The translations under genes were made by a program, and so were the position numbers. The notes below the pieces were generated by a model. That model ran no database searches and was not told the origin of the DNA. It saw only the letters and a list, made by a program, of their open reading frames with translations. Shown here piece by piece: positions 1 to 64,000 of a DNA stretch of 64,000 nucleotides. Within the stretch, counting starts at the first letter, position 1; each line of letters starts with the position of its first letter. The DNA lies in assembly GCF_004342585.1 (NCBI RefSeq), contig NZ_SLZQ01000002.1, positions 372,001 through 436,000 on the forward strand, in the 5' to 3' direction. Origin of the DNA: Paucimonas lemoignei. GTDB taxonomy: Bacteria; Pseudomonadota; Gammaproteobacteria; Burkholderiales; Burkholderiaceae_D.

Positions 1-60
1 CGCTGCTGATCGTGCCGCTATTGCCGGCTGTGGCTTGAAATTCGCATTACGCATTCAATG

Positions 61-87
61 AAGGCAGCTGCGGCTGCCTTTTCTGTT
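61..87 (+). terminator. Intrinsic terminator of a gene that ends at the left window edge
   Basis: An 8-bp perfect stem (AAGGCAGC, loop TGCG, GCTGCCTT) is followed by a T-rich run. Two open frames enter from the left edge and stop at 36-38 (hydrophobic end, LLIVPLLPAVA) and 59-61, so a plus-strand gene probably ends here. Too little of it is present to name. Confidence 0.6.
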
Positions 88-205
88 TGGTCTTACGCTG
101 CTTGTGCTGCCTATTGACTGCTGCCTACTACGCGCTACGTATGATTTGCGCATCATGGCGGTGAGGAATTCCCACAAGGCACGGTAGCTTTGCTACCCTG
201 TCGGC

Positions 206-1447
206 ATGGCAGGAGACCAAAAGACAATCGGCCTGGTATTGACAGGCGGTGGCGCGCGCGCCGCCTACCAGGTGGGCGTGCTGCAAGCCGTGCAAGCGAT
301 CTTGCGCGAAGCGGGGCGGGCGGAGTCGCGCTCGCCATTCGACATAGTTTGCGGCACGTCTGCCGGCGCCATCAATGCAACCGCACTGGCGTGCCGCGCC
401 GACGACTTTGCCGAGGGTGTCGGCAAGCTGGTGGAAGTGTGGGAAAACTTCCAGGTCGATCAGGTGTACCGGGCGGATTCGCTGGGCGTCTTGCGATCCG
501 GCGCGCGCTGGCTCTCGCTCCTTTCGTTCGGCTGGCTTCTGCGGGCCTGGCATGCCAGTCCGCCGATGTCTCTCTTGAACAATACACCGCTGGTCAGCCT
601 GCTGCACCGCATGCTGGACCTGCCGCGCCTGGACGCCGCGCTGGCAAATGGCGATTTGCGCGCGCTGGCTGTGACGGCATCATCCTATACGGCAGGACAC
701 CACCTTACTTTTTACCAGAGCGCGGTCGATATCGAACCCTGGAAGCGCAGCCAGCGCTTTGCGGTGCAGACGCAGATCAGCGTCGAGCATCTGCTGGCCT
801 CGTCGGCGATCCCACTCATATTTCCCGCCACGCCTATCTACTGCAACGACCGGCTGGAGTATTTCGGCGACGGCTCCATGCGCCAATTGGCGCCGATTTC
901 TCCGGCGATTCATCTCGGGGCCGACAAGGTTCTGGTGATCGGCGCCGGACGCCTGGTGGAGCCGGATGCTTCGTCTCACGGGGCAGCCGGCTATCCTAGC
1001 CTGGCGCAGATAGCCGGCCATGCGCTGTCCAGCATTTTCCTGGATAGCCTGGCGGTGGATATCGAACGCCTGAATCGCATCAACAATACGCTTTCCCTGT
1101 TGACCGAGGAGCAGCGCAAAAAAACCGCATTGCGGCCTGTCGATATGCTGATCATCGCGCCGTCCGAACGGCTGGACAGCATCGCCAGCCGCCATGTCGG
1201 CAGTCTGCCATTGCCGATCCGAACGCTGTTACGCGGCATCGGCGCCACCGAAGTCCGCGGCGCGGCGCTGGCTTCCTATCTGCTGTTTGAAGCAAGCTAT
1301 ACCGGCGAGCTGATCCGGCTGGGATGGAAAGATACGCAAGCACGTAAAGACGACGTCCTGGCCTTTTTCGAGACTGATCGTCGCTTGGTTCGCCGCACAC
1401 CGGTGCTACCCTCCGTGGCGGAACAAATGTCGGCAGGTAGCGAGTAA
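206..1447 (+). CDS. Patatin-like phospholipase family protein
   Basis: A 413-residue protein of the patatin/RssA fold, which uses a Ser-Asp dyad to hydrolyse acyl esters of lipids. The glycine-rich oxyanion stretch GGGARAAYQ lies at residues 14-22, the nucleophile elbow GTSAG at 50-54 (Ser52), and the catalytic Asp in DGS at about 222. No signal peptide is visible, so a cytoplasmic or inner-face location is likely. The substrate is unknown. The start is the ATG preceding AGDQKTIGLVLTGGG, because the family begins just before the glycine loop; the ribosome site is weak. A loose TTGACT box at 114-119 with TATGAT at 140-145 is a possible promoter, but the spacing is long. It stands alone, with a convergent gene downstream. 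Confidence 0.88.
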   Translation: MAGDQKTIGLVLTGGGARAAYQVGVLQAVQAILREAGRAESRSPFDIVCGTSAGAINATALACRADDFAEGVGKLVEVWENFQVDQVYRADSLGVLRSGARWLSLLSFGWLLRAWHASPPMSLLNNTPLVSLLHRMLDLPRLDAALANGDLRALAVTASSYTAGHHLTFYQSAVDIEPWKRSQRFAVQTQISVEHLLASSAIPLIFPATPIYCNDRLEYFGDGSMRQLAPISPAIHLGADKVLVIGAGRLVEPDASSHGAAGYPSLAQIAGHALSSIFLDSLAVDIERLNRINNTLSLLTEEQRKKTALRPVDMLIIAPSERLDSIASRHVGSLPLPIRTLLRGIGATEVRGAALASYLLFEASYTGELIRLGWKDTQARKDDVLAFFETDRRLVRRTPVLPSVAEQMSAGSE

Positions 1448-1474
1448 AAAGAAAGCCGGCTAGTGCCGGCTTTC
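1446..1474 (-). terminator. Intrinsic terminator for the His-rich protein gene
   Basis: A 10-bp perfect stem, GAAAGCCGGC (1451-1460) with GCCGGCTTTC (1465-1474) and loop TAGT. On the minus strand it is followed by TTTTT, so it mainly terminates the gene at 1497-1838. It may also slow plus-strand transcripts of the phospholipase gene. Confidence 0.75.
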
Positions 1475-1496
1475 GGGAAGTTTATTATCTGGCTTA

Positions 1497-1838
1497 CTAG
1501 CGACCCTGGCGGAAATTGCCGCCATTGTAGTCGCGGTGATGATGGTGATGATGGCCGGGACGCTGCTCGACATAATACGGCTGTCCGTAGGTGACGTAGC
1601 CGCTGCCGCCATACACCACTACAGGAGCCGGTTCCACATACACCGGCTGAGGCTGCACATACACTGGCTGGGGATAAGCATACACCGGCGGTGGCGGAGC
1701 ATACACTACTGCAGGCCCGGAACTAATGCCAACCGACCAGTTGACGCCGGAACGGTCGCCCGCGTGTGCCACGGATGTCACTGCGGACAAGGCAAGCAGC
1801 ATACCGGCAAGCGTGGCAGAGAAAAATTTTGAGTTCAT
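1497..1838 (-). CDS. Small secreted Tyr/Pro/Val-rich protein with a His6 tract
   Basis: A 113-residue protein of unknown function. Residues 1-26 form a signal peptide ending in VAHA. The mature part holds degenerate repeats of the type YPQPVYVQPQPVYVEPAP (about residues 45-75), a Gly/Tyr segment, and six consecutive histidines near residues 97-102 before a short basic end. Similar small Tyr/Pro-rich exported proteins are common in Burkholderiales and are usually left as hypothetical. The His tract could bind metal ions, but that is inference. It is monocistronic, with its own terminator and a long AT-rich region upstream. Confidence 0.75.
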   Translation of the reverse strand: MNSKFFSATLAGMLLALSAVTSVAHAGDRSGVNWSVGISSGPAVVYAPPPPVYAYPQPVYVQPQPVYVEPAPVVVYGGSGYVTYGQPYYVEQRPGHHHHHHRDYNGGNFRQGR

Positions 1839-2162
1839 GGCGATTCCTTATATTCACTGGTATCTATTAGACGCCAGTTTTTAGAGGAATGGGGTAGCGT
1901 ATGCGGCTCGTGGACGACAAATTTTTGCAACAATTTGTATCTGCTCTGGAATCTTAAAAGTTAGATCACTAATGTTGATCCTTAACAGGTATTTTGATGC
2001 CTGCACCTGGCATAAAGCTACAGATTTGTCGGCAAATCTATCGAGTAATGCGTTGTAAAAACGTAAATTAGTTGATTCATTTTCAGCAACAAGTTACGCT
2101 ACAGCATTAGTGCTTTAATTCCTGCTTAAGAAACTTGGCATTGAAAACATGAGGTTTATGGC
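1839..2162. other. AT-rich divergent intergenic region
   Basis: This separates the divergent His-rich protein and RNase genes. I see no ORF or RNA gene. A 7-bp inverted repeat (ACAAATT at 1917-1923, AATTTGT at 1932-1938) is the only structure noted. Promoters for both flanking genes should lie here, but I could not place convincing boxes. Confidence 0.5.
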
Positions 2163-2531
2163 GTGAACCTGGCAAGACGCATCATCTTTGCTTTCATAGC
2201 CCTCTTGCTCTCTTTTGGCGTCTGGGCCAAGGGGCCAGCGCCGCTAGGCGTTATCGCGGTACGCGACTTGCCGGTAGAAGCGCAAGAAACCCTGGTCCTG
2301 ATCAAACGCGGAGGTCCCTATCCCTATGCCAAGGATGGCGTAATTTTCAAAAATTACGAGGGAATATTACCTAGAAAAGAGCGTGGGTATTATCGCGAAT
2401 TCACGGTGAAAACGCCGGGCGTCCGCCATCGGGGAGCACGCCGGATCATTTCCGGCGGAACGCTACAGCAGGGGCAAGAATACTTTTATACCGATGACCA
2501 CTATGTCAGTTTCAAGCGTATCAGAGAATAA
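2163..2531 (+). CDS. Secreted guanyl-specific ribonuclease (barnase / RNase Sa superfamily)
   Basis: A 122-residue exported RNase. Residues 1-22 are a signal peptide (MNLARRIIFAFIALLLSFGVWA). The mature part follows the microbial RNase Sa/barnase pattern: LPVEAQETL, then GPYPYAKDGVIFKN, then YYREFTVKTPG carrying the presumed catalytic Glu79, then RHRGARRII with the basic active-site arginines, and DDHYVSF with the presumed catalytic His113. The start is GTG at 2163, with GAGG about 8 nt upstream; an ATG at 2158 is out of frame and stops at once. The inhibitor gene follows 19 nt after its stop. It could serve nutrient RNA degradation or competition. Confidence 0.88.
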   Translation: MNLARRIIFAFIALLLSFGVWAKGPAPLGVIAVRDLPVEAQETLVLIKRGGPYPYAKDGVIFKNYEGILPRKERGYYREFTVKTPGVRHRGARRIISGGTLQQGQEYFYTDDHYVSFKRIRE

Positions 2532-2550
2532 TCATCAAGGCGCAGAGCCC

Positions 2551-2949
2551 ATGAATTTGCTGATGAGCGTGTCGCCCAACGTGGTGCAGTCGATTCGCGC
2601 CTTTCGCGTAAGCGATCTGCAGGAAGAGGCGAAGCGCCTCGGGCAGCATTTTCTTTATGCTTATTGTGCTGATGCGACTACCAAACTACAGGTCCTGTCG
2701 GTCATCGCCACGGCTTTTCATTTCCCCAGGCATTTCGGAAAAAACTTCGATGCCCTGGAAGACTGCCTGACTGATTTGCCATTCAAGGCGGGAAAGCAGC
2801 CTGGTTTCCTGATCGTCCTGGAACAGTTGCCCAATACGCCGAAATTCGACCGGGATGCCCGCGAAACCCTGCTGGATGTATTTCGCGATGCGGCGGATTT
2901 CTGGGCCGATAAAAAAGTCCCGTTCCGGGTCTTTTATTCATTCCAGTGA
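2551..2949 (+). CDS. Barstar-family ribonuclease inhibitor
   Basis: A 132-residue cytoplasmic protein of the barstar family, which binds and blocks barnase-type RNases inside the producing cell. The diagnostic stretch HFPRHFGKNFDALEDCLTD is present, with the acidic residues that in barstar fill the RNase active site, and the C-terminal segment VPFRVFYS matches the family's last strand. The ATG at 2551 was chosen because AAGG sits 10 nt upstream and it lies after the RNase stop. An in-frame ATG at 2494 inside the RNase gene would add 19 unrelated residues. Its place right behind the RNase gene supports a toxin/immunity or enzyme/inhibitor pair. Confidence 0.88.
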   Translation: MNLLMSVSPNVVQSIRAFRVSDLQEEAKRLGQHFLYAYCADATTKLQVLSVIATAFHFPRHFGKNFDALEDCLTDLPFKAGKQPGFLIVLEQLPNTPKFDRDARETLLDVFRDAADFWADKKVPFRVFYSFQ

Positions 2950-3058
2950 GTGACACACGGTATTGGCTTTCTCTTATTTGGCCAATAAATGACGGTTTTG
3001 CCATCGTTTGACCTGCATTTCGACGCAGGCTTCCTGCCGGGCAAGGGTGCACGTGCGG

Positions 3059-3064
3059 TACAAT
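3059..3064 (+). promoter_or_regulatory. -10 box of purN, probably giving a leaderless mRNA
   Basis: TACAAT ends 7 nt before the purN ATG at 3072, and no Shine-Dalgarno sequence lies between. Transcription would start at or next to the A of the start codon. No good -35 box is visible at 16-18 bp. Confidence 0.5.
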
Positions 3065-3071
3065 GCCGGCC

Positions 3072-3683
3072 ATGAAAAATCTAGTTATTCTGATTTCCGG
3101 GCGTGGCAGCAACATGCAAGCCATCGTTGAAGCGGCGCAATCGGAAAAATGGCCGGTCAATATCGCCGCCGTTATCAGTAATCGTGCCGATGCAGCCGGC
3201 CTTGAGTACGCTGCAGCCAAAGGTATTCCAACTGCAGTAGTCGTGAGCAAGAACTACCCGGATCGCGCGGAATTCGATGCGGCATTGCAGGCTGAAATCG
3301 ACCGTTATGCCCCCAACCTGGTAGTTCTCGCGGGCTTCATGCGCATCTTGACTGCCCCGTTCGTCGAGCATTATGCCGGCCGCATGATGAATATCCATCC
3401 CTCGTTGCTGCCGAGCTTCCCGGGGCTGGCGACTCACCAGCAAGCCTTGAGCTTTGGCGTCAAAGTGCATGGCGCGACTGTTCATTTTGTCACTGCCGAT
3501 CTTGACCACGGGCCTATCGTGGCGCAGGCGGCTGTCCCCGTGCTGGCGGGAGATACGGAACATTCGCTGTCCGAACGTGTCTTGCAGCAGGAACACATTA
3601 TTTATCCACGCGCAGTACGCTGGTTTCTCGAAGGGCGGCTGACGATCGTGGAAGGGCGTGTCGAAGTCGCCGGCGAAGTTTAA
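3072..3683 (+). CDS. purN: Phosphoribosylglycinamide formyltransferase
   Basis: The enzyme transfers a formyl group from 10-formyltetrahydrofolate to GAR, the third step of purine synthesis, in the cytoplasm. The protein (203 residues) begins MKNLVILISGRGSNMQA, the GAR-binding loop. It carries VLAGFMRILT, then MMNIHPSLLPSFPG with the active-site His, then the Asp-containing DLDHGPIVAQ loop. An ATG 9 nt upstream overlaps the -10 box and is less likely. It is followed 48 nt later by an RsmB-type methyltransferase gene. The translation start appears to be leaderless. Confidence 0.95.
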   Translation: MKNLVILISGRGSNMQAIVEAAQSEKWPVNIAAVISNRADAAGLEYAAAKGIPTAVVVSKNYPDRAEFDAALQAEIDRYAPNLVVLAGFMRILTAPFVEHYAGRMMNIHPSLLPSFPGLATHQQALSFGVKVHGATVHFVTADLDHGPIVAQAAVPVLAGDTEHSLSERVLQQEHIIYPRAVRWFLEGRLTIVEGRVEVAGEV

Positions 3684-3731
3684 GCCTGGCCATAGCTCGC
3701 CCTAAGTTAGTCATTTAAAAAAGGAATATTC

Positions 3732-4988
3732 ATGAGATTGCCACCCGCAATCATCGGCCATACCGATGACGTCTTGCGCGAAGTCCTGCGTTTCGCCGGG
3801 CCGGCGGACGTCACGTTGTCACGTTATTTTCGCGACCATCCCAAGCTCGGCTCGCGTGAGCGTGGCGTGATTGCCGAAGCAGTCTATTCAGTTTTGCGCA
3901 ACAAGCTTGTCTACACCAATTTCGCCGAGTCCGGCAGCGGCCCGGCAATGCGCCGCATGAGCTTGCTCGGATTGGCGGAGACCGTCGGCTTCGATGCGCT
4001 GGGCGGGCTGGAGGAGCAAGAGTCGCAATGGTTGTCGCGCGTGATGCAGATCGATCGCGCCACCTTGCCTTTGGCCTTGCGTACCAACCTGCCGCCATGG
4101 CTGTTCGACAAGCTGCTGGCGCGCGAAGGAGAGGCCGGACTTGAGGAATTGGCCGCGGCTTTGAATCGTCCGGCGCCGCTCGACTTGCGCGTCAATAGCC
4201 TGAAAGCCTCGCGCGAGGATGTCATTCGCGAATTGGCGCAAGCACCGATTATTGCCGAGCCGACGCCTTATGCGCCGCTGGGCATCCGCATCATGAAAAA
4301 GCCGGCATTGCAGAATCTGCCGCTGTTTCAAAGCGGCGCCATCGAAGTGCAGGACGAGGGCAGCCAGTTGCTGGCCCAGATCGTCGGCGCCAAGCGCGGC
4401 GAGATGGTGGTGGACTTCTGTGCCGGCGCCGGCGGCAAGACCCTGGCGCTCGGCGCGGCGATGCGCAATACCGGCCGCCTGTATGCCTTCGATGTTTCCG
4501 ACAAGCGCCTGGCTAAGTTGAAGCCGCGCCTGGCGCGCAGCGGTTTATCCAACGTGCATCCGGTCGTCATCGCCCACGAGAACGACGCCAAGGTCAAGCG
4601 CCTGGCGGGCAAGGTGGACCGCGTGCTGGTCGATGCACCTTGCACAGGACTGGGCACCTTGCGCCGCAATCCGGACATGAAGTGGCGCCAGACGCCGGAA
4701 GCGGTCGCTGAACTGAACGGCAAGCAGGCATCGATCCTCGCCAGCGCCTCGCGCCTGGTGAAAGCCGGCGGACGCCTGGTCTATGCCACCTGCAGCCTGC
4801 TGGATGAAGAAAACCAGGCAATCGTCGAACAATTCCTGGCTACCCATGCCGACTTTGCGCTGGTGCCGATGAGCGAAGTGCTGGCCGAGCAAAAAATCGC
4901 GCTGGAAATGCAAGGCTACTTGCAGATGATGCCGCAACGGCACCAGACTGACGGCTTCTTTGCCGCCGTCCTGCAACGCGGGAAGTAA
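3732..4988 (+). CDS. RsmB/NOP-family RNA (cytosine-5) methyltransferase
   Basis: A 418-residue SAM-dependent RNA m5C methyltransferase. The N-terminal third has an NusB/RsmB-like helical region (RERGVIAEAVYSVLRN). The SAM site is VVDFCAGAGGKTLALG near residues 230-245. The two cysteine motifs of the family are present: DAPCTGLGTLRRNPDMKW and YATCSLLDEEN, the second Cys in such enzymes being the nucleophile. RsmB itself modifies C967 of 16S rRNA, but betaproteobacteria often carry a separate rsmB beside fmt and htrA-type genes, so the exact target is uncertain. A clear AAGGA lies 7 nt before the ATG. The mscS-type gene follows after 5 nt. Confidence 0.88.
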   Translation: MRLPPAIIGHTDDVLREVLRFAGPADVTLSRYFRDHPKLGSRERGVIAEAVYSVLRNKLVYTNFAESGSGPAMRRMSLLGLAETVGFDALGGLEEQESQWLSRVMQIDRATLPLALRTNLPPWLFDKLLAREGEAGLEELAAALNRPAPLDLRVNSLKASREDVIRELAQAPIIAEPTPYAPLGIRIMKKPALQNLPLFQSGAIEVQDEGSQLLAQIVGAKRGEMVVDFCAGAGGKTLALGAAMRNTGRLYAFDVSDKRLAKLKPRLARSGLSNVHPVVIAHENDAKVKRLAGKVDRVLVDAPCTGLGTLRRNPDMKWRQTPEAVAELNGKQASILASASRLVKAGGRLVYATCSLLDEENQAIVEQFLATHADFALVPMSEVLAEQKIALEMQGYLQMMPQRHQTDGFFAAVLQRGK

Positions 4989-4993
4989 ATACT

Positions 4994-6286
4994 GTGAAGT
5001 CGACGCTGTTGTCGCCCTTGTGGCAAGACGTCTGGAACGATTTGCAGCATCCCGACGTGCTATGGCAAGTCGTTGCCGTCGCAGCTTGTGTGGCGGTTTC
5101 ATGGGGAATTGCGCGGATCTTGCGGCCGCATTTGTCGGCGCAAGACCGGCAGCGGCGGATTCTCCAGATGGGCGTCGAAGGCATTGCCCCGGCTTTATGG
5201 CCCTTGCTGGCATTTCTGCTGGCCTGGTTGACCCGGATCGCTTTCAGCCAGTGGCAGTCGGTTCATCTGTTGCGCCTGGCGACGACGCTGATCGGCAGTT
5301 TCGCGCTGATTCGCCTGGCCTTCTACGTTTTGCGCCGGGTATTCGTGCGCGGCGGGCGGGTCAGCCCCACACTCCTGCTGGTGGAGCGGGCGATCTCCAC
5401 CTTGGTCTGGGCTGGCGTTGCCTTGCACGTGACGGGACTCCTGCCTGAATTGCTCGAATTCCTGGCGCAGACCAAATTACCAATTGGAAAGAGTCAAGTC
5501 TCCATCCTGGCGATTCTCCAGGCAGCGCTTTTCGTTATCGTCACATTGATCGCCGCTTTATGGATCGGCGCGACGATCGAGGCGCGTCTGATGCATATCG
5601 ACGGCATGCATCGTTCCTTGCGCGTGGTGCTGGTACGTCTCAATAAGTCGGTCTTGATCGTGGTGGCAGTGCTGATCAGCCTATCGCTGGTCGGGATCGA
5701 CCTGACGGTATTGTCGGTATTCGGCGGCGCATTGGGGGTCGGCCTTGGCCTTGGCTTGCAAAAAATCGTCAGTAACTATGTGTCAGGCTTCATCATCCTG
5801 CTGGAGCGCAGCCTGACGATCGGCGACGTGGTAACGGTCGATAAATATACCGGTACGATCCGCGAAATTAACACCCGATATACAACATTGCGTGGTGGCG
5901 ATGGGGCGGATGCGATCATTCCCAATGAAATGCTTTTGTCCAACGCGGTACAGAACCAGTACCTCAGTGATCGGTCAATACGTCAGGTAACAAAAGTTAG
6001 CGTGGGTTATGAGTCGGATATCGATCAGGTGTTGCGCTTGCTGGGGGATACGGTGGCAAGCGTGCCAAGAGTGTTGCAAAACCCCGCTCCAGCTGTATTC
6101 CTGATGAATCTCGGGGCAGACGGACTGGAACTGGATGTGTCTTTCTGGATTGGCGACCCGGAAAATGGACGGGGAAATGTGTTGTCGGACGTCAATATTG
6201 CCATCCTGCGCGCTCTCAATGCGCATCAGATCAATATTCCATACCCACAGCGTGAAGTAAGATTAGTTAGCAAAAATGAAACTTGA
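4994..6286 (+). CDS. MscS-type mechanosensitive ion channel
   Basis: A 430-residue inner-membrane protein. About six hydrophobic segments cover the first 280 residues. The pore helix and start of the beta domain are recognisable: SVFGGALGVGLGLGLQKIVSNYVSGFIILLERSLTIGD, which closely follows the MscS signature. A cytoplasmic alpha/beta vestibule follows to the C-terminus. Such channels open on hypo-osmotic shock to release solutes. The start is GTG at 4994, only 5 nt after the methyltransferase stop, suggesting co-translation. It is longer than E. coli MscS (286), with extra N-terminal membrane segments as in YbdG/YjeP-like members. Confidence 0.9.
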   Translation: MKSTLLSPLWQDVWNDLQHPDVLWQVVAVAACVAVSWGIARILRPHLSAQDRQRRILQMGVEGIAPALWPLLAFLLAWLTRIAFSQWQSVHLLRLATTLIGSFALIRLAFYVLRRVFVRGGRVSPTLLLVERAISTLVWAGVALHVTGLLPELLEFLAQTKLPIGKSQVSILAILQAALFVIVTLIAALWIGATIEARLMHIDGMHRSLRVVLVRLNKSVLIVVAVLISLSLVGIDLTVLSVFGGALGVGLGLGLQKIVSNYVSGFIILLERSLTIGDVVTVDKYTGTIREINTRYTTLRGGDGADAIIPNEMLLSNAVQNQYLSDRSIRQVTKVSVGYESDIDQVLRLLGDTVASVPRVLQNPAPAVFLMNLGADGLELDVSFWIGDPENGRGNVLSDVNIAILRALNAHQINIPYPQREVRLVSKNET

Positions 6287-6314
6287 TTTCTCGGGGTGCC
6301 TGGAGAAAAAAGGG

Positions 6315-6320
6315 TACAAT
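6315..6320 (+). promoter_or_regulatory. -10 box upstream of the desaturase gene
   Basis: TACAAT lies 67 nt before the desaturase ATG, just after the mscS-type gene ends. No -35 match is found at normal spacing (TTGATT at 6283-6288 is 26 bp away), so the call rests on the -10 box alone. Confidence 0.35.
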
Positions 6321-6341
6321 GCAGAGAAGATCAATAAAAAC

Positions 6342-6380
6342 ATGGGTTTAAACGTGGCTTTGAGCATTAGGCGAAGCTGA
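6342..6380 (+). CDS. Possible 12-codon upstream ORF of the desaturase gene
   Basis: ATG at 6342 opens a 12-residue frame (MGLNVALSIRRS) whose TGA at 6378-6380 runs into the GAGGAAGAG ribosome site of the desaturase. Ribosomes finishing it would land on the downstream start, so it could couple or modulate translation. It lacks a strong ribosome site of its own and may be chance. Confidence 0.2.
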   Translation: MGLNVALSIRRS

Positions 6381-6387
6381 GGAAGAG

Positions 6388-7602
6388 ATGAATTTTTGGA
6401 GCATGAACACATTGGATACAATCTTGAATTTTCTGGCGAATGGTCTGACTGGCGCCAGCGGCTGGGAAATACTCGTCTACACTCTGATAGTGACCCATAT
6501 CACCATCGCGGGCGTGACGCTGTATCTGCATCGTTGCCAGGCTCATCGGGGACTGGAGTTGCACGCCATCCCCAGTCACTTTTTCCGCTTCTGGCTGTGG
6601 CTGACCACCGGCATGATGACCAAGCAGTGGGCAGCCATCCATCGCAAGCACCACGCCAAATGCGAAACTGAAGAAGATCCGCACAGCCCGGTCACGCGCG
6701 GCATTAAAAAGGTCTTCCTTGAAGGCGCCGAGCTGTATCGCGCCGAGGCCAAGAATGCCGAAACCATGGAGAAATACGGCCATGGCACGCCGGATGACTG
6801 GATCGAACATAACCTGTACTCGAAGCACAGCGGCAAAGGCATCGTGCTCATGCTGATCATTAACGTCCTGCTGTTCGGCGTTATTGGCCTGTCCGTCTGG
6901 GCGGTGCAGATGTTCTGGATTCCCTTTTGGGCTGCCGGCGTGGTCAATGGTATCGGTCACTTCTGGGGCTACCGCAACTACGACTGCACTGATGCATCGA
7001 CCAACGTTTTCCCATGGGGCATCATCATCGGCGGTGAAGAGCTGCACAACAATCACCACACTTTCGGTACTTCCGCCAAGTTTTCTTCGAAGTGGTACGA
7101 GTTCGATATTGGCTGGATGTATATCTGCATCCTGAAGAGCGTCGGCCTGGCCAAGGTAAAGAAGGTTGCGCCCGTGCCCAAGTTCGACCGCGAGAAATTG
7201 GTCGCCGACTTTGCTACCCTGCAGGCAGTCATCGCCAACCGCTACGATGTCATGGCGAAGTACGCTAAATCATTGAAGCAAGCCTGGCACGAAGAACTGG
7301 AGCATTTGAAATCCAAGTCGCAGCTGGAGTCGGGCGTGCTGAAATCGTCGCGCAAGCTGCTGGAGAGTGAACCGGCCAAGCTGGCTGAGCCGCAAAAGCT
7401 GCAGCTTTCTGCCGTGCTGGCGCATAGCAAGCCACTGAAAACCATGCACGACATGCGTGTCGAACTGGCTGGAATCTGGGATCGTTCGCATGCCAGCCGC
7501 GAACAATTGCTCCAGCAACTGCAAGACTGGTGCGCGCGTGCCGAATCTTCCGGCATCAAGGCGCTGCAGGAATTCTCGATGCGTTTGCGCAGCTATGCCT
7601 AA
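6388..7602 (+). CDS. Membrane fatty acid desaturase (delta-9 type)
   Basis: A 404-residue di-iron membrane desaturase that introduces a double bond in acyl chains to adjust membrane fluidity. The three histidine clusters that bind iron are all present: HRCQAH (48-53), HRKHH (85-89) and HNNHH (220-224), separated by hydrophobic segments as in acyl-CoA/acyl-lipid desaturases. After about residue 270 a charged helical tail of about 130 residues follows that is not part of the catalytic core. GAGGAAGAG precedes the ATG. A terminator follows. The substrate (acyl-CoA or phospholipid) cannot be told from the sequence. Confidence 0.92.
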   Translation: MNFWSMNTLDTILNFLANGLTGASGWEILVYTLIVTHITIAGVTLYLHRCQAHRGLELHAIPSHFFRFWLWLTTGMMTKQWAAIHRKHHAKCETEEDPHSPVTRGIKKVFLEGAELYRAEAKNAETMEKYGHGTPDDWIEHNLYSKHSGKGIVLMLIINVLLFGVIGLSVWAVQMFWIPFWAAGVVNGIGHFWGYRNYDCTDASTNVFPWGIIIGGEELHNNHHTFGTSAKFSSKWYEFDIGWMYICILKSVGLAKVKKVAPVPKFDREKLVADFATLQAVIANRYDVMAKYAKSLKQAWHEELEHLKSKSQLESGVLKSSRKLLESEPAKLAEPQKLQLSAVLAHSKPLKTMHDMRVELAGIWDRSHASREQLLQQLQDWCARAESSGIKALQEFSMRLRSYA

Positions 7603-7624
7603 GGCTTAGTGCGATGTAAAAGAG

Positions 7625-7655
7625 ACGGCCCGCCATGCGGGCCGTTTTTATTTTC
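7625..7655 (+). terminator. Intrinsic terminator of the desaturase gene
   Basis: A 9-bp perfect stem, ACGGCCCGC (7625-7633) with GCGGGCCGT (7637-7645), three-base loop, followed by a T-rich run (TTTTTATTTT). Confidence 0.9.
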
Positions 7656-7743
7656 AGGGTGCGTGCTCTTCTAAAGGCCCGATCCGGCTCTGCAAGCAAA
7701 TTGACGGGCAAGCTTGACCAACGCAAGCCAGTGGCAGGGCAAT

Positions 7744-7778
7744 AAAAAACCCGCAGTGTTTTTCGCTGCGGGTTTTTT
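7744..7778 (-). terminator. Terminator of the rpmB-rpmG operon (bidirectional)
   Basis: CCCGCAG (7750-7756) pairs with CTGCGGG (7766-7772), flanked by A6 on the left and T6 on the right. It can work on either strand. It stands 17 nt after the rpmG stop. Confidence 0.88.
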
Positions 7779-7794
7779 GCGATTCCAGGATCAA

Positions 7795-7962
7795 TTACTT
7801 GATCTTGGTTTCCTTGTATTCGACATGCTTGCGTGCCTTGGGATCGAACTTCATGATCGCCATTTTTTCAGGCATGGTGCGCTTGTTCTTGGTAGTGGTA
7901 TAGAAGTGACCGGTACCTGCGGTCGACTCCAGCTTGATTTTGTCGCGGCCAGATTTCGCCAT
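7795..7962 (-). CDS. rpmG: 50S ribosomal protein L33
   Basis: A 55-residue large-subunit protein, [20 protein letters not shown] at its start and [14 protein letters not shown] at its end. It belongs to the form lacking the two CxxC zinc pairs, so it is the zinc-independent paralogue. It lies 30 nt downstream of rpmB in the usual rpmB-rpmG operon and ends at a strong terminator. Confidence 0.97.
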
Positions 7963-7992
7963 GATGAATTCCTTTGTTTAAATTACTGCAGC

Positions 7993-8229
7993 TTAGATCT
8001 TTTCGCCACGAGCACGCATGTCGGCCAGAACGGCGTCGATGCCGATCTTGTCGATGACGCGCAGGCCGGCGTTGGACAGGCGCAGCGAAACCCAGCGGTT
8101 TTCGGATTCAACGAAAATGCGGCGGTTTTGCAGGTTCGGCAAAAAGCGACGCTTCGTCTTGTTGTTTGCATGGGAAACGTTGTTGCCGACCATCGGCCCC
8201 TTCCCGGTGACTTGGCAAACACGTGCCAT
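7993..8229 (-). CDS. rpmB: 50S ribosomal protein L28
   Basis: A 78-residue L28 beginning [34 protein letters not shown] cut here to its recognisable core ([20 protein letters not shown]). It assembles into the large ribosomal subunit. An AAGGAG-type site (minus-strand TTAAGGAGTT) precedes the ATG. It is the first gene of the rpmB-rpmG operon and has its own promoter at 8269-8297. Confidence 0.97.
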
Positions 8230-8268
8230 GATTAACTCCTTAAAAATTCCGAAATTTGGAAAAACGTG

Positions 8269-8297
8269 AGTTTATCGGAAAAACCTCGGTATTTCAA
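8269..8297 (-). promoter_or_regulatory. Sigma70 promoter of rpmB-rpmG
   Basis: On the minus strand TTGAAA (8297-8292) and TAAACT (8274-8269) are separated by 17 bp, giving a 5' leader of about 30 nt before rpmB. The surrounding sequence is AT-rich. Confidence 0.6.
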
Positions 8298-8430
8298 TAA
8301 CTTGCGAAAAACAATTGTGTCTTAAAATAATGGTTTTATTTAACAATGTGCGTGTTGTGTATAACAACCGTAAAGAACGCTTTTCAAGAGAGGGCTAATC
8401 AACGATTCTGGAAAAGGCGCTGTGAATAAA

Positions 8431-8460
8431 GCTTGATTAATAAAGCGCTATTAATCAAGC
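8431..8460 (-). terminator. AT-rich 12-bp hairpin directly after radC
   Basis: GCTTGATTAATA (8431-8442) and TATTAATCAAGC (8449-8460) form a perfect 12-bp inverted repeat with loop AAGCGC. On the minus strand it starts one base after the radC stop and is followed by TTTATT. The stem is unusually AT-rich for a terminator, so a binding site or processing signal is also possible. Confidence 0.5.
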
Positions 8461-8461
8461 G

Positions 8462-9136
8462 CTACAGCTGCCCATGCTCCGCGAACGAATGGACCTGGTG
8501 GCCCGCGACGATGAAGTGATCCAGTACCCGCACATCCACCAGCGCCAGGGCCTGCTTCAGGGCTTGCGTCAGGCTGTGGTCGGCAGCGCTGGGTTCCGGA
8601 GTGCCGGAAGGATGGTTGTGCGCAAAGATGACGCTTTCCGCATTATGAGCCAGCGCGGCCTTGACGATTTCACGCGGATAGACGCTGGTGTGCGTGAGCG
8701 TGCCGCGAAACAGCTCTTCACTGGCGAGCAGGCGGTTTTTTACATCAAGGAACAATACAACGAAAGCTTCATAGGCTTTTGTGGCCAGCAGCAATTGCAG
8801 GTAATACCGCACGGCTTGCGGCGAACTGAGCGTCGTGCCGGCTTTTAGCTGTTCCGCCATCGCGCGTCGCGCCAGTTCCAGCACGGCTTGCAACTGCGCG
8901 TATTTTGCCGGACCGAGACCATTGATTTGAGAGAACTCGGCAAGCCGGGAAGAGAACAAGCGGTTTAACGAACCAAAATGGCCGACCATGTCTCGCCCAA
9001 GATCCACCGCACTTTTGCCGGGCACGCCCACACGCAAAAATACGGCGAGAAGCTCGGCATCGGATAGCGCCTGCGCGCCCTGTCGGATCAGGCGTTCGCG
9101 CGGACGTTGTTCTTCGGGCCAGTCAGTAATTGCCAT
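8462..9136 (-). CDS. radC: RadC-family JAMM/MPN+ protein
   Basis: A 224-residue RadC protein. An N-terminal helix-hairpin-helix region ([25 protein letters not shown], then [24 protein letters not shown]) precedes the MPN domain, whose metal motif is intact as [14 protein letters not shown] near the C-terminus with an upstream catalytic Glu. Despite its old name, a direct role in DNA repair is doubtful in the family. The ATG at 9136 begins [16 protein letters not shown], the usual family start. A TTG two codons upstream is possible. It is monocistronic and divergent from slpA. Confidence 0.93.
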
Positions 9137-9257
9137 AGGCAACGAGAATATATTGTTACTTTGTAATGGCTTTGCGTATGCGCAAGAACATGAGAAACAA
9201 CGCTTTTGTTCCGAGCTGGCTTAAAATAGGCGGTTGCTCTGCATTTCGGAATATTCC

Positions 9258-9713
9258 ATGTCAAATTCGTCACAACCAGTCGTTACCGAATCGTCCTATC
9301 TCACCCTGCATTACCGTCTGACTTCGATGGCGGGCGAGGATATCATCAGCACCTTCCAGGACACGCCGGCAACGCTGCAGCTTGGCCAGAACCAGTTGGC
9401 GCCATCGCTGGAAGCAATCCTGCTTGGATTGCCCGAGGGAACTCATCAAACATTCGAGCTGACGCCTGAACAGGCATTCGGTCCGCGCAATCCGGATTTG
9501 CTGCAGCGGGTATCGCGCACTACTCTGGAAGAAAACTCCAATCCCGGCGAAAGCTTTACCGTGGGCGACCTGGTGGATTTCGCCGCGCCCGGTGGCGGTC
9601 GTTTTGCCGGCGTGCTGCTGGAGATTAACGATAACGATGCGCTGTTCGATTTCAACCATCCGCTGGCCGGCCAGCCGGTCAAGTTTGAAGTCAAGATCAT
9701 CGGCGTGCTATAA
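9258..9713 (+). CDS. slpA: SlpA-type FKBP peptidyl-prolyl cis-trans isomerase
   Basis: A 151-residue cytoplasmic FKBP with an inserted-in-flap domain: YLTLHYRLTS at the start, LGQNQLAPSLEAILLGLPEGTHQTFELTPEQAFG in the middle, and the last FKBP strands FDFNHPLAGQPVKFEVKIIGV. Such proteins catalyse proline isomerisation and act as chaperones. The ATG at 9258 was chosen over an upstream TTG at 9234, because the added residues do not fit the family. It sits 51 nt before ispH, and slpA-ispH is a widely conserved proteobacterial pair. Confidence 0.92.
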   Translation: MSNSSQPVVTESSYLTLHYRLTSMAGEDIISTFQDTPATLQLGQNQLAPSLEAILLGLPEGTHQTFELTPEQAFGPRNPDLLQRVSRTTLEENSNPGESFTVGDLVDFAAPGGGRFAGVLLEINDNDALFDFNHPLAGQPVKFEVKIIGVL

Positions 9714-9764
9714 CAATAAGCGAACCGGCATTGGTGCCGATTCCGCCAGCAATAAGGATCCAGC

Positions 9765-10712
9765 ATGGATAAAGAAATTCTACTGGCGCAGCCGCGCGGC
9801 TTTTGTGCAGGTGTCGACCGCGCCATTGAAATAGTCGAGCGCGCATTGGCTCAATTCGGTGCGCCGATCTACGTGCGCCACGAAATCGTGCACAACGCCT
9901 ATGTGGTGGAAGACCTGCGCAACAAGGGTGCGATCTTCATCGAGGAGCTGGCGGATGTCCCGGCTGGCAATACCGTCATCTTTTCCGCGCATGGCGTATC
10001 CAAGGCCATCGAGGCGGAAGCGCAAGAGCGTGGACTGAAAGTGTTCGACGCGACTTGTCCGCTGGTGACCAAGGTCCACATGGAAGTCGCCAAGATGCGT
10101 CGCGAAGGCCGCGAAATCATCATGATCGGCCACGCCGGCCACCCGGAAGTCGAGGGCACCATGGGCCAGGTGGAAGAGGGAATGCACCTGGTCGAAACCG
10201 TCGAGGATGTCGAGCGGCTGGAAGTGCGCAACCCGGAATTGCTGGCTTACGTGTCGCAGACTACCTTATCGGTGGACGATACGGCCGATATCATTGCCGC
10301 GCTCAAGCGGCGCTTCCCTGCGATTGCCGAACCCAAGAAAGGCGATATTTGCTACGCCACCACCAATCGCCAGGAAGCTGTGAAGTTCATGGCGCCGCAG
10401 GTGGATCTGGTGATCGTGGTCGGCAGCCCGAACAGCTCCAATTCCAACCGTCTGCGCGAAGTCGCACGCAAGAAGGGCACGGAAGCCTACATGGTCGACA
10501 ATGCGAGCCAAATCGATGCGGCATGGCTGAAGGATAAAAAGCGGGTTGGCGTGACGGCGGGCGCATCGGCTCCGGAAGTACTGGTGAAGCAGGTGATCGA
10601 TCGCCTGAAGGAATATGGCGCGCAAAGCGTGCGCCCGCTGGAAGGCGTCGAAGAAAACGTGACTTTCCCATTGCCGAAAGGCCTGAGCGGGCAACAGCTA
10701 GCGCAAGGCTGA
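9765..10712 (+). CDS. ispH: 4-hydroxy-3-methylbut-2-enyl diphosphate reductase
   Basis: The last enzyme of the MEP isoprenoid pathway, converting HMBPP to IPP and DMAPP with a [4Fe-4S] cluster. The protein has 315 residues. The three cluster cysteines are visible in [11 protein letters not shown] (Cys13), [12 protein letters not shown] and [14 protein letters not shown]. The HMBPP-binding motifs [15 protein letters not shown] and [12 protein letters not shown] are intact. It is co-oriented and close behind slpA. A hairpin follows downstream. Confidence 0.97.
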
Positions 10713-10716
10713 TAAA

Positions 10717-10754
10717 GGCAGGCCGTGCTCTGCATCCCGCCATGCAGAGTGCCT
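10717..10754 (+). terminator. Long hairpin after ispH
   Basis: CTCTGCAT (10728-10735) pairs with ATGCAGAG (10742-10749), extended by an outer CAGGC/GCCTG pairing around a CGTG bulge. No T run follows, so it may be a weak terminator or an mRNA-stabilising structure between ispH and livH. Confidence 0.4.
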
Positions 10755-10796
10755 GTCAGCCAGGAATGGTTCTTGCTGCGATGGAGACAGCAGCAA

Positions 10797-10824
10797 TTGC
10801 ACCGTAATCGCCACACACTATAAC
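10797..10824 (+). promoter_or_regulatory. Promoter of the livHMGF operon, leaderless
   Basis: TTGCAC (10797-10802) and TATAAC (10819-10824) are spaced by 16 bp. The livH ATG is only 8 nt after the -10 box, and no Shine-Dalgarno sequence is present, so the mRNA should start at or just before the start codon. Confidence 0.55.
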
Positions 10825-10832
10825 TATTAAAA

Positions 10833-11762
10833 ATGGACATATTCATCCAGCAGATCCTCAACGGCCTGGTCCTGGGTAGCATGTATGCGCTGATTGCCCT
10901 TGGCTATACCATGGTGTATGGGGTGCTTAACCTCATCAACTTCGCGCATGGCGATGTGCTGATGATCGGCGCCATGGTCGGTCTCTGGATTCTTCAATTT
11001 GTCGATGCCGCGATGCCCGGCTTGCCTGGTCCGGTAAAGCTGCTGATTGCCATCGCCGGCGCGATTCCTGTCTGTGTGCTGGTCAACGTGATTATCGAAC
11101 GCGTGGCCTATCGCCGCTTGCGCAATGCGCCGCGCCTGGCGCCGCTGATTACAGCCATCGGCGTTTCCATCCTGCTGCAGACGTTTGCCATGATGATCTG
11201 GGGACGTAACCCGTTGCCGTTCCCGCAGGTGATGCCGTCGGAACCATTCGAGATTTTTGGCGCATTGCTGTCGTCCACGCAGGTCATGTTGCTGGCGCTG
11301 GCTGTCATATCGATGGCAGGCCTGGTATTCCTGGTTGAGAAGACGCGCATGGGACGCGCCATGCGGGCCACGGCAGAGAATCCCCGGGTTGCCGGCCTGA
11401 TGGGGGTGGACGCCAACCGCGTGGTGATGTTTACCTTTGCCGTTGGTGCCGCGCTTGCTGCCGTAGCCGGCGTCATGTGGGGCGCGAATTACGCCTCGGC
11501 GCAATTTGCCATGGGCTTCACTCCCGGCATCAAGGCATTTTCTGCTGCTGTCCTGGGGGGCATCGGTAATATCTATGGCGCCATGGCGGGCGGTATTCTG
11601 CTTGGCCTGATCGAGAGCCTGGGAGCCGGCTATATCGGTGAATTGACCGGCGATTTCCTCGGTAGCCAGTACCAGGATATCTTCGCCTTCATCGTCCTCA
11701 TCATCGTGCTGACCTTGCGCCCGTCCGGCATCATGGGTGAGCGCGTCGCTGACCGCGCATAA
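10833..11762 (+). CDS. livH: Branched-chain amino acid ABC transporter permease LivH
   Basis: A 309-residue inner-membrane permease of the HAAT family, with about eight hydrophobic segments. The start MDIFIQQILNGLVLGSMYALIALGYTMVYG is highly typical (NGLVLGSMYALIALGYTMVY), and the ABC-contact loop AENPRVAGLMGVDANRVVMFTF, equivalent to the EAA loop, is present. It forms a heterodimer with LivM. It is the first gene of livHMGF. Its stop codon overlaps the AAGGAGG ribosome site of livM. Confidence 0.95.
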   Translation: MDIFIQQILNGLVLGSMYALIALGYTMVYGVLNLINFAHGDVLMIGAMVGLWILQFVDAAMPGLPGPVKLLIAIAGAIPVCVLVNVIIERVAYRRLRNAPRLAPLITAIGVSILLQTFAMMIWGRNPLPFPQVMPSEPFEIFGALLSSTQVMLLALAVISMAGLVFLVEKTRMGRAMRATAENPRVAGLMGVDANRVVMFTFAVGAALAAVAGVMWGANYASAQFAMGFTPGIKAFSAAVLGGIGNIYGAMAGGILLGLIESLGAGYIGELTGDFLGSQYQDIFAFIVLIIVLTLRPSGIMGERVADRA

Positions 11763-11772
11763 GGAGGCAGCC

Positions 11773-12984
11773 TTGTTCTATTTCGACTACCGCCATCATC
11801 CGCGCCGCACGATCCTGACGCTGGCTGCGCTGACAGTCGTGCTGATCGCGTTTCCCTTTGTCGCGTCGCAGTTCGGCAATTCCTGGGTGCGCATCATGGA
11901 TTACGCGCTGCTGTATATCATGCTGGCGCTGGGGCTGAATATCGTTGTCGGGTTTGCCGGACTGCTGGACCTCGGCTACATCGCCTTCTATGCGCTGGGG
12001 GCGTACATGACCGGCCTGCTGGCTTCGCCGCAATTCGCCGTGGTGCTGGAATCCTTCGTCAATCAGTACCCTGAACTGGGAGCGTCGCTGGTGTCCTTCT
12101 TCGGCCCGGAGATCGCCAAGAATGGCATTCACCTCTCGGTCTGGCTGATCGTGCCGCTGGGCGCCTTGTTTGCCGGGATCCTGGGCGCCTTGCTTGGAGC
12201 GCCGACGCTGAAGCTGCGCGGCGATTATCTGGCGGTGGTCACGCTGGGCTTCGGCGAGATCATCCGCATTTTCATGAACAACCTGAGCGGCCCGGTCAAT
12301 ATCACCAATGGTCCGCAAGGCATCAACCTCATCGAGCCGATACGCATTGGCGGCGTGTCGCTGGCCGGCGAGGCGGGTTCGCAATCCACCGTTTACTTTG
12401 GCTCGTTCGCCATGCCTTCGGTGAACGCCTATTACTTCCTGTTCCTGTTCTTGTGCGTGGCGATCGTTTTTATTTCGTGGCGCTTGCAGCATTCCCGCTT
12501 GGGGCGAGCCTGGGTGGCGATCCGCGAAGATGAAATCGCCGCCAAGGCCATGGGCATCAATACCCGCAACATGAAGTTGCTGGCCTTCGCCATGGGTGCA
12601 TCATTTGGCGGCGTGGCTGGCGCGATGTTCGCTTCGTTCCAGGGATTCGTTTCGCCGGAATCCTTCACCCTGATGGAATCGATTGCCGTGCTGGCGATGG
12701 TGGTGCTGGGCGGTATGGGGCACATTCCCGGCGTGATCCTCGGCGGCGTTTTGCTGGCGGCTTTGCCCGAAATCCTGCGTCACGTGGTGGAGCCGGCGCA
12801 GCACGCCATCTTCGGCAAGGTTGTCATCGAGGCCGAGGTGCTGCGTCAACTGCTCTATGGGCTGGCGATGGTGCTGATCATGCTGTTCCGTCCGGCCGGC
12901 ATCTGGCCCGCGCCGCGCCATGAAGACCGGCCCGACGCCGATGTCGACCAGCCCGGCAAATCGACCGACGTGGTGGCGGCATGA
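11773..12984 (+). CDS. livM: Branched-chain amino acid ABC transporter permease LivM
   Basis: A 403-residue second permease. Typical LivM segments are YALGLNIVVGFAGLLDLGYIAFYALGAY (here LALGLNIVVGFAGLLDLGY), LRGDYLAVVTLGFGEIIRI and IREDEIAAKAMGINTRNMKLLAFAMGASFGG. An in-frame GTG at 11737 lies inside livH. I chose TTG at 11773 because a perfect AAGGAGG (11761-11767) sits 5 nt upstream, overlapping the livH stop. This predicts translational coupling of the two permeases. It overlaps livG by 4 nt. Confidence 0.93.
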   Translation: MFYFDYRHHPRRTILTLAALTVVLIAFPFVASQFGNSWVRIMDYALLYIMLALGLNIVVGFAGLLDLGYIAFYALGAYMTGLLASPQFAVVLESFVNQYPELGASLVSFFGPEIAKNGIHLSVWLIVPLGALFAGILGALLGAPTLKLRGDYLAVVTLGFGEIIRIFMNNLSGPVNITNGPQGINLIEPIRIGGVSLAGEAGSQSTVYFGSFAMPSVNAYYFLFLFLCVAIVFISWRLQHSRLGRAWVAIREDEIAAKAMGINTRNMKLLAFAMGASFGGVAGAMFASFQGFVSPESFTLMESIAVLAMVVLGGMGHIPGVILGGVLLAALPEILRHVVEPAQHAIFGKVVIEAEVLRQLLYGLAMVLIMLFRPAGIWPAPRHEDRPDADVDQPGKSTDVVAA

Positions 12985-13796
12985 TGCATCAGGCGAGCGA
13001 TACGAATCGCATTGGCATGGGTGCGGAATCGCCCGTCATCCTGGAAATCGCCGGCGTTGGCAAGCGTTTCGGCGGCTTGCAGGCGCTCTCGGATGTCAGT
13101 CTGCGCGTGCGCCAGGGCCAGGTGTATGGCTTGATCGGCCCGAACGGCGCAGGCAAGACAACTTGCTTCAACGTCATCACCGGGCTCTACCAGCCCGACA
13201 CGGGCACGTTTTCGCTGGCCGGCAAGCCATATTCTCCTTCGGCTCCGCATAAGGTGGCAGAGGCAGGCATAGCCCGCACCTTTCAGAACATTCGCCTCTT
13301 CGGTGAAATGACGGCGCTGGAAAACGTCATGGTGGGTCGCCACGTGCGCACGCATCAAGGCGTGCTGGGCGCGATCCTGCGCCACAAGGCCGCGCGCGAG
13401 GAAGAGGCCGGCATCCGCCGCCGCGCCATGGAGCTGCTTGACTATGTCGGCATCGCCCGCCTGGCCAATCGCACTGCGCGCTATCTGTCGTATGGCGACC
13501 AGCGCCGCCTGGAAATCGCCCGCGCGCTGGCGACCGAGCCGCAACTGCTGGCGCTGGACGAACCGGCTGCCGGCATGAATGCCACCGAAAAGCTGGGACT
13601 GCGCGAACTGCTCCTGCGCATCAAGGCCGATGGCAAGACCATCCTGCTGATCGAGCATGACGTCAAGCTGGTGATGGGCTTGTGTGACCGCATTACGGTA
13701 CTCGATTACGGCAAGCCGATTGCCGAAGGCACGCCGGCTGAAGTGCAGCAGAATCCCGCCGTCATCGAGGCATACCTGGGAGGTTCGGGCGCATGA
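12981..13796 (+). CDS. livG: Branched-chain amino acid ABC transporter ATPase LivG
   Basis: A 271-residue ATPase energising the LivHM channel. Walker A is GPNGAGKTTCFN. The LivG-type insertion and Q-loop region is ARTFQNIRLFGEMTALENVMVGRH. The signature is SYGDQRRLEIARAL and Walker B is LLALDEPAAGMN, followed by the LivG-typical EHDVKLVMGLCDRI switch. Its ATG overlaps the livM stop (ATGA), and it overlaps livF in the same way. The first 15 or so residues are less conserved, and the next in-frame starts are possible. Confidence 0.95.
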   Translation: MMHQASDTNRIGMGAESPVILEIAGVGKRFGGLQALSDVSLRVRQGQVYGLIGPNGAGKTTCFNVITGLYQPDTGTFSLAGKPYSPSAPHKVAEAGIARTFQNIRLFGEMTALENVMVGRHVRTHQGVLGAILRHKAAREEEAGIRRRAMELLDYVGIARLANRTARYLSYGDQRRLEIARALATEPQLLALDEPAAGMNATEKLGLRELLLRIKADGKTILLIEHDVKLVMGLCDRITVLDYGKPIAEGTPAEVQQNPAVIEAYLGGSGA

Positions 13797-14548
13797 GTGA
13801 ACTCGATAAAACCGCAGCGGAAGTCATGCTGCGCATCGATAAGTTGCATATTGCCTATGGCGGTATCCAGGCGGTCAAGGGCATCGGACTGGAAGTGCGG
13901 CGCGGCGAACTGGTCACGCTGATCGGCGCCAACGGCGCCGGCAAGACCACCACGCTCAAGGCCATCACCGGCACCTTGCCGCAGTGCCGTGTCGAGGGTC
14001 ATATCGAATACCTCGGCAAGACCATCAAGGGGCTGCATTCCTTCCAGCTGGTAGAGTCCGGCCTGGCGATGGTGCCGGAAGGGCGGGGCGTGTTTTCCCG
14101 CATGAGCATCCATGAAAACCTGGTGATGGGCGCCTATACCCGCAAGGACCGCGCCGACATCGAGGCCGATATCGAAAAATGGTATGGCATCTTCCCGCGC
14201 CTGAAGGAGCGGTCCTCGCAGTTGGCCGGCACGCTCTCCGGCGGCGAACAGCAGATGCTGGCGATGGCGCGCGCGTTGATGAGCCGGCCGCAGTTGCTGC
14301 TGCTTGACGAGCCGTCCATGGGGCTGGCGCCGATCATGGTGGAGCGCATTTTCCAGGTTGTGCGCGACATTTCGGCGCAAGGCATGACCATCCTGCTGGT
14401 CGAGCAGAACGCCCGGCTGGCTCTGCAAGCCGCTGATCGCGGTTATGTGATGGATTCGGGCTTGATCACCATGGCGGGGCCGGCCACTTCGCTGTTGGAC
14501 GACCCGAGGGTACGCGAAGCCTATCTTGGCGAAGCTTGCGAGCCTTGA
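13793..14548 (+). CDS. livF: Branched-chain amino acid ABC transporter ATPase LivF
   Basis: A 251-residue ATPase partner of LivG. It shows IDKLHIAYGGIQAVKGIGLEV, Walker A GANGAGKTTTLKAI, the Q-loop with MVPEGRGVFSRMSIHENLVMGA, signature LSGGEQQMLAMARAL, Walker B LLLLDEPSMGLAP and switch EQNARLALQAADRGYVM. It is the last gene of livHMGF. No periplasmic binding protein gene (livJ/K type) is in the operon, so substrate choice depends on a protein encoded elsewhere; amide or urea uptake is also known for related systems. Confidence 0.95.
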   Translation: MSELDKTAAEVMLRIDKLHIAYGGIQAVKGIGLEVRRGELVTLIGANGAGKTTTLKAITGTLPQCRVEGHIEYLGKTIKGLHSFQLVESGLAMVPEGRGVFSRMSIHENLVMGAYTRKDRADIEADIEKWYGIFPRLKERSSQLAGTLSGGEQQMLAMARALMSRPQLLLLDEPSMGLAPIMVERIFQVVRDISAQGMTILLVEQNARLALQAADRGYVMDSGLITMAGPATSLLDDPRVREAYLGEACEP

Positions 14549-14568
14549 GGCTTCGTAGTGACACATTG

Positions 14569-14601
14569 CATGCGGCAAGCGAAATCGCGTACTGCCGCAT
14601 G
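14569..14601. terminator. Hairpin between convergent livF and the FAH-family gene
   Basis: CATGCGGCA (14569-14577) and TGCCGCATG (14593-14601) form a 9-bp perfect stem, with an inner GCG/CGC pairing. It lies in the 64-nt gap between convergent genes. No T run follows on either strand, so termination is an inference from position. Confidence 0.45.
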
Positions 14602-14612
14602 ACTCTCCTGCC

Positions 14613-15464
14613 TCAGCCTTTGCGATAAGCGATGACCTCGTGCTGTTGCTGTCCGAGGCCGTCGATGCTGAGCGTGACGACATCGCCAGGCTTGAGAAAG
14701 CGCGGCGGCCGCATGCCCATGCCGACGCCCGGCGGCGTGCCGGTCGCGATGATATCGCCCGGCATGAGCGTCATGAAGCGGCTGACGTAGCTGACGATTT
14801 TCGCCGGCGAGAACACCATCGTTTTGGTATTCCCATCCTGCATGCGCTCGCCATTCACTTCCAGCCAGATGCCCAGCCTCTGCGGCTGCGGCACTTCATC
14901 CGTCGTCACGAGCCAGGGGCCGACCGGGCCGAAGGTGTCGCAACCCTTGCCCTTATCCCATTGCGGACCGCGCTCGAGCTGAAATTCGCGTTCGGATACA
15001 TCGTTGATGACGCAATAGCCGGCGATGCATTCCATGGCTTCTTTTTGCGTGACATATTGCGCCTTGGTGCCGATGACGATGCCAAGCTCGACTTCCCAAT
15101 CTGTCTTGCCTGATCCCTTGGGCAGCATGATCGGATCATCGGCGCCTGACAGGCAACTGGTCGCCTTCATGAAAATGACCGGCTCGGTAGGCAAGGGCAT
15201 GCCTGCTTCTGCTGCATGGTCCGAATAGTTCAAGCCAATCGCGATGAATTTGCCGACACCTGCGACTGGCACGCCGAAGCGCGGCTTGCCGCGCACTGCC
15301 GGCAGGCGCTCGGGAGAAATCTTGGACAGGCGTGCGAGCGCCTTGGGTGATAACTGATTGGCGTCAATATCCGTAATAACGGACGATAAGTCTCTCAGGA
15401 TGCCTGCCTGATCGATCAGGCCTGGCTTTTCCTTGCCAGGGCGGCCATAGCGGACCAGCTTCAT
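14613..15464 (-). CDS. Fumarylacetoacetate hydrolase family protein
   Basis: A 283-residue member of the FAH superfamily, which cleaves or isomerises acylpyruvate-type compounds with a divalent metal. The catalytic domain starts near IAIGLNYSDHAAEAGMPLPTEPVIFMK; the metal acid residues lie in DWEVELGIVIG and VINDVSEREFQ; the tail MPGDIIATGTPPGVGMGMRPPRFLKPGDVV is diagnostic. Candidates are 2-hydroxyhepta-2,4-diene-1,7-dioate isomerase, ureidoglycolate lyase or a fumarylpyruvate hydrolase; the sequence does not decide. Its AAGGA ribosome site sits in the right arm of a 9-bp inverted repeat (15467-15495). Confidence 0.88.
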   Translation of the reverse strand: MKLVRYGRPGKEKPGLIDQAGILRDLSSVITDIDANQLSPKALARLSKISPERLPAVRGKPRFGVPVAGVGKFIAIGLNYSDHAAEAGMPLPTEPVIFMKATSCLSGADDPIMLPKGSGKTDWEVELGIVIGTKAQYVTQKEAMECIAGYCVINDVSEREFQLERGPQWDKGKGCDTFGPVGPWLVTTDEVPQPQRLGIWLEVNGERMQDGNTKTMVFSPAKIVSYVSRFMTLMPGDIIATGTPPGVGMGMRPPRFLKPGDVVTLSIDGLGQQQHEVIAYRKG

Positions 15465-15466
15465 AT

Positions 15467-15495
15467 ACTTTCCTTGTTGTGCAAATAAGGAAAGT
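15467..15495 (-). promoter_or_regulatory. Inverted repeat covering the ribosome site of the FAH-family gene
   Basis: ACTTTCCTT and AAGGAAAGT are 9-bp perfect complements separated by 11 nt. On the minus-strand mRNA the 3' arm contains AAGGA, placed 6 nt before the ATG. Folding would hide the ribosome site. It could also be a DNA operator. Confidence 0.45.
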
Positions 15496-15559
15496 GACTG
15501 TACATGAGCGCTGGTTCAGCTGGCAAGCAAGTATGTGTATATGTGAAGCGCGATCTGCT

Positions 15560-15646
15560 TCAACTCGGAATGACTACGCCAAAGATGAGAGACAGACCGA
15601 TCAACATCGCGATCAGGATCAGCATGACGAGTAGAGGGATTTTCAT
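15560..15646 (-). CDS. Putative 28-residue single-span membrane peptide
   Basis: The minus strand reads MKIPLLVMLILIAMLIGLSL followed by IFGVVIPS and a stop. Almost the whole peptide is one hydrophobic segment, with a Lys near the N-terminus. AAAGGG lies a few bases upstream of the ATG. The composition is far from random, but so short a frame can arise by chance. It sits between the FAH-family gene and a gap with no other gene, and no function is assigned. Confidence 0.4.
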   Translation of the reverse strand: MKIPLLVMLILIAMLIGLSLIFGVVIPS

Positions 15647-15919
15647 TGGCGCCCTTTGCGGGAAGTAGAGGGAGAGGCTTTTCACTTGATCATGCCGGAT
15701 TAGAAAAATGCGCCGCATGCAAGTTCCGCTGTTTCCTCGTCAAGCCATTTCCGACCCATATCTTTCCTCAAGGTAGATCCGGATTTCTCTTGAGCGATAT
15801 CAAGTCAAATTACCAACCTGATCTTTTATCCCGTGCGATACCCATTAGCTTCAAGATGATGCAGCCAATTGATTGCGTCATTCATTCTTGAAACCCTTTC
15901 ATACGAATGGAGAATAATC

Positions 15920-16495
15920 ATGGGAAAACTACGATATGCGGGAGCCTTCGCGGTGATTGCCGTGGCGGCGTCCTCCGCCTGGGCACAGGTTACCGCGGAC
16001 CTGTATGACTCGACTGACAAAGCGGTTGGGCAATATAAAGGAGATTCGGTAATCATCCAATATAACAATCAGCCAGCACGCATTTACCTGGATCAGCATT
16101 ATGACTATGCAGCCAACCGGCCTGTTTCCAGCGGACTGACATGGAAGCGCGTGCCGGTCTATTATCAATCTGCGGATTGCACTGGCCAAGCCTATATCGG
16201 GACATCACCGACAGCCCCGACATCGGGCACCCAGAACCAGACGCCCACTACGGGCCCTGCGTATTCCCCGCCAGCATATGGCTCGCGTTACCTCGTCGCG
16301 CCATACCGCCAGGGCAATGACTGGAATGCGTATGTCAGTAATGAGAACCCAGCTTACGCGCAATATCAAATTCAATCGGAGCGCCAGTATGACGGCTCCT
16401 GCGCCGCAAGGTCCTATCCAAACCTCTGGGCCACGCCGGCTCAGACCAGCGTGCCCTTGAATACTTATGGCACGCCGCCGTTTTATGCGCGCTGA
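15920..16495 (+). CDS. Secreted protein of unknown function
   Basis: A 191-residue protein with a clear signal peptide (residues 1-22, cleavage after SSAWA). The mature part starts QVTADLYDSTDKAVGQYKGD, has two cysteines (one in YYQSADCTGQAYIG, one in DGSCAARSY), a low-complexity Pro/Thr/Ser linker (about residues 112-135) and a Tyr/Asn-rich end. I do not recognise the family. The ATG at 15920 was chosen because GGAGA lies upstream and the signal peptide starts there; an upstream in-frame start adds non-signal residues. It opens a small patch of envelope genes. Confidence 0.7.
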   Translation: MGKLRYAGAFAVIAVAASSAWAQVTADLYDSTDKAVGQYKGDSVIIQYNNQPARIYLDQHYDYAANRPVSSGLTWKRVPVYYQSADCTGQAYIGTSPTAPTSGTQNQTPTTGPAYSPPAYGSRYLVAPYRQGNDWNAYVSNENPAYAQYQIQSERQYDGSCAARSYPNLWATPAQTSVPLNTYGTPPFYAR

Positions 16496-16582
16496 TTTCG
16501 ACAATAATGAAACGGGGGTACAGGATTCCGGCAGTGTGGAACATTCATCCTAGAATTGACCGGATTTGATTCCGATCTAGCG

Positions 16583-16610
16583 AAGGCATCCTGCGGCGAC
16601 AGGATGCCTT
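16583..16610 (+). terminator. Hairpin after the secreted-protein gene
   Basis: AAGGCATCCTG (16583-16593) and CAGGATGCCTT (16600-16610) form an 11-bp perfect stem with loop CGGCGA. Only GTT follows, with no long T run. It lies between two co-oriented genes and is the best terminator candidate there. Confidence 0.55.
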
Positions 16611-16697
16611 GTTACCATAGCGTTGCGCACCTAAGCGAAATCGGGCCGGCATGCCTGCCGCGCCCATTCTCCATTCTGATAACCGATCGGGAAAATC

Positions 16698-17492
16698 ATG
16701 GTGAACATCAAGCCGTATTTTTCTGTGGGAGCGGCAACGCTGACAATGTGCCTGGCCGGATGCGGCGGTGGTGACAGTACCGCAGGCGGCGAGTTCATTA
16801 ACGCTACATCTACCTCCAGCACAGCGACTACGGCGACACCAGAAGGGCTTTATGCCGGCATTGCGTCAAACGGGCGCTACTTCAATACGCTGGTGCTGGA
16901 GAATAACCAGTACTACATTCTTTATGGAGGAGTGGCCGGAGACAGCTTCGGCGTCGCTGGCCTGATCACGGGAACCGGACAATCGGTCAACGGCAGTTTT
17001 ACTTCGGCTGATGCGAGAGAGTTTCCCGCATTGGGAGTGCCGATCCTCGGAACATTGAGCGGTTCGTATGTGTCGGGAGCGAGTTTCAGCGCAGTGCTCA
17101 CCACGCGCGGCACCGCTGTCACCTATGCAGGCACCTCATCCGCGCTCGCGACTTATGCTTACCATACCCGGGCAAGGCTGGAAGACATTGCCGGCGTCTG
17201 GAACTTGTTCACTGCGGCCGGCATTCCTGCTACGCTGACTATTTCGTCGACTGGCACGTATACCGGGACTTCTGCCGGTTGCGACTTCAGCGGCACGTTC
17301 ACGCCGAGGGCAAGCGGCAAAAATGTATTCGATGTGACGATCCGGTTCGGCCCGTCACCATGCTTGCTGGCGGATCAGGTCGCAACAGGACATGCTGTCA
17401 GTTACTTGCTGAGAGATGGGAAACGGCAGTTGCTGGTGGCGGGAAGCGACGTTACCAGGAGCGTCGCAACCGTGTTGGCGGGACTTCGTTAG
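16698..17492 (+). CDS. Predicted lipoprotein, Gly/Ser/Thr-rich beta-repeat type
   Basis: A 264-residue lipoprotein: signal peptide ends in the lipobox LAGC with Cys23, followed by GGGDSTAGG. The body shows beta-type repeats such as GLYAGIASNGRYFNTLVLENNQ, then GLITGTGQSVNGSFTSADAREFP, resembling a widespread set of uncharacterised betaproteobacterial lipoproteins. Two cysteines (SAGCDFSG and SPCLLADQ) may form a disulfide. GGGAAA precedes the ATG. Its stop codon overlaps that of the convergent PEP-CTERM gene (shared TTAG at 17489-17492). Confidence 0.75.
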   Translation: MVNIKPYFSVGAATLTMCLAGCGGGDSTAGGEFINATSTSSTATTATPEGLYAGIASNGRYFNTLVLENNQYYILYGGVAGDSFGVAGLITGTGQSVNGSFTSADAREFPALGVPILGTLSGSYVSGASFSAVLTTRGTAVTYAGTSSALATYAYHTRARLEDIAGVWNLFTAAGIPATLTISSTGTYTGTSAGCDFSGTFTPRASGKNVFDVTIRFGPSPCLLADQVATGHAVSYLLRDGKRQLLVAGSDVTRSVATVLAGLR

Positions 17493-18058
17493 CGGGACCG
17501 GTTGGCGGAATTGCGGCGGCGAGACATCGCCACGCCAAACAATCCAAGGCCGAGCAGGACAGTAGTTGCCGGCTCCGGTACCTCGCTGCCGCCATTGAAG
17601 CCGCTATAGTGGCTCAGGCGCCCGATATTGCAGGCATTGTCATTTCCATTTCGGCAGTCACCGCCAGAAAGGTATTGGACATCCGCATTGGACCAGACAA
17701 GCTTGGTCAATTCGCCGACGTTCTGGAAAAAGAACGTATTTGCTGTAGCGTTGGTGCCGCCAATCCCGAATTTAAGGATAAAGTAACCCGGCGTATCGGG
17801 AGCAATGTCGAGAACCCATTGATCGGTTGTACCAGGATTCAGGAAGGCGTCGCCAAGATTGAAATCCAGCTTGAAATCCAAGACAAGAGAATCAATGCCA
17901 GTAAATGTTTTCAGCGCCGCCAGTTCTGTGGCGTCGCCAGAATTCGCCAGGTTGGCTTCGCCGATTTTGGTGTCGACAGCGTAAGCAGCATAAGCCACAG
18001 AGGTTTGTAGCGCGATGCCTGCAAACAGCAATGAACCCAGTAATTTTTTAACGCTCAT
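17489..18058 (-). CDS. PEP-CTERM sorting-domain protein
   Basis: A 189-residue exported protein. The signal peptide is MSVKKLLGSLLFAGIALQTSVAYA minus its last residues (about 1-24). The C-terminus is a full PEP-CTERM domain: VPEPATTVLLGLGLFGVAMS followed by RRR. This domain directs processing by an exosortase (EpsH/XrtA family), usually for export linked to exopolysaccharide. No exosortase is in the window. The mature part (DTKIGEANLANSGDATELAAL) carries a Cys pair and no known domain. GGGG precedes the ATG at 18058; an earlier in-frame ATG is less likely. A sigma54-type promoter lies 40-55 nt upstream. Confidence 0.9.
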   Translation of the reverse strand: MSVKKLLGSLLFAGIALQTSVAYAAYAVDTKIGEANLANSGDATELAALKTFTGIDSLVLDFKLDFNLGDAFLNPGTTDQWVLDIAPDTPGYFILKFGIGGTNATANTFFFQNVGELTKLVWSNADVQYLSGGDCRNGNDNACNIGRLSHYSGFNGGSEVPEPATTVLLGLGLFGVAMSRRRNSANRSR

Positions 18059-18097
18059 GGTGGCCCCAAATATTTTCAAATCGAATGCTATCGAAAT

Positions 18098-18113
18098 TGC
18101 AAGAAAGGTGCCA
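18098..18113 (-). promoter_or_regulatory. Sigma54 (-24/-12) promoter of the PEP-CTERM gene
   Basis: On the minus strand TGGCAC, five bases, then TTGCA match the RpoN consensus (TGGCAC-N5-TTGCW) with the required spacing. The predicted start is about 30 nt before the ATG. An imperfect inverted repeat (TTGGCACTAAAT / ATTTGGTGCAA, about 18185-18215) lies further upstream where an enhancer-binding protein would sit. Confidence 0.7.
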
Positions 18114-18266
18114 GTTAAGAAATGTTAATTAATTCAATGGCTTAGATTTTTTTGCGGCTTAGAAATGTAAGAGGGGCCGACATTTGGCACTAAATTAATT
18201 TATTTGGTGCAAGACTTGAAAGGACAGCTATTAACTGAAATTTCAAAAGAGGGAATTGCTTGGAAT

Positions 18267-18341
18267 TGGTCCCGCCGACAGGAATCGAACCTGTATCTAG
18301 CGCTTAGGAGGCACTCGTTCTATCCATTGAACTACGGCGAG
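18267..18341 (-). tRNA. tRNA-Arg (anticodon CCT)
   Basis: A 75-nt cloverleaf on the minus strand. The acceptor stem is CTCGCCG/CGGCGGG with discriminator A and an encoded CCA. The D stem is GTTC/GAAC, the anticodon stem AGTGC/GCGCT with loop CTCCTAA (anticodon CCT), and the T arm is ACAGG-TTCGATT-CCTGT. It reads AGG codons. No integrase or duplicated 3' end is seen beside it. Confidence 0.96.
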
Positions 18342-18540
18342 ACGCTTGCAGGCAGTTAAATCACGCTGCGCCCGAGATTATAGCCGACCGCTTGAAAAAT
18401 AAGATGAAAACTACATGTTAGAGCGGAGCGTTCAGCATAAAAATTGCAATAAATCATGTTATGGAAAGAGTGGAAATGCATACACTGGATGGGCCCGGAC
18501 TCGGTACAATGCGGTCTGCACCTACCTGATAATCCTTCCT

Positions 18541-20484
18541 ATGGCAGTCATTTCCCTTTCCGATGCACAATTGGCTTTTGGCCATGTCGCCTTGCTTGAC
18601 CATACCGATTTTTCGCTGGAATCCGGCGAAAGGGTCGGCCTGATCGGTCGCAATGGCACAGGTAAATCCTCGCTCCTGAAAATCATCGCCGGCACCTCCA
18701 AGCTTGATGACGGCTTATTGGTCATGCAACAGGGATTAAAAATCGCCTACGTCGAACAGGAGCCGCAGTTTGCCGCCGATATGTCGGTATTCGACGCTGT
18801 CGCTTCCGGCTTGGGCAATCTGCAGGCGCTATTGACCGAGTACGACCAGCTGACCACACAATTCGGTGGCGACAATGACGACGCTCTGATGGAGCGCATG
18901 CACGATATCCAGGTGCAGCTCGATGCCGCCGATGCCTGGAACTTCAAGAGTCGCGTCGAGGCCACGCTGGATCGCCTGAGCCTGAACAAGGATGCGCGCA
19001 TGGGGACGCTGTCAGGGGGCATGCAGAAACGCGTGGCGCTGGCATGTGCCCTGGTCAGCGTTCCCGACGTGCTCCTGCTGGACGAGCCGACCAATCATCT
19101 CGATTTCACCTCGATCCAGTGGCTGGAAGGCTTGCTGCGCGACTTCAAGGGCAGCGTGCTGTTCATTACCCATGACCGGCGTTTTCTCGACAATGTCGCC
19201 ACGCGTATCGTCGAACTCGACCGTGGTCGCCTGTTGTCTTTCCCGGGTAACTTCAGCGCCTACCAGGCACGCAAGAAGGAATTGCTGGAAAACGAGGCGG
19301 TGGAAAATGCCAAGTTCGATAAATTCCTGGCACAGGAAGAAGTCTGGATCCGCAAAGGCGTGGAAGCGCGCCGCACGCGCAATGAGGGGCGCGTCAGGCG
19401 GCTGGAAGAATTGCGCCGCACTCGCAGCCAACGCCGCGATGTGCAAGGACAGGTCAAGCTCGATGTCGCTTCCGGCGAGCGCTCCGGCAAGATCGTGGCG
19501 GAACTGGAGCATGTCGACAAGCGCTATGGCGACAAGGTTATCGTACGCGATTTTTCTTCCATCTTGATGCGCGGCGACAAGATCGGCCTGATCGGTCCCA
19601 ATGGCGCCGGCAAGACTACGCTTCTTAAACTGATTCTTGGCGAAGAGCAGGCGGACCGCGGCATGATCCGTCAGGGCAGCCGCTTGCAGGTAGCGTACTT
19701 CGACCAGATGCGCGCGCAACTGAACGAGGACACCAGCCTGGCCGACACCATCTCGCCAGGGAGCGACTGGGTGGAGATCAATGGACAGCGCAAGCATGTC
19801 ATGACTTACCTGGCCGATTTCCTCTTCGCGCCGGAACGCGCCAGGTCGCCTGTGAAGTCCCTGTCGGGTGGCGAGCGTAACCGTCTATTGCTCGCCCGCC
19901 TGTTTGCCAAGCCGGCCAACGTGCTGGTGCTCGACGAGCCGACCAATGATCTCGACATCGAAACCCTGGAATTGCTGGAAGAGTTGCTGACTGATTACGA
20001 CGGCACGGTTTTCCTGGTAAGCCATGACCGCGCCTTCCTGGACAATGTCGTCACCCAGGTGATCGTCGCTGAAGGCAATGGTGTCTGGCAAGAATATGTC
20101 GGCGGCTACAGCGACTGGGAACGCGTGCGTCCTGCGCCTGCAGCGCCGGCTTCATCGGCGAAAAATCCGGCGAAACCGGAGGTGAAGGCTGAAGCCAAGA
20201 CCGAGGCCAACTCAGAGATCCGAAAGGAAACCGCCCAGGTTTCCGCCAACAAGCCGCGTAAGCTCAGTTACAAGGAACAGCGCGCACTCGAAGAACTTCC
20301 GGCACTGATCGCCAAGCTCGAAGAAGAACAGAAAGCCATCGCGGCTCGCCTGGCCGACCCGGAGTTGTACTCCAAGCAGCCGCAAGAAGTGCAGCTGCTG
20401 AATCATCGTTATGCCGAAATCGATGATTTGCTGATGGAAAGCCTGGAAAAGTGGGAAGCCATCGAATCCCTGAATAAGGGATAG
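18541..20484 (+). CDS. uup: ABC-F family ATPase Uup
   Basis: A 647-residue soluble ABC-F protein with two ATPase domains, thought to act on ribosomes or branched DNA. Domain 1: Walker A GRNGTGKSS, signature LSGGMQKRVALA, Walker B LLLDEPTNHLD. Domain 2: GPNGAGKTT, LSGGERNRLLLA, LVLDEPTNDLD. The linker between them is charged and helical. The C-terminal 100 residues (after an Ala/Lys/Glu-rich spacer) form the coiled-coil domain typical of Uup. The ATG at 18541 begins MAVISLSDAQLAFGHVALLD; the open frame extends upstream through the promoter (TACAAT at 18505-18510), so an earlier start is rejected. Confidence 0.93.
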   Translation: MAVISLSDAQLAFGHVALLDHTDFSLESGERVGLIGRNGTGKSSLLKIIAGTSKLDDGLLVMQQGLKIAYVEQEPQFAADMSVFDAVASGLGNLQALLTEYDQLTTQFGGDNDDALMERMHDIQVQLDAADAWNFKSRVEATLDRLSLNKDARMGTLSGGMQKRVALACALVSVPDVLLLDEPTNHLDFTSIQWLEGLLRDFKGSVLFITHDRRFLDNVATRIVELDRGRLLSFPGNFSAYQARKKELLENEAVENAKFDKFLAQEEVWIRKGVEARRTRNEGRVRRLEELRRTRSQRRDVQGQVKLDVASGERSGKIVAELEHVDKRYGDKVIVRDFSSILMRGDKIGLIGPNGAGKTTLLKLILGEEQADRGMIRQGSRLQVAYFDQMRAQLNEDTSLADTISPGSDWVEINGQRKHVMTYLADFLFAPERARSPVKSLSGGERNRLLLARLFAKPANVLVLDEPTNDLDIETLELLEELLTDYDGTVFLVSHDRAFLDNVVTQVIVAEGNGVWQEYVGGYSDWERVRPAPAAPASSAKNPAKPEVKAEAKTEANSEIRKETAQVSANKPRKLSYKEQRALEELPALIAKLEEEQKAIAARLADPELYSKQPQEVQLLNHRYAEIDDLLMESLEKWEAIESLNKG

Positions 20485-20495
20485 TTTCTTTCGGC

Positions 20496-21329
20496 TTAAT
20501 TCAAGCCGCGGCTGGCCCGGCGCAATTCCGAAAGCCGGACACGCAGGCTTTGCGCATCGGTGGCATAGGGGCACTCTGAAAGGTATGCCTGCAAGTCTTC
20601 CAGGGCAGCCTGCGGGCATTCCAGGTGAGCGTATGCCAAGCCGCGGTCGCGCCTTTCAGTGACTTCTCCGGGCAGCAGGATAACCAGGCGCTGCTGCACT
20701 TCCAGCATGCGTTCCCAATCCTGATTTTCGGAAAACAGCGCTTTCAGATTGTGCAGCATGCGCGCCAGGATGGCGCGCGGTGGGACGGTCTGCAGGTAAG
20801 CCGCCAGCGACAGTTCCGGATGATGGTAATGCCCCAGATACGGTTCCAGTCGTTCCTCCAGTTCTTCGCGTGACAGACTGATGCCGTTGAAAGGATCGAG
20901 AATGATTTCACCGGCGGGAATCGACAGCTTCATCAGGAAATGTCCGGGAAAGGCGACACCGCGCACTTCCAGGCCGATTTGCAGCGCGATTTCCATGTAG
21001 ACCACTGCCAGCGAAATCGGGATGCCGCGCCGCGTCTCGATGACGCGTTGCAGGTAACTATTGGCGGGAGCGTAGTAATCGTTGACGTTGCCGGCAAAAC
21101 CAAGTTCGTTGTAGAAGTAATGGTTCAGCATCCGCAGCTTCTGAATGTCGGATGCGTCCGCCGGCAAGCGGCGCTGCAACTGCGCCGCAAAACTGTCGAC
21201 AGTTTCCTGGACGGCGCCGAAGTCGAGCCATGGATCGGCGTCCTGCGCAATCGCCAGCGCGGCTTCGAACAGCGGAAAATCTTCGTCCTGTTGCACCAGA
21301 GCGGAAAAGTAATCGAGAGCGCTGATCAT
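20496..21329 (-). CDS. SirB1-family protein (transglutaminase-like plus TPR)
   Basis: A 277-residue cytoplasmic protein. The SirB1 core is recognisable in LRMLNHYFYNELGFAGNVNDYY, then RRGIPISLAVVYMEIALQIGLEVRGVAFPGHFLMKL, and a TPR-like helical end (LVILLPGEVTERRDRGLAYAHLECPQAALEDLQAYL). The family's biochemical role is not established. The ATG at 21329 (MISALDYFSALV) fits the family start; the open frame has an earlier ATG at 21362. It is convergent with uup, 11 nt apart. Confidence 0.85.
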   Translation of the reverse strand: MISALDYFSALVQQDEDFPLFEAALAIAQDADPWLDFGAVQETVDSFAAQLQRRLPADASDIQKLRMLNHYFYNELGFAGNVNDYYAPANSYLQRVIETRRGIPISLAVVYMEIALQIGLEVRGVAFPGHFLMKLSIPAGEIILDPFNGISLSREELEERLEPYLGHYHHPELSLAAYLQTVPPRAILARMLHNLKALFSENQDWERMLEVQQRLVILLPGEVTERRDRGLAYAHLECPQAALEDLQAYLSECPYATDAQSLRVRLSELRRASRGLN

Positions 21330-21391
21330 CTTTGTCCAAACAGTCAATATATCAATCATCATACTGCCTGGACGCCCTCGATGCTATGGGG

Positions 21392-22942
21392 TCAGGCAGT
21401 CTTGCGCTTGAAATCCTTGGGGCGAAAACCCATGACAAACAAGGCTGCAAAATAGGTCAGCACACAGATGCTCCCCACGAGGGCCAGTGCGCCCACCCTG
21501 AATAAAGGCTGAGCCTGCAACGCGATCCAGTCAAAGTGACCTGCACTCCATGAAGCCGCGCCTGCCATCAGGATGACGGCGCCAGCCAGTTTGACGAAGA
21601 AGAGGGCCCAGCCGCTTTGTGCATGATAGATGCCGCGCCGGCGCAATCCCCGGAACAGCAGGCTCGCATTCAGGCAGGCGCCCAATCCCACTGACAGCGC
21701 CAGTCCTGCATGCGCGATCCACGGTACAAAAGCATAGTTCATCAACTGAGTGGCAACCAGTACGCCAATGGCGATTTTGACAGGCGTTTTGATATCTTGT
21801 TTCGCGTAAAAGCCTGGTGCCAGAATTTTTACAAGGATCAGGCCGAGCAAGCCGACGCCATAGGCGATCAAGGCTTGTTCAGTCATTTTGACCGCTTGCA
21901 CAGAGAATTTCCCGTAGTGAAAGAGAGTGGTTGTCAATGGCTCGGAAAGGACAGCCAAGGCGACGGCGGCTGGCAAGGCAAGCAAGAAGGTTAAGCGCAA
22001 GCCCCAGTCCAGCAATGACGAATACTCCGCAGGGTCGCCATCCGCATGCGCCTTTGAAAGACTGGGAAGAAGAATGGTGCCAAGCGCTACGCCCAACATT
22101 CCAGTGGGAAATTCCATCAAGCGGTCTGCATAGTTCAGCCAGGACACGCTGCCGTCTGCAAGCCGAGAAGCGATATTGGTATTGATGATGATGCTGACCT
22201 GTCCGACCGAGACAGCAAATGTGGCCGGAAGCATTTGCCGCAAGACGCGGCGCACGCCAGGATCGTTCCATGCAGTAAAAGGATTAATGGCGATCCTCGG
22301 CAGCATGCCGATCTTTTTCAATGCGGGCAATTGGATGGCCAGTTGCAGCACGCCGCCGATAAAGACTGCGATCGCCAGGGCATATACCGGTTGCTTCAAG
22401 TGCGGCGCGAGGAAAAGCGAAGCAGCGATAAAGGCCAGGTTGAGCAAAACCGGAGTGAAGGCGGGAACCCGGAATTCGCGCCAGGTATTGAGGATGCCGC
22501 CGGCCAGCGCGACAAAGGACATGAACCCGATGTAGGGGAACATAATCCGCGTCATCGTAACGGTGGTCTGGAATACGTCGCCTTCCTCTTTCAAGCCGGT
22601 CGCGATGAAATACACGACCGTCGGTGCGGCAAGAATGCCGGCCAGGCTGGTCAATACCAGTGCCCACACGAGAATGGTGGCGACATGATCCGCCAGTTCC
22701 TTGGTGGCAGTTTCACCGCGCTGGTTTTTGTATTCGGCGAGAATCGGCACGAATGCCTGCGAAAACGCTCCCTCGGCGAACAGGCGGCGCAGCAGATTGG
22801 GAATGCGGAAAGCCACGAAAAACGCATCGGTATATGCGGAAGCGCCAAATGCGCGGGCTATCAGGAATTCGCGCAGCAGGCCGGTGATGCGCGATAACAG
22901 GGTCATGCCGGATACGGTGACCAGGGCTTTATACAGGTTCAT
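21392..22942 (-). CDS. murJ: Lipid II flippase MurJ
   Basis: A 516-residue inner-membrane MOP-superfamily flippase with about 14 hydrophobic segments that moves lipid II to the periplasm for peptidoglycan synthesis. It begins MNLYKALVTVSGMTLLSRITGLLRE and contains FVAFRIPNLLRRLFAEGAFSQAFVPIL, the MurJ signature with the essential arginines, and later LLPSLSKAHADGDPAEYSSLLDWGLRL. The frame stays open 168 codons upstream, but the usual length and TATAAT 7 nt before the ATG at 22942 argue for the shorter form. It probably has a leaderless mRNA. Confidence 0.95.
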   Translation of the reverse strand: MNLYKALVTVSGMTLLSRITGLLREFLIARAFGASAYTDAFFVAFRIPNLLRRLFAEGAFSQAFVPILAEYKNQRGETATKELADHVATILVWALVLTSLAGILAAPTVVYFIATGLKEEGDVFQTTVTMTRIMFPYIGFMSFVALAGGILNTWREFRVPAFTPVLLNLAFIAASLFLAPHLKQPVYALAIAVFIGGVLQLAIQLPALKKIGMLPRIAINPFTAWNDPGVRRVLRQMLPATFAVSVGQVSIIINTNIASRLADGSVSWLNYADRLMEFPTGMLGVALGTILLPSLSKAHADGDPAEYSSLLDWGLRLTFLLALPAAVALAVLSEPLTTTLFHYGKFSVQAVKMTEQALIAYGVGLLGLILVKILAPGFYAKQDIKTPVKIAIGVLVATQLMNYAFVPWIAHAGLALSVGLGACLNASLLFRGLRRRGIYHAQSGWALFFVKLAGAVILMAGAASWSAGHFDWIALQAQPLFRVGALALVGSICVLTYFAALFVMGFRPKDFKRKTA

Positions 22943-22949
22943 GCGGGCA

Positions 22950-22977
22950 ATTATAGCTTGCAAGCCCGCATGGCCAA
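22950..22977 (-). promoter_or_regulatory. Promoter of murJ, leaderless
   Basis: On the minus strand TTGGCC (22977-22972) and a perfect TATAAT (22955-22950) are 16 bp apart. The ATG follows 7 nt after the -10 box (TGCCCGC between), so transcription should begin at the start codon. No Shine-Dalgarno sequence fits. Confidence 0.6.
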
Positions 22978-23107
22978 TGGATAAAAGCGCGTGCTTCTGC
23001 TCGACTGAAATGGAAATAAAACAAATGAAATCAAATAGATATGAGGCGATTAACAAGTGACTGGAAGACGTGGCATGACAGATAAATTCCGCAAACCAAG
23101 GAATAGA

Positions 23108-23136
23108 TTGCCAACCCGATGAAAAAAGCTTATACT
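23108..23136 (+). promoter_or_regulatory. Sigma70 promoter of rpsT
   Basis: TTGCCA (23108-23113) and TATACT (23131-23136) are separated by 17 bp. The 5' leader would be about 79 nt before rpsT, long enough for the translational autocontrol known for S20 in E. coli, though no specific structure was confirmed. Confidence 0.7.
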
Positions 23137-23221
23137 CGACGGCTTTACAGAATTTGGCTCGTGGTACCTGCACCGATGGGTATTGCGAACGCATTACTCG
23201 GACATCGATTAGGATATTTTC

Positions 23222-23485
23222 ATGGCAAATACCGCACAAGCGCGCAAGCGTGCTCGTCAAGCAGTCAAGCTGAATGCTCATAACTCCAGCCAGCGTTCCA
23301 CGCTGCGTACCGCGATCAAGGCCGTGCGCAAGGCGATCGAAGCTGGTGACAAGGCTGCTGCCACTCAGGTTTTCCAGGCATCCGTGTCCACGATCGACAC
23401 CATCGCTGACAAGAACATCATTCACAAGAACAAGGCTGCTCGTCATAAGAGCCGCCTGGCTGCTGCCATCAAGGCCCTAGCCTGA
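23222..23485 (+). CDS. rpsT: 30S ribosomal protein S20
   Basis: An 87-residue basic helical protein of the small subunit, [20 protein letters not shown] at its start, then [21 protein letters not shown] and [19 protein letters not shown]. It binds 16S rRNA early in assembly. AGGAT precedes the ATG. It is divergent from murJ, a common proteobacterial arrangement, and ends at a strong terminator. Confidence 0.97.
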
Positions 23486-23532
23486 TAAGGCTTGCCTGGA
23501 TCCGCTCCAGGCAGAGGCAGTACAGTGAATGA

Positions 23533-23559
23533 AAAAGCCGCGTAGCATACGCGGCTTTT
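23533..23559. terminator. Bidirectional terminator between rpsT and the DUF192 gene
   Basis: AAAAGCCGCGTA and TACGCGGCTTTT form a 12-bp perfect stem with loop GCA. A and T tracts on both sides let it serve both convergent genes. Confidence 0.92.
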
Positions 23560-23576
23560 GTTGTTGGTGTTTCGGC

Positions 23577-24029
23577 TTAACGGGGCAAGCCTTCTACGAC
23601 GGTTCCAGGCTTGATGTTCTTCTGCTTGAACCAGCCCTGATTCATTTCCAGGGCATATTTAACCGGCTTCTCGCCGCAATGCGACTCCGTGCTTTGCGGC
23701 TTCATATCCGCGATATTGACGATTTTTCCCTGGTCGTCGATAAAGGCTACCGATAGCGGGATCAGGGTATTCTTCATCCACATGCAAACCGTGGTCGGCG
23801 CGCCGAACAAAAACACCATCCCTTCGTTGGTCCCCATTTTTTCCCTGAACATCAAGCCCTGTTCGCGCTGAGCAGGCGTGGCGGCAGCTTCCGCCTGAAT
23901 TACATGGATGCCGATATTCAGCGGAATGGTCCGGAATTTCGTGGGCTGCTGGGCTGCCGCGGTGCCGGCGCCAAGAAGTAGCGCGGCAGTCAGGGTGGCA
24001 TGGAACAGCGGAATAAAAGGATTTTTCAT
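23577..24029 (-). CDS. Exported DUF192 family protein
   Basis: A 150-residue protein with a signal peptide (about residues 1-26, ending GAGTAAAQ). The DUF192 domain follows: ATPAQREQGLMFREKMGTNEGMVFLF, then VCMWMKNTLIPLSVAFIDDQGKIVNIADM and a final KPVKYALEMNQGWFKQKNIKPGTVV. Its function is not known; the fold is a small beta-barrel. It is monocistronic and convergent with rpsT. Confidence 0.9.
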   Translation of the reverse strand: MKNPFIPLFHATLTAALLLGAGTAAAQQPTKFRTIPLNIGIHVIQAEAAATPAQREQGLMFREKMGTNEGMVFLFGAPTTVCMWMKNTLIPLSVAFIDDQGKIVNIADMKPQSTESHCGEKPVKYALEMNQGWFKQKNIKPGTVVEGLPR

Positions 24030-24082
24030 GCTGAAGTCAAAAAGATGGGAATAGGCTGATCATACAAAAATAGCGGAAAACA

Positions 24083-24109
24083 AAAAAGGCAGGACGCGCC
24101 TGCCTTTTT
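24083..24109 (-). terminator. Terminator of the Ala/Lys-rich protein gene
   Basis: AAAAAGGCAGG and CCTGCCTTTTT form an 11-bp perfect stem with loop ACGCG, 19 nt after the stop codon. The flanking A and T tracts make it potentially bidirectional. Confidence 0.9.
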
Positions 24110-24128
24110 GCTTATTACTGATTGCCTA

Positions 24129-24314
24129 TTACTTGGCAGCGGCAGCATGCTTTGCATGGCGCTTGGCTTTTTTGTGGGACTTCTTCGCAGCTGCTTTCTT
24201 GGCCGGAGCTTTTTCAGCGGCAGGAGCTGCAGGAGCGGCAGCAGGAGCTGCAGCTTGAGCGAAAACGGAAGTGGCGAACAGGCCGGCAACCAGGGCAGCA
24301 AGAATCTTCTTCAT
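24129..24314 (-). CDS. Small exported Ala/Lys/His-rich protein
   Basis: A 61-residue protein: signal peptide MKKILAALVAGLFATSVFAQ (cleavage after FA or AQ), then an Ala/Pro stretch, then a very basic AKKAAAKKSHKKAKRHAKHAAA tail given here in part (KKSHKKAKRHAKH). The composition resembles acid-shock (Asr-like) or other small periplasmic basic proteins of Burkholderiales. Function is unknown. AGGAG lies before the ATG. The leader contains a 7-bp inverted repeat (ATGATTC at 24347-24353, GAATCAT at 24358-24364). It has its own terminator. Confidence 0.8.
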   Translation of the reverse strand: MKKILAALVAGLFATSVFAQAAAPAAAPAAPAAEKAPAKKAAAKKSHKKAKRHAKHAAAAK

Positions 24315-24509
24315 GTGTGACTCCTAATAAGTATTCGTGAGATTGGATGATTCTGTCGAATCATTGCCTATAACGATGCCTGGAGCATCCGGTTGACAAG
24401 ATTGCCTGGCGATTCAAATTATTTTCGTCGAGTGAATTGACTGTTGCGATTCCATGCCCAGCCGAGGCATATGCCGGGCAGACTGGATTGGCAAAAATGC
24501 TTGATCCAC

Positions 24510-25070
24510 TTATTTAACCAATTCTTCCTGGCTGACTTCGCTCCACTCCCCCGGCAAAAGCGGGTGGGTTTCCAGTGCAAAGGGGCCAATCGCGATCCGG
24601 ATCAGCCGCAGGGTAGGAAGGCCGACCGCTGCGGTCATGCGGCGGACCTGGCGGTTTTTACCTTCGGTCAAGGTAATGGCGAGCCAGCTTGTAGGGCTAT
24701 TGGCTCGTTGGCGGATCGGCGGATTGCGCGGCCACACCCACTCCGGCTCGAGAATGCGCCGGGCCTGGCAGGGGCGGGTAATGAAATCGCCCAGATCCAG
24801 CGGCCCGGACAAACGCTCCAGTTGAGCGGTATCGGGGCAACCTTCGACTTGAACGATATAGGTCTTGGGTTGCTTGCGCGCCGGGTGGCTCAGGTCATGC
24901 TGAAGCTTGCCGTCGTCGGTCAACAGAACAAGCCCCTCGCTATCGGCATCCAGCCGCCCTGCGGGATAAATGCCGGGAATCGATAGATAGTCCGCCAGCG
25001 TGGGTCTCTCCGGGTGCGGAGAAAACTGGCACATGACTTGAAACGGCTTATTGAAAAGAATGAGCGGCAT
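24510..25070 (-). CDS. rluE: Ribosomal large subunit pseudouridine synthase, RluE/RsuA type
   Basis: A 186-residue pseudouridine synthase of the RsuA/RluB/E/F family. It lacks an N-terminal S4 domain, as RluE does. The catalytic Asp lies in GIYPAGRLDADSEGLVLLT, followed by KTYIVQVEG and the conserved LTEGKNRQVRRMTAAVGLPTLRLIRIAIG. RluE modifies U2457 of 23S rRNA in E. coli. The ATG at 25070 (MPLILFNKPFQVMCQFS) is the family start; the longer open frame adds 20 unlikely residues. It is divergent from icd. Confidence 0.9.
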   Translation of the reverse strand: MPLILFNKPFQVMCQFSPHPERPTLADYLSIPGIYPAGRLDADSEGLVLLTDDGKLQHDLSHPARKQPKTYIVQVEGCPDTAQLERLSGPLDLGDFITRPCQARRILEPEWVWPRNPPIRQRANSPTSWLAITLTEGKNRQVRRMTAAVGLPTLRLIRIAIGPFALETHPLLPGEWSEVSQEELVK

Positions 25071-25337
25071 GTTGATCCTGGACGGGAAGGGTGTGCGGAC
25101 CGCGCGTATGATTTTACAGCCCTGGCTCAAGTGGAACCGGATGGTCTGCAGGGTTGCTGGCGCTTGTCAGTATTCCAAATTATTGCCACAATATGGCACA
25201 AAGTGAAATTTTAGTGCATAACATGAAATATTTGCCTCGTGCGTTACATATGTTAAGTATGAGGCTGGCATGAGATTCCGAACCGGCGGTTGAAGAAAAG
25301 ACACCCGGCCACTTCCTCCTTCCACCTGGAGACCAAG

Positions 25338-26591
25338 ATGTTTCAACATATTAAAGAGCCTACTGACGGCAAAAAGATCAGCGTTAATTCCGACTTTTCC
25401 CTGAACGTTCCTGAAAACCCGATCATTCCCTACATCGAGGGTGACGGTACCGGCGTGGATATCAGCCCGGTCATGATCAAGGTGGTCGATGCTGCCGTTG
25501 CCAAAGCCTATGGCGGCAAGCGCAAGATCAGCTGGATGGAGATCTATGCCGGCGAAAAATCGACCAAGGTCTATGGCCCGGACGTCTGGCTGCCGGATGA
25601 AACTCTGCAGGTCCTGAAGGATTACGTCGTATCGATCAAGGGTCCCCTGACTACTCCGGTTGGTGGCGGCATCCGTTCGCTGAACGTGGCGCTGCGTCAG
25701 GAACTCGACCTGTACGTCTGCCTGCGCCCGGTACGCTACTTCAAGGGCGTTCCCTCGCCGCTGCGCGAGCCGGAAAAGACCGACATGGTGATCTTCCGTG
25801 AAAACTCCGAAGACATCTATGCCGGTATCGAATGGGCCGAAGGCTCCGACGGCGCCAAGAAGGTGATCGAATTCCTGACCAAGGAAATGGGCGTCAAGAA
25901 GATCCGTTTCCCGGGCTCCTCGGGCATCGGCATCAAGCCGGTCTCGCGTGAAGGCACCGAGCGCCTGGTGCGCAAGGCGATCCAGTACGCGATCGACAAT
26001 GACAAGCCGTCGGTGACCATTGTCCACAAGGGCAATATCATGAAGTACACCGAAGGCGGCTTCCGTGACTGGGGCTATGCCTTGGCGCAGCGCGAATTCG
26101 GCGCCGAGCTGATCGATGGCGGCCCATGGTGCAAGTTCAAGAATCCGAAGACCGGCAGGGAAATCATCGTCAAGGATTCGATTGCCGACGCTTTCCTGCA
26201 GCAAATCCTGCTGCGCCCGAACGAATACAGCGTGATCGCGACACTGAATCTGAACGGCGACTACATTTCCGACGCCCTGGCTGCGCAAGTCGGCGGCATC
26301 GGTATTGCGCCGGGCGCCAACATGTCGGATTCGGTAGCGATGTTCGAAGCGACCCACGGCACTGCACCGAAATATGCAGGCAAGGATTACGTCAATCCAG
26401 GTTCGCTGATCCTTTCGGCGGAAATGATGCTGCGTCACATGGGCTGGAACGAAGCGGCTGACCTGATCATCAGTTCGATGGAAAAATCCATTGCATCGAA
26501 GCGAGTCACCTATGACTTCGCCCGTCTGATGGAAGGCGCGACACAAGTATCATGCTCGGGCTTTGGCGAGGTCATGATCGAAAATATGTAA
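25338..26591 (+). CDS. icd: NADP-dependent isocitrate dehydrogenase, homodimeric type
   Basis: A 417-residue TCA-cycle enzyme, oxidatively decarboxylating isocitrate to 2-oxoglutarate. Substrate loop [13 protein letters not shown] carries Ser114, equivalent to the serine phosphorylated by AceK in E. coli. The catalytic Tyr/Lys region and [20 protein letters not shown] with the NADP-selecting Lys/Tyr are intact. GGAGA precedes the ATG at 25338; an earlier in-frame start is not family-like. It ends in an intrinsic terminator, and the unrelated monomeric isozyme follows 404 nt later. Confidence 0.97.
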
Positions 26592-26613
26592 TTCATCCTT
26601 GGAGCACCAAGGC

Positions 26614-26640
26614 AACCGGGCCCTAGTGCCCGGTTTTTTT
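26614..26640 (+). terminator. Intrinsic terminator of icd
   Basis: AACCGGGC (26614-26621) pairs with GCCCGGTT (26628-26635), loop CCTAGT, followed by T7. Confidence 0.92.
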
Positions 26641-26789
26641 ATGGAGTAAGCTGAAATTCCCTTAGCTTCGGCAACGATGAGGGGGGCAGGCGCCAAGCTC
26701 AAAAGTCAGTGTCGTCGCCTGACCCATCAAACGTCTACATCTCGTCCGCTTTTGGGTGACGAAGATGAGGATCTATGGCCTTCATTCAT

Positions 26790-26818
26790 TTGCATAATGT
26801 GAAAGGCTGATGCATAAT
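26790..26818 (+). promoter_or_regulatory. Candidate promoter of idh
   Basis: TTGCAT (26790-26795) and CATAAT (26813-26818) are 17 bp apart. The octamer TGCATAAT occurs twice, at 26791 and 26811, exactly 20 bp apart. The predicted start lies just before the palindrome at 26835-26848. The 5' leader would be about 170 nt. Confidence 0.4.
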
Positions 26819-26834
26819 ATGGTGTTCGTCTTAT

Positions 26835-26848
26835 GTCTTATATAAGAC
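26835..26848 (+). promoter_or_regulatory. 14-bp palindromic operator upstream of idh
   Basis: GTCTTATATAAGAC is a perfect palindrome, preceded by a further half-site (GTCTTAT at 26828). Its form is like operators of GntR-family repressors. It sits about 10 bp downstream of the predicted transcription start, a roadblock position. The regulator is not identified. Confidence 0.5.
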
Positions 26849-26995
26849 CTGATTTCACCGCACACATGCCCTGTCCCTCCTTCTCTCTTAAGAGATGTAG
26901 AAGAGCAAGAGTAATGCGTTGACCCTCGCCTGAACAGGCGAGAACTTTCAGATTACGAATTCCAAAAAATTTCCCGAAAGCCAAGGAAAGAGCAC

Positions 26996-29230
26996 ATGAG
27001 CAGCGACCCGACCATTATCTATACGTTAACCGACGAAGCGCCCTTGCTGGCAACTTATTCATTTCTGCCAATTATCAGCACCTTCACCAAGCCGGCTGGC
27101 ATTCGCATTGAACAGAGCGACATTTCGGTCGCGGCGCGCATTCTGGGCAACTTTCCCGAATACCTGGCGCCGGAGCAGCGCGTGCCCGACACGCTCGCTG
27201 AATTAGGCAAGAAGACGCTCGATCCGGACGCCAACATCATCAAGCTGCCCAATATCAGCGCATCGATGCCGCAGCTCCTGGCAGCGATCAAGGAACTCCA
27301 GGGCAAGGGCTACAAGATTCCGGATTATCCGGCTGATCCGAAAAACGATGAGGAAAAGGAAATCAGGGCACGCTATGCCAAGTGTGTCGGCTCTTCCGTT
27401 AACCCGGTTCTGCGTGAAGGTAACTCCGATCGCCGTGCGCCGCGCGCAGTAAAGGAATACGCCCGCAAGAATCCGCATTCGATGGGCGAATGGGCGCAGG
27501 CTTCGCGCACCCACGTGTCGCACATGCATGGCGGCGATTTTTACCACGGTGAAAAATCGATGACCCTGGACCGCTCACGTGACGTGAAGATGGAACTCAT
27601 CACCAAGAGCGGCAAGACACTGATCCTGAAACCCAAGGTTTCCCTGCAGGCTGGCGAAATCATCGACTCGATGTTCATGAGCGTCAAGGCGCTGTGCGAC
27701 TTCTACGAGCGCCAGATCGAAGACGCGCGCAAGTCCAACGTGCTGTTCTCGCTGCACGTCAAGGCCACCATGATGAAGGTGTCCCACCCGATCGTCTTTG
27801 GCCACTGCGTAAAGATTTTCTACAAGGACGCGTTCAAGAAGCACGGCGCGCTGTTAGATAGCCTTGGCGTGAACGTCAACAATGGCATGGTCGATCTGTA
27901 CAACAAGATTGCCAAGCTGCCCGATTCGCAGCGCGAAGAGATCATGCGCGACCTCCATGCTTGCCATGAGAATCGTCCGGAACTGGCGATGGTCGATTCG
28001 TCCAAGGGCATCACGAACTTCCATTCGCCCAGCGACGTCATCGTCGATGCCTCGATGCCGGCCATGATCCGTGCCGGTGGCAAGATGTACGGCGCCGACG
28101 GCCGCCTGAAAGAAGTCAAGGCGGTGATGCCGGAGAGTACATTCGCACGTATCTATCAGGAAATCATCAACTTTTGCAAATGGCATGGTGCATTCGACCC
28201 GCGCACGATGGGCACCGTGCCCAACGTGGGCCTGATGGCGCAACAGGCGGAAGAATATGGTTCGCACGACAAGACGTTCGAGATTCCGGAAGACGGCGTG
28301 GCCAACATCACCGATCTGGCTACCGGCGAAGTGCTGCTGACGCAGAATGTCGAGCAGGGCGACATCTGGCGCATGTGCCAGGTCAAGGATGCACCGATCC
28401 GCGACTGGGTCAAGCTGGCCGTCACGCGCGCCCGCAACTCGGGCATGCCAGCCGTGTTCTGGCTCGATTCCTACCGTCCGCATGAGAATGAGCTGATCAA
28501 GAAGGTCAAGACTTACCTGAAGGATCACGATACGACCGGACTGGATATCCAGATCATGTCGCAGGTGCGTGCCATGCGCTACACGCTCGAACGCGTGATG
28601 CGTGGCCTCGACACCATTTCGGTTACCGGCAATATCCTGCGCGACTACCTGACTGACTTGTTCCCGATCCTCGAGTTGGGCACCAGCGCGAAGATGTTGT
28701 CCATCGTTCCGCTGATGGCTGGCGGCGGCATGTACGAAACCGGCGCCGGCGGCTCGGCTCCGAAGCACGTGCAGCAGCTGGTTGAAGAAAACCATCTCCG
28801 CTGGGATTCGCTGGGTGAATTCCTCGCACTGACGGCAAGCCTGGAAGATCTGGGCATCAAGACCGGCAACGCCAGGGCCAAACTCCTGGCCAAGACGCTG
28901 GATGCGGCGACCGGCAAGCTGCTGGACAATCGCAAGTCGCCTTCCCCCAAGACCGGTGAGCTCGACAACCGTGGCAGCCAGTTTTACCTGTCCATGTACT
29001 GGGCCCAGGAATTGGCAGCACAGCAGGAGGACGCTGAACTTGGCGCTTACTTTGCGCCGCTGGCGAAGGCGCTGGCCGACAACGAGCAGAAAATCGTTGC
29101 CGAGCTGATCGAAGTCCAGGGCAAGCCGGTCGACATCGGCGGCTATTACAAAGTTGACGACGCCAAGTTGAAGGCAGTCATGCGCCCGAGTACGACGTTC
29201 AACTCGGCGCTGCAGACCGTAGGTGCCTGA
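26996..29230 (+). CDS. idh: NADP-dependent isocitrate dehydrogenase, monomeric type
   Basis: A 744-residue single-chain isocitrate dehydrogenase, catalysing the same reaction as Icd but from an unrelated-length family (about 740 residues). It begins with [26 protein letters not shown] in part, and carries [12 protein letters not shown], the substrate region [18 protein letters not shown], and [17 protein letters not shown]. The C-terminus ends in the typical [16 protein letters not shown] precedes the ATG. A paired icd-idh arrangement is known in Pseudomonas and Colwellia. A palindromic operator upstream suggests separate control. Confidence 0.97.
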
Positions 29231-29238
29231 TATAAAAG

Positions 29239-29260
29239 CGGCGCACCGCTCGGTGCGCCG
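29239..29260 (+). terminator. 10-bp perfect hairpin after idh
   Basis: CGGCGCACCG and CGGTGCGCCG flank a CT dinucleotide, 8 nt after the idh stop. It lacks a T run and may protect the 3' end; the terminator 20 bp further on does the terminating. Confidence 0.6.
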
Positions 29261-29280
29261 TTAGATTCGTGTAAAAAACA

Positions 29281-29306
29281 AAAAACCCCGCGGTAGCGGG
29301 GTTTTT
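29281..29306. terminator. Bidirectional terminator between idh and the cold-shock gene
   Basis: AAAAACCCCGC and GCGGGGTTTTT form an 11-bp perfect stem with loop GGTA, serving two convergent genes. Confidence 0.93.
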
Positions 29307-29326
29307 CTTAAAACACCTGACTGTAA

Positions 29327-29530
29327 TCAGGCGTTTTGAATGTTGGAAGCTTGCTTGCCTTTGGGGCCTTGCGTGACTTCAAACGCGACTTTTTGACCTT
29401 CTTTCAGGGTCTTGAAGCCGTTCATCTGAATTGCGGAGAAGTGCGCGAACAGATCTTCGCCACCATCGTCCGGAGTGATAAAACCGAAACCTTTGGAATC
29501 GTTAAACCACTTAACAGTACCAGTTGCCAT
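29327..29530 (-). CDS. Cold-shock domain protein
   Basis: A 67-residue single-domain CspA-type protein. The RNA-binding motifs RNP1 ([10 protein letters not shown]) and RNP2 (DLFAHFSAI) are intact after [12 protein letters not shown]. It binds single-stranded RNA and prevents unwanted structure. The family is universal in this group, with several paralogues per genome, so no letter is assigned. A long leader of about 125 nt between its promoter and the start codon fits the cold-shock mode of control. Confidence 0.95.
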
Positions 29531-29663
29531 AAAAAGCGTCTTTCAAATTGAACTAATCACACGAGCCGTAAAAGCAAGAAGGCTCGCGCAAAGCTGCCCC
29601 CTCTTCAAACCTGCTCACTTCGTATTAGCAAGTCTGCAACTTTCATCCCTGCCAACGTTGTCC

Positions 29664-29692
29664 ATTGTTCTAGGAAAAAAAGCTAAAGTCAA
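29664..29692 (-). promoter_or_regulatory. Sigma70 promoter of the cold-shock gene
   Basis: On the minus strand TTGACT (29692-29687) and AACAAT (29669-29664) are separated by 17 bp. The untranslated leader would run about 125 nt to the start codon at 29530. Confidence 0.6.
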
Positions 29693-29833
29693 GGCCTAGC
29701 AACCAGGGAAATAAATGGTTTATGCGCGATCGCAACAAATTGGCCTTGTTTTACTCTAATCCGGCGCCATCTGCGCACTATCAAGAAAGGGCGTAATATC
29801 GTTAAAAACGAAAGCCGGAATTATTTTCGAGCG

Positions 29834-29861
29834 TTGCGCACCTTAATGAAAGCATTAGAAT
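29834..29861 (+). promoter_or_regulatory. Promoter of clpS-clpA, leaderless
   Basis: TTGCGC (29834-29839) and TAGAAT (29856-29861) are 16 bp apart, and the clpS ATG follows only 6 nt after the -10 box. No Shine-Dalgarno sequence fits in that gap. Confidence 0.55.
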
Positions 29862-29867
29862 AGACGC

Positions 29868-30179
29868 ATGGCAACTAAGCATGACGACAACGGGACGGTA
29901 CTGGCACGGCAGGAGCAAAAGCTCAAACCGCCCCCCATGTACCAAGTATTATTATTGAATGACGATTACACCCCGATGGAATTCGTGGTGGCGATTCTTC
30001 AGGAGTATTTCAATAAGGACCGTGAAACTGCCACGCAAATTATGCTCAAGGTGCATCGCGATGGAAAAGGGATGTGCGGCGTGTATCCTAAGGATATCGC
30101 GTCCACTAAAGTCGAGTTGGTATTAACCCACGCTAGGAAAGCAGGACACCCCCTGCAATGCGTGATGGAGGAAGCATGA
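29868..30179 (+). CDS. clpS: ATP-dependent Clp protease adaptor ClpS
   Basis: A 103-residue adaptor that delivers N-degron substrates to ClpAP. The core [21 protein letters not shown] (about residues 24-44) includes the Asn/Asp pair that grips the substrate N-terminus, followed by [24 protein letters not shown] with the conserved His. The flexible N-terminal extension is normal length. Its stop overlaps the clpA start (ATGA), so the pair is translationally coupled. Confidence 0.97.
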
Positions 30180-32476
30180 TTGCGCAGGAACTTGAAGTTA
30201 GTTTGCATATGGCCTTTGTCGAGGCGCGCCAGGCTCGACATGAATTCATCACCGTCGAGCACTTGCTGCTGGCGTTGCTGGACAACCCGTCGGCTGCGGA
30301 GGTGCTGCGCGCCTGCGCCGTCAACATCGAAGACCTGCGCAAAACGCTGACAAACTTCATCAGCGACAACACACCCACCGTGCCGGGCACGAGCGAAGTG
30401 GATACCCAGCCGACCCTGGGTTTCCAGCGCGTGATCCAGCGCGCCATCATGCACGTGCAGTCCGCTTCCAACGGCAAGAAGGAAGTCACGGGCGCCAACG
30501 TGCTGGTGGCCATCTTTGGCGAGAAGGATTCGCATGCGGTGTATTACTTGCACCAGCAGGGCGTCACGCGCCTGGATGTGGTGAATTTCATTTCCCACGG
30601 CGTGCGCAAGGATCAGCAGTCCGACGCGCAGAAGTCGCCTGAGGGAACGGAAGATGCGCAGGTGGAAGGCCAGGGCAAGGAAAGCCCGCTGGAGCAATTC
30701 ACCCAGAACCTCAACAAGGCTGCTGCCGAAGGCAAGATCGATCCGTTGATCGGCCGCGAACAGGAAGTCGAACGTGTCATTCAGACGCTGTGCCGTCGCC
30801 GCAAGAATAATCCCTTGCTGGTAGGCGAAGCCGGCGTCGGCAAGACCGCGATCGCCGAAGGCCTGGCATGGCGCATCACCCAGGGCGATGTGCCGGAAGT
30901 ATTGCAGAATGCAGTCGTGTACGCGCTCGACATGGGCGCGCTGTTGGCCGGCACCAAGTATCGCGGCGATTTCGAGCAGCGCCTGAAGGCGGTCTTGAAG
31001 CAGCTGAAGGAAAACCCGAACGGCATCCTGTTTATCGACGAGATCCATACGATCATCGGCGCGGGCGCGGCTTCGGGCGGCACGCTGGATGCTTCCAACC
31101 TGCTCAAGCCCGCTCTGTCGAGCGGCCAGCTCAAGTGCATCGGCGCGACTACCTTCACCGAATACCGTGGCGTATTCGAGAAGGATCACGCGTTGTCACG
31201 GCGCTTCCAGAAGATCGATGTCAACGAGCCGACGGTCGAGCAGACCGTGCAGATCCTGCGCGGCCTGAAGTCGCGCTTCGAAGAGCATCACGGCATCAAG
31301 TATTCGGCTTCGGCGTTGACCACCGCAGCCGAGCTGGCGGCACGCTTCATCAACGACCGTCATCTACCCGACAAGGCCATCGATGTGATCGACGAGGCTG
31401 GCGCGGCTCAGCGCATCCTGCCGAAGTCGAAGCAGAAGAAGACCATCGGCAAGGCCGAGATCGAGGACATCATCGCCAAGATCGCGCGCATCCCGGCGCA
31501 GACCGTCAACCAGGACGACCGCACCAAGCTGCAGACTATCGACCGCGACCTGAAGAACGTCGTGTTTGGTCAGGATCCGGCAATCGAAGCGCTGGCGTCA
31601 GCCATCAAGATGGCACGCGCGGGCCTCGGCAAGACCGACAAGCCGATCGGCTCCTTCCTGTTCTCCGGTCCGACCGGCGTGGGCAAGACGGAAGTTGCCA
31701 AGCAGTTGGCCTTCATCCTGGGCATCGACCTGATCCGCTTCGACATGTCGGAATACATGGAGCGCCACGCGGTGTCGCGCCTCATCGGTGCGCCACCGGG
31801 CTACGTCGGATTCGACCAGGGTGGTTTGCTGACCGAGGCGATCACCAAGAAGCCGCATGCGGTGCTGCTGCTCGATGAGATCGAAAAGGCGCATCCGGAT
31901 ATCTTCAATATCCTGCTGCAGGTGATGGACCACGGCACGCTGACCGACAATAACGGCCGGAAGGCGGACTTCCGCAATGTCATCATCATCATGACGACGA
32001 ATGCGGGCGCCGAGAGCCTGCAGAAGCGCACCATCGGCTTCACGGAACAGCGCGCGCCGGGCGACGAGATGGGCGACATCAAGCGCATGTTCACGCCGGA
32101 ATTCCGCAACCGTCTGGATGCGGTGATCAGCTTCAAGGCGCTGGACGAAGAAATCATCCTGCGCGTGGTGGACAAGTTCCTCATGCAGCTGGAAGAGCAA
32201 TTGCACGAGAAGAAGGTCGATGCGATCTTCTCCGAAAAGCTGCGCCGCTTCCTGGCTCAAAAAGGCTTCGATCCGCTCATGGGTGCGCGTCCGATGTCCC
32301 GCCTGATCCAGGACATGATCAGGAAGGCGCTGGCAGACGAGCTGCTGTTCGGTCGACTGGTATCCGGCGGCAGGGTGACGGTGGAGCTGGACGACGAAAA
32401 CCAGATCAAGCTGGAATTCGCGGAAGGCGATATCCCGCCGCCGTCGACACCGCAGGAAGCTGCCGAAGTCGACTAA
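30176..32476 (+). CDS. clpA: ATP-dependent Clp protease ATP-binding subunit ClpA
   Basis: A 766-residue AAA+ unfoldase that feeds proteins to ClpP. N-domain [20 protein letters not shown]; first AAA module with Walker [16 protein letters not shown] and Walker [15 protein letters not shown]; second module with [15 protein letters not shown] and [15 protein letters not shown] ClpP-binding loop of the IGF kind would lie near [10 protein letters not shown] (about 620). GGAGG precedes the ATG at 30176, chosen over the earlier in-frame ATG at 30158 because the family starts MIAQELE. A terminator follows. Confidence 0.97.
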
Positions 32477-32537
32477 AGCAACTAAGCCAACCAACAGCCA
32501 TTGCAGGACCGACAGGCTCTGCAATGGCACAGGCGAG

Positions 32538-32572
32538 AGCCCGGCTCATGCAATGAGAGCCGGGCTTTTTTT
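32538..32572 (+). terminator. Intrinsic terminator of clpS-clpA
   Basis: AGCCCGGCT (32538-32546) pairs with AGCCGGGCT (32558-32566), with an inner CAT/ATG pairing, followed by T7. Confidence 0.88.
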
Positions 32573-32586
32573 GTGGAGATGGAATT

Positions 32587-32617
32587 AAAAAAGCCCCATG
32601 CAAATGGGGCTTTTTTT
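32587..32617 (-). terminator. Terminator of the M48-like gene and its operon
   Basis: AAAAAAGCCCCAT and ATGGGGCTTTTTT form a 13-bp perfect stem around GCAA. A6 and T7 flanks make it bidirectional; it lies 24 nt after the M48-like stop. Confidence 0.92.
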
Positions 32618-32640
32618 ACGAGTCAAGCTTCGCGAGCAGC

Positions 32641-33726
32641 TCAGGGAATCAGACCACGCTTTGCAGCCTGTTTGGCGCGGATTTCGGTCGTCGCCTTTTC
32701 AATAGCGACGAGGCGAGAATCGATGCCTGGATGAATGGCGGCATAGCCATTCGCGACCGACGCCGGGTAGCGTTCGGCAAAGGTGCGCCAGAATGTCGGT
32801 GCGTAGGTGATGTCGTAACCTGCGCGTGCGGCGAGGTACAGGCCAAGCCGATCTGCTTCGGCATCGAGCTCTGGCGGATACGGCGTGACGCCGGAGCGGC
32901 CAGTCATGGTTTCAAGGTCGGGATTGAATCGAATCAGATTGTCGATAATGCCGCCCATGGTGGCGACCATGCGCTGCTTGGTAGGGTGGCCAAGAATGTT
33001 GTGTGCCATTTCGCGCGCGATCACATAGGCGAGCTCCTGGTCGGAACGCGCGTAGTCCAGCAGGCCGCGGGTGATGACGACGCGGCGGCCGTCGGCGTAG
33101 GCGTTGACATGGTCGGCGTTGCCCAGGTCGATGCTGAAGGCGCAGGCGGTCGTCAGCGGCACGACCAGCGAGGTCTGGCCTTCCTTGCGGTCGACGGTCA
33201 GCTTGACGAGAGAACGGTTGCGTACCAGCGGCGCGAGCACGGCGGCAGCCTGGCGCTCGGCATCCTCGCCAGGAACGAACGGCTTGTCTTCGGCAGCGAT
33301 AAGAATGTCGCCACGGCGTATGCCAACGCGCTCGGCGCCACTGCCAGCCAGGATGCTGTTGACCTGGAGACGTTCGTCATAGCCAAAGGTCTTTTGCACG
33401 ACGTCGGCCAATTCGGCCGAATACGAATATTTGTTTTTGGCTGAAAAGCCAAGCAGCTTGCGCGCGTATGTCTTGCACAAGGGGGCGTTATTGACCAGCA
33501 GCGGTGCGGCTACGCGGTCGATGCGATTTTGCGCCGCTGCCGTTGCCAGCAAGGTTTGTTGCTGTGTCATTCCCTGCGACGTCGACTCTTTGCCCATGGT
33601 GGGTGTTGGCAGTACCGTCGGCTGCGGCGGCGTGGCGCAAGCGGCAAGCAAGGCTGCCGGCAGCAGCAAGGCCGCAAGGCGGGAAGCCGTGCGGCCGCGA
33701 GCTTTTCGAGGGTTACATTCGGTCAT
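32641..33726 (-). CDS. M48-family-like lipoprotein with PDZ domain and altered HExxH
   Basis: A 361-residue predicted lipoprotein: lipobox LAAC with Cys30. A PDZ-like segment follows near residues 125-170 (LAGSGAERVGIRRGDILIAAEDKPFV), then an M48 peptidase-like domain. Where M48 zinc proteases have HExxH, this protein reads REMAH (Arg238, Glu239, His242) in VIAREMAHNILGH. The downstream acidic helix ELDAEADRLGLYLAARAGYD is kept. It may be a non-catalytic or differently metallated relative. It is 11 nt downstream of dut. Confidence 0.82.
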   Translation of the reverse strand: MTECNPRKARGRTASRLAALLLPAALLAACATPPQPTVLPTPTMGKESTSQGMTQQQTLLATAAAQNRIDRVAAPLLVNNAPLCKTYARKLLGFSAKNKYSYSAELADVVQKTFGYDERLQVNSILAGSGAERVGIRRGDILIAAEDKPFVPGEDAERQAAAVLAPLVRNRSLVKLTVDRKEGQTSLVVPLTTACAFSIDLGNADHVNAYADGRRVVITRGLLDYARSDQELAYVIAREMAHNILGHPTKQRMVATMGGIIDNLIRFNPDLETMTGRSGVTPYPPELDAEADRLGLYLAARAGYDITYAPTFWRTFAERYPASVANGYAAIHPGIDSRLVAIEKATTEIRAKQAAKRGLIP

Positions 33727-33737
33727 GAAAATTCCTT

Positions 33738-34187
33738 TCAGTGTTTGCCGGTGCTGCCGAAACCGCCGGCACCGCGTTCGCTGCTTTCGAATTCTTCGAC
33801 GATATTGAAGCCGACCTGGAGCACCGGGACGATCACCAGTTGGGCGAGGCGTTCCATGGGGTTGAGCACAAATTCGCTCTGGCCGCGGTTCCAGGTCGAT
33901 ACCATCAACTGACCCTGGTAATCGGAGTCGATCAGGCCGACCAGGTTGCCAAGGACGATGCCATGCTTGTGGCCGAGCCCGGAACGCGGCAGGATCATGG
34001 CCGCATAGCCCGGATTGCCGATATGGATGGCCAGGCCGGTCGGAATCAGCTGGGTTTCGCCAGGCTTTAACGTCAGCGGCGCATCGATGCAGGCGCGCAG
34101 GTCAAGCCCGGCACTGCCAGTAGTGGCATAGGCCGGCATCTGGTCTTTCATGCGCGGGTCGAGAATTTTGACGTCTATGGATTTCAT
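33738..34187 (-). CDS. dut: Deoxyuridine 5'-triphosphate nucleotidohydrolase
   Basis: A 149-residue trimeric dUTPase, hydrolysing dUTP to dUMP and pyrophosphate and so keeping uracil out of DNA. The five family motifs can be followed: [44 protein letters not shown] and the glycine-rich arm [13 protein letters not shown] that closes over the substrate. It stands between coaBC and the M48-like gene. coaBC-dut is a conserved proteobacterial pair. Confidence 0.97.
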
Positions 34188-34214
34188 GAAAACTCGCTTT
34201 AAAGACTAATTTAT

Positions 34215-34257
34215 GCCGGCTGTCTGCCCGCGTGAAGCGGGTGGCCAGGCAGCCGGC
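34215..34257 (-). other. Nested hairpin between coaBC and dut
   Basis: GCCGGCTG (34215-34222) pairs with CAGCCGGC (34250-34257), enclosing CCCGC/GCGGG (34227-34231 with 34237-34241). No T run follows on the minus strand, so it may tune coaBC-dut mRNA rather than terminate. Confidence 0.4.
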
Positions 34258-34277
34258 CCGGGATGGTGCATCAACGA

Positions 34278-35468
34278 TCAGATTCGCCGTGCAATTGCCG
34301 CAATCAGCTGGCGGGCCAGTTGCTGCTTGCTGGCGCGTGGCAGCACGGTTTGCCCATTCTCTTCGAACAGGATGAGCTCGTTATCGTCTTTGCCGAACGT
34401 CTGGTGGCCGATGTTGCCGACCAATAGCGGCACGTTCTTGCGCTGGCGCTTTGCTTCGCCATACTGGGCAAGATTTTCGGATTCGGCGGCAAATCCGACG
34501 CAATAGGGACGGTCAGCCAGCGCCGCCACCGTGGCAAGAATATCCGGGTTCGGTTCGAGGCGCAGTTGCGGTGGCGTGCCGCTGGCATCCTTCTTCAGTT
34601 TTTGCTCGCTGGCGCCGACGACGCGCCAGTCAGCGACGGCAGCCACGGCGACGAAGACATCCTGCGCCTTGACCTGTGCCAGCACTGCCTCATGCATCTG
34701 TTGCGCGGACTGCACGTCGAGACGGCTAACGCCGTAAGGCGTGGGCAAGGCGGTGGGACCGGCGATAAGCGTGACTTGCGCGCCGGCTTCCCGCGCAGCG
34801 CGGGCGATGGCAAATCCCATCTTGCCAGAAGAGAGATTGGTGATGCCGCGCACCGGGTCGATGGGTTCGAAAGTCGGGCCAGCGGTGATCAACACGCTCT
34901 TGCCTTGCAAGAGCTTGGGCTGGAAGACGGCAATCACTTCTTCCAGCAGGCTTTCCGGTTCCAGCATGCGGCCCATGCCGGTTTCACCGCAGGCTTGCGC
35001 ACCGGCGTCCGGGCCGAATACCAGGATGCCGTCTTCCTTCAGGCGCACGACATTGCGTTGTGTCGCCGGGTTTTGCCACATTTCGACGTTCATTGCCGGC
35101 GCCACCATCAGTGGCAAATGCGAGGGGCGCGCCAGGCAAAGAGTGGAGAGCAAGTCGTCGCAGGCGCCGTGCGCCAGCTTGAAGATGAAGTCGGCGGAAC
35201 AGGGGGCGATCAGGATGGCGTCGGCTTCGCGAGTGAGGTCGATGTGCGCCATGTTGTTGGCGATGCGGCCATCCCATTGGTCGGTGAACACCGGCTTGCC
35301 GGTCAGCGCCTGCATGGTCACGGTGGTAATGAAATGCGTCGCCGCATCCGTCATCGCCACCTGCACGGAAGCGCCGGCCTTGCCCAGCAGGCGAGCGAGC
35401 TCAGCTGCCTTGTAGCAGGCCACACCGCCCGACAGGCCAAGGAGAATCTTTTTACCGGCGAGTTCCAT
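34278..35468 (-). CDS. coaBC: Bifunctional phosphopantothenoylcysteine decarboxylase / phosphopantothenate-cysteine ligase
   Basis: A 396-residue enzyme for two steps of coenzyme A synthesis. The N-terminal FMN-dependent decarboxylase begins [24 protein letters not shown] in part; its active-site His lies in [24 protein letters not shown] and its Cys in [10 protein letters not shown]. The C-terminal ligase starts near [27 protein letters not shown] and ends with ANK-like [19 protein letters not shown]. lspA lies 16 nt upstream and dut follows, so it is part of the ribF-ileS-lspA-coaBC-dut run. Confidence 0.96.
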
Positions 35469-35484
35469 GCGCTTCTCCCTGAAT

Positions 35485-35985
35485 TTATTTCTTCACGCGG
35501 CGCAGTTCATCCAGCACGAACAGCACGGCGCCGATGCAAATGGCGCTATCCGCCACATTGAAAGCGGGCCAGTGCCAGTTGCCGATGTGGAAATCGAGAA
35601 AATCGATTACGTGACCGTAGGCGACGCGGTCAATCACGTTGCCGACGGCGCCGCCAAGGATCAGCGCCAGCGCCCAGCAAAACATCCGCTGGGCCGAATG
35701 ACGCTTGAGCAGATACACGATGAATATCGCAGCACCGATGCCGAGAGCGGTAAATAACCAGCGCTGCCATCCGCCCTGCGCCGCAAGGAAGCTGAACGCG
35801 GCCCCCTTGTTATATACCAGCACCAGATTGAAGAAAGAGGTGACCGGCATGGATTGACCATACGAGAACAGCTTGAGGATAGTGATCTTGGTAAGCTGGT
35901 CCAGCAGCAGAACGATGACGGCAATGCCCAGCCAGGGCAGGAGAGCATTGCCGCCGCTTGCGGAAATCGCGCGATTTTTCGCCAT
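35485..35985 (-). CDS. lspA: Lipoprotein signal peptidase
   Basis: A 166-residue inner-membrane aspartyl peptidase with four hydrophobic segments that removes signal peptides from prolipoproteins. Conserved boxes: DQLTK (29-33), NKGAAFSF (59-66), [11 protein letters not shown] with catalytic Asp119, and [11 protein letters not shown] with Asp146. The ATG at 35985 has AAGGA upstream and begins [11 protein letters not shown]; the open frame extends back into ileS and is rejected. It follows ileS by 20 nt, the classical ileS-lspA pair. Confidence 0.97.
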
Positions 35986-36005
35986 ATTCTTCGTCCTTTT
36001 AAGCT

Positions 36006-38882
36006 TTAAGCAAATTTGCGCTTTTCGCCGGCGCCAAACAGATTGGCAACGCAGCGTCCGCACAGGCCAGGATGCTCTGCATGAGCACCGACGTCGGCGC
36101 GATAGTGCCAGCAGCGCTCGCACTTCTGCTGTGTCGACGGCGTGACGATCACCGCTTCCTTGGCTGCGTCCGCGACCTGCGTCACTTTTGCTTGCGAGGT
36201 GATCAAGATGAACTTGAGGTCGTCGTCGAGGCTGGAGAGCAGCTTGTACTTGTCGCCCGCAGCCTTGATCTCGATTTCGGCTTGCAGCGACGAGCCGATG
36301 CCGCCGGCCATGCGCACTTCTTCGAGCTGTTTGGTGACGTCGGCACGCAGTGAGAGCAATTGCGCATACTTGTCCAGCAACGCCGGGGCATCCGACACTG
36401 CCGGCAGTTCATGCCAGGTTTGCGTGAAGATGGTCTCATCGCTGGCGGCATAGGCTTTCTCGCCGGCGAAGATCGGCCAGGCTTCTTCGACGGTGAAGGA
36501 CAGGATCGGCGACATCAGGCGCAACAGCGACTGGGTGATGTGCCAGATCGCGGTCTGTGCCGAGCGGCGTGCCGGCGAGGTCGTGCCACCCGTGTAGAGA
36601 CGGTCCTTCAGGATATCGAGATAGAAGCCGCCGAGGTCTTCCGAGCAGTACATCTGCAGCTTGGCGACCACCGGGTGGAATTCATACGCATCGTAATGCT
36701 GGGTGATCTCGGCCTGCAGCTGCGCCATGCGGGCGATGGCGTAGCGGTCGATTTCCAGCAGTTCGGCGGTCGGCACGGCATCTTTCGCCGGATCGAAGTC
36801 GGAGGTGTTGGCCAGCAGGAAGCGCAGGGTATTGCGGATGCGGCGGTAGCTTTCCACCACGCGCTTGAGGATCTCGTCGGAGATCGACAGCTCGCCCGAG
36901 TAATCGGTCGAGGCGACCCACAGGCGCAGGATTTCCGCGCCCAGCGTGTCGGAAACCTTCTGCGGTGCCACCACGTTACCCTTGGACTTGGACATTTTCT
37001 TGCCTTCACCATCGACCACGAAGCCGTGCGTCAGCAGTGCCTTGTAAGGCGGCTGACCGTCGATCATGGAGGCAGTCAGCAGCGACGAGTGGAACCAGCC
37101 GCGATGCTGGTCCGAGCCTTCCAGGTAGAGATCGGCTGGGAATTGCAGCTGGTCTTTATGCGAGCCGCGCAGGACGGTGTAGTGCGTGGTGCCGGAATCG
37201 AACCAGACGTCCAGCGTGTCCTGGTTCTTGACATAGCTGGCGGCGTCGGCGCCGAGCAGTTCAGCCGGATCGAGCGCCTGCCAGGCTTCGATGCCGTGCT
37301 GCTCGATGCGCTTGGCGACTTCTTCCAGTAACTCGGGCGTGCGCGGATGCAGTTCGCCGCTTTCCTTGTGCACGAAGAAGGCCATCGGCACGCCCCACTG
37401 GCGCTGGCGCGACAAGGTCCAGTCGGGACGGTTGGCGATCATGCCGTGCAGGCGCGCCTTGCCCCAGCCTGGATAAAATGCGGTTTTCTCGATGCCGGCC
37501 AGCGCGGTTTCACGCAGGGTCGCGCCGCCACTCTTGGGCTTCACATCCATGCCGGCGAACCATTGCGAGGTGGCGCGGTAGATGATCGGCGTTTTATGAC
37601 GCCAGCAGTGCATATAGCTGTGGTCGAACATCACCAGCTTGAACAGCGAGCCGACTTCTTCCAGCTTGCCGCAGATTGGTTTCGATGCTTCCCAGATCGT
37701 CATGCCGGCAAAGAAGGGCAGCCAGGAGGCGTATTTGCCGTCGCCCATGACAGGTTTGAGGATATCGTCATCCTTCATGCCGTGCGCCTTGCACGAGTTG
37801 AAGTCGTCCACGCCGTAGGCGGGCGCGGAGTGGACGATGCCGGTGCCGGTGTCGAGCGTGACGTAGTCGCTAAGGTATACCGGCGAGAAACGCTTGTAAC
37901 CGGCGTCGGCATCCGCAAAGGGGTGCTTGAAATTGACGAGCGACAGCGCCTCGCCCTTGGCGGTGGCGATGACATTGCCTTGCAGCCCATAGCGCTGCAG
38001 GCATTGCTCGACCAGGTCCTGCGCCAGGATCAGCAACTGCGCCTCGCCATTACGCTCGACCTGCACCAGCGCATACGTGAATTCCGGGTGCATGTTGAGC
38101 GCCTGGTTGGCGGGGATGGTCCACGGCGTGGTGGTCCAGATGATGGCGTAGCCTTTATCGGTCGGCAGCTTGTCGAGGCCAAAGGCCTGGGCGACCTTCT
38201 CCGGCTCGGCAAAGGGGAAGCCGACATCGATGGCCGGGTCGCGCTTGTCCTGGTATTCGACTTCCGCCTCGGCCAGCGCCGAGCCGCAATCGAAGCACCA
38301 GTTCACCGGTTTCAGGCCGCGGTACACATAACCTTTTTCCATGATGGCGCCGAGCGCGCGCAATTCATCGGCTTCGTTACCGTGTGCCATGGTCAGGTAA
38401 GGATTGTCCCACTCGCCCAGCACGCCCAGGCGGATGAAATCCTGCTTCTGGCGCGCGATCTGCTCGGTGGCATAGGCACGAGACTTGGCCTGCACTTCGG
38501 CGGTGGGCAAACCCTTGCCGTACTGCTTTTCGATCTGGATTTCGATCGGCATGCCATGGCAATCCCAGCCCGGCACATATTGCGCGTCGAAGCCGGCCAT
38601 GTTGCGGGCCTTGACGATCATGTCCTTCAGGATCTTGTTGACGGCGTGGCCGATGTGGATATCGCCATTGGCATACGGTGGACCATCATGCAGGATGAAC
38701 TTCGGGCGGCCCTTGGCAGCCTTGCGGATGCGCTCGTAGATTTTTTTCTCTTGCCATTGCTTGACCCATTGCGGCTCGCGCTTGGCGAGGTCGCCGCGCA
38801 TGGGGAAGGCGGTCTCGGTCATGTTGACCGGGTATTTGCTTTGCGGCTTGGCAGCCGGCTTGTTCGGTTTATTGTCGGACAT
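36006..38882 (-). CDS. ileS: Isoleucyl-tRNA synthetase
   Basis: A 958-residue class I synthetase that charges tRNA-Ile and edits valine. HIGH box: [25 protein letters not shown] box: [12 protein letters not shown]. The CP1 editing domain is between them, and the C-terminus has the zinc site [12 protein letters not shown] with a second CGRC pair. The protein begins [20 protein letters not shown]. It forms a run with lspA downstream and ribF upstream (86 nt). Confidence 0.97.
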
Positions 38883-38968
38883 ATCGTCTTTTCACTGAAA
38901 TCCCAAATTCTTTGCATGGTCTGATGATTACTGCATCAAACCGCCTCGGTAAATTACGCTGCCGAAGC

Positions 38969-39946
38969 TCAAATTCGATCGGTGGCCGATACCGCCATCA
39001 TGCCGGTCTGGCGAAAGTAGGTACGCGCATTCTCAACATCGCGCATGATCGCCGCTGTCAGAGTCGGCAAGTCATCGTATTTTTCCTCGTCGCGCAGCTT
39101 CTTGAGGAATTCAACTTTTACCACCTTGCCGTAGCAATCGCCGGCATAGTCGAGCACGTGTGCTTCCAGCAGCACGCGGCCGCTATCATCCACAGTGGGC
39201 CGCACGCCAAGGCTGGCGACTGCCGGCAGAGGCTGAGCTTCAAGTCCATGCACCTGCACGACAAATATGCCGGTGAGGGCAGGGTTGCGATGGCCAATGC
39301 GCAGGTTCAGGGTCGGGAAGCCAAGATCGCGGCCAAGTTTCTGGCCATGAACGACATGTCCGGAAATTGTGTAGGCATGTCCCAGCAACTGCGCTGTTCT
39401 GTTGAAGTCGCCCGCAGCCAGCGCGGTACGGACGGCAGAAGAGGAAATGCGCACTTCGTCGTGCGTCACTGCCGGCAGCAATTCGACCTCAAAGCCATAG
39501 TGCCGTCCCGCCGCAACCAGATGGTCGACTGACCCGGCACGTTTGGCGCCGAAACAGAAATCTTCGCCGACCATGAGCCACTTCACATGCAATCCTTGCA
39601 CCAGGATTTTTTCGATGAATTCATCAGGGGCCAACGAAGCAAACTGGGCATTGAAGTGTTCAACGATGACGCGGTCCACATCCTGGGCGGCAAGCGACTG
39701 CAACTTGTCACGCAGGCTGGCGATGCGGGCGGGGGCCTGCACGGCGCCGCCAGTCCGTTGCGCGAAAAATTCCCGCGGATGAGGTTCAAATGTCATCACC
39801 GCGGCATCCAGCCCCAGGCGATCGGCGGCATCGCGCAAGTGAGCCAGCAGAGTCTGGTGGCCGCGATGAACGCCGTCGAAGTTGCCGATCGTGAGCGCAC
39901 AGGGCGCACGCGATGCGGCATTGGGAAGTCCGCGAAATACTCTCAT
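38969..39946 (-). CDS. ribF: Bifunctional riboflavin kinase / FAD synthetase
   Basis: A 325-residue enzyme that makes FMN and FAD. N-terminal adenylyltransferase: ALTIGNFDGVHRGHQTLLAHL with the HxGH-like site, then WLMVGEDFCFGAKRAGSVDHL. C-terminal kinase: GHVVHGQKLGRDLGFPTLNLRI and GVASLGVRPTV-type segment (VASLGVRPTVDDSGRVLLEAHVLD). The ATG at 39946 (MRVFRGLPN) is the family start. It sits upstream of ileS, a conserved order. Confidence 0.96.
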   Translation of the reverse strand: MRVFRGLPNAASRAPCALTIGNFDGVHRGHQTLLAHLRDAADRLGLDAAVMTFEPHPREFFAQRTGGAVQAPARIASLRDKLQSLAAQDVDRVIVEHFNAQFASLAPDEFIEKILVQGLHVKWLMVGEDFCFGAKRAGSVDHLVAAGRHYGFEVELLPAVTHDEVRISSSAVRTALAAGDFNRTAQLLGHAYTISGHVVHGQKLGRDLGFPTLNLRIGHRNPALTGIFVVQVHGLEAQPLPAVASLGVRPTVDDSGRVLLEAHVLDYAGDCYGKVVKVEFLKKLRDEEKYDDLPTLTAAIMRDVENARTYFRQTGMMAVSATDRI

Positions 39947-40054
39947 CAAGCTAAAAATTGAAAAATGCCGCAAAACCTTGAATTATAAATCTTTTCCATA
40001 GGTTCTCGATGGAAAAGGCGCAATGTTGGCCAGGCAATGCCGATTGCTAGGTTG

Positions 40055-40780
40055 CTACATTCCTCCCCATAGCGCATTCAGCGCTGCCAGCGCCGCCATG
40101 CCGGCCGTTTCCGTGCGCAGTACGCGTGCGCCCATGGATAAGGCAATGGCGCCGCGCTCGAGTGCGGCATTTTCCTCCTTTTCGGAGAAGCCGCCTTCCG
40201 GGCCGATCATCAATGTGAGTGCCTGCGGCTGGTTCTGTCGTGCCCAATCCGTCAAACTCAGATCGGCGCGAGGACTCAGCAGGATGCGTGGCTGATCGGG
40301 CGACTTGGCGATCCAGCTTGAAAAATCCGCGATATCGGCGATGCCGGGAACGCGGTTGCGACCGCATTGCTCGGCGGCGGCGATAGCGATGCCTTGCCAG
40401 TGCTGCATCTTTTTCTGCGCGCGATCGCCGGCCAGGCGCACCACGCAACGCTGCGCGGCGAGCGGTTGCACGGAAGCGGCGCCCAGTTCCACCGCTTTTT
40501 CTATGATCCAGTCCATTTTGGCGCCTTCCGACAAGGCCTGGGCAAGCGTGATCGGCATAGCCAGTTCCGCCCCGCGATCGGAAAAAGCGGTAATTCTTGC
40601 CGTGGCACGGCGCTTTTCGATGGTTTCCAGGGTTGCGGCATATTCCCCGCCTTCTCCGTTAAAGAGAACGATAGGCGCGCCAGCATCGAGGCGCAAGACA
40701 TGAGCATGATGTGCCACCGTTTCCGGCAAGCTCACGGCTTGTCCAATGGCTAAAGGTTGTGGGCAAAAAAAACGCGGCAT
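40055..40780 (-). CDS. rsmE: 16S rRNA (uracil1498-N3)-methyltransferase
   Basis: A 241-residue SPOUT-class methyltransferase (MPRFFCPQPLAIGQAVSLPE in its N-terminal PUA-like part). The knotted SAM site is LTLMIGPEGGFSEKEENAALERGAIALSMGARVLRTETA, shown by GPEGGF and LGxRVLRTETA-like residues. It methylates N3 of U1498 in 16S rRNA. It is monocistronic here and divergent from tkt. Confidence 0.95.
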   Translation of the reverse strand: MPRFFCPQPLAIGQAVSLPETVAHHAHVLRLDAGAPIVLFNGEGGEYAATLETIEKRRATARITAFSDRGAELAMPITLAQALSEGAKMDWIIEKAVELGAASVQPLAAQRCVVRLAGDRAQKKMQHWQGIAIAAAEQCGRNRVPGIADIADFSSWIAKSPDQPRILLSPRADLSLTDWARQNQPQALTLMIGPEGGFSEKEENAALERGAIALSMGARVLRTETAGMAALAALNALWGGM

Positions 40781-40929
40781 GGCAGGGCAAGACTTTTATG
40801 TTGTAAATGGAATGTTCTGACTTGTGCTTATAAAAAAGTCAAGCTCACGTTTTCGAACAGTGGCAATATGTTTCCGACATTAATGATTTGGATCGTATCC
40901 CAAAATGAATGACGAAGAGCAGGCTCTGG

Positions 40930-40967
40930 TAAAATACTGGGCTTTGCTTCCGTGCAAACCGCAAAGC
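40930..40967 (+). promoter_or_regulatory. Candidate tkt promoter and leader hairpin
   Basis: TAAAAT (40930-40935) is the best -10 box before tkt, without a clear -35. A 7-bp inverted repeat follows in the leader: GCTTTGC (40941-40947) and GCAAAGC (40961-40967). The tkt ATG at 41026 has no obvious Shine-Dalgarno sequence. Confidence 0.35.
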
Positions 40968-41025
40968 AAGTCAGTTTACTAGCTGAAGCAGCGTACTCTT
41001 TTCAATTTAGCAAAGTTTCTTCGTT

Positions 41026-43023
41026 ATGACCGCCTCGCTCCCCACTTCAAAGATGGCCAATGCAATCCGCGCATTGGCAATGGATGCCGTTCAAAAAGCC
41101 AATTCCGGGCACCCCGGCATGCCGATGGGGATGGCGGAAATCGCCGTTGCGCTGTGGTCCAAGCATTATCGCCACAATCCGGCAAACCCGGGCTGGAGCA
41201 ACCGTGACCGTTTCGTCGTGTCCAACGGCCATGGCTCGATGCTGCACTACGCCTTGCTGCATCTCTCCGGTTACGACCTGTCGATGGACGAGATCAAGAA
41301 CTTCCGCCAGTTGCACTCCAAGACCCCGGGCCACCCGGAAGTGCACATCACGCCAGGCATCGAGACCACCACTGGTCCGCTCGGCCAGGGCATTACCAAT
41401 GCCGTCGGCATGGCGCTGGCGGAAAAGCTGCTGGCCGCCGAATTCAACCAGCCTGGCTTCAATGTTGTCGATCACCACACCTACGTCTTCGTCGGCGACG
41501 GTTGCCTGATGGAAGGCATTTCGCACGAAGCCTGCTCGCTGGCCGGCACGCTGCGCCTGAACAAGCTGGTCGTGCTGTATGACGATAACGGCATCTCGAT
41601 TGACGGCCATGTCACCGGCTGGTTCCAGGACGATACGCCGAAGCGGTTTGAATCCTATAACTGGAACGTCATCCCGAATGTCGATGGCCACGATGTTGCT
41701 GCCGTCGAGGCTGCCATCGCGCAGGCGCGCGGCTCCGACAAGCCGACGCTGATCTGCTGCAAGACCGTCATCGGCAAGGGCGCGCCCAACATGCAAGGCA
41801 CCGACAAGGTGCATGGCGCGGCACTCGGTGACAAGGAAATCGCCGCTACCCGCGAAGCGCTGGGCTGGCCGCATGCGCCGTTTGAAATTCCGGCTGACGT
41901 GTACGCCGCCTGGGATGCCAAGTCCATCGGCGCCGAGCGCGAAGGAGAATGGAATTCACTGTTCAAGGCTTATGCAGAGCGCCACCCGCAACTGGCCGCT
42001 GAACTGTCGCGCCGCCTGAAGGGCGAACTGCCGGCCAACTTCCAGCAGACCGTCGACAACTACATCGCCGCTTGCCTGGAAAAGAAGGAAACCATCGCCA
42101 CCCGCAAGGCCAGCCAGAACGCCATCCAGGCATTCGCACCGGTGCTGCCGGAATTCCTCGGCGGCTCGGCCGATCTGACCGGCTCCAACCTGACTAACTG
42201 GAAGGAATGCGTCGCCGTGCGTGCCGACCAGGCCGGCAACCATATCAACTACGGTGTGCGCGAATTCGGCATGAGCGCGGTGATGAACGGTATTGCCCTG
42301 CACGGTGGTTACATCCCGTTCGGCGCCACCTTCCTGACTTTCTCGGATTACAGCCGCAATGCCTTGCGCATGGCGGCGCTGATGAAGACTCGCTCGATTT
42401 TCGTGTTCACCCACGATTCGATCGGCCTGGGCGAAGACGGCCCGACTCACCAGTCGGTGGAGCATGTTTCCAGCCTGCGCCTGATTCCGAACCTGGACAA
42501 CTGGCGTCCGTGCGACACGGTCGAGTCGGCCGTGGCATGGGCATCCGCCGTCGAGCGCAAGGATGGCCCGAGCACCCTGATTTTCTCGCGCCAGAACCTG
42601 CCGTACCAGGAACGCACTGCTGCTCAGGTTGCCGACATCAAGCGCGGCGGTTACGTGCTGAAGGATGCGCCGAATGCCAAGGCGATCCTGATTGCCACCG
42701 GTTCCGAAATCGAACTGGCCGTGAAAGCTGCCGATGAGCTGGCGCAGCAAGGCGTGCCGGTGCGCGTGGTGTCGATGCCATCGACCGATGTGTTCGATCG
42801 CCAGGATGCTGCCTATAAGGCGAGCGTCTTGACCAAGGGCGTGCCGCGCGTGGCCATCGAGGCCGGCGTGACCAGTTTCTGGTACAAGTACGTTGGTCTC
42901 GAAGGCGCGGTGATCGGCATCGATACCTTCGGCGAATCCGCGCCGGCTGGCGTATTGTTCAAGCATTTCGGCTTCACGACCGAGAACGTCGTGGCTGCGG
43001 TAAAGCGGGTAACTGCACAGTAA
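41026..43023 (+). CDS. tkt: Transketolase
   Basis: A 665-residue thiamine diphosphate enzyme of the pentose phosphate pathway, moving two-carbon units between sugar phosphates. Landmarks: [44 protein letters not shown], the TPP motif [15 protein letters not shown] through [14 protein letters not shown], and the [14 protein letters not shown] pyrimidine-domain site. gap follows 61 nt later, and this tkt-gap order is common in Burkholderiales. The two enzymes share glyceraldehyde 3-phosphate. Confidence 0.97.
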
Positions 43024-43084
43024 GGACTGCAAGAGCAAGAATCCACAGGGAAGATTTCAGCTTATTTACGTTCAGGAGAAAACC

Positions 43085-44095
43085 ATGACTATTCGCGTCG
43101 CAATCAACGGCTACGGCCGTATCGGCCGCAACGTCCTTCGCGCATTCTACGAAGGCGGCAAGAAGCAAGATATCCAGATCGTTGCCATCAACGACCTGGG
43201 CAATGCGCAATCGAACGCGCACCTGACCCGTTACGACACCGCGCACGGCAAATTCCCGGGCACCGTGGAGGTCGACGGCGATTTCATGATCGTCAACGGC
43301 GACAAGATCCGCGTGTTCGCGCAGCGTAACCCTGCTGAAATTCCGTGGGGCGAGCTGAATGTCGACGTCGTGCTGGAGTGCACCGGCTTCTTCACCACCA
43401 AGGAAAAGGCTTCGGCACACCTGAAGGGCGGCGCCAAGAAAGTCATCATCTCCGCTCCGGGCGGCAAGGATGTCGACGCCACCATCGTTTTCGGCGTCAA
43501 CCAGAACGTCCTGAAATCGACCGACACTGTCATCTCCAACGCTTCCTGCACCACCAACTGCCTGGCCCCGCTGGTCAAGCCGCTGCATGAAAAGATCGGC
43601 CTGGAAACCGGCCTGATGACCACCGTGCATGCCTACACCAACGATCAGGTGCTGACCGACGTGATGCACGAAGATCTGCGCCGCGCCCGTTCGGCTACCC
43701 AGTCGATGATCCCGACCAAGACTGGCGCTGCTGCCGCTGTCGGCCTGGTGCTGCCGGAACTGAACGGCAAGCTGGACGGTTTCGCGATTCGCGTGCCGAC
43801 CATCAATGTGTCGATCGTTGACCTGTCCTTCATCGCCAAGCGCGACACCACCGTTGATGAAGTCAACGCCATCATGAAGGAAGCTTCGGAAGGCGCCCTG
43901 AAAGGCATCCTGACCTACCAGACCGAGCAACTGGTATCGGTTGACTTCAATCACAACCCGGCTTCGAGCAACTTCGACGCCACCCTGACCAAGGTGTCGG
44001 GCCGCCTGGTGAAGGTCTCGTCCTGGTACGACAACGAGTGGGGTTTCTCCAACCGCATGCTGGACACCACCGTTGCACTGATGTCGGCAAAATAA
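43085..44095 (+). CDS. gap: Glyceraldehyde-3-phosphate dehydrogenase
   Basis: A 336-residue phosphorylating GAPDH. The NAD site is [21 protein letters not shown]; the catalytic Cys155 is in [24 protein letters not shown] closes the protein. It catalyses the reversible oxidation of glyceraldehyde 3-phosphate in glycolysis and gluconeogenesis. AGGAGA precedes the ATG. It is probably cotranscribed with tkt and ends in a strong terminator. Confidence 0.97.
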
Positions 44096-44113
44096 TTCCT
44101 GATCGATTCAGGC

Positions 44114-44144
44114 AAAAGCGCTCCAAACCGGAGCGCTTTTTTTT
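44114..44144 (+). terminator. Intrinsic terminator of tkt-gap
   Basis: AAAAGCGCTCC (44114-44124) and GGAGCGCTTTT (44130-44140) form an 11-bp perfect stem around AAACC, followed by more Ts. Confidence 0.93.
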
Positions 44145-44220
44145 CGGGTATTGAATTCCGGTACGTGACGTTCCAGAGTTGCGTCGGCCATGAATTGACA
44201 CAACGCGCAGGGCATTGCGG

Positions 44221-44276
44221 CTAGCACAACCAAGCTAGCTCAATGAGGCTAATACAACCAGGCTAATACATCGAGG
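44221..44276 (-). repeat. Four tandem 14-bp repeats across the recQ stop codon
   Basis: Plus-strand units are CTAGCACAACCAAG, CTAGCTCAATGAGG, CTAATACAACCAGG and CTAATACATCGAGG, exactly 14 bp each and directly abutting. The last unit contains the recQ stop codon (CTA at 44263-44265). No similar unit was seen elsewhere in the window. Confidence 0.8.
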
Positions 44277-45972
44277 CTGCCAAGACTTTGGGTAGCGGCC
44301 TGACATACTGCTGCAAGAAGGTCTTTGACCGGCTGTCCGGGAACAGGATGGTGATCTGATCGCCGGCCACGGCTTGCACTTTCCCTTCGCCGAATTTTGG
44401 AACGGTCACGCGGCTTCCAGGCACGAAGGCCGGGGCATTGCGCTTGCGAACCGGGCTGCGCAGATTCGGCCGCGACGAGCTCGATCTTGCCAATGGCGTC
44501 AGTTCCTTTTCGGGCGGGTGAAGGCAATTGTCGCAGCTGCCGCAGCGCTGCCACTGGACCTCATCGTCAAAGTATTCAAGCAAAACCTTCCATCGGCAAA
44601 ATCCGGTTTGCGCGTAAAACACCATGCGTTCAAGCGCGTAGCGGTCATGCTCGCCCTTGCGCCGGTACTCCTTAACCAATTGCTCAAGAAGCAGGGCGTC
44701 GGCGCGGCTTTCCGTGCGCCGGAAAGCGTCTCTGCCGGTGGATTCGACCAGGCCGCCATCCTGCAGCAGTTTGAGCATGATTTGCAGCTTTGTCTTTGAG
44801 CTTTTGGTCAGGCATTCCCTCAGCTGCTCGAATTTGACGGGCGCATGATCATGGCTCGATTCCTCCATTGCCTTGAGGACGGCGCGCAAGTCTTGTTCGT
44901 CGGGGTAGTGATGGGCCAGAAAGAACTGCTGGATGCGCTTGTCCTGGTCATGGAAAATCAGGATGCATTTCGCCGGTTCGCCATCGCGCCCGGCGCGGCC
45001 AGCTTCCTGGTAATAAGCGCCCAGGCTGCCCGGCACCTGAAAATGAATCACGAAGCGGATGTCGGCTTTGTCGATACCCATGCCGAAAGCATTGGTCGCG
45101 ATCATGATGCGTGTTTCGCCTTGCATGAAGCGTTCCTGGCTGTCGCTGCGCGCCCTCACTGGCATGCGGCCGTGGTAAAGCGCAACGTCGATGTCACGCT
45201 CCTTGAGCGCTTCATGCAATTCCTCCGCCGCGCGTACGGTCGCGGTATAGATGATGCCGCTGCCTTGCAGCTTGCCGAGCAGCGCGTGCAGCGCCTCGAG
45301 TTTTTCCGCTTCGCTGGCGGCGCGCACGACTTCGTAATGCAGATTCGGACGGTAGATGCCGGTGTTGACGATGCGGGGCGAGCGGCACTTGAGCTGATGC
45401 GTAATGTCTTCGATCACTTCGGGAGTGGCAGTGGCCGTGAGCGCCAGCACCGGCGGACGGCCGAGGGTTTCGATGGCGTGCCCAAGCTGCAGATAGGCTG
45501 GCCTGAAATCATGCCCCCATTGCGAAATGCAGTGCGCTTCGTCGACGACGAACAGGCTGACCTGCGCACGCTTCAGGCTCGCCAGAAATTCGGGATCGGT
45601 CATGCGCTCGGGCGTGGCAAACACGATAGCCATGCGCTTGCGCGCGATATTGCGCAGGGCGCTTTGTTCTTCGTCTTCGCTCAGGGTGCTATTGATCTGC
45701 GCGGCATCGACGCCCGATTCTTCCAGCTTTTCCGTTTGATCCTTCATGAGTGAAATCAAGGGCGACACGACGACCGTGGTGCCCGGCAGATTCAAGGCGG
45801 GGAGCTGATAACACAATGACTTGCCGCTACCGGTGGGCATGATGGCGAGAGTGTCGTGTCCTTGTAAAACGCTGTCGATGACTTCCCGTTGGCCGGGCCT
45901 CAATTCGGTAATGCCAAAGACTTCCTGCAGTTGTTCAGTCAGGCTTTCTTGCAGAACAGGAGATGTGGTCAT
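44263..45972 (-). CDS. RecQ-family DNA helicase with a UvrD-like C-terminal domain
   Basis: A 569-residue superfamily 2 helicase. Walker A MPTGSGKSLCYQLP (45-58), DEAH box VVDEAHCISQWGHDFRP (142-158), and motif VI QEAGRAGRDG. The RecQ zinc site is complete: Cys459, Cys477, Cys480, Cys483. The winged-helix and HRDC domains of E. coli RecQ are absent. Instead a Ser/Arg-rich linker leads to VPKFGEGKVQAVAGDQITIL and SKTFLQQYVRPL (524-560), which resembles the Tudor-like C-terminal domain of UvrD/PcrA. No gene symbol is given because of this architecture. It is divergent from the next gene. Confidence 0.9.
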   Translation of the reverse strand: MTTSPVLQESLTEQLQEVFGITELRPGQREVIDSVLQGHDTLAIMPTGSGKSLCYQLPALNLPGTTVVVSPLISLMKDQTEKLEESGVDAAQINSTLSEDEEQSALRNIARKRMAIVFATPERMTDPEFLASLKRAQVSLFVVDEAHCISQWGHDFRPAYLQLGHAIETLGRPPVLALTATATPEVIEDITHQLKCRSPRIVNTGIYRPNLHYEVVRAASEAEKLEALHALLGKLQGSGIIYTATVRAAEELHEALKERDIDVALYHGRMPVRARSDSQERFMQGETRIMIATNAFGMGIDKADIRFVIHFQVPGSLGAYYQEAGRAGRDGEPAKCILIFHDQDKRIQQFFLAHHYPDEQDLRAVLKAMEESSHDHAPVKFEQLRECLTKSSKTKLQIMLKLLQDGGLVESTGRDAFRRTESRADALLLEQLVKEYRRKGEHDRYALERMVFYAQTGFCRWKVLLEYFDDEVQWQRCGSCDNCLHPPEKELTPLARSSSSRPNLRSPVRKRNAPAFVPGSRVTVPKFGEGKVQAVAGDQITILFPDSRSKTFLQQYVRPLPKVLAASMY

Positions 45973-46160
45973 AGGTGATGGGGTTGTGTAATTGGCAAAG
46001 CGCGCTACTGGTTGGATGCATTGTTCGGACTAAAGTTTTGCATTTAGTGTCACGCTGCCGTCATGGCCTTGCTCGAATACATTGTTCATACGCTTAGCTC
46101 GCATGTTCTGCTAAAGTACGCTGATTACCTGCTCCGAAATCTGCATTTCCCTCCCTCCTT

Positions 46161-46940
46161 ATGTACGGCTTATTAGCTCTTAAACTCACGCTTGTTCCTT
46201 CCCTGATCGCCGCAGTAACGTTCGCAGGCCGCCGCTGGGGCGCCAGTGTAGCCGGATGCTTGGCTGCCTTTCCCGTGGTTGCAGGGCCGATTCTCTTTTT
46301 CGTCGCGATCGAGCAAGGCCAGTCCTTTGCCGCCCATGCTGCAACCGCGGCGATCCTGGCTGTGGCCGGCAATATCGGTTTCGGCATTGCCTACAGCTGG
46401 GTGTCGCGGACACGATCCTGGTTCCTGAGCCTGAGCGCCGGCTGGGCTGCGTATTTAGGTGTCATTGTTCCCTCCATCCTCTTGGAGGTGTCGTCCTTGC
46501 AGGCGGCTGTTTTGACGATGGTATTTCTATCGCTAGCGTCCAGGCTGTATCCGCAGGCTTTGCCGAATGTGCCTTCTTCAGGCAAGCCGAGATCGGATGT
46601 GGCGTATCGAATGCTTGCCGGCCTGGTTCTTGTGCTTGCCGTTACGGTGTTTTCGGGCAGTCTAGGACCGCGCCTCGCGGGCTTGCTTGCCGTGTTTCCC
46701 GTGATGGGCAGCGTGCTGGCGGTGTTCTCGCACCGGAATGTCAGTCAACCATTCGCCGTTGGGCTGCTGAAAGGCATGGTGCAGGGCTTTTTTGCATTCA
46801 CGATGTTTTGCTGGGTGCTGGCGACGCTGCTGGAAAGCCAATCGATTGCTGTCAGCTTCATGATGGCGCTGGCAGCAGCGGTCGTGGTGCAGGCGGTGTT
46901 AATGCGCCGGCAGCCACGGCCGAATTCCAAGGGTGGCTGA
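46161..46940 (+). CDS. Membrane protein of unknown function with internal duplication
   Basis: A 259-residue, strongly hydrophobic protein with about eight predicted spans and no recognised catalytic motif. Two halves look alike: GASVAGCLAAFPVVAGPILFF (about 27-47) matches GPRLAGLLAVFPVMGSVLAVF (about 170-190), each at the end of a span. This suggests an inverted or direct repeat fold, as in many small transporters; GlpM-like proteins are a possible relation. It lacks a clear ribosome site. It lies alone between recQ and glnE. Confidence 0.72.
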   Translation: MYGLLALKLTLVPSLIAAVTFAGRRWGASVAGCLAAFPVVAGPILFFVAIEQGQSFAAHAATAAILAVAGNIGFGIAYSWVSRTRSWFLSLSAGWAAYLGVIVPSILLEVSSLQAAVLTMVFLSLASRLYPQALPNVPSSGKPRSDVAYRMLAGLVLVLAVTVFSGSLGPRLAGLLAVFPVMGSVLAVFSHRNVSQPFAVGLLKGMVQGFFAFTMFCWVLATLLESQSIAVSFMMALAAAVVVQAVLMRRQPRPNSKGG

Positions 46941-47046
46941 TGATCGCGGCAGGCATGTCGCCAGGTGCGTATCGGTATGCGCAAACGGTGCGGGGCCGAG
47001 TCGGAGGCCGGCAATGGACTCAATGCCAACCTCGAGGCAAGCTCAG

Positions 47047-49767
47047 CTAGGCGAAGATTTCCGCCCAGAGCTGAGTGACCGCCGTTACGTCCTTTTCCAC
47101 GCGCTGCGGCGCAACACGCGCCTTGTCGGCGCCCTGCAGGCGGACCTGGTGCTGCAGTTTTCTGAACTTGCGGTAGGCATCGGCGGTTTTTTCCGCCAAT
47201 TCGCTATTGATCAGCCCCAGTTTGCCGCATAGCTTGAGCAAAGCGATATTGCCGATGTCCGGCACCAGTTCGGCATATTGGGCTGCATGGCGCAGGATCA
47301 GGTACTGCACCATGAACTCGATATCGATCATGCCGCCTTCGTCATGTTTCAGGTCGAACAGCGTGCTCGCATTCGGGTGCGCTTCGCGGAGCCGTTTTCG
47401 CATGGCCAGCACTTCGTGTTTCAGGCTGGCTTCCTCGCGCGGCTTGCGCAGCACGGCTTCGCGGATCGATTCAAACCTGGCGCCTATGTCGGCATCGCCG
47501 GCACAGAAGCGTGCGCGCGTCAGGGCCTGGTGCTCCCATAACCAGGCCGATTCCATCTGATATTTTTCGAAGGAGGTGACGCTGGTTACCAGCAGGCCGC
47601 TGGCGCCATCCGGACGCAAGGCGATATCCACATCGAACAGGATGCCGGCGGCGGTATGGCTGGTCATCCAGGTAATGAAACGCTGCGCCAGCTTGGAATA
47701 ATATGCCGGCGCTTCCTGGTCGTCGTCGTCATACAGGAAGATGACATCGAGGTCCGAAGCATAGCCGAGTTCCTTGCCGCCCAGCTTGCCATAGGCGATG
47801 ACCGCGAATTTGGGTACTTCGCGATGGCGTTTCGGTATCGTTTGCCAGGCTGCCTTGACGGTAGCGCCGACGAGGATATCCGCCAGACACGACAAGTGGT
47901 CGGCAAGACGTTCCACGCTCAAGTCTCCTTCGAGGTCTTGCGCGAGCAGACGCATCAATTGCGCATGATGCATTTCACGCAGGGTATCCATCTGCCGTTC
48001 GGTATCGCCTTCGGTGGCATCCATCTGTCGCTGCAGCTCCGCAGAAAAAGCCGACCAGTCGGGCGCTGCCCTGAGCGTGCGGTCATCGAGCAATTCATCG
48101 AGCAGGATAGGATGACGCGTCAGGTATTGCGCCGCCCAGCCGCTGGAGTGCATCATGCGCACGACGCGCCGCAGGGCATGCGGATATTCCGTCAGCAAGG
48201 CAAGGTAAGCGGCGCGCCTGGCGATCGTCTCGAAGAAATCCAGCAAGCGGTTGAGCGTGTCGTTCTGCGCATCGGGACAGGAGGCGACCAGCGGCAGCGC
48301 GCTGTTGATGAGTGCGATGACGCGATTGCGGCTGGCCTCGGGCAAGGATTGCAGGCGACTTGATTGCAGCGTCGTCAGCAGGCGCTGTGCGGCCTCGCGT
48401 GGATTGGTATAGCCCAATCCCTCGAGCGAGGTCTGCAGCGAATCCAGGTCATCGTTCGGCGCCAGCGTTACCTGGCTTGCCGCCTGGTTGTCTTCCTTGT
48501 CGCCTTCCTGGCCGCTCTTTTCCGCGAAGATGGCATCGAAGCTCGCGGCGACAAACTTGCGGCGCGTTTCGAGCGCGTCCAAAAGGGCTGCCGTATCGGC
48601 ATAGCCCATCATGTTGGCGACCACCAGGCGGTCCTCGTCGCTGACCGGCAGCGTATGGGTCTGGGCATCTTCCAGGTACTGCAGGCGGTGTTCCAGGTTG
48701 CGCAGGAAGGTATAGGCTTCCAGCAGCTGATCCACTTCATCCGGATCGAGCAATTGTTTCGCAGCCAGCGTGCGCAGGGTGGTGCGGGTAGAGCGGTCGC
48801 GCAACTCGGTGTCGCGACCGCCGCGGATCAGCTGGAAAACCTGCGACAGGAATTCGATTTCGCGGATGCCGCCGCGCCCCAGCTTGACGTTGTGACTGCG
48901 TTCCGGATGGCGGGTCTCCTGGCGCACGACTTCGGCGCGGATCTGCGCATGCATGCCGCGCATGGCTTCGATGGCGCCGAAATCCAGATAGCGCCGGTAG
49001 ACGAACGGCTTAATGATCGCTTCCAGCGCCGCGATTTCATCCGGGTCGCCGGTCAGCGCGCGTGCCTTTACCCAGGCATACCGCTCCCATTCCCGGCCCT
49101 GCACCAGCAGATATTCCTCCACCATGCCGAAGCTGGCAACCAGCGGTCCGGAATTGCCGTTCGGCCGCAAGGCCATGTCGACCCGGAAGGTGAAGCCATC
49201 CTCGGTGATGTCGGCGATATCCTTGATCAGGCGCTTGCCCAGGCGTGTAAAGAATTCATGGTTGGACAGCGACTTCTGGTCAGGTTGAGTCGTTTGCGTT
49301 TCGCCATCTTCCGGATAGACAAAGATCAGGTCGATATCGGACGAGACATTCAGCTCGCCGCCACCCAGCTTGCCCATGCCCAGAACAATGAGGTCTTGCC
49401 GCTTGCCTGAATCCTGGCCGATCGGCGTGCCATGGCGTTCGATGAATTCCTCGGTAAGCGCGGTGACGTGGTGTTGCACGGCGAATTCCGCCAGGCTGGT
49501 CATGGTACTGACCACTTCAGCCAGATCGGCCTTGCCCGACAGGTCGCGCTCAATCAGGACGGCAATCGCCAAGTTGCGCAAACGCCGCATGGCACGCGGC
49601 AAAGGCATGCCTGCTGCTGTTTCATTTTGTAAAACTTTGGCAAAAACCGCCGGGCCAAGCGATAATCCGGCTACGCTTGCCAGTTGCTCTGGCCTGGCCG
49701 GATCGGCAGCCAGCCAGCGGGAATAAAACCGTGAGGCGACGGCACCAGTCAAGGAATGAGTTGTCAT
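47047..49767 (-). CDS. glnE: Bifunctional glutamine synthetase adenylyltransferase / deadenylase
   Basis: A 906-residue enzyme that switches glutamine synthetase off and on by adding or removing AMP under PII control. It has two nucleotidyltransferase domains. The N-terminal domain has VLGMGKLGGGELNVSSDIDLIFVY, and the C-terminal one has VIAYGKLGGKELGYASDLDVIFLYDDD; both keep the DxD-type metal site. A helical linker joins them. The ATG at 49767 (MTTHSLTGAVASRFYSRWL) is the sensible start; the open frame goes 24 codons further. It is divergent from yhdP, a conserved neighbourhood in the group. Confidence 0.96.
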   Translation of the reverse strand: MTTHSLTGAVASRFYSRWLAADPARPEQLASVAGLSLGPAVFAKVLQNETAAGMPLPRAMRRLRNLAIAVLIERDLSGKADLAEVVSTMTSLAEFAVQHHVTALTEEFIERHGTPIGQDSGKRQDLIVLGMGKLGGGELNVSSDIDLIFVYPEDGETQTTQPDQKSLSNHEFFTRLGKRLIKDIADITEDGFTFRVDMALRPNGNSGPLVASFGMVEEYLLVQGREWERYAWVKARALTGDPDEIAALEAIIKPFVYRRYLDFGAIEAMRGMHAQIRAEVVRQETRHPERSHNVKLGRGGIREIEFLSQVFQLIRGGRDTELRDRSTRTTLRTLAAKQLLDPDEVDQLLEAYTFLRNLEHRLQYLEDAQTHTLPVSDEDRLVVANMMGYADTAALLDALETRRKFVAASFDAIFAEKSGQEGDKEDNQAASQVTLAPNDDLDSLQTSLEGLGYTNPREAAQRLLTTLQSSRLQSLPEASRNRVIALINSALPLVASCPDAQNDTLNRLLDFFETIARRAAYLALLTEYPHALRRVVRMMHSSGWAAQYLTRHPILLDELLDDRTLRAAPDWSAFSAELQRQMDATEGDTERQMDTLREMHHAQLMRLLAQDLEGDLSVERLADHLSCLADILVGATVKAAWQTIPKRHREVPKFAVIAYGKLGGKELGYASDLDVIFLYDDDDQEAPAYYSKLAQRFITWMTSHTAAGILFDVDIALRPDGASGLLVTSVTSFEKYQMESAWLWEHQALTRARFCAGDADIGARFESIREAVLRKPREEASLKHEVLAMRKRLREAHPNASTLFDLKHDEGGMIDIEFMVQYLILRHAAQYAELVPDIGNIALLKLCGKLGLINSELAEKTADAYRKFRKLQHQVRLQGADKARVAPQRVEKDVTAVTQLWAEIFA

Positions 49768-49960
49768 AGGTAAATACAGTGATGAACGCCGAGCCAGGCT
49801 TGTAGCGTACAGGGCATCAATACAATTAATTGCAGGCAATGCATTATTTTTATAATTTCATTGTACGCCGGGTTTGTTCCCCAGCGCTGCCTCTGTCGCC
49901 AATTGTGGCCATTACTAAAGATAAAGCCTTCTGCCGGACAGAGACAACCAATTTCGATTG

Positions 49961-52900
49961 ATGCCAAGAGATCAAATCATTTCCACTTTGCCCACACGTA
50001 GACGCCTGGAAACCATGTGGGCATCTGTGCGTCGCGCCTATCGGCTTGCCAATCGTGCGACTTATCATTTGCTCGGCGCGGCATTCAAGGCCCTGGTCGT
50101 TGTTTATTTTCTATTTGCCCTGCTTATCCTGGCGCTGCGGTACATCGTTCTGCCGAATGTCGATGCTTACAAGCCTGAAATCGAACAGGTGGTCAGCCGG
50201 ACAATAGGCCGCCCCGTGGAGGCCGGCAGCTTGCAGGCGTCATGGCGCGGATTGCGGCCGCATCTCGTCCTTGGCAATGTCGTAATTCGCGATTCTGCCG
50301 GTCAGGCCGCGCTGGTATTGCCGAAAGTCTCCGCGACACTTTCCTGGTCATCCGTGATGGTGGCGGATTTGCGCCTGCGTCGCCTGGAAATCGAGCGTCC
50401 CGACATGGAAATCCGGCGGGACCGCAACGATATCCTGCATATCGGCGGCATCGAGGTCGACCTGCGGCAGAACGAAACAGGCGAGTCGCGCGGTCTGGAA
50501 TGGGTACTTCACCAGGAAGAAATTGCCATCCGCGGCGGTCGCCTGAGCTGGCTGGACGAAAAGCGCGGCGCTCCCGTGCTGAACCTGCAGGACATTGATT
50601 TTGTCCTGCGCAACCATTGGCGGCGTCATCGCTTTGCCTTGAAGGCAACCCCGCCAGCGAACTTTGCGGAGCCGCTGGATGTGCGCGCGGATTTCTACCA
50701 CCCGCATTTCGCCAAGCGGACTTCCGACATCAGCCGCTGGACCGGGCAATTGTATGCAGATTTACGCAATACCGATCTGTCGGCCTGGAAAGCCTATGTC
50801 GACTATCCGGTCGAACTGACGCAGGGGCGAGGTTCGGTCCGCGCCTGGCTGAAATTCGATCAGGCCCGGGTTGCCGATTTCAGCGCCGACCTGTCTCTCT
50901 TGGATGTCCACACCCGCTTGCGGCCGGACTTGCAAGCGCTGGACATGGTGCAGGTGAATGGCCGCATCTCGGTCAGGGAAGAAATCGATCCGCACCGGCA
51001 GGATGGCACGCCGACTTTCGGAAGCCATGGCCATGCCATTGCCCTGACCGATTTTTCTTTCACGACCAGGGAAGGCTTGGTATTTCCAAGCACGACCCTG
51101 ACTGAACGATATACGCCGGCAGCCAAGGGTCAGCCGGAAAAATTCGAGGTGAGCGCACGCTTGCTGGATTTGCATACGCTGGCCAACTTTGCCGAACGCC
51201 TGCCTTTGCCGGCAGGCCAGCGCGAAATGCTCAGTGACTTCATGCCGCGCGGGCAGTTGCGCGATTTTTCCGTGCAATGGCAAGGCAGCTATCCGGCACT
51301 GACCGCTTACCGAGTCAAAGGTATCTTTTCCGGCCTGAGCATGAATGCCCAGCCGCCGCGCCCGGCGCGTCCGGGTATCGGCAATCAGCCGGCCCAGGCG
51401 GCACTGCCGGCGATTCCCGGTTTCGAAAACCTGAGCGGCACGGTGGATGCCAGCGACAAGGGCGGCAATTTCCACGTGCTGTCGAAAGGGCTCAAGCTCG
51501 ATTTGCCAGGATATTTCAGCGAGCCGGTCATGCTGTTCGAGCAGTTCGACATGCAGGCCAACTGGACATTCCAGAAAGATCAGCAACTGCTGCTGGAAAT
51601 CGAGCGCATGGATGTGGTGCAGGATGGCCTCGTGGCTTCGCTGTCTGGGCGTCACCTGATGCCCCTGCAGGCCCGCGGCGCCACGCCTTTTGGCCATATC
51701 GACCTGACCGGCAGAATCGCCGAACTCGATTTGCGCAAGGTGGGACGCTATCTGCCGATGCAGACTCCGCAACATACGCGGGAATGGCTGGAAGGTGGTC
51801 TGCAAGGCGGCAAGGCACAAAATCTGGCGCTGAAAATAAAAGGCAATCTCGCCGATTTTCCTTTCCGTGCCGATCGCCCGGGCGCCAAGCCGACCGGCGA
51901 ATTCACGCTGAGCGGACGTATCGCCGATGGCCGCATCAATTACACGCCGGGCGAGCTTGCCGCGGATGGCAAGTCGCCGTTCTGGCCGATACTGGATGAC
52001 ATTCAGGGCACGATTACCTTTAATCGCGCACATCTGGAGATCAAGGCCGACAGCGCCAAAACCGGCGGCGCCGACCTGGCCAATGTGAAAGCGGTGATTC
52101 CGGATTTGCTGTCCGACCATCCCCAGCTGGATATCGATGGCCAGGCCGACGCCAGCCTGCAGGACTTCATCCAGTACGTCAATGCCAGCCCGGTGGCCGA
52201 ATGGATCGGCAACTTCACCGAGGAAAGCAAGGCATCCGGCAAGGCCAGGCTTGGATTAAAGCTGCAAATGCCGCTGAATCACGTCGAACAAACCAAAGTG
52301 CAGGGCACTCTGCAATTTCTCGGCAACGATATCGTGCTGTTCGATGGATTGCCGCAGATGTCGGATACGAGCGGCAAGCTGGAATTCAGCGAGCTTGGCG
52401 TCAATCTGCCCGGCGTGAAGACGACATTCCTTGGCGCGGCGTCGAGCATCACCGGCAGTACGCTAAAGGATGGCACCATCATCATCAAAGCCGCTGGCGG
52501 CTTGACTACCGATGGCTTGCGCAAAGCCTACCCGGACCCGGCCTTGCAGCAGGTGGGGCAGCGCATCAGCGGCAACACGCGCTATACCGCGCAGGTGCGA
52601 GTCAGGAAAGGCGGGCAAACGGATGTGACGGTTGAATCCAGCCTGCAAGGGATCGGCCTGAATTTTCCCGCACCCTTGCAAAAGGAACCTCGCGATTCCC
52701 TGCCGTTCAAGCTGGATCTGATCGCGAAGACAAGTCCGAATCCGCAAAGCAGCCGTGATGAAATCAGGGTCTCGGCCGGCAGTGCCATCGGCGCCTGGTA
52801 TGAACGGGAAAGACGGCATGAGAAAAATGCGGCATGGCGGATTCTACGTGGCGGCATTGGCATCAATGTCCCGCCGCCACAGCCGGACAGCGGCGTGATT

Positions 52901-54199
52901 GCCAATGTTAACTTGCCTTCCTTGAATATCGATGCCTGGAACAAGCTGGTATCGGGAATTCTCGACGCCGGCAAGCCCGTCGCGACAGCGGCAAAATCCT
53001 CGGCCGCTACAGCACAAGCAGGCGGGTCTAACCTGTCGTCGTATTTTGAACCGGAAGTGTTGGCTGCGCGGGCAAACGAGCTGATCATCGCCGGCAAGAA
53101 GCTCGATAACGTGGTGGTCGGTGCATCCCATCTGCAGGGAGCGTGGCAAGCCAATATCGATTCGGAGCAGGCGTCCGGTTACGTGACCTGGGAAGAATCC
53201 CGCTCCGGACGTGGACTGGGCAAGGTGACGGCGCGTCTGGCATCGCTGATCGTGCCTGAAGCGGCCGCGTCCGATGTGTCGGACCTGCTGGAAGGAAAAA
53301 AGGAAGCCGCGCAAATTCCGGCGCTGGATATTACCGCCGAAAATTTCGAACTGTTCGGCAAGCGCTTCGGCCATCTGGAGCTGCAGGCCCATAACATGAG
53401 GCCGGCCGGCGGCGTGCGCGAATGGCGGATCAACAGGCTTGCCATCCTGAATGCGGATGGCGAATTTCAGGCCAAGGGAAACTGGATCACGCGGGAAGGC
53501 AGCAGCCAGTCGAGCCTGGATTACACACTGGAGATCATCGACGCGGGCAAGCTGCTCGACCGTTTCGGCTTCAATAATGTACTGCGAGGCGGCAAGGGAA
53601 AGATGGAAGGACAACTGAGCTGGAAGGGCTTGCCTTTTGATCTCGATATCCCGTCGCTCGATGGCCGCCTAAGCCTGAATATCGGCTCCGGACAATTCCT
53701 CAAGGCCGATCCCGCCGCCGCCAAGCTGCTGGGCGTGCTGAGCCTGCAATCTTTGCCTCGCCGCTTGACACTGGACTTCCGCGATGTGTTCTCGCAGGGC
53801 TTTGCTTTCGATGGCATCGTCGGCACGGCCGCGATTTCCCGCGGCGTAGCCAAGACCGACAATTTCAAGATGCGTAGCGTCAGCGCCACCGTGCTTATGG
53901 ATGGCATGGCGGACATAGCCAGGGAAACCGCCAATCTGCATGTGGCCGTGATCCCCGAGATCAATGCAGGCGCCGCCTCGATCGTGTATGGTTTGGCTGT
54001 GAACCCTGTCATCGGGCTGGGCACTTTCCTGGCGCAGCTATTCCTGCGCGATCCGCTGATGAAGGCCTTTACCTTTGAATACCAGGTGGCAGGTCCATGG
54101 AAGGAGCCGGTGGTTACCAAGCTCAGCAGGAGAAGCGACCCTGCTTCAGGTACAGGGAATCCGGACAATGTCCCCGGCAACGTTGAATCTGTAAAATAA
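49961..54199 (+). CDS. yhdP: YhdP family AsmA-like envelope protein
   Basis: A 1412-residue protein: one N-terminal membrane span (about residues 35-60) followed by a very long, beta-rich periplasmic part, the layout of YhdP/TamB/AsmA bridge proteins, which carry phospholipid to the outer membrane in E. coli. The first repeat, VSRTIGRPVEAGSLQASWRGLRPHLVLGNVVIRD, and the C-terminal AsmA-like region, FAFDGIVGTAAISRGVAKTDNFKMRSVSATVLMDG, are typical. ATG at 49961 is used; TTG at 49958 or ATG at 50015 are alternatives. nit1 follows after 4 nt. Confidence 0.9.
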   Translation: MPRDQIISTLPTRRRLETMWASVRRAYRLANRATYHLLGAAFKALVVVYFLFALLILALRYIVLPNVDAYKPEIEQVVSRTIGRPVEAGSLQASWRGLRPHLVLGNVVIRDSAGQAALVLPKVSATLSWSSVMVADLRLRRLEIERPDMEIRRDRNDILHIGGIEVDLRQNETGESRGLEWVLHQEEIAIRGGRLSWLDEKRGAPVLNLQDIDFVLRNHWRRHRFALKATPPANFAEPLDVRADFYHPHFAKRTSDISRWTGQLYADLRNTDLSAWKAYVDYPVELTQGRGSVRAWLKFDQARVADFSADLSLLDVHTRLRPDLQALDMVQVNGRISVREEIDPHRQDGTPTFGSHGHAIALTDFSFTTREGLVFPSTTLTERYTPAAKGQPEKFEVSARLLDLHTLANFAERLPLPAGQREMLSDFMPRGQLRDFSVQWQGSYPALTAYRVKGIFSGLSMNAQPPRPARPGIGNQPAQAALPAIPGFENLSGTVDASDKGGNFHVLSKGLKLDLPGYFSEPVMLFEQFDMQANWTFQKDQQLLLEIERMDVVQDGLVASLSGRHLMPLQARGATPFGHIDLTGRIAELDLRKVGRYLPMQTPQHTREWLEGGLQGGKAQNLALKIKGNLADFPFRADRPGAKPTGEFTLSGRIADGRINYTPGELAADGKSPFWPILDDIQGTITFNRAHLEIKADSAKTGGADLANVKAVIPDLLSDHPQLDIDGQADASLQDFIQYVNASPVAEWIGNFTEESKASGKARLGLKLQMPLNHVEQTKVQGTLQFLGNDIVLFDGLPQMSDTSGKLEFSELGVNLPGVKTTFLGAASSITGSTLKDGTIIIKAAGGLTTDGLRKAYPDPALQQVGQRISGNTRYTAQVRVRKGGQTDVTVESSLQGIGLNFPAPLQKEPRDSLPFKLDLIAKTSPNPQSSRDEIRVSAGSAIGAWYERERRHEKNAAWRILRGGIGINVPPPQPDSGVIANVNLPSLNIDAWNKLVSGILDAGKPVATAAKSSAATAQAGGSNLSSYFEPEVLAARANELIIAGKKLDNVVVGASHLQGAWQANIDSEQASGYVTWEESRSGRGLGKVTARLASLIVPEAAASDVSDLLEGKKEAAQIPALDITAENFELFGKRFGHLELQAHNMRPAGGVREWRINRLAILNADGEFQAKGNWITREGSSQSSLDYTLEIIDAGKLLDRFGFNNVLRGGKGKMEGQLSWKGLPFDLDIPSLDGRLSLNIGSGQFLKADPAAAKLLGVLSLQSLPRRLTLDFRDVFSQGFAFDGIVGTAAISRGVAKTDNFKMRSVSATVLMDGMADIARETANLHVAVIPEINAGAASIVYGLAVNPVIGLGTFLAQLFLRDPLMKAFTFEYQVAGPWKEPVVTKLSRRSDPASGTGNPDNVPGNVESVK

Positions 54200-54203
54200 T
54201 GCC

Positions 54204-55025
54204 ATGACTAATTCAATACAAAACAAGGCTGTCAAAGTCGCCGCAGTGCAGATGGTTTCGACGCCTGTGGTGGAAGAGAATTTCACAACCGCGCGCCGCC
54301 TGATTGCCGATGCGGTCGGGCAGGGGGCGCAACTGGTGCTGCTGCCGGAATACTGGCCGGTCATGGGCATGCAGGATGTGGACAAGGTCAAGCTGGCCGA
54401 GGCGCTCGATGGCGGCCCGATCCAGCAATTCATGTCGGCGATCGCCCGTGAGCACGGCATCTGGCTGATCGGCGGCACGCTGCCGCTGGTGGCGCAGGAG
54501 GCGGGCAAGGTCATGAATGCCACGCTGGTGTACGGGCCGGATGGCGCGATGGTGTCACGGTACGACAAGATCCACCTGTTCAGCTTTACCAAGGGCGAGG
54601 AATCCTACGACGAGTCGAAAACCATCGTGCATGGCAAGGATGTCACGGTCTTCGGCGCGCCTTTCGGCGAGGTCGGCCTGTCGGTCTGCTACGACTTGCG
54701 CTTCCCGGAACTCTATCGCGCCATGGGGCCGGTGTCGCTGATCGTCGTGCCGGCAGCGTTCACCTATACGACGGGACGCGCGCACTGGGAAATCCTGTTG
54801 CGCGCCCGCGCCATCGAAAATCAGTGCTATGTCCTCGCAGCTGCCCAGGGAGGCAAGCATGTCAACGGCCGTCGTACCTGGGGACATAGCATGCTGGTCG
54901 ATCCCTGGGGCGAGATCAAGGCGGTCTTGCCGGAAGGCGAGGGCGTGGTGCTGGGCGATATCGATGCCGCCGAACTGGCACGCGTACGTGAGAACTTGCC
55001 AGCATTGCGCCATCGCAAGTTATAA
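54204..55025 (+). CDS. Nitrilase superfamily amidase, Nit1-like (deaminated glutathione amidase)
   Basis: A 273-residue carbon-nitrogen hydrolase. The Glu-Lys-Cys triad is visible in LLPEYWPVMG, YDKIHLFSFTKGEE and GLSVCYDLRFPELYRAMG. These features and length fit Nit1, a metabolite-repair enzyme that hydrolyses deaminated glutathione. It sits 4 nt after yhdP and before tldD, an order seen across Burkholderiales. TAAAAT lies 6 nt before the ATG inside the end of yhdP, but a usable -35 is lacking. Confidence 0.9.
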   Translation: MTNSIQNKAVKVAAVQMVSTPVVEENFTTARRLIADAVGQGAQLVLLPEYWPVMGMQDVDKVKLAEALDGGPIQQFMSAIAREHGIWLIGGTLPLVAQEAGKVMNATLVYGPDGAMVSRYDKIHLFSFTKGEESYDESKTIVHGKDVTVFGAPFGEVGLSVCYDLRFPELYRAMGPVSLIVVPAAFTYTTGRAHWEILLRARAIENQCYVLAAAQGGKHVNGRRTWGHSMLVDPWGEIKAVLPEGEGVVLGDIDAAELARVRENLPALRHRKL

Positions 55026-55141
55026 GCTCTCCATCATGGCGATGCCTCGGCAAGGCGGCAGCACCGCTTTGCAGGATGCTCTACAATGAGTTTTTGCCCG
55101 GCTGATTTTCCGGTCCGGTAACTTTTACTTTCAGCGCGCAC

Positions 55142-56602
55142 ATGAAACCATTCGAACCCAATCTCGCTACGCTTGCCACTGCCCGCGACATCCTGCTCAC
55201 GCCATTCGGCCTGGATGAATCGAAGCTGCTGACCGCGCTGGGCACCATGTTCACGCACAAGGTCGATTACGCCGACCTGTATTTCCAGTTCACGAAGAAT
55301 GAAGGCTGGAGCCTGGAAGAGGGAATCGTCAAGACCGGCAGCTTCTCGATCGATCAGGGCGTCGGTGTGCGCGCGGTGTCGGGCGACAAGACGGCGTTTT
55401 CCTATTCCGACGAGATTTCCGAGCGCGCGCTGAATGAGGCTGCTGCGGCGACGCGTACCATCGCACGCCAGGGTGCGGGCAAGATCCAGGTGGCGCAAGC
55501 CATCCAGCCGGGCGGCGGGCGCAACCTGTACTTGCCGAACGATCCGCTGGTGTCGCTGGACGCCACCCAGAAAGTCAAGCTGCTGGAAAAGGTGGAGCGC
55601 ATTGCCCGTGCGCGCGATCCGCGCGTAGTGCAGGTCATGGCCGGTTTGGCCGGTGAATACGATGTCGTGCTGGTGGTGCGCAGCGATGGCGTGCTCGCCG
55701 CCGATATCCGTCCCCTGGTGCGCCTGTCCGTCACCGTTATTGCCGAACAGGATGGCCGGCGCGAGGTCGGCTCTTCCGGCGGCGGTGGGCGCTACCGCTA
55801 CGATTACTTCACCGATGAACTGCTGGAAAAATATGCGACCGAAGCGGTGAATTCCGCGCTGGTCAATCTGGATGCGCGCCCTGCGCCGGCCGGCCCGATG
55901 ACCGTTGTGCTGGGTAATGGCTGGCCAGGCGTATTGCTGCACGAAGCAATCGGTCATGGACTAGAAGGCGATTTCAACCGCAAGGGTTCGAGCACCTTCT
56001 CCGGTCGCATCGGCGAGCGCGTCGCCGCCAAGGGCGTGACGGTGGTGGATGACGGCACTCTGGCGGATCGCCGCGGCTCGCTCAACATGGATGACGAAGG
56101 CAATCCGACCCAGTGCACCACGCTGATCGAGGATGGCATCCTGAAGGGCTATATCCAGGACACGCTGAACGCGCGCCTGATGAAGATGGCGATCACAGGC
56201 AACGCGCGCCGCGAATCCTTCGCCCACCTGCCGATGCCGCGCATGACCAATACCTACATGCTGGCCGGCGACAAGGATCCGGCGGAAATCATCGCATCGG
56301 TCAAGAATGGCCTTTATGCCGTGAACTTCGGCGGTGGCCAGGTCGACATCACCAACGGCAAGTTCGTGTTCTCGGCCAGCGAAGCCTACATGATCGAGGA
56401 TGGCAAGGTGACTTACCCGGTCAAGGGCGCGACCCTGATCGGTAATGGCCCGGAAGTCCTGAATCGGGTATCGATGATCGGCAATGACATGAAGCTGGAC
56501 CCGGGCATCGGCGTCTGCGGCAAGGAAGGACAGAGCGTACCGGTTGGCGTCGGCCAGCCGACCATGCGCATCGACGGCATGACGGTCGGCGGTACAGCAT
56601 AA
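55142..56602 (+). CDS. tldD: Metalloprotease TldD
   Basis: A 486-residue subunit of the TldD/TldE protease, involved in microcin maturation and small peptide breakdown in E. coli. The zinc motif HEAIGH (His267, Glu268, His272) lies in [21 protein letters not shown], with the later [21 protein letters not shown] segment that closes the site. The N-terminal part (TLYF-like [17 protein letters not shown]) matches the family. TACAAT at 55082-55087 is a candidate -10. tldE/pmbA is not in the window. A terminator follows. Confidence 0.96.
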
Positions 56603-56604
56603 GG

Positions 56605-56633
56605 AAATGCCCGGCAAAGGCCCGGGCATTTTT
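56605..56633 (+). terminator. Intrinsic terminator of tldD
   Basis: AAATGCCCGG (56605-56614) and CCGGGCATTT (56622-56631) form a 10-bp perfect stem, followed by more Ts. Confidence 0.9.
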
Positions 56634-56713
56634 GCTAAAATGGGACACAAACTTGCCAAGAGGCTCGATTTGTAGCAATATTTCCCCATCAGCGAAGTAT
56701 TTTGGTAATCCCG

Positions 56714-56785
56714 ATGACAATCGCCCGCTTTTATTTCTGGTTTTACTTTAGCTATTCCAGCCCGATGGCGGTGGAAAAGCGGTAA
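56714..56785 (+). CDS. Aromatic-rich leader peptide of aroG
   Basis: A 23-codon ORF, ATG at 56714, TAA at 56783. It starts MTIAR, then FYFWFYFSY (residues 6-14), then SSPMAVEKR. Eight of nine consecutive codons encode Phe, Tyr or Trp (four Phe, three Tyr, one Trp), a density expected only of an attenuation leader such as pheL. Its ribosome site is weak. It lies between a terminator for tldD and the attenuator hairpin in front of aroG. I infer that stalling for charged Phe/Tyr/Trp tRNA controls aroG. Confidence 0.85.
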   Translation: MTIARFYFWFYFSYSSPMAVEKR

Positions 56786-56847
56786 GCGCGCGAATAAACA
56801 AGCCCTAAACCGATTTCTGAAAAAACCGCCAGTGATGGCGGTTTTTT
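56725..56847 (+). promoter_or_regulatory. Transcription attenuator of aroG
   Basis: Three competing pairings are visible. (1) CCGCTTTT (56725-56732) with AAAAGCGG (56775-56782), spanning the aromatic codons. (2) TGGCGGT (56766-56772) with ACCGCCA (56825-56831), an antiterminator. (3) The terminator AAAAAACCGCCA (56820-56831) with TGGCGGTTTTTT (56836-56847), loop GTGA. A ribosome stalled on the aromatic codons breaks pairing 1 and frees the antiterminator; one that reaches the stop codon covers 56766-56772 and lets the terminator form. Confidence 0.85.
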
Positions 56848-56880
56848 CGTTTATACAGATTTAATTTACTGGAGAAAAAG

Positions 56881-57954
56881 ATGCCGCGCACTGACGATCT
56901 GAGGATCCGAGAATTGAAAGAACTGACACCTCCCTCGCACCTGATCCGCGAGTTTCCGTGCTCGGCAAAAGTTGGCGAAGTCGTCGCCAACGCGCGCACC
57001 TCCCTGCATCGTATCCTGCACGGCCAGGATGACCGCCTGATGGTGGTGATCGGCCCATGCTCCATCCATGATCCCAAGGCAGCGATGGAATACGCCAATC
57101 TGCTGCTCAAGGCACGCCAGCGTTATGCCGGCGAACTGGAAGTCGTCATGCGCGTGTATTTCGAAAAACCGCGCACCACGGTTGGCTGGAAAGGCTTGAT
57201 CAACGATCCGTACATGGACAACAGCTTCCGCATTAATGACGGCTTGCGCATGGCGCGCGAACTGCTGGTCAATATCAACGAGCTGGGTCTGCCGGCCGGC
57301 ACCGAATTCCTCGACGTGATCAGTCCGCAGTATTTCGCCGACCTGATCAGCTGGGGCGCGATCGGCGCCCGCACGACCGAATCGCAAGTGCACCGTGAAC
57401 TGGCCTCGGGCCTGTCGTGCCCGGTCGGCTTCAAGAACGGCACCGATGGCAACGTCAAGATCGCTGTCGATGCGATCAAGGCCGCATCGCAGCCGCACCA
57501 TTTCCTTTCGGTGACCAAGGGCGGTCACTCGGCAATCGTGTCAACGTCCGGTAATGAGGATTGCCATATCATCCTGCGCGGCGGCAAGGCGCCGAACTAT
57601 GATGCGGAGAGCGTGGATGCGGCTGCTAAGGCGATTGCCGCCAGCGGCCTGGCCTCGCGCCTGATGATCGATGCTTCCCACGCCAACAGCAGCAAGAAGC
57701 CGGAGAATCAGGTGCCGGTGTGCGCCAATATCGGCGAGCAGATCGCCGCAGGCGATACCCGTATCGTCGGCGTGATGGTCGAATCGAACCTGGTGGCGGG
57801 CCGCCAGGATCTCGTCGAAGGCAAGGAACTGGTCTATGGCCAATCGATCACTGATGGCTGCATCAGCTGGGATCAAAGCTTGGGCGTGCTGGAAGTGTTG
57901 GCTGCGGCAGTCAAGCAGCGCCGGCTCAAGGAAGGTTCTAAAGAAGAAGGTTAA
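56881..57954 (+). CDS. aroG: 3-deoxy-7-phosphoheptulonate synthase (DAHP synthase, AroG type)
   Basis: A 357-residue class I (AroAI-alpha) DAHP synthase that condenses phosphoenolpyruvate with erythrose 4-phosphate, the first step to Phe, Tyr and Trp. Family landmarks: VVIGPCSIHDPKAAMEYANLL, YFEKPRTTVGWKGLINDPYMD, GARTTESQVHRELASGLSCPVGFKNGTDG, and the metal ligands in IDASHANSSKKP. Which amino acid inhibits it cannot be read off. GGAG precedes the ATG. It stands 33 nt after a leader-peptide attenuator, so its transcription should fall when charged aromatic tRNAs are plentiful. Confidence 0.97.
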   Translation: MPRTDDLRIRELKELTPPSHLIREFPCSAKVGEVVANARTSLHRILHGQDDRLMVVIGPCSIHDPKAAMEYANLLLKARQRYAGELEVVMRVYFEKPRTTVGWKGLINDPYMDNSFRINDGLRMARELLVNINELGLPAGTEFLDVISPQYFADLISWGAIGARTTESQVHRELASGLSCPVGFKNGTDGNVKIAVDAIKAASQPHHFLSVTKGGHSAIVSTSGNEDCHIILRGGKAPNYDAESVDAAAKAIAASGLASRLMIDASHANSSKKPENQVPVCANIGEQIAAGDTRIVGVMVESNLVAGRQDLVEGKELVYGQSITDGCISWDQSLGVLEVLAAAVKQRRLKEGSKEEG

Positions 57955-58010
57955 CAGGCTGCGAAAGTGCCGCTGCTGCAAAACCGGTAGCGGCATATTC
58001 TGCCGAAAGC

Positions 58011-58043
58011 AAAAACGGGCGCATACTTTGCGCCCGTTTTTTA
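58011..58043 (+). terminator. Intrinsic terminator of aroG
   Basis: AAAAACGGGCGCA (58011-58023) and TGCGCCCGTTTTT (58029-58041) form a 13-bp perfect stem, followed by TTATTT. It can also act for the convergent protease gene. Confidence 0.93.
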
Positions 58044-58102
58044 TTTGCCGGATGCCGTGCCGGCACTACATTGAAAAACCTCGCCGAGCGGCTTTGAAAA
58101 GA

Positions 58103-58747
58103 TTAATAGCGCTTGGACAGCGTCAGCATATCGCCTTCCCGGCGCATTGACGTCCGGTTCAGAAATGACATCCCAAGCAGTGTGATCGGCAAGCCTTCTT
58201 CATGTACGGTGGCATCAACCTGATTGAGCTGAATATCGCCGATCCTGACTGAGTCGAGCGTGACCCGGTATACCACCTTGACGCCGTTGGCCGTGCTGGA
58301 ATAACCCTGTCGCCCCTGCTTGTAATTGATGCCGAGGCGCGTTGCATCGCTGGCCGGGATGGCAATCAGGCTGGCGCCGGTATCGACCAGCATGCGCACC
58401 GTGCCGCCATTGATCTGGCCGTGCGTAAGATAGTGGCCCTGGCTATCCGGGTGCAGCGTGATGCTGGCCGGGCCGGAAGGAGAGGTACGGTTGAAATGTT
58501 CGCCGAGCTTCAGGGTTTGCCGCTTGCCATTCTGTTCGAGGACGGCAGATTCGGTACCGACGCTGGTGAGTTTGATGCCATCGGTGACGGTATTCCCAAC
58601 CGAATAGGTCTTGGGAGCGGCGCCATTGACGACCAGGACAGCCTTGCCCGGAAAAACACCGACCAGATCGATGTCGGCGGCGGCAGCGTTGCCGGCTAGT
58701 GACAAGCCCGCGAGCAGGCTAACTAGTACGCATGAAGTCGAGCGCAT
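58103..58747 (-). CDS. Exported retropepsin-like aspartyl protease
   Basis: A 214-residue protein with a signal peptide (about residues 1-24, NAAAA). The C-terminal half is a clan AA aspartic protease domain: HGQINGGTVRMLVDTGASLIAIP holds the catalytic DTGAS (122-126), and LGMSFLNRTSMRREGDMLTL is its closing strand. Such single-domain enzymes work as dimers in the periplasm. The substrate is unknown. The ATG at 58747 begins the signal peptide and lies inside the 3' end of the preceding gene (29-nt overlap), so translation is likely coupled. Confidence 0.85.
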   Translation of the reverse strand: MRSTSCVLVSLLAGLSLAGNAAAADIDLVGVFPGKAVLVVNGAAPKTYSVGNTVTDGIKLTSVGTESAVLEQNGKRQTLKLGEHFNRTSPSGPASITLHPDSQGHYLTHGQINGGTVRMLVDTGASLIAIPASDATRLGINYKQGRQGYSSTANGVKVVYRVTLDSVRIGDIQLNQVDATVHEEGLPITLLGMSFLNRTSMRREGDMLTLSKRY

Positions 58748-59066
58748 GGCGGGAAATGTTCGTGGCAAACAAGGGTTCGGGCAGGATTTCCTGATGCAGG
58801 CGCAGCAGGGTATGGATCTCATCCCATACTTCCGGCGGAAAGCCTGCGCGGCCGCCACGCTCGTCGAGCGTCAGCTTGGTGAAGTAGGTATTCAGTTCCT
58901 TGTAGCCCCACAACGCCTGGATGGCCGACAGGATGTGGGGGAACTGCGCTTCCAGCGCACACTGGCAGGGCGCCGCCCCGTCACCCGGACTCGCTACTTC
59001 AGCCGTCGGCGGATTCGAAGCGGGGAAACGGTAGCGCGGCATAATGCTCTCCCAGTAATTTGCCAT
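58719..59066 (-). CDS. Conserved-looking small protein of unknown function beside yajQ
   Basis: A 115-residue soluble protein with no recognised domain. It starts MANYWESIMPRYRFPASNPP, has a CQC motif after an acidic linker, then a helical stretch FPHILSAIQALWGYKELNTYFTKLTLDERGG and a final helix VWDEIHTLLRLHQEIL. It lies between yajQ (1-nt gap) and the aspartyl protease (29-nt overlap), so the three probably form an operon. A GTG 9 nt upstream is a possible start. Confidence 0.72.
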   Translation of the reverse strand: MANYWESIMPRYRFPASNPPTAEVASPGDGAAPCQCALEAQFPHILSAIQALWGYKELNTYFTKLTLDERGGRAGFPPEVWDEIHTLLRLHQEILPEPLFATNISRHALDFMRTS

Positions 59067-59067
59067 G

Positions 59068-59553
59068 CTAGTCACGGAAATTGTTGAATTCCAGCGGCAA
59101 GTCGGTCACTTCTTTCTTCAGCAAGGCAATGGCGGCCTGCAGGTCGTCGCGCTTGGCGCCGGCGATCCGTACGGCTTCGCCCTGGATGCTGGCTTGCACT
59201 TTCATCTTGCTGTCCTTGATGATACGGACGATTTTCTTGGCGGCGTCGGACTCGATGCCGTTCTTGATCTTGATGACTTGCTTGACCTTGTCGCCGCCGA
59301 TTTTCTCGATCTTGCCGTTGTCCATGAAACGCACATCGACGCTACGCTTAGTCATCTTTGCCATGAGTACGTCACGGACCTGGTTCAGCTGGAATTCCGA
59401 ATCGGCATAGGCAGTCAGTTCGCGCTCTTTTTGTTCAACGCGCGCATCGCTTCCCTTGAAATCGAAACGGGTCGAGATTTCCTTGTTCGCCTGGTCTACA
59501 GCATTTTTCACTTCAACCAGGTTAGCTTCGGAAACAACATCAAATGAAGGCAT
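59068..59553 (-). CDS. yajQ: YajQ family nucleotide-binding protein
   Basis: A 161-residue cytoplasmic DUF520 protein, [20 protein letters not shown] at its start, [12 protein letters not shown], and a closing [11 protein letters not shown]. Family members have bound cyclic di-GMP or tRNA in some species and influence translation and virulence; the role here is undetermined. AAGGATGGAAAG precedes the ATG. It leads a likely operon with the small unknown and the aspartyl protease. Confidence 0.96.
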
Positions 59554-59723
59554 GACTTTCCATCCTTGTAAATCTATGGGAGCAGCGGCCGAGATGCCGC
59601 AAACAATTGTTTATTGATTAATTGCCAATTCTAGCGAAGTCGACCTGCGGTGGCTAGACCTGCGCAGAGAATCGCCTATTAATTTCGGGAGATATCAGTC
59701 GTGCCGCGAATGCAGTGGGCGAC

Positions 59724-59729
59724 TATAAT
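59724..59729 (+). promoter_or_regulatory. -10 box of murB, leaderless
   Basis: A perfect TATAAT ends 8 nt before the murB ATG at 59738, and the intervening CGCCTTCT is not a ribosome site. The mRNA should begin at or next to the start codon. No clear -35 box is seen. Confidence 0.55.
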
Positions 59730-59737
59730 CGCCTTCT

Positions 59738-60766
59738 ATGACTGCCATTTCTTATATTCAATCCGATTTTTCTTTGCAAGACCACAATACTTTTGGTATT
59801 CAGGCAACTGTGAAACGATATGTAACAATTGGTTCGGTAGAAATGTTGCAAAAAGCGTTACGGTCGCCAGCATTATCCGGGTTGCCACGTCTAGTATTAG
59901 GTGGTGGCAGCAATATCCTGCTGACGCGTGATTTTCCTGGCGTAGTGCTGCATATGTGCATGAAAGGCATCGACATTGTGGGGGAAGATGCCGAGGCAAC
60001 ATATGTAAAAGCCGCAGGTGGCGAGAACTGGCATCAGTTTGTTTTGTGGACGCTGGCCCAGGGATTGGGCGGGCTGGAAAATCTCTCTCTGATTCCGGGA
60101 AGCGTGGGAGCGGCACCGATCCAGAACATCGGCGCCTATGGTGCGGAAGTCAAGGATTGCTTTCATTCTGCGACCATATTCGATCTCGAAAGCGGCACAG
60201 TTTTGCGCCTGGATAAAGCAGCCTGTGCGTTTGGCTACCGTGACAGCATCTTCAAGCATGCCTTGCGCGACCGCGCCATCGTCCTGGATGTAACGTTTGC
60301 CTTGCCCAGGAAATGGGAAGCCAATTTACGCTATGCGGAACTGGAGCAGGAAATTGCCTCGCGTGGACTGGACAGCCCTAGCCCGAAAGATATCAGCGAT
60401 GCCGTCATCGCCATCCGCACGCGCAAGTTGCCTGATCCGGCGGTGATCGGCAATGCCGGCAGTTTTTTCAAGAATCCGGTGGTGCCGGCACAGCAGCGTC
60501 ATGCCTTGCTGGAGCACTTTCCGCAATTGATCAGCTATCCGCAGGCAGATGGCACGTACAAGCTTGCCGCCGGCTGGCTGATCGATCAGTGTGGCTGGAA
60601 GGGCAGGAGCCTCGGCGCGGCGGGCGTGTATGACAAGCAGGCGCTGGTGCTGGTGAACCGGGGCGGGGCATCCGGCCAGGAAGTACTGGCGTTAGCGCGC
60701 CGAATCCAGGAAGACGTGCAAGCGCGTTTTGGTGTGCTCATTGAGCCCGAGCCGGTGATCGTTTGA
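59738..60766 (+). CDS. murB: UDP-N-acetylenolpyruvoylglucosamine reductase
   Basis: A 342-residue FAD enzyme that makes UDP-N-acetylmuramate for peptidoglycan. It is of the type I (E. coli-like) form. FAD-binding boxes: LGGGSNILLTRDFPGVVLHM and LSLIPGSVGAAPIQNIGAYGAEV. Catalytic site: NAGSFFKNPVV with the Ser, and a C-terminal Glu in VLIEPEPVIV. It is divergent from yajQ. Initiation appears leaderless. Confidence 0.96.
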   Translation: MTAISYIQSDFSLQDHNTFGIQATVKRYVTIGSVEMLQKALRSPALSGLPRLVLGGGSNILLTRDFPGVVLHMCMKGIDIVGEDAEATYVKAAGGENWHQFVLWTLAQGLGGLENLSLIPGSVGAAPIQNIGAYGAEVKDCFHSATIFDLESGTVLRLDKAACAFGYRDSIFKHALRDRAIVLDVTFALPRKWEANLRYAELEQEIASRGLDSPSPKDISDAVIAIRTRKLPDPAVIGNAGSFFKNPVVPAQQRHALLEHFPQLISYPQADGTYKLAAGWLIDQCGWKGRSLGAAGVYDKQALVLVNRGGASGQEVLALARRIQEDVQARFGVLIEPEPVIV

Positions 60767-60893
60767 GCGATGACCATTGCAGTTAAGTGCTCGCCTGGTT
60801 CTTTTGTCTCCTACGTTGCCGGCGTATCGCGTCAGTGATCGGCCTTGCCAGTACTTCAGGCTTGCCATTCACAATTGCACCGCACAAAAACAA

Positions 60894-60935
60894 AGGGCTG
60901 GTTGAAGCAGGCATCCGCCCGCCACAACCAGCCCT
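60894..60935 (-). terminator. Terminator of argF-argG-ppnP
   Basis: AGGGCTGGTTG (60894-60904) and CAACCAGCCCT (60925-60935) form an 11-bp perfect stem with a 20-nt loop. On the minus strand TTTGTTTTTG follows, matching the end of the ppnP operon. Confidence 0.78.
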
Positions 60936-60962
60936 GATCGCGCTATCTGCGCTTTCTATTTA

Positions 60963-61277
60963 TTAGCCAAAGTGGCAGACGTAGTCCAGCGTTTCCAGGG
61001 TTTCGATGTCGAAGCTGGAATTGCCCGGCACGTTGAAGCTCTGGCCACCTTCGTAATTCTTCCATTCGGTTTCACCCTTCAGGCGGATGCGGCATTTTCC
61101 GGCATTCAGTTCCATGATTTCCGGTGCGCCGGTATTGAAGGTCAGCGACGACGGGAAGATCACACCGATGGATTTCTTCGTGCCGTCGGCGAACTGGATG
61201 TTGTGCGAGACGCACTTGCCGTCGAAGTAGATGTTGGCTTTCTTGACGACGGAAACGTTATCGAATTGGGTAGTCAT
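60963..61277 (-). CDS. ppnP: Pyrimidine/purine nucleoside phosphorylase
   Basis: A 104-residue DUF1255 protein (E. coli YaiE), a small cupin-fold enzyme that splits nucleosides with phosphate. Family landmarks: [39 protein letters not shown], and the end segment [23 protein letters not shown]. It follows argG by 29 nt, so it may be cotranscribed although its role is not tied to arginine synthesis. Confidence 0.93.
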
Positions 61278-61306
61278 GATGTCGTATGGATTGTGAATGG
61301 TGATTC

Positions 61307-62665
<1,359 letters not shown>

Positions 62666-62688
62666 TTAAGGTAAATAAATAGGAGTGT

Positions 62689-63603
62689 TCAGCTGAGCCT
62701 GCCCAACACCAGATATTCCAGCAAGGCCTTTTGCACATGCAGGCGGTTCTCGGCTTCATCCCAGACTACCGACTGCGGGCCATCGATGACTTCGGCCGCG
62801 ACTTCCTCGCCGCGGTGCGCCGGCAGGCAGTGCATGAAGAGGGCATCGGGACGGGCGCGCTTCATCTTGGCGGCATCGACGATCCAGCCGTCGAAAGCTT
62901 TCAGGCGCGCGGCGTTTTCTTCCTCGAAGCCCATGCTAGTCCAGACATCGGTGGTGACGAGGTCTGCGTCCTGGCAAGCGTCGGAGGGATTGGCAAAGAA
63001 GGTATAGCGATCATTATCCGGCGCCACCAGCGACTGGTCGATCGGATAGCCTTCCGGAGTCGATACATTGACATGGAAGCCGAACACCTGCGCGGCCTGC
63101 AGCCAGGAATAGAGCATATTGTTGGCGTCGCCTACCCAGGCCACGGTCTTGCCGGCGATGGAACCGCGATGCTCGATATAGGTAAAGACATCGGCCAGCA
63201 CCTGGCAGGGATGGTGCTCGTTGGTCAAGCCATTAATGACCGGCACGCGTGAATGCTTGGCGAAGCGCTCGATGATCTCCTGGCCGAAGGTGCGGATCAT
63301 GATCACGTCGCACATGCGCGACATGACTTGTGCCGCATCTTCTACCGGTTCGCCGCGGCCAAGCTGGCTGTCGCGCGTGTTCAGGTAAATGGCCGCGCCG
63401 CCCATTTGATGCATGCCGGCTTCAAACGACAGGCGGGTACGCGTCGAATTCTTTTCGAATACCATGACCAGCGTACGGTCGGCCAGCGTCGGATGCGGTT
63501 CGTAATTCTTGAACTTTTGTTTGATGATGCGGGCACGTGCGATGACGTACTCGTATTCGTCGAGCGTGAAGTCCGAAAATTGCAGGAAATGTTTGATTGC
63601 CAT
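62689..63603 (-). CDS. argF: Ornithine carbamoyltransferase
   Basis: A 304-residue transcarbamylase that makes citrulline from ornithine and carbamoyl phosphate. Carbamoyl-phosphate site: FEKNSTRTRLSFEAGMHQMGG with STRTR; ornithine site: WVGDANNMLYSW and the later FMHCLPAHRGEEVAAEVIDGP with the HCLP box. The ATG at 63603 begins MAIKHFLQFSDFT. A TTG 20 codons upstream is open but unlike the family. The start lacks a Shine-Dalgarno sequence and has a hairpin just ahead. It leads argF-argG-ppnP. Confidence 0.96.
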   Translation of the reverse strand: MAIKHFLQFSDFTLDEYEYVIARARIIKQKFKNYEPHPTLADRTLVMVFEKNSTRTRLSFEAGMHQMGGAAIYLNTRDSQLGRGEPVEDAAQVMSRMCDVIMIRTFGQEIIERFAKHSRVPVINGLTNEHHPCQVLADVFTYIEHRGSIAGKTVAWVGDANNMLYSWLQAAQVFGFHVNVSTPEGYPIDQSLVAPDNDRYTFFANPSDACQDADLVTTDVWTSMGFEEENAARLKAFDGWIVDAAKMKRARPDALFMHCLPAHRGEEVAAEVIDGPQSVVWDEAENRLHVQKALLEYLVLGRLS

Positions 63604-63612
63604 AAATGGAAA

Positions 63613-63668
63613 CGGCGGCAAGGGTGGCGCCTGCCGCCGGTAAATTTGCTGTAACTGCTTCAATTATA
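63613..63668 (-). promoter_or_regulatory. Promoter and leader hairpin of argF
   Basis: TATAAT on the minus strand (63668-63663) is a likely -10 box, about 60 nt before argF. In the leader an 8-bp perfect stem (CGGCGGCA / TGCCGCCG, 63613-63620 with 63632-63639) sits 9 nt before the start codon. Confidence 0.45.
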
Positions 63669-63745
63669 AGAGTTTTGTGGCGGGAATGACAGAAGGGAAA
63701 AAGAACTCATTGGTTTAGCGCAGAGCGTCATTAATAATTCAATGG

Positions 63746-63781
63746 TTTCTATAATTTCAGTATTGACTGAAATTATAGAAA
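63746..63781 (+). promoter_or_regulatory. 16-bp perfect inverted repeat, predicted operator of the GbsR-type gene
   Basis: TTTCTATAATTTCAGT (63746-63761) and ACTGAAATTATAGAAA (63766-63781) are perfect complements separated by ATTG. A TATAAT (63750-63755) lies within the left arm and another, mirrored, in the right arm. It ends 16 nt before the regulator ATG, so autorepression by occluding the promoter is the natural reading. Confidence 0.75.
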
Positions 63782-63797
63782 AGCGTAGGTTATTGAC

Positions 63798-64000
63798 ATG
63801 GAACTCACACCGATCTCGCAAAAATTTGTACTGCACTGGGGGGAAATGGGATCCCGCTGGGGCGTGAACCGCACCGTCAGCCAGATCCATGCGCTCTTGT
63901 ACATTACCGGCAAGCCCATGCATGCCGAGGAAATCGCCGAGACCCTGGGCGTGGCGCGGTCGAATGTGTCGACGAGCCTGAAAGAGCTGCAAAACTGGAA
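63798..64000 (+). CDS. GbsR/MarR-type transcriptional regulator (cut by window end)
   Basis: The first 67 residues are present; the gene runs off the right edge. It starts MELTPISQKFVLHWGEMGSR, then WGVNRTVSQIHALLYITGKPMHAEEIAETLGVARSNVSTSLKELQNW (shown by its HTH part AEEIAETLGVARSNVSTSL). This matches the GbsR family, MarR-like winged-helix regulators. A long inverted repeat directly upstream is its probable binding site. Its effector and other targets are unknown. Confidence 0.85.
   Translation, partial: MELTPISQKFVLHWGEMGSRWGVNRTVSQIHALLYITGKPMHAEEIAETLGVARSNVSTSLKELQNW

Follow-up and report, generated by a model that had tools for sequence, protein, structure and literature searches.

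Organization of the region upstream of aroG

The window analyzed here, a 64-kb stretch of the 4.2 Mb genome of Paucimonas lemoignei (G000:C2), carries aroG (56881..57954, + strand), which encodes a type I DAHP synthase of 357 aa (NF006723, 586.7 bits vs a cut-off of 568; PF00793) and has a GGAG motif (56871-56874, + strand) before its ATG. Directly 5' of the leader region lies tldD (55142-56602, profile match), followed by its own hairpin with a T run (56607-56633), which was read from the sequence and is missing from a simple terminator scan. A promoter-like site, TTGCCA-18-AATATT (56653..56682, + strand), agrees with the consensus at 9 of 12 positions; it is a consensus match only, the scan having found one such site vs 0.4 expected from shuffles. 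A transcript starting ~6-8 nt past this site would have a 5' UTR of ~25 nt, and this predicted 5' UTR contains no Shine-Dalgarno-like motif before the leader ATG.

The leader ORF (56714..56785, + strand; ATG at 56714, stop TAA at 56783-56785) has 23 codons and is predicted to be translated into the peptide MTIARFYFWFYFSYSSPMAVEKR. As the original prediction had stated, residues 6-14 of this ORF read FYFWFYFSY directly in the sequence; we refer to the corresponding codons (56729..56755, + strand), of which codon 14 is the last aromatic one, as control codons. Four RNA segments accompany them, all on the + strand. Segment 1 (GCTATTCCAGCC, 56751..56762) is the partner of segment 2, as judged from pairing in 27 family sequences, and segment 2 (TGGCGGTGGAAAAGC, 56766..56780) can, according to the stem alignments, pair either with segment 1 (stem 1:2) or with segment 3 (stem 2:3, the antiterminator). 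Segment 3 (ACCGCCA, 56825..56831) is at once the 3' arm of the antiterminator and part of the 5' arm of an intrinsic terminator (stem 3:4, 56819..56848; GAAAAAACCGCCA-GTGA-TGGCGGTTTTTTC), whose stem is a perfect one of 13 bp with a predicted energy of -19.2 kcal/mol and with its U run in the 3' arm. The spacer contains a further element, AAACCGATTTCT (56807..56818), which possibly adds a second portion to the 3' side of the antiterminator, TTTCT pairing with GGAAA and ACCG with CGGT.

The heptamer TGGCGGT occurs twice, in the leader ORF (56766-56772) and in the terminator 3' arm (56836-56842), as had been claimed, and ACCGCCA (56825-56831) can pair with either copy, so antiterminator and terminator are mutually exclusive. 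The terminator itself was also correctly recognized, although several of its details differ from those first given: the stem has 13 perfect pairs, not 12, the T6 lies in the 3' arm and is not a tail, and the distance to the aroG ATG (56881) is 32 nt, not 33. The simple terminator scan returned zero sites in 56580-56900; it missed the aroG terminator because it demands a T run after the stem, whereas here T6 is inside it.

Conservation and distribution of the leader

Upstream of aroG, an aromatic ORF followed by a terminator is found in 28 of the 30 family loci (the P. lemoignei locus counted), the two others (L018 and L028) having no aromatic leader. This conservation of the ORF and stems in relatives had been named as a check of the original prediction, and it produced no refutation; the comparative tests in relatives agree with a pheL/trpL-type attenuator before aroG. 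We then defined a mechanical rule, devised after the loci had been inspected and before its controls, which requires an ORF of 12-60 aa with at least 5 F/Y/W in 10 residues, whose stop codon is followed at a distance of 5-95 nt by a perfect stem that has 6 bp or more and a T run. After removal of duplicates (L031-L035, L037), 118 of 194 upstream regions (193 located before aroG; L118 not) satisfied this rule. In the controls, it was satisfied once among 970 dinucleotide shuffles, never among the 194 reverse strands, and once among 4,488 other windows taken from these loci. Six loci that look positive by eye and are negative by the rule (L026, L082, L153, L183, L189, and L197) were still scored as negative, both when the rule was counted and when the tree was labelled. 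Among a set of 60 loci, five (L116-L120) were taken as matches of the covariance model R1 described below, with the aroG start within the stretch in four of them; the other 55, of which 17 are rule-positive, were selected by hand from the list of aroG loci, each genus contributing one or a few.

The covariance model R1 was built from 27 family leaders (alignment A1, from which L026, a short match, and L018 and L028, without leader, were left out beforehand) and was searched through 399 order genomes blind to the genes. It matched 69 of these genomes at E 0.01 (73 places), and the best 30 of the 73 places are all directly upstream of an aroG homologue. Among seven weak R1 matches (L201-L207), one (L206) is an aroG leader and six are something else, and we therefore counted strong matches alone; L118, an R1 match at the same place as L205, has no aroG in the stretch examined. 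At E 1e-4, a second model, R2, derived from 47 diverse leaders hand-chosen among the 118 (alignment A3), located 53 places in 52 of the 398 phylum genomes searched and had matches in 6 of the 274 class genomes, numbers to be read bearing in mind that several searched genomes gave rows to R1 or R2 and that the R2 taxa overlap its training set. Among 32 R2 loci (the best 30 of the 53 phylum places plus two class loci), 31 lie before aroG. The sole other one, L243, is placed after what we take to be the end of groEL (GGM repeat).

Within the order, at least one rule-positive locus was found in families f1, f3, f4, f9, f10, f11, f12, f19, f22, f29, f31, f39, f43, and f49, the status of f39, f43, and f49 being based on loci chosen by R1. 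None was found in the sampled loci (1-6 per family) of f2, f5, f6, f13, f17, f20, f21, f24, f25, f27, f32, f38, f42, and f46. In a longer list of named aroG loci, 46 of the best 80 are rule-positive, and they include Janthinobacterium, Rugamonas, Massilia, Herminiimonas, Oxalobacter, Burkholderia, Paraburkholderia, Caballeronia, and Cupriavidus (with the leader present in Cupriavidus lacunae, L140), Xanthomonas, Stenotrophomonas, Pseudoxanthomonas, Dyella, and Rhodanobacter, as well as Bradyrhizobium, Mesorhizobium, Devosia, and Methylosinus. Rule-negative aroG loci belong to Pantoea, Dickeya, Pectobacterium, Serratia, and Citrobacter, to Rhodocyclus, Thauera, Azoarcus, and Dechloromonas, to Methylotenera and Polynucleobacter, and, from the own neighbourhood of P. 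lemoignei, to one Undibacterium (L141).

On a tree of 89 AroG sequences, the presence or absence of the leader needs 12 changes vs 27.3 when labels are shuffled (0 of 500 as low), with the caveats that near-copies also cluster labels, that the tree is a quick one, and that some of its branches are weak. Rhizobial and xanthomonad AroG sequences group together (21 rows), nested in a larger clade in which 49 of the 57 rows are positive. This topology would fit joint descent or transfer of the gene and its leader.

Mutually exclusive RNA stems

The family has a conserved first hairpin (1:2), in which GCTATTCCAGCC (56751-56762) pairs with GGCGGTGGAAAAGC (56767-56780); 96.9% of its cells are paired in the 27 family sequences, and two pairs have changed on both sides. 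It is not the hairpin of the original prediction, CCGCTTTT/AAAAGCGG, whose two segments are present and whose pairing is unconserved: only 73.1% of the cells are paired, a value reached by 256 of 500 shuffles, and we rejected it as the 1:2 stem. In 47 diverse sequences, the five pairs of the antiterminator core GGCGG/CCGCC hold in 46-47 of 47 and the first outer pair varies (UA, CG, UG, AU); the pair just inside the core is unformed in 35 of 47. Changes on both sides of a pair were seen in 15 cells of the antiterminator and in 25 cells of the terminator (96.1% of cells paired), vs 7.9 shuffled in both cases (0 of 500), all these counts being inflated by related rows. In the numbers of pairs and pair types, neither stem exceeds the shuffles (390 and 385 of 500 as high for 2:3, 464 and 464 of 500 for 3:4), and 11 both-sided cells remain when the antiterminator is slid by one column; for these reasons, we rate the covariation as moderate.

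Outside the cores, the flanks of segments 2 and 3 form 1.29 added Watson-Crick pairs within a locus vs 0.91 between loci (0 of 5000), in a test that used 66 distinct sets, dropped the 6 of 118 loci without both cores, and took the first of several possible cores in 45 of 112 loci. Thus, the mutually exclusive stems 2:3 and 3:4, which share segment 3, are both kept and have flanks with matched changes. In P. lemoignei, GGAAA/TTTCT and CGGT/ACCG extend stem 2:3, and the fold of 56766-56831 reaches -18.9 kcal/mol vs -19.2 for the terminator. Across loci, the spacer pairs with its own leader better than in between-locus swaps (10.42 vs 9.89, 0 of 300; 94 distinct pairs), a small margin for a pairing that varies by lineage; a second antiterminator part in the spacer is therefore possible. 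Eleven of the 118 loci were dropped from this test and from the folding and codon-placement tests.

Taken individually, loci are weak evidence. Folding energy does not set the P. lemoignei leader region apart (z -1.24, with 21 of 200 shuffles folding equally well), 24.5% of random synonymous recodings attain the complementarity between its leader and terminator, and per-locus complementarity is often unexceptional, with only 39 of 118 loci at or below 5% of such recodings. The case for an attenuator rests on conservation, not on single-locus folding.

Ribosome position and proposed mechanism

We modeled the stalled ribosome with a fixed assumed footprint extending to +15 from the P site. Under this assumption, segment 2 stays accessible when the ribosome stalls anywhere from codon 6 to codon 14, and the probability of 2:3 pairing, P(2:3), is then 0.97-0.98 before segment 4 is made, whereas P(2:3) falls to 0.09 for a stall at codon 15 and to 0.0 at later codons. 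Over the 107 loci retained, 734 of 780 F/Y/W codons (94%) lie in the permissive part of the leader vs 581 of 1672 other codons (35%), a comparison that is partly built in because the aromatic run precedes segment 2 in the ORF. Once at the stop codon, the ribosome covers segment 2 in all 107 loci, and P(2:3) exceeds 0.5 when stalled and is below 0.1 at the stop in 102 of them; when stalled at the last aromatic codon, it would cover at least 2 bases of segment 2 in 40 of 107 leaders.

Folding with stalled and released ribosomes, a check that the original prediction had suggested, thus gave the expected antiterminator before segment 4 exists; in full-length transcripts at equilibrium, on the contrary, a stalled ribosome does not keep the terminator from prevailing (median P 0.95), so that the switch must be kinetic, with the 2:3 stem captured before its competitor. 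Equilibrium folding was uninformative as a test of read-through, the terminator having the higher median in every state. Ribosome-free folds are mixed, just 61 of the 107 loci having a P(2:3) under 0.5, while the 1:2 hairpin is kept in the own family. The ribosome-free pre-terminator transcript of P. lemoignei folds with 2:3, so an untranslated leader might read through.

We consider it very likely, with a probability of roughly 0.9, that a ribosome-mediated transcription attenuator controls aroG. Weighing somewhat against it are the pair-type counts, the slack at the last aromatic codon, the co-occurrence with TyrR described below, and the lack of the leader in L018, L028, and several families of the order. 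The anatomy, the conservation before aroG, the conservation of the stems with partial covariation, and the codon placement are all computed from the sequences; from them we infer ribosome stalling, with tRNA charging as the signal. RNA polymerase would transcribe the leader while a ribosome translates it. A shortage of Phe-tRNA and/or Tyr-tRNA or, in some lineages, perhaps of Trp-tRNA would make the ribosome stall on codons 6-14, where it would cover segment 1. Segment 2 (TGGCGGTGGAAAAGC) would then be available to pair with segment 3, and probably with some of the spacer as well, while segment 4 has yet to be transcribed. The terminator would thereby be pre-empted and aroG transcribed. When charged tRNA is plentiful, the ribosome would reach the stop codon and cover segment 2, segment 3 would pair with segment 4, and transcription would end before aroG.

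Three other explanations can be envisaged for the same features. The simplest, an ordinary 3' terminator of tldD next to a chance aromatic ORF, would account for the position of tldD (55142-56602) immediately upstream, but it is refuted by conservation and retains practically no credibility: many families carry the combination of aromatic ORF and terminator before aroG, other windows of the same loci hardly ever contain it, and tldD already has its own hairpin and T run (56607-56633). Another possibility is that the main product of the region is a stable terminated sRNA (~130-160 nt) or a trans-acting small protein, with attenuation being secondary. A strong terminator predicts such an RNA, and the available text of two articles on Sinorhizobium reports that its rnTrpL and peTrpL act in trans (PMC10117765, PMC7298713). 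Nevertheless, we find this unlikely, since the exclusive stems 2:3 and 3:4 and the codon placement are explained by attenuation in cis and unneeded in trans, and the strong gene-blind matches stay with aroG.

The nascent peptide might also be the sensor, the sequence FYFSYSSP stalling the ribosome in the exit tunnel in response to a free ligand and the hairpins acting downstream. YFSYSSP is indeed strongly conserved in the own family, where the bases TTTAGC are invariant in 27 of 27 rows. That stretch is partly segment 1, however, and can be explained by RNA pairing; moreover, the residues that follow the aromatic run differ across families (PLAE, TAVE, RRDE, GGG), and what is kept is several interchangeable F/Y/W codons, as expected from codon sensing. 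We hold a peptide sensor to be very unlikely.

Leader composition and the amino acids probably sensed

The 118 rule-positive leaders contain Phe in 118 cases, Tyr in 117, and Trp in 60, with residue shares of 18.2% for F, 10.9% for Y, and 2.5% for W. Trp is unevenly distributed, being present in 6 of 43 own-family leaders, 13 of 18 Burkholderia-like ones, and all the xanthomonad (8 of 8) and rhizobial (9 of 9) ones; in alignment A1, a Trp codon is found in 4 of 27 rows and belongs to the aromatic run in three (L001, L002, and L027). Joint sensing of Phe, Tyr, and Trp tRNAs, as originally proposed, is thus unsupported in that form, since Trp occurs in only 60 of 118 leaders and is rare in the own family. 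In P. lemoignei, Phe is most likely the amino acid sensed, Tyr is likely to be another, and a role for Trp is uncertain.

The aromatic run is kept at the amino-acid level. The antiterminator element behaves differently: where the best helix holds GGCGG (102 loci; it is absent from the best helix in 16 more), this motif falls into every one of the three reading frames (90, 7, and 5 loci), which indicates that the RNA is kept rather than the C-terminus of the peptide. In the family, a one-base deletion alters the peptide end of L013, L020, and L021 with the stems intact, and L017, L025, L026, and L027 have an early stop in the leader. In 27 of the 118 loci, -10-like boxes located 6-10 nt before the leader ATG suggest that these leader transcripts may be leaderless.

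Relationship to TyrR and to known attenuators

In gammaproteobacteria, TyrR and PhhR control DAHP synthase genes according to aromatic amino acids, as stated in the accessible part of PMC5343134. These are DNA-binding proteins, whereas the aroG leader would be an RNA attenuator, both responding to aromatics. The TyrR-type HTH domain (TIGR04381) has no match in the P. lemoignei genome (the E. coli control was positive), in agreement with the initial suggestion that aroG control here is not simply that of a TyrR-type repressor. Among 399 order genomes, with at most 16 candidates scored per genome, 13 match the domain at E 0.001 and 6 are above the cut-off. Three of these six (G239, G269, and G357) also have the leader (L042, L041, and L036, respectively); leader and TyrR are therefore not exclusive, which opposes a simple replacement of one by the other.

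The distribution leads us to a broader hypothesis, for which we see the chances as evenly balanced: a single ancestral attenuator dedicated to aroG, made of a Phe/Tyr codon run and then GGCGG in any frame, would span beta-, xanthomonad, and rhizobial proteobacteria, having been inherited or transferred with the gene, and would be the main control of aromatic entry in many bacteria without TyrR, with a Phe/Tyr/Trp mix tuned by lineage and with some leaders being leaderless. The probable attenuator offers a testable answer to how aromatic entry may be controlled in the many bacteria without a detected TyrR domain. It also provides a natural series of leaders with differing Phe/Tyr/Trp mixes, suited to asking if a single leader responds to more than one amino acid, and loci with the antiterminator element in different frames and RNA pairing kept. 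Well supported by the comparative tests, it works by a mechanism whose type is already known; it is of moderate interest for how widely it occurs and for its association with a single gene.

The leaders also constitute an RNA family ready to be modeled. At gathering score, Rfam 15 assigned neither the P. lemoignei locus nor 11 further loci to a leader family, the only match at that level being a tRNA in L113. Between 56000 and 57500, Rfam yielded 11 matches at E up to 5, all under their gathering scores. The match to sraL (E 2.1e-4, 30 bits vs a gathering score of 39) was rejected, its low E-value coming with the sraL terminator stem lying on the aroG terminator. Membership in the Phe_leader family (RF01859) was likewise rejected (22.3 bits on the + strand and 24.7 bits on the - strand vs a gathering score of 55); these matches cover the terminator hairpin region.

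The literature searched contained, in the portions available, no description of a proteobacterial aroG attenuator, and older subscription papers may mention one. Vitreschak et al. 2004 reportedly dealt with proteobacterial attenuators and may mention an aroG leader. In E. coli, pheL-pheA has a Phe-rich leader ORF and an exclusive antiterminator and terminator before an aromatic biosynthesis gene. The pheL-pheA leader peptide is described in the part of PMC11802643 available, and the main text of PMC2965389, as far as it was accessible, mentions neither aroG nor aroF. Judged by its sequence, the aroG leader probably works like pheL/trpL attenuators, most of whose testable features it displays. 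It resembles pheL-pheA in its aromatic-codon leader ORF and exclusive stems and differs from it in the gene, here aroG.

The closest studied analogue is aroR-aroF of Corynebacterium glutamicum, with a Phe-Tyr-Phe leader and a ribosome-mediated attenuation that responds to Phe and not to Tyr, according to the text available of PMC11802643 (citing Neshat et al. 2014); this leader is also covered in the accessible part of PMC4046766 (2013). Both systems have an aromatic leader before a DAHP synthase gene, a likeness of design and by description, but C. glutamicum is an actinobacterium whereas the aroG leaders are proteobacterial. Aromatic-leader control of DAHP synthase is thus already known from C. 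glutamicum, and within the literature searched the proteobacterial aroG family appears to be new. An 'attenuator sensing tyr-tRNA' is listed for aroF of Shewanella and E. coli in the available text of PMC2659441 (citing Camakaris 1980); there too attenuation of a DAHP synthase was proposed, although for another isoenzyme gene and lineage, by which we set it apart on the basis of its description.

Expression data exist for Ralstonia solanacearum in the accessible part of PMC6379268. When AroG2 is missing, an aroG1-lacZ fusion reaches 702 Miller units there instead of 47 (a rise of ~11-15-fold), and in the AroG2 mutant 1 mM Phe lowers it from 702 to 316 (~2.2-fold). These mutant data would match the direction expected from attenuation; they concern expression only, no leader having been tested in that study. 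In the wild type, Phe hardly alters aroG1-lacZ (47 to 40 units). This near-insensitivity of the wild type, in the part of the study available, counts against an attenuator.

The trpL attenuators follow the same logic, but they sense Trp and control trpE. In Sinorhizobium meliloti, the trpL leader ORF is leaderless, as reported in the available text of PMC10117765. Leaderless transcripts are likewise suggested for 27 of the 118 aroG leaders, whereas the P. lemoignei leader is predicted to have a 5' UTR of ~25 nt.

Within the alignment of the 27 leaders from the window's family, the hexanucleotide TTTAGC, encoding Phe-Ser, is unchanged in every sequence (columns 31-36; window 56747-56752), and TACTTTAGC is found again in leaders of Bradyrhizobium and Mesorhizobium. 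The first hairpin, formed by segments 1 and 2, accounts for only the 3' part of this invariant stretch. At three loci (L020, L123, and L124), in contrast to most family members, the base adjacent to the GGCGG/CCGCC core matches across the leader, the terminator 5' arm, and the 3' arm (AGGCGGT/ACCGCCT/AGGCGGT), such that both mutually exclusive stems are preserved.

Of the 118 loci carrying a leader, 27 have a -10-like box whose 3' end lies 6-10 nt ahead of the leader ATG, compared with 6% of shuffled sequences; these boxes lie directly 5' of the ATG in, among others, L044, L051, L053, L054, L096, L116, L119, and L120. Shine-Dalgarno-like motifs are less frequent ahead of the leaders, preceding 7 of 118, whereas 66 of 118 loci have one ahead of the start of the aroG match. 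Given these nearby boxes and the lower frequency of such motifs, the transcripts from which some leaders are translated may be leaderless or nearly so.

The leader can coexist with a TyrR-type HTH domain scoring above the cut-off, as observed in three genomes of a single genus of the window's family (G239, G269, and G357, with aroG leaders L042, L041, and L036, respectively). The window's genome (G000) also encodes a second DAHP synthase, 49% identical, at G000:C8:21808. In the 608 bases upstream of it (locus L211, G000:C8:21200-21900), we did not find an ORF of 12-60 aa with at least five F/Y/W in 10 residues and a stop 5-95 nt before a perfect T-run stem of 6 bp or more; one ORF there has four F/Y/W in 10 residues.

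In L002, approximately 100 additional bases, containing a repeated GGGACAG-type sequence and its complement, separate the terminator from aroG, which looks like the insertion of a small repeat element. A comparable stretch is present in L010.
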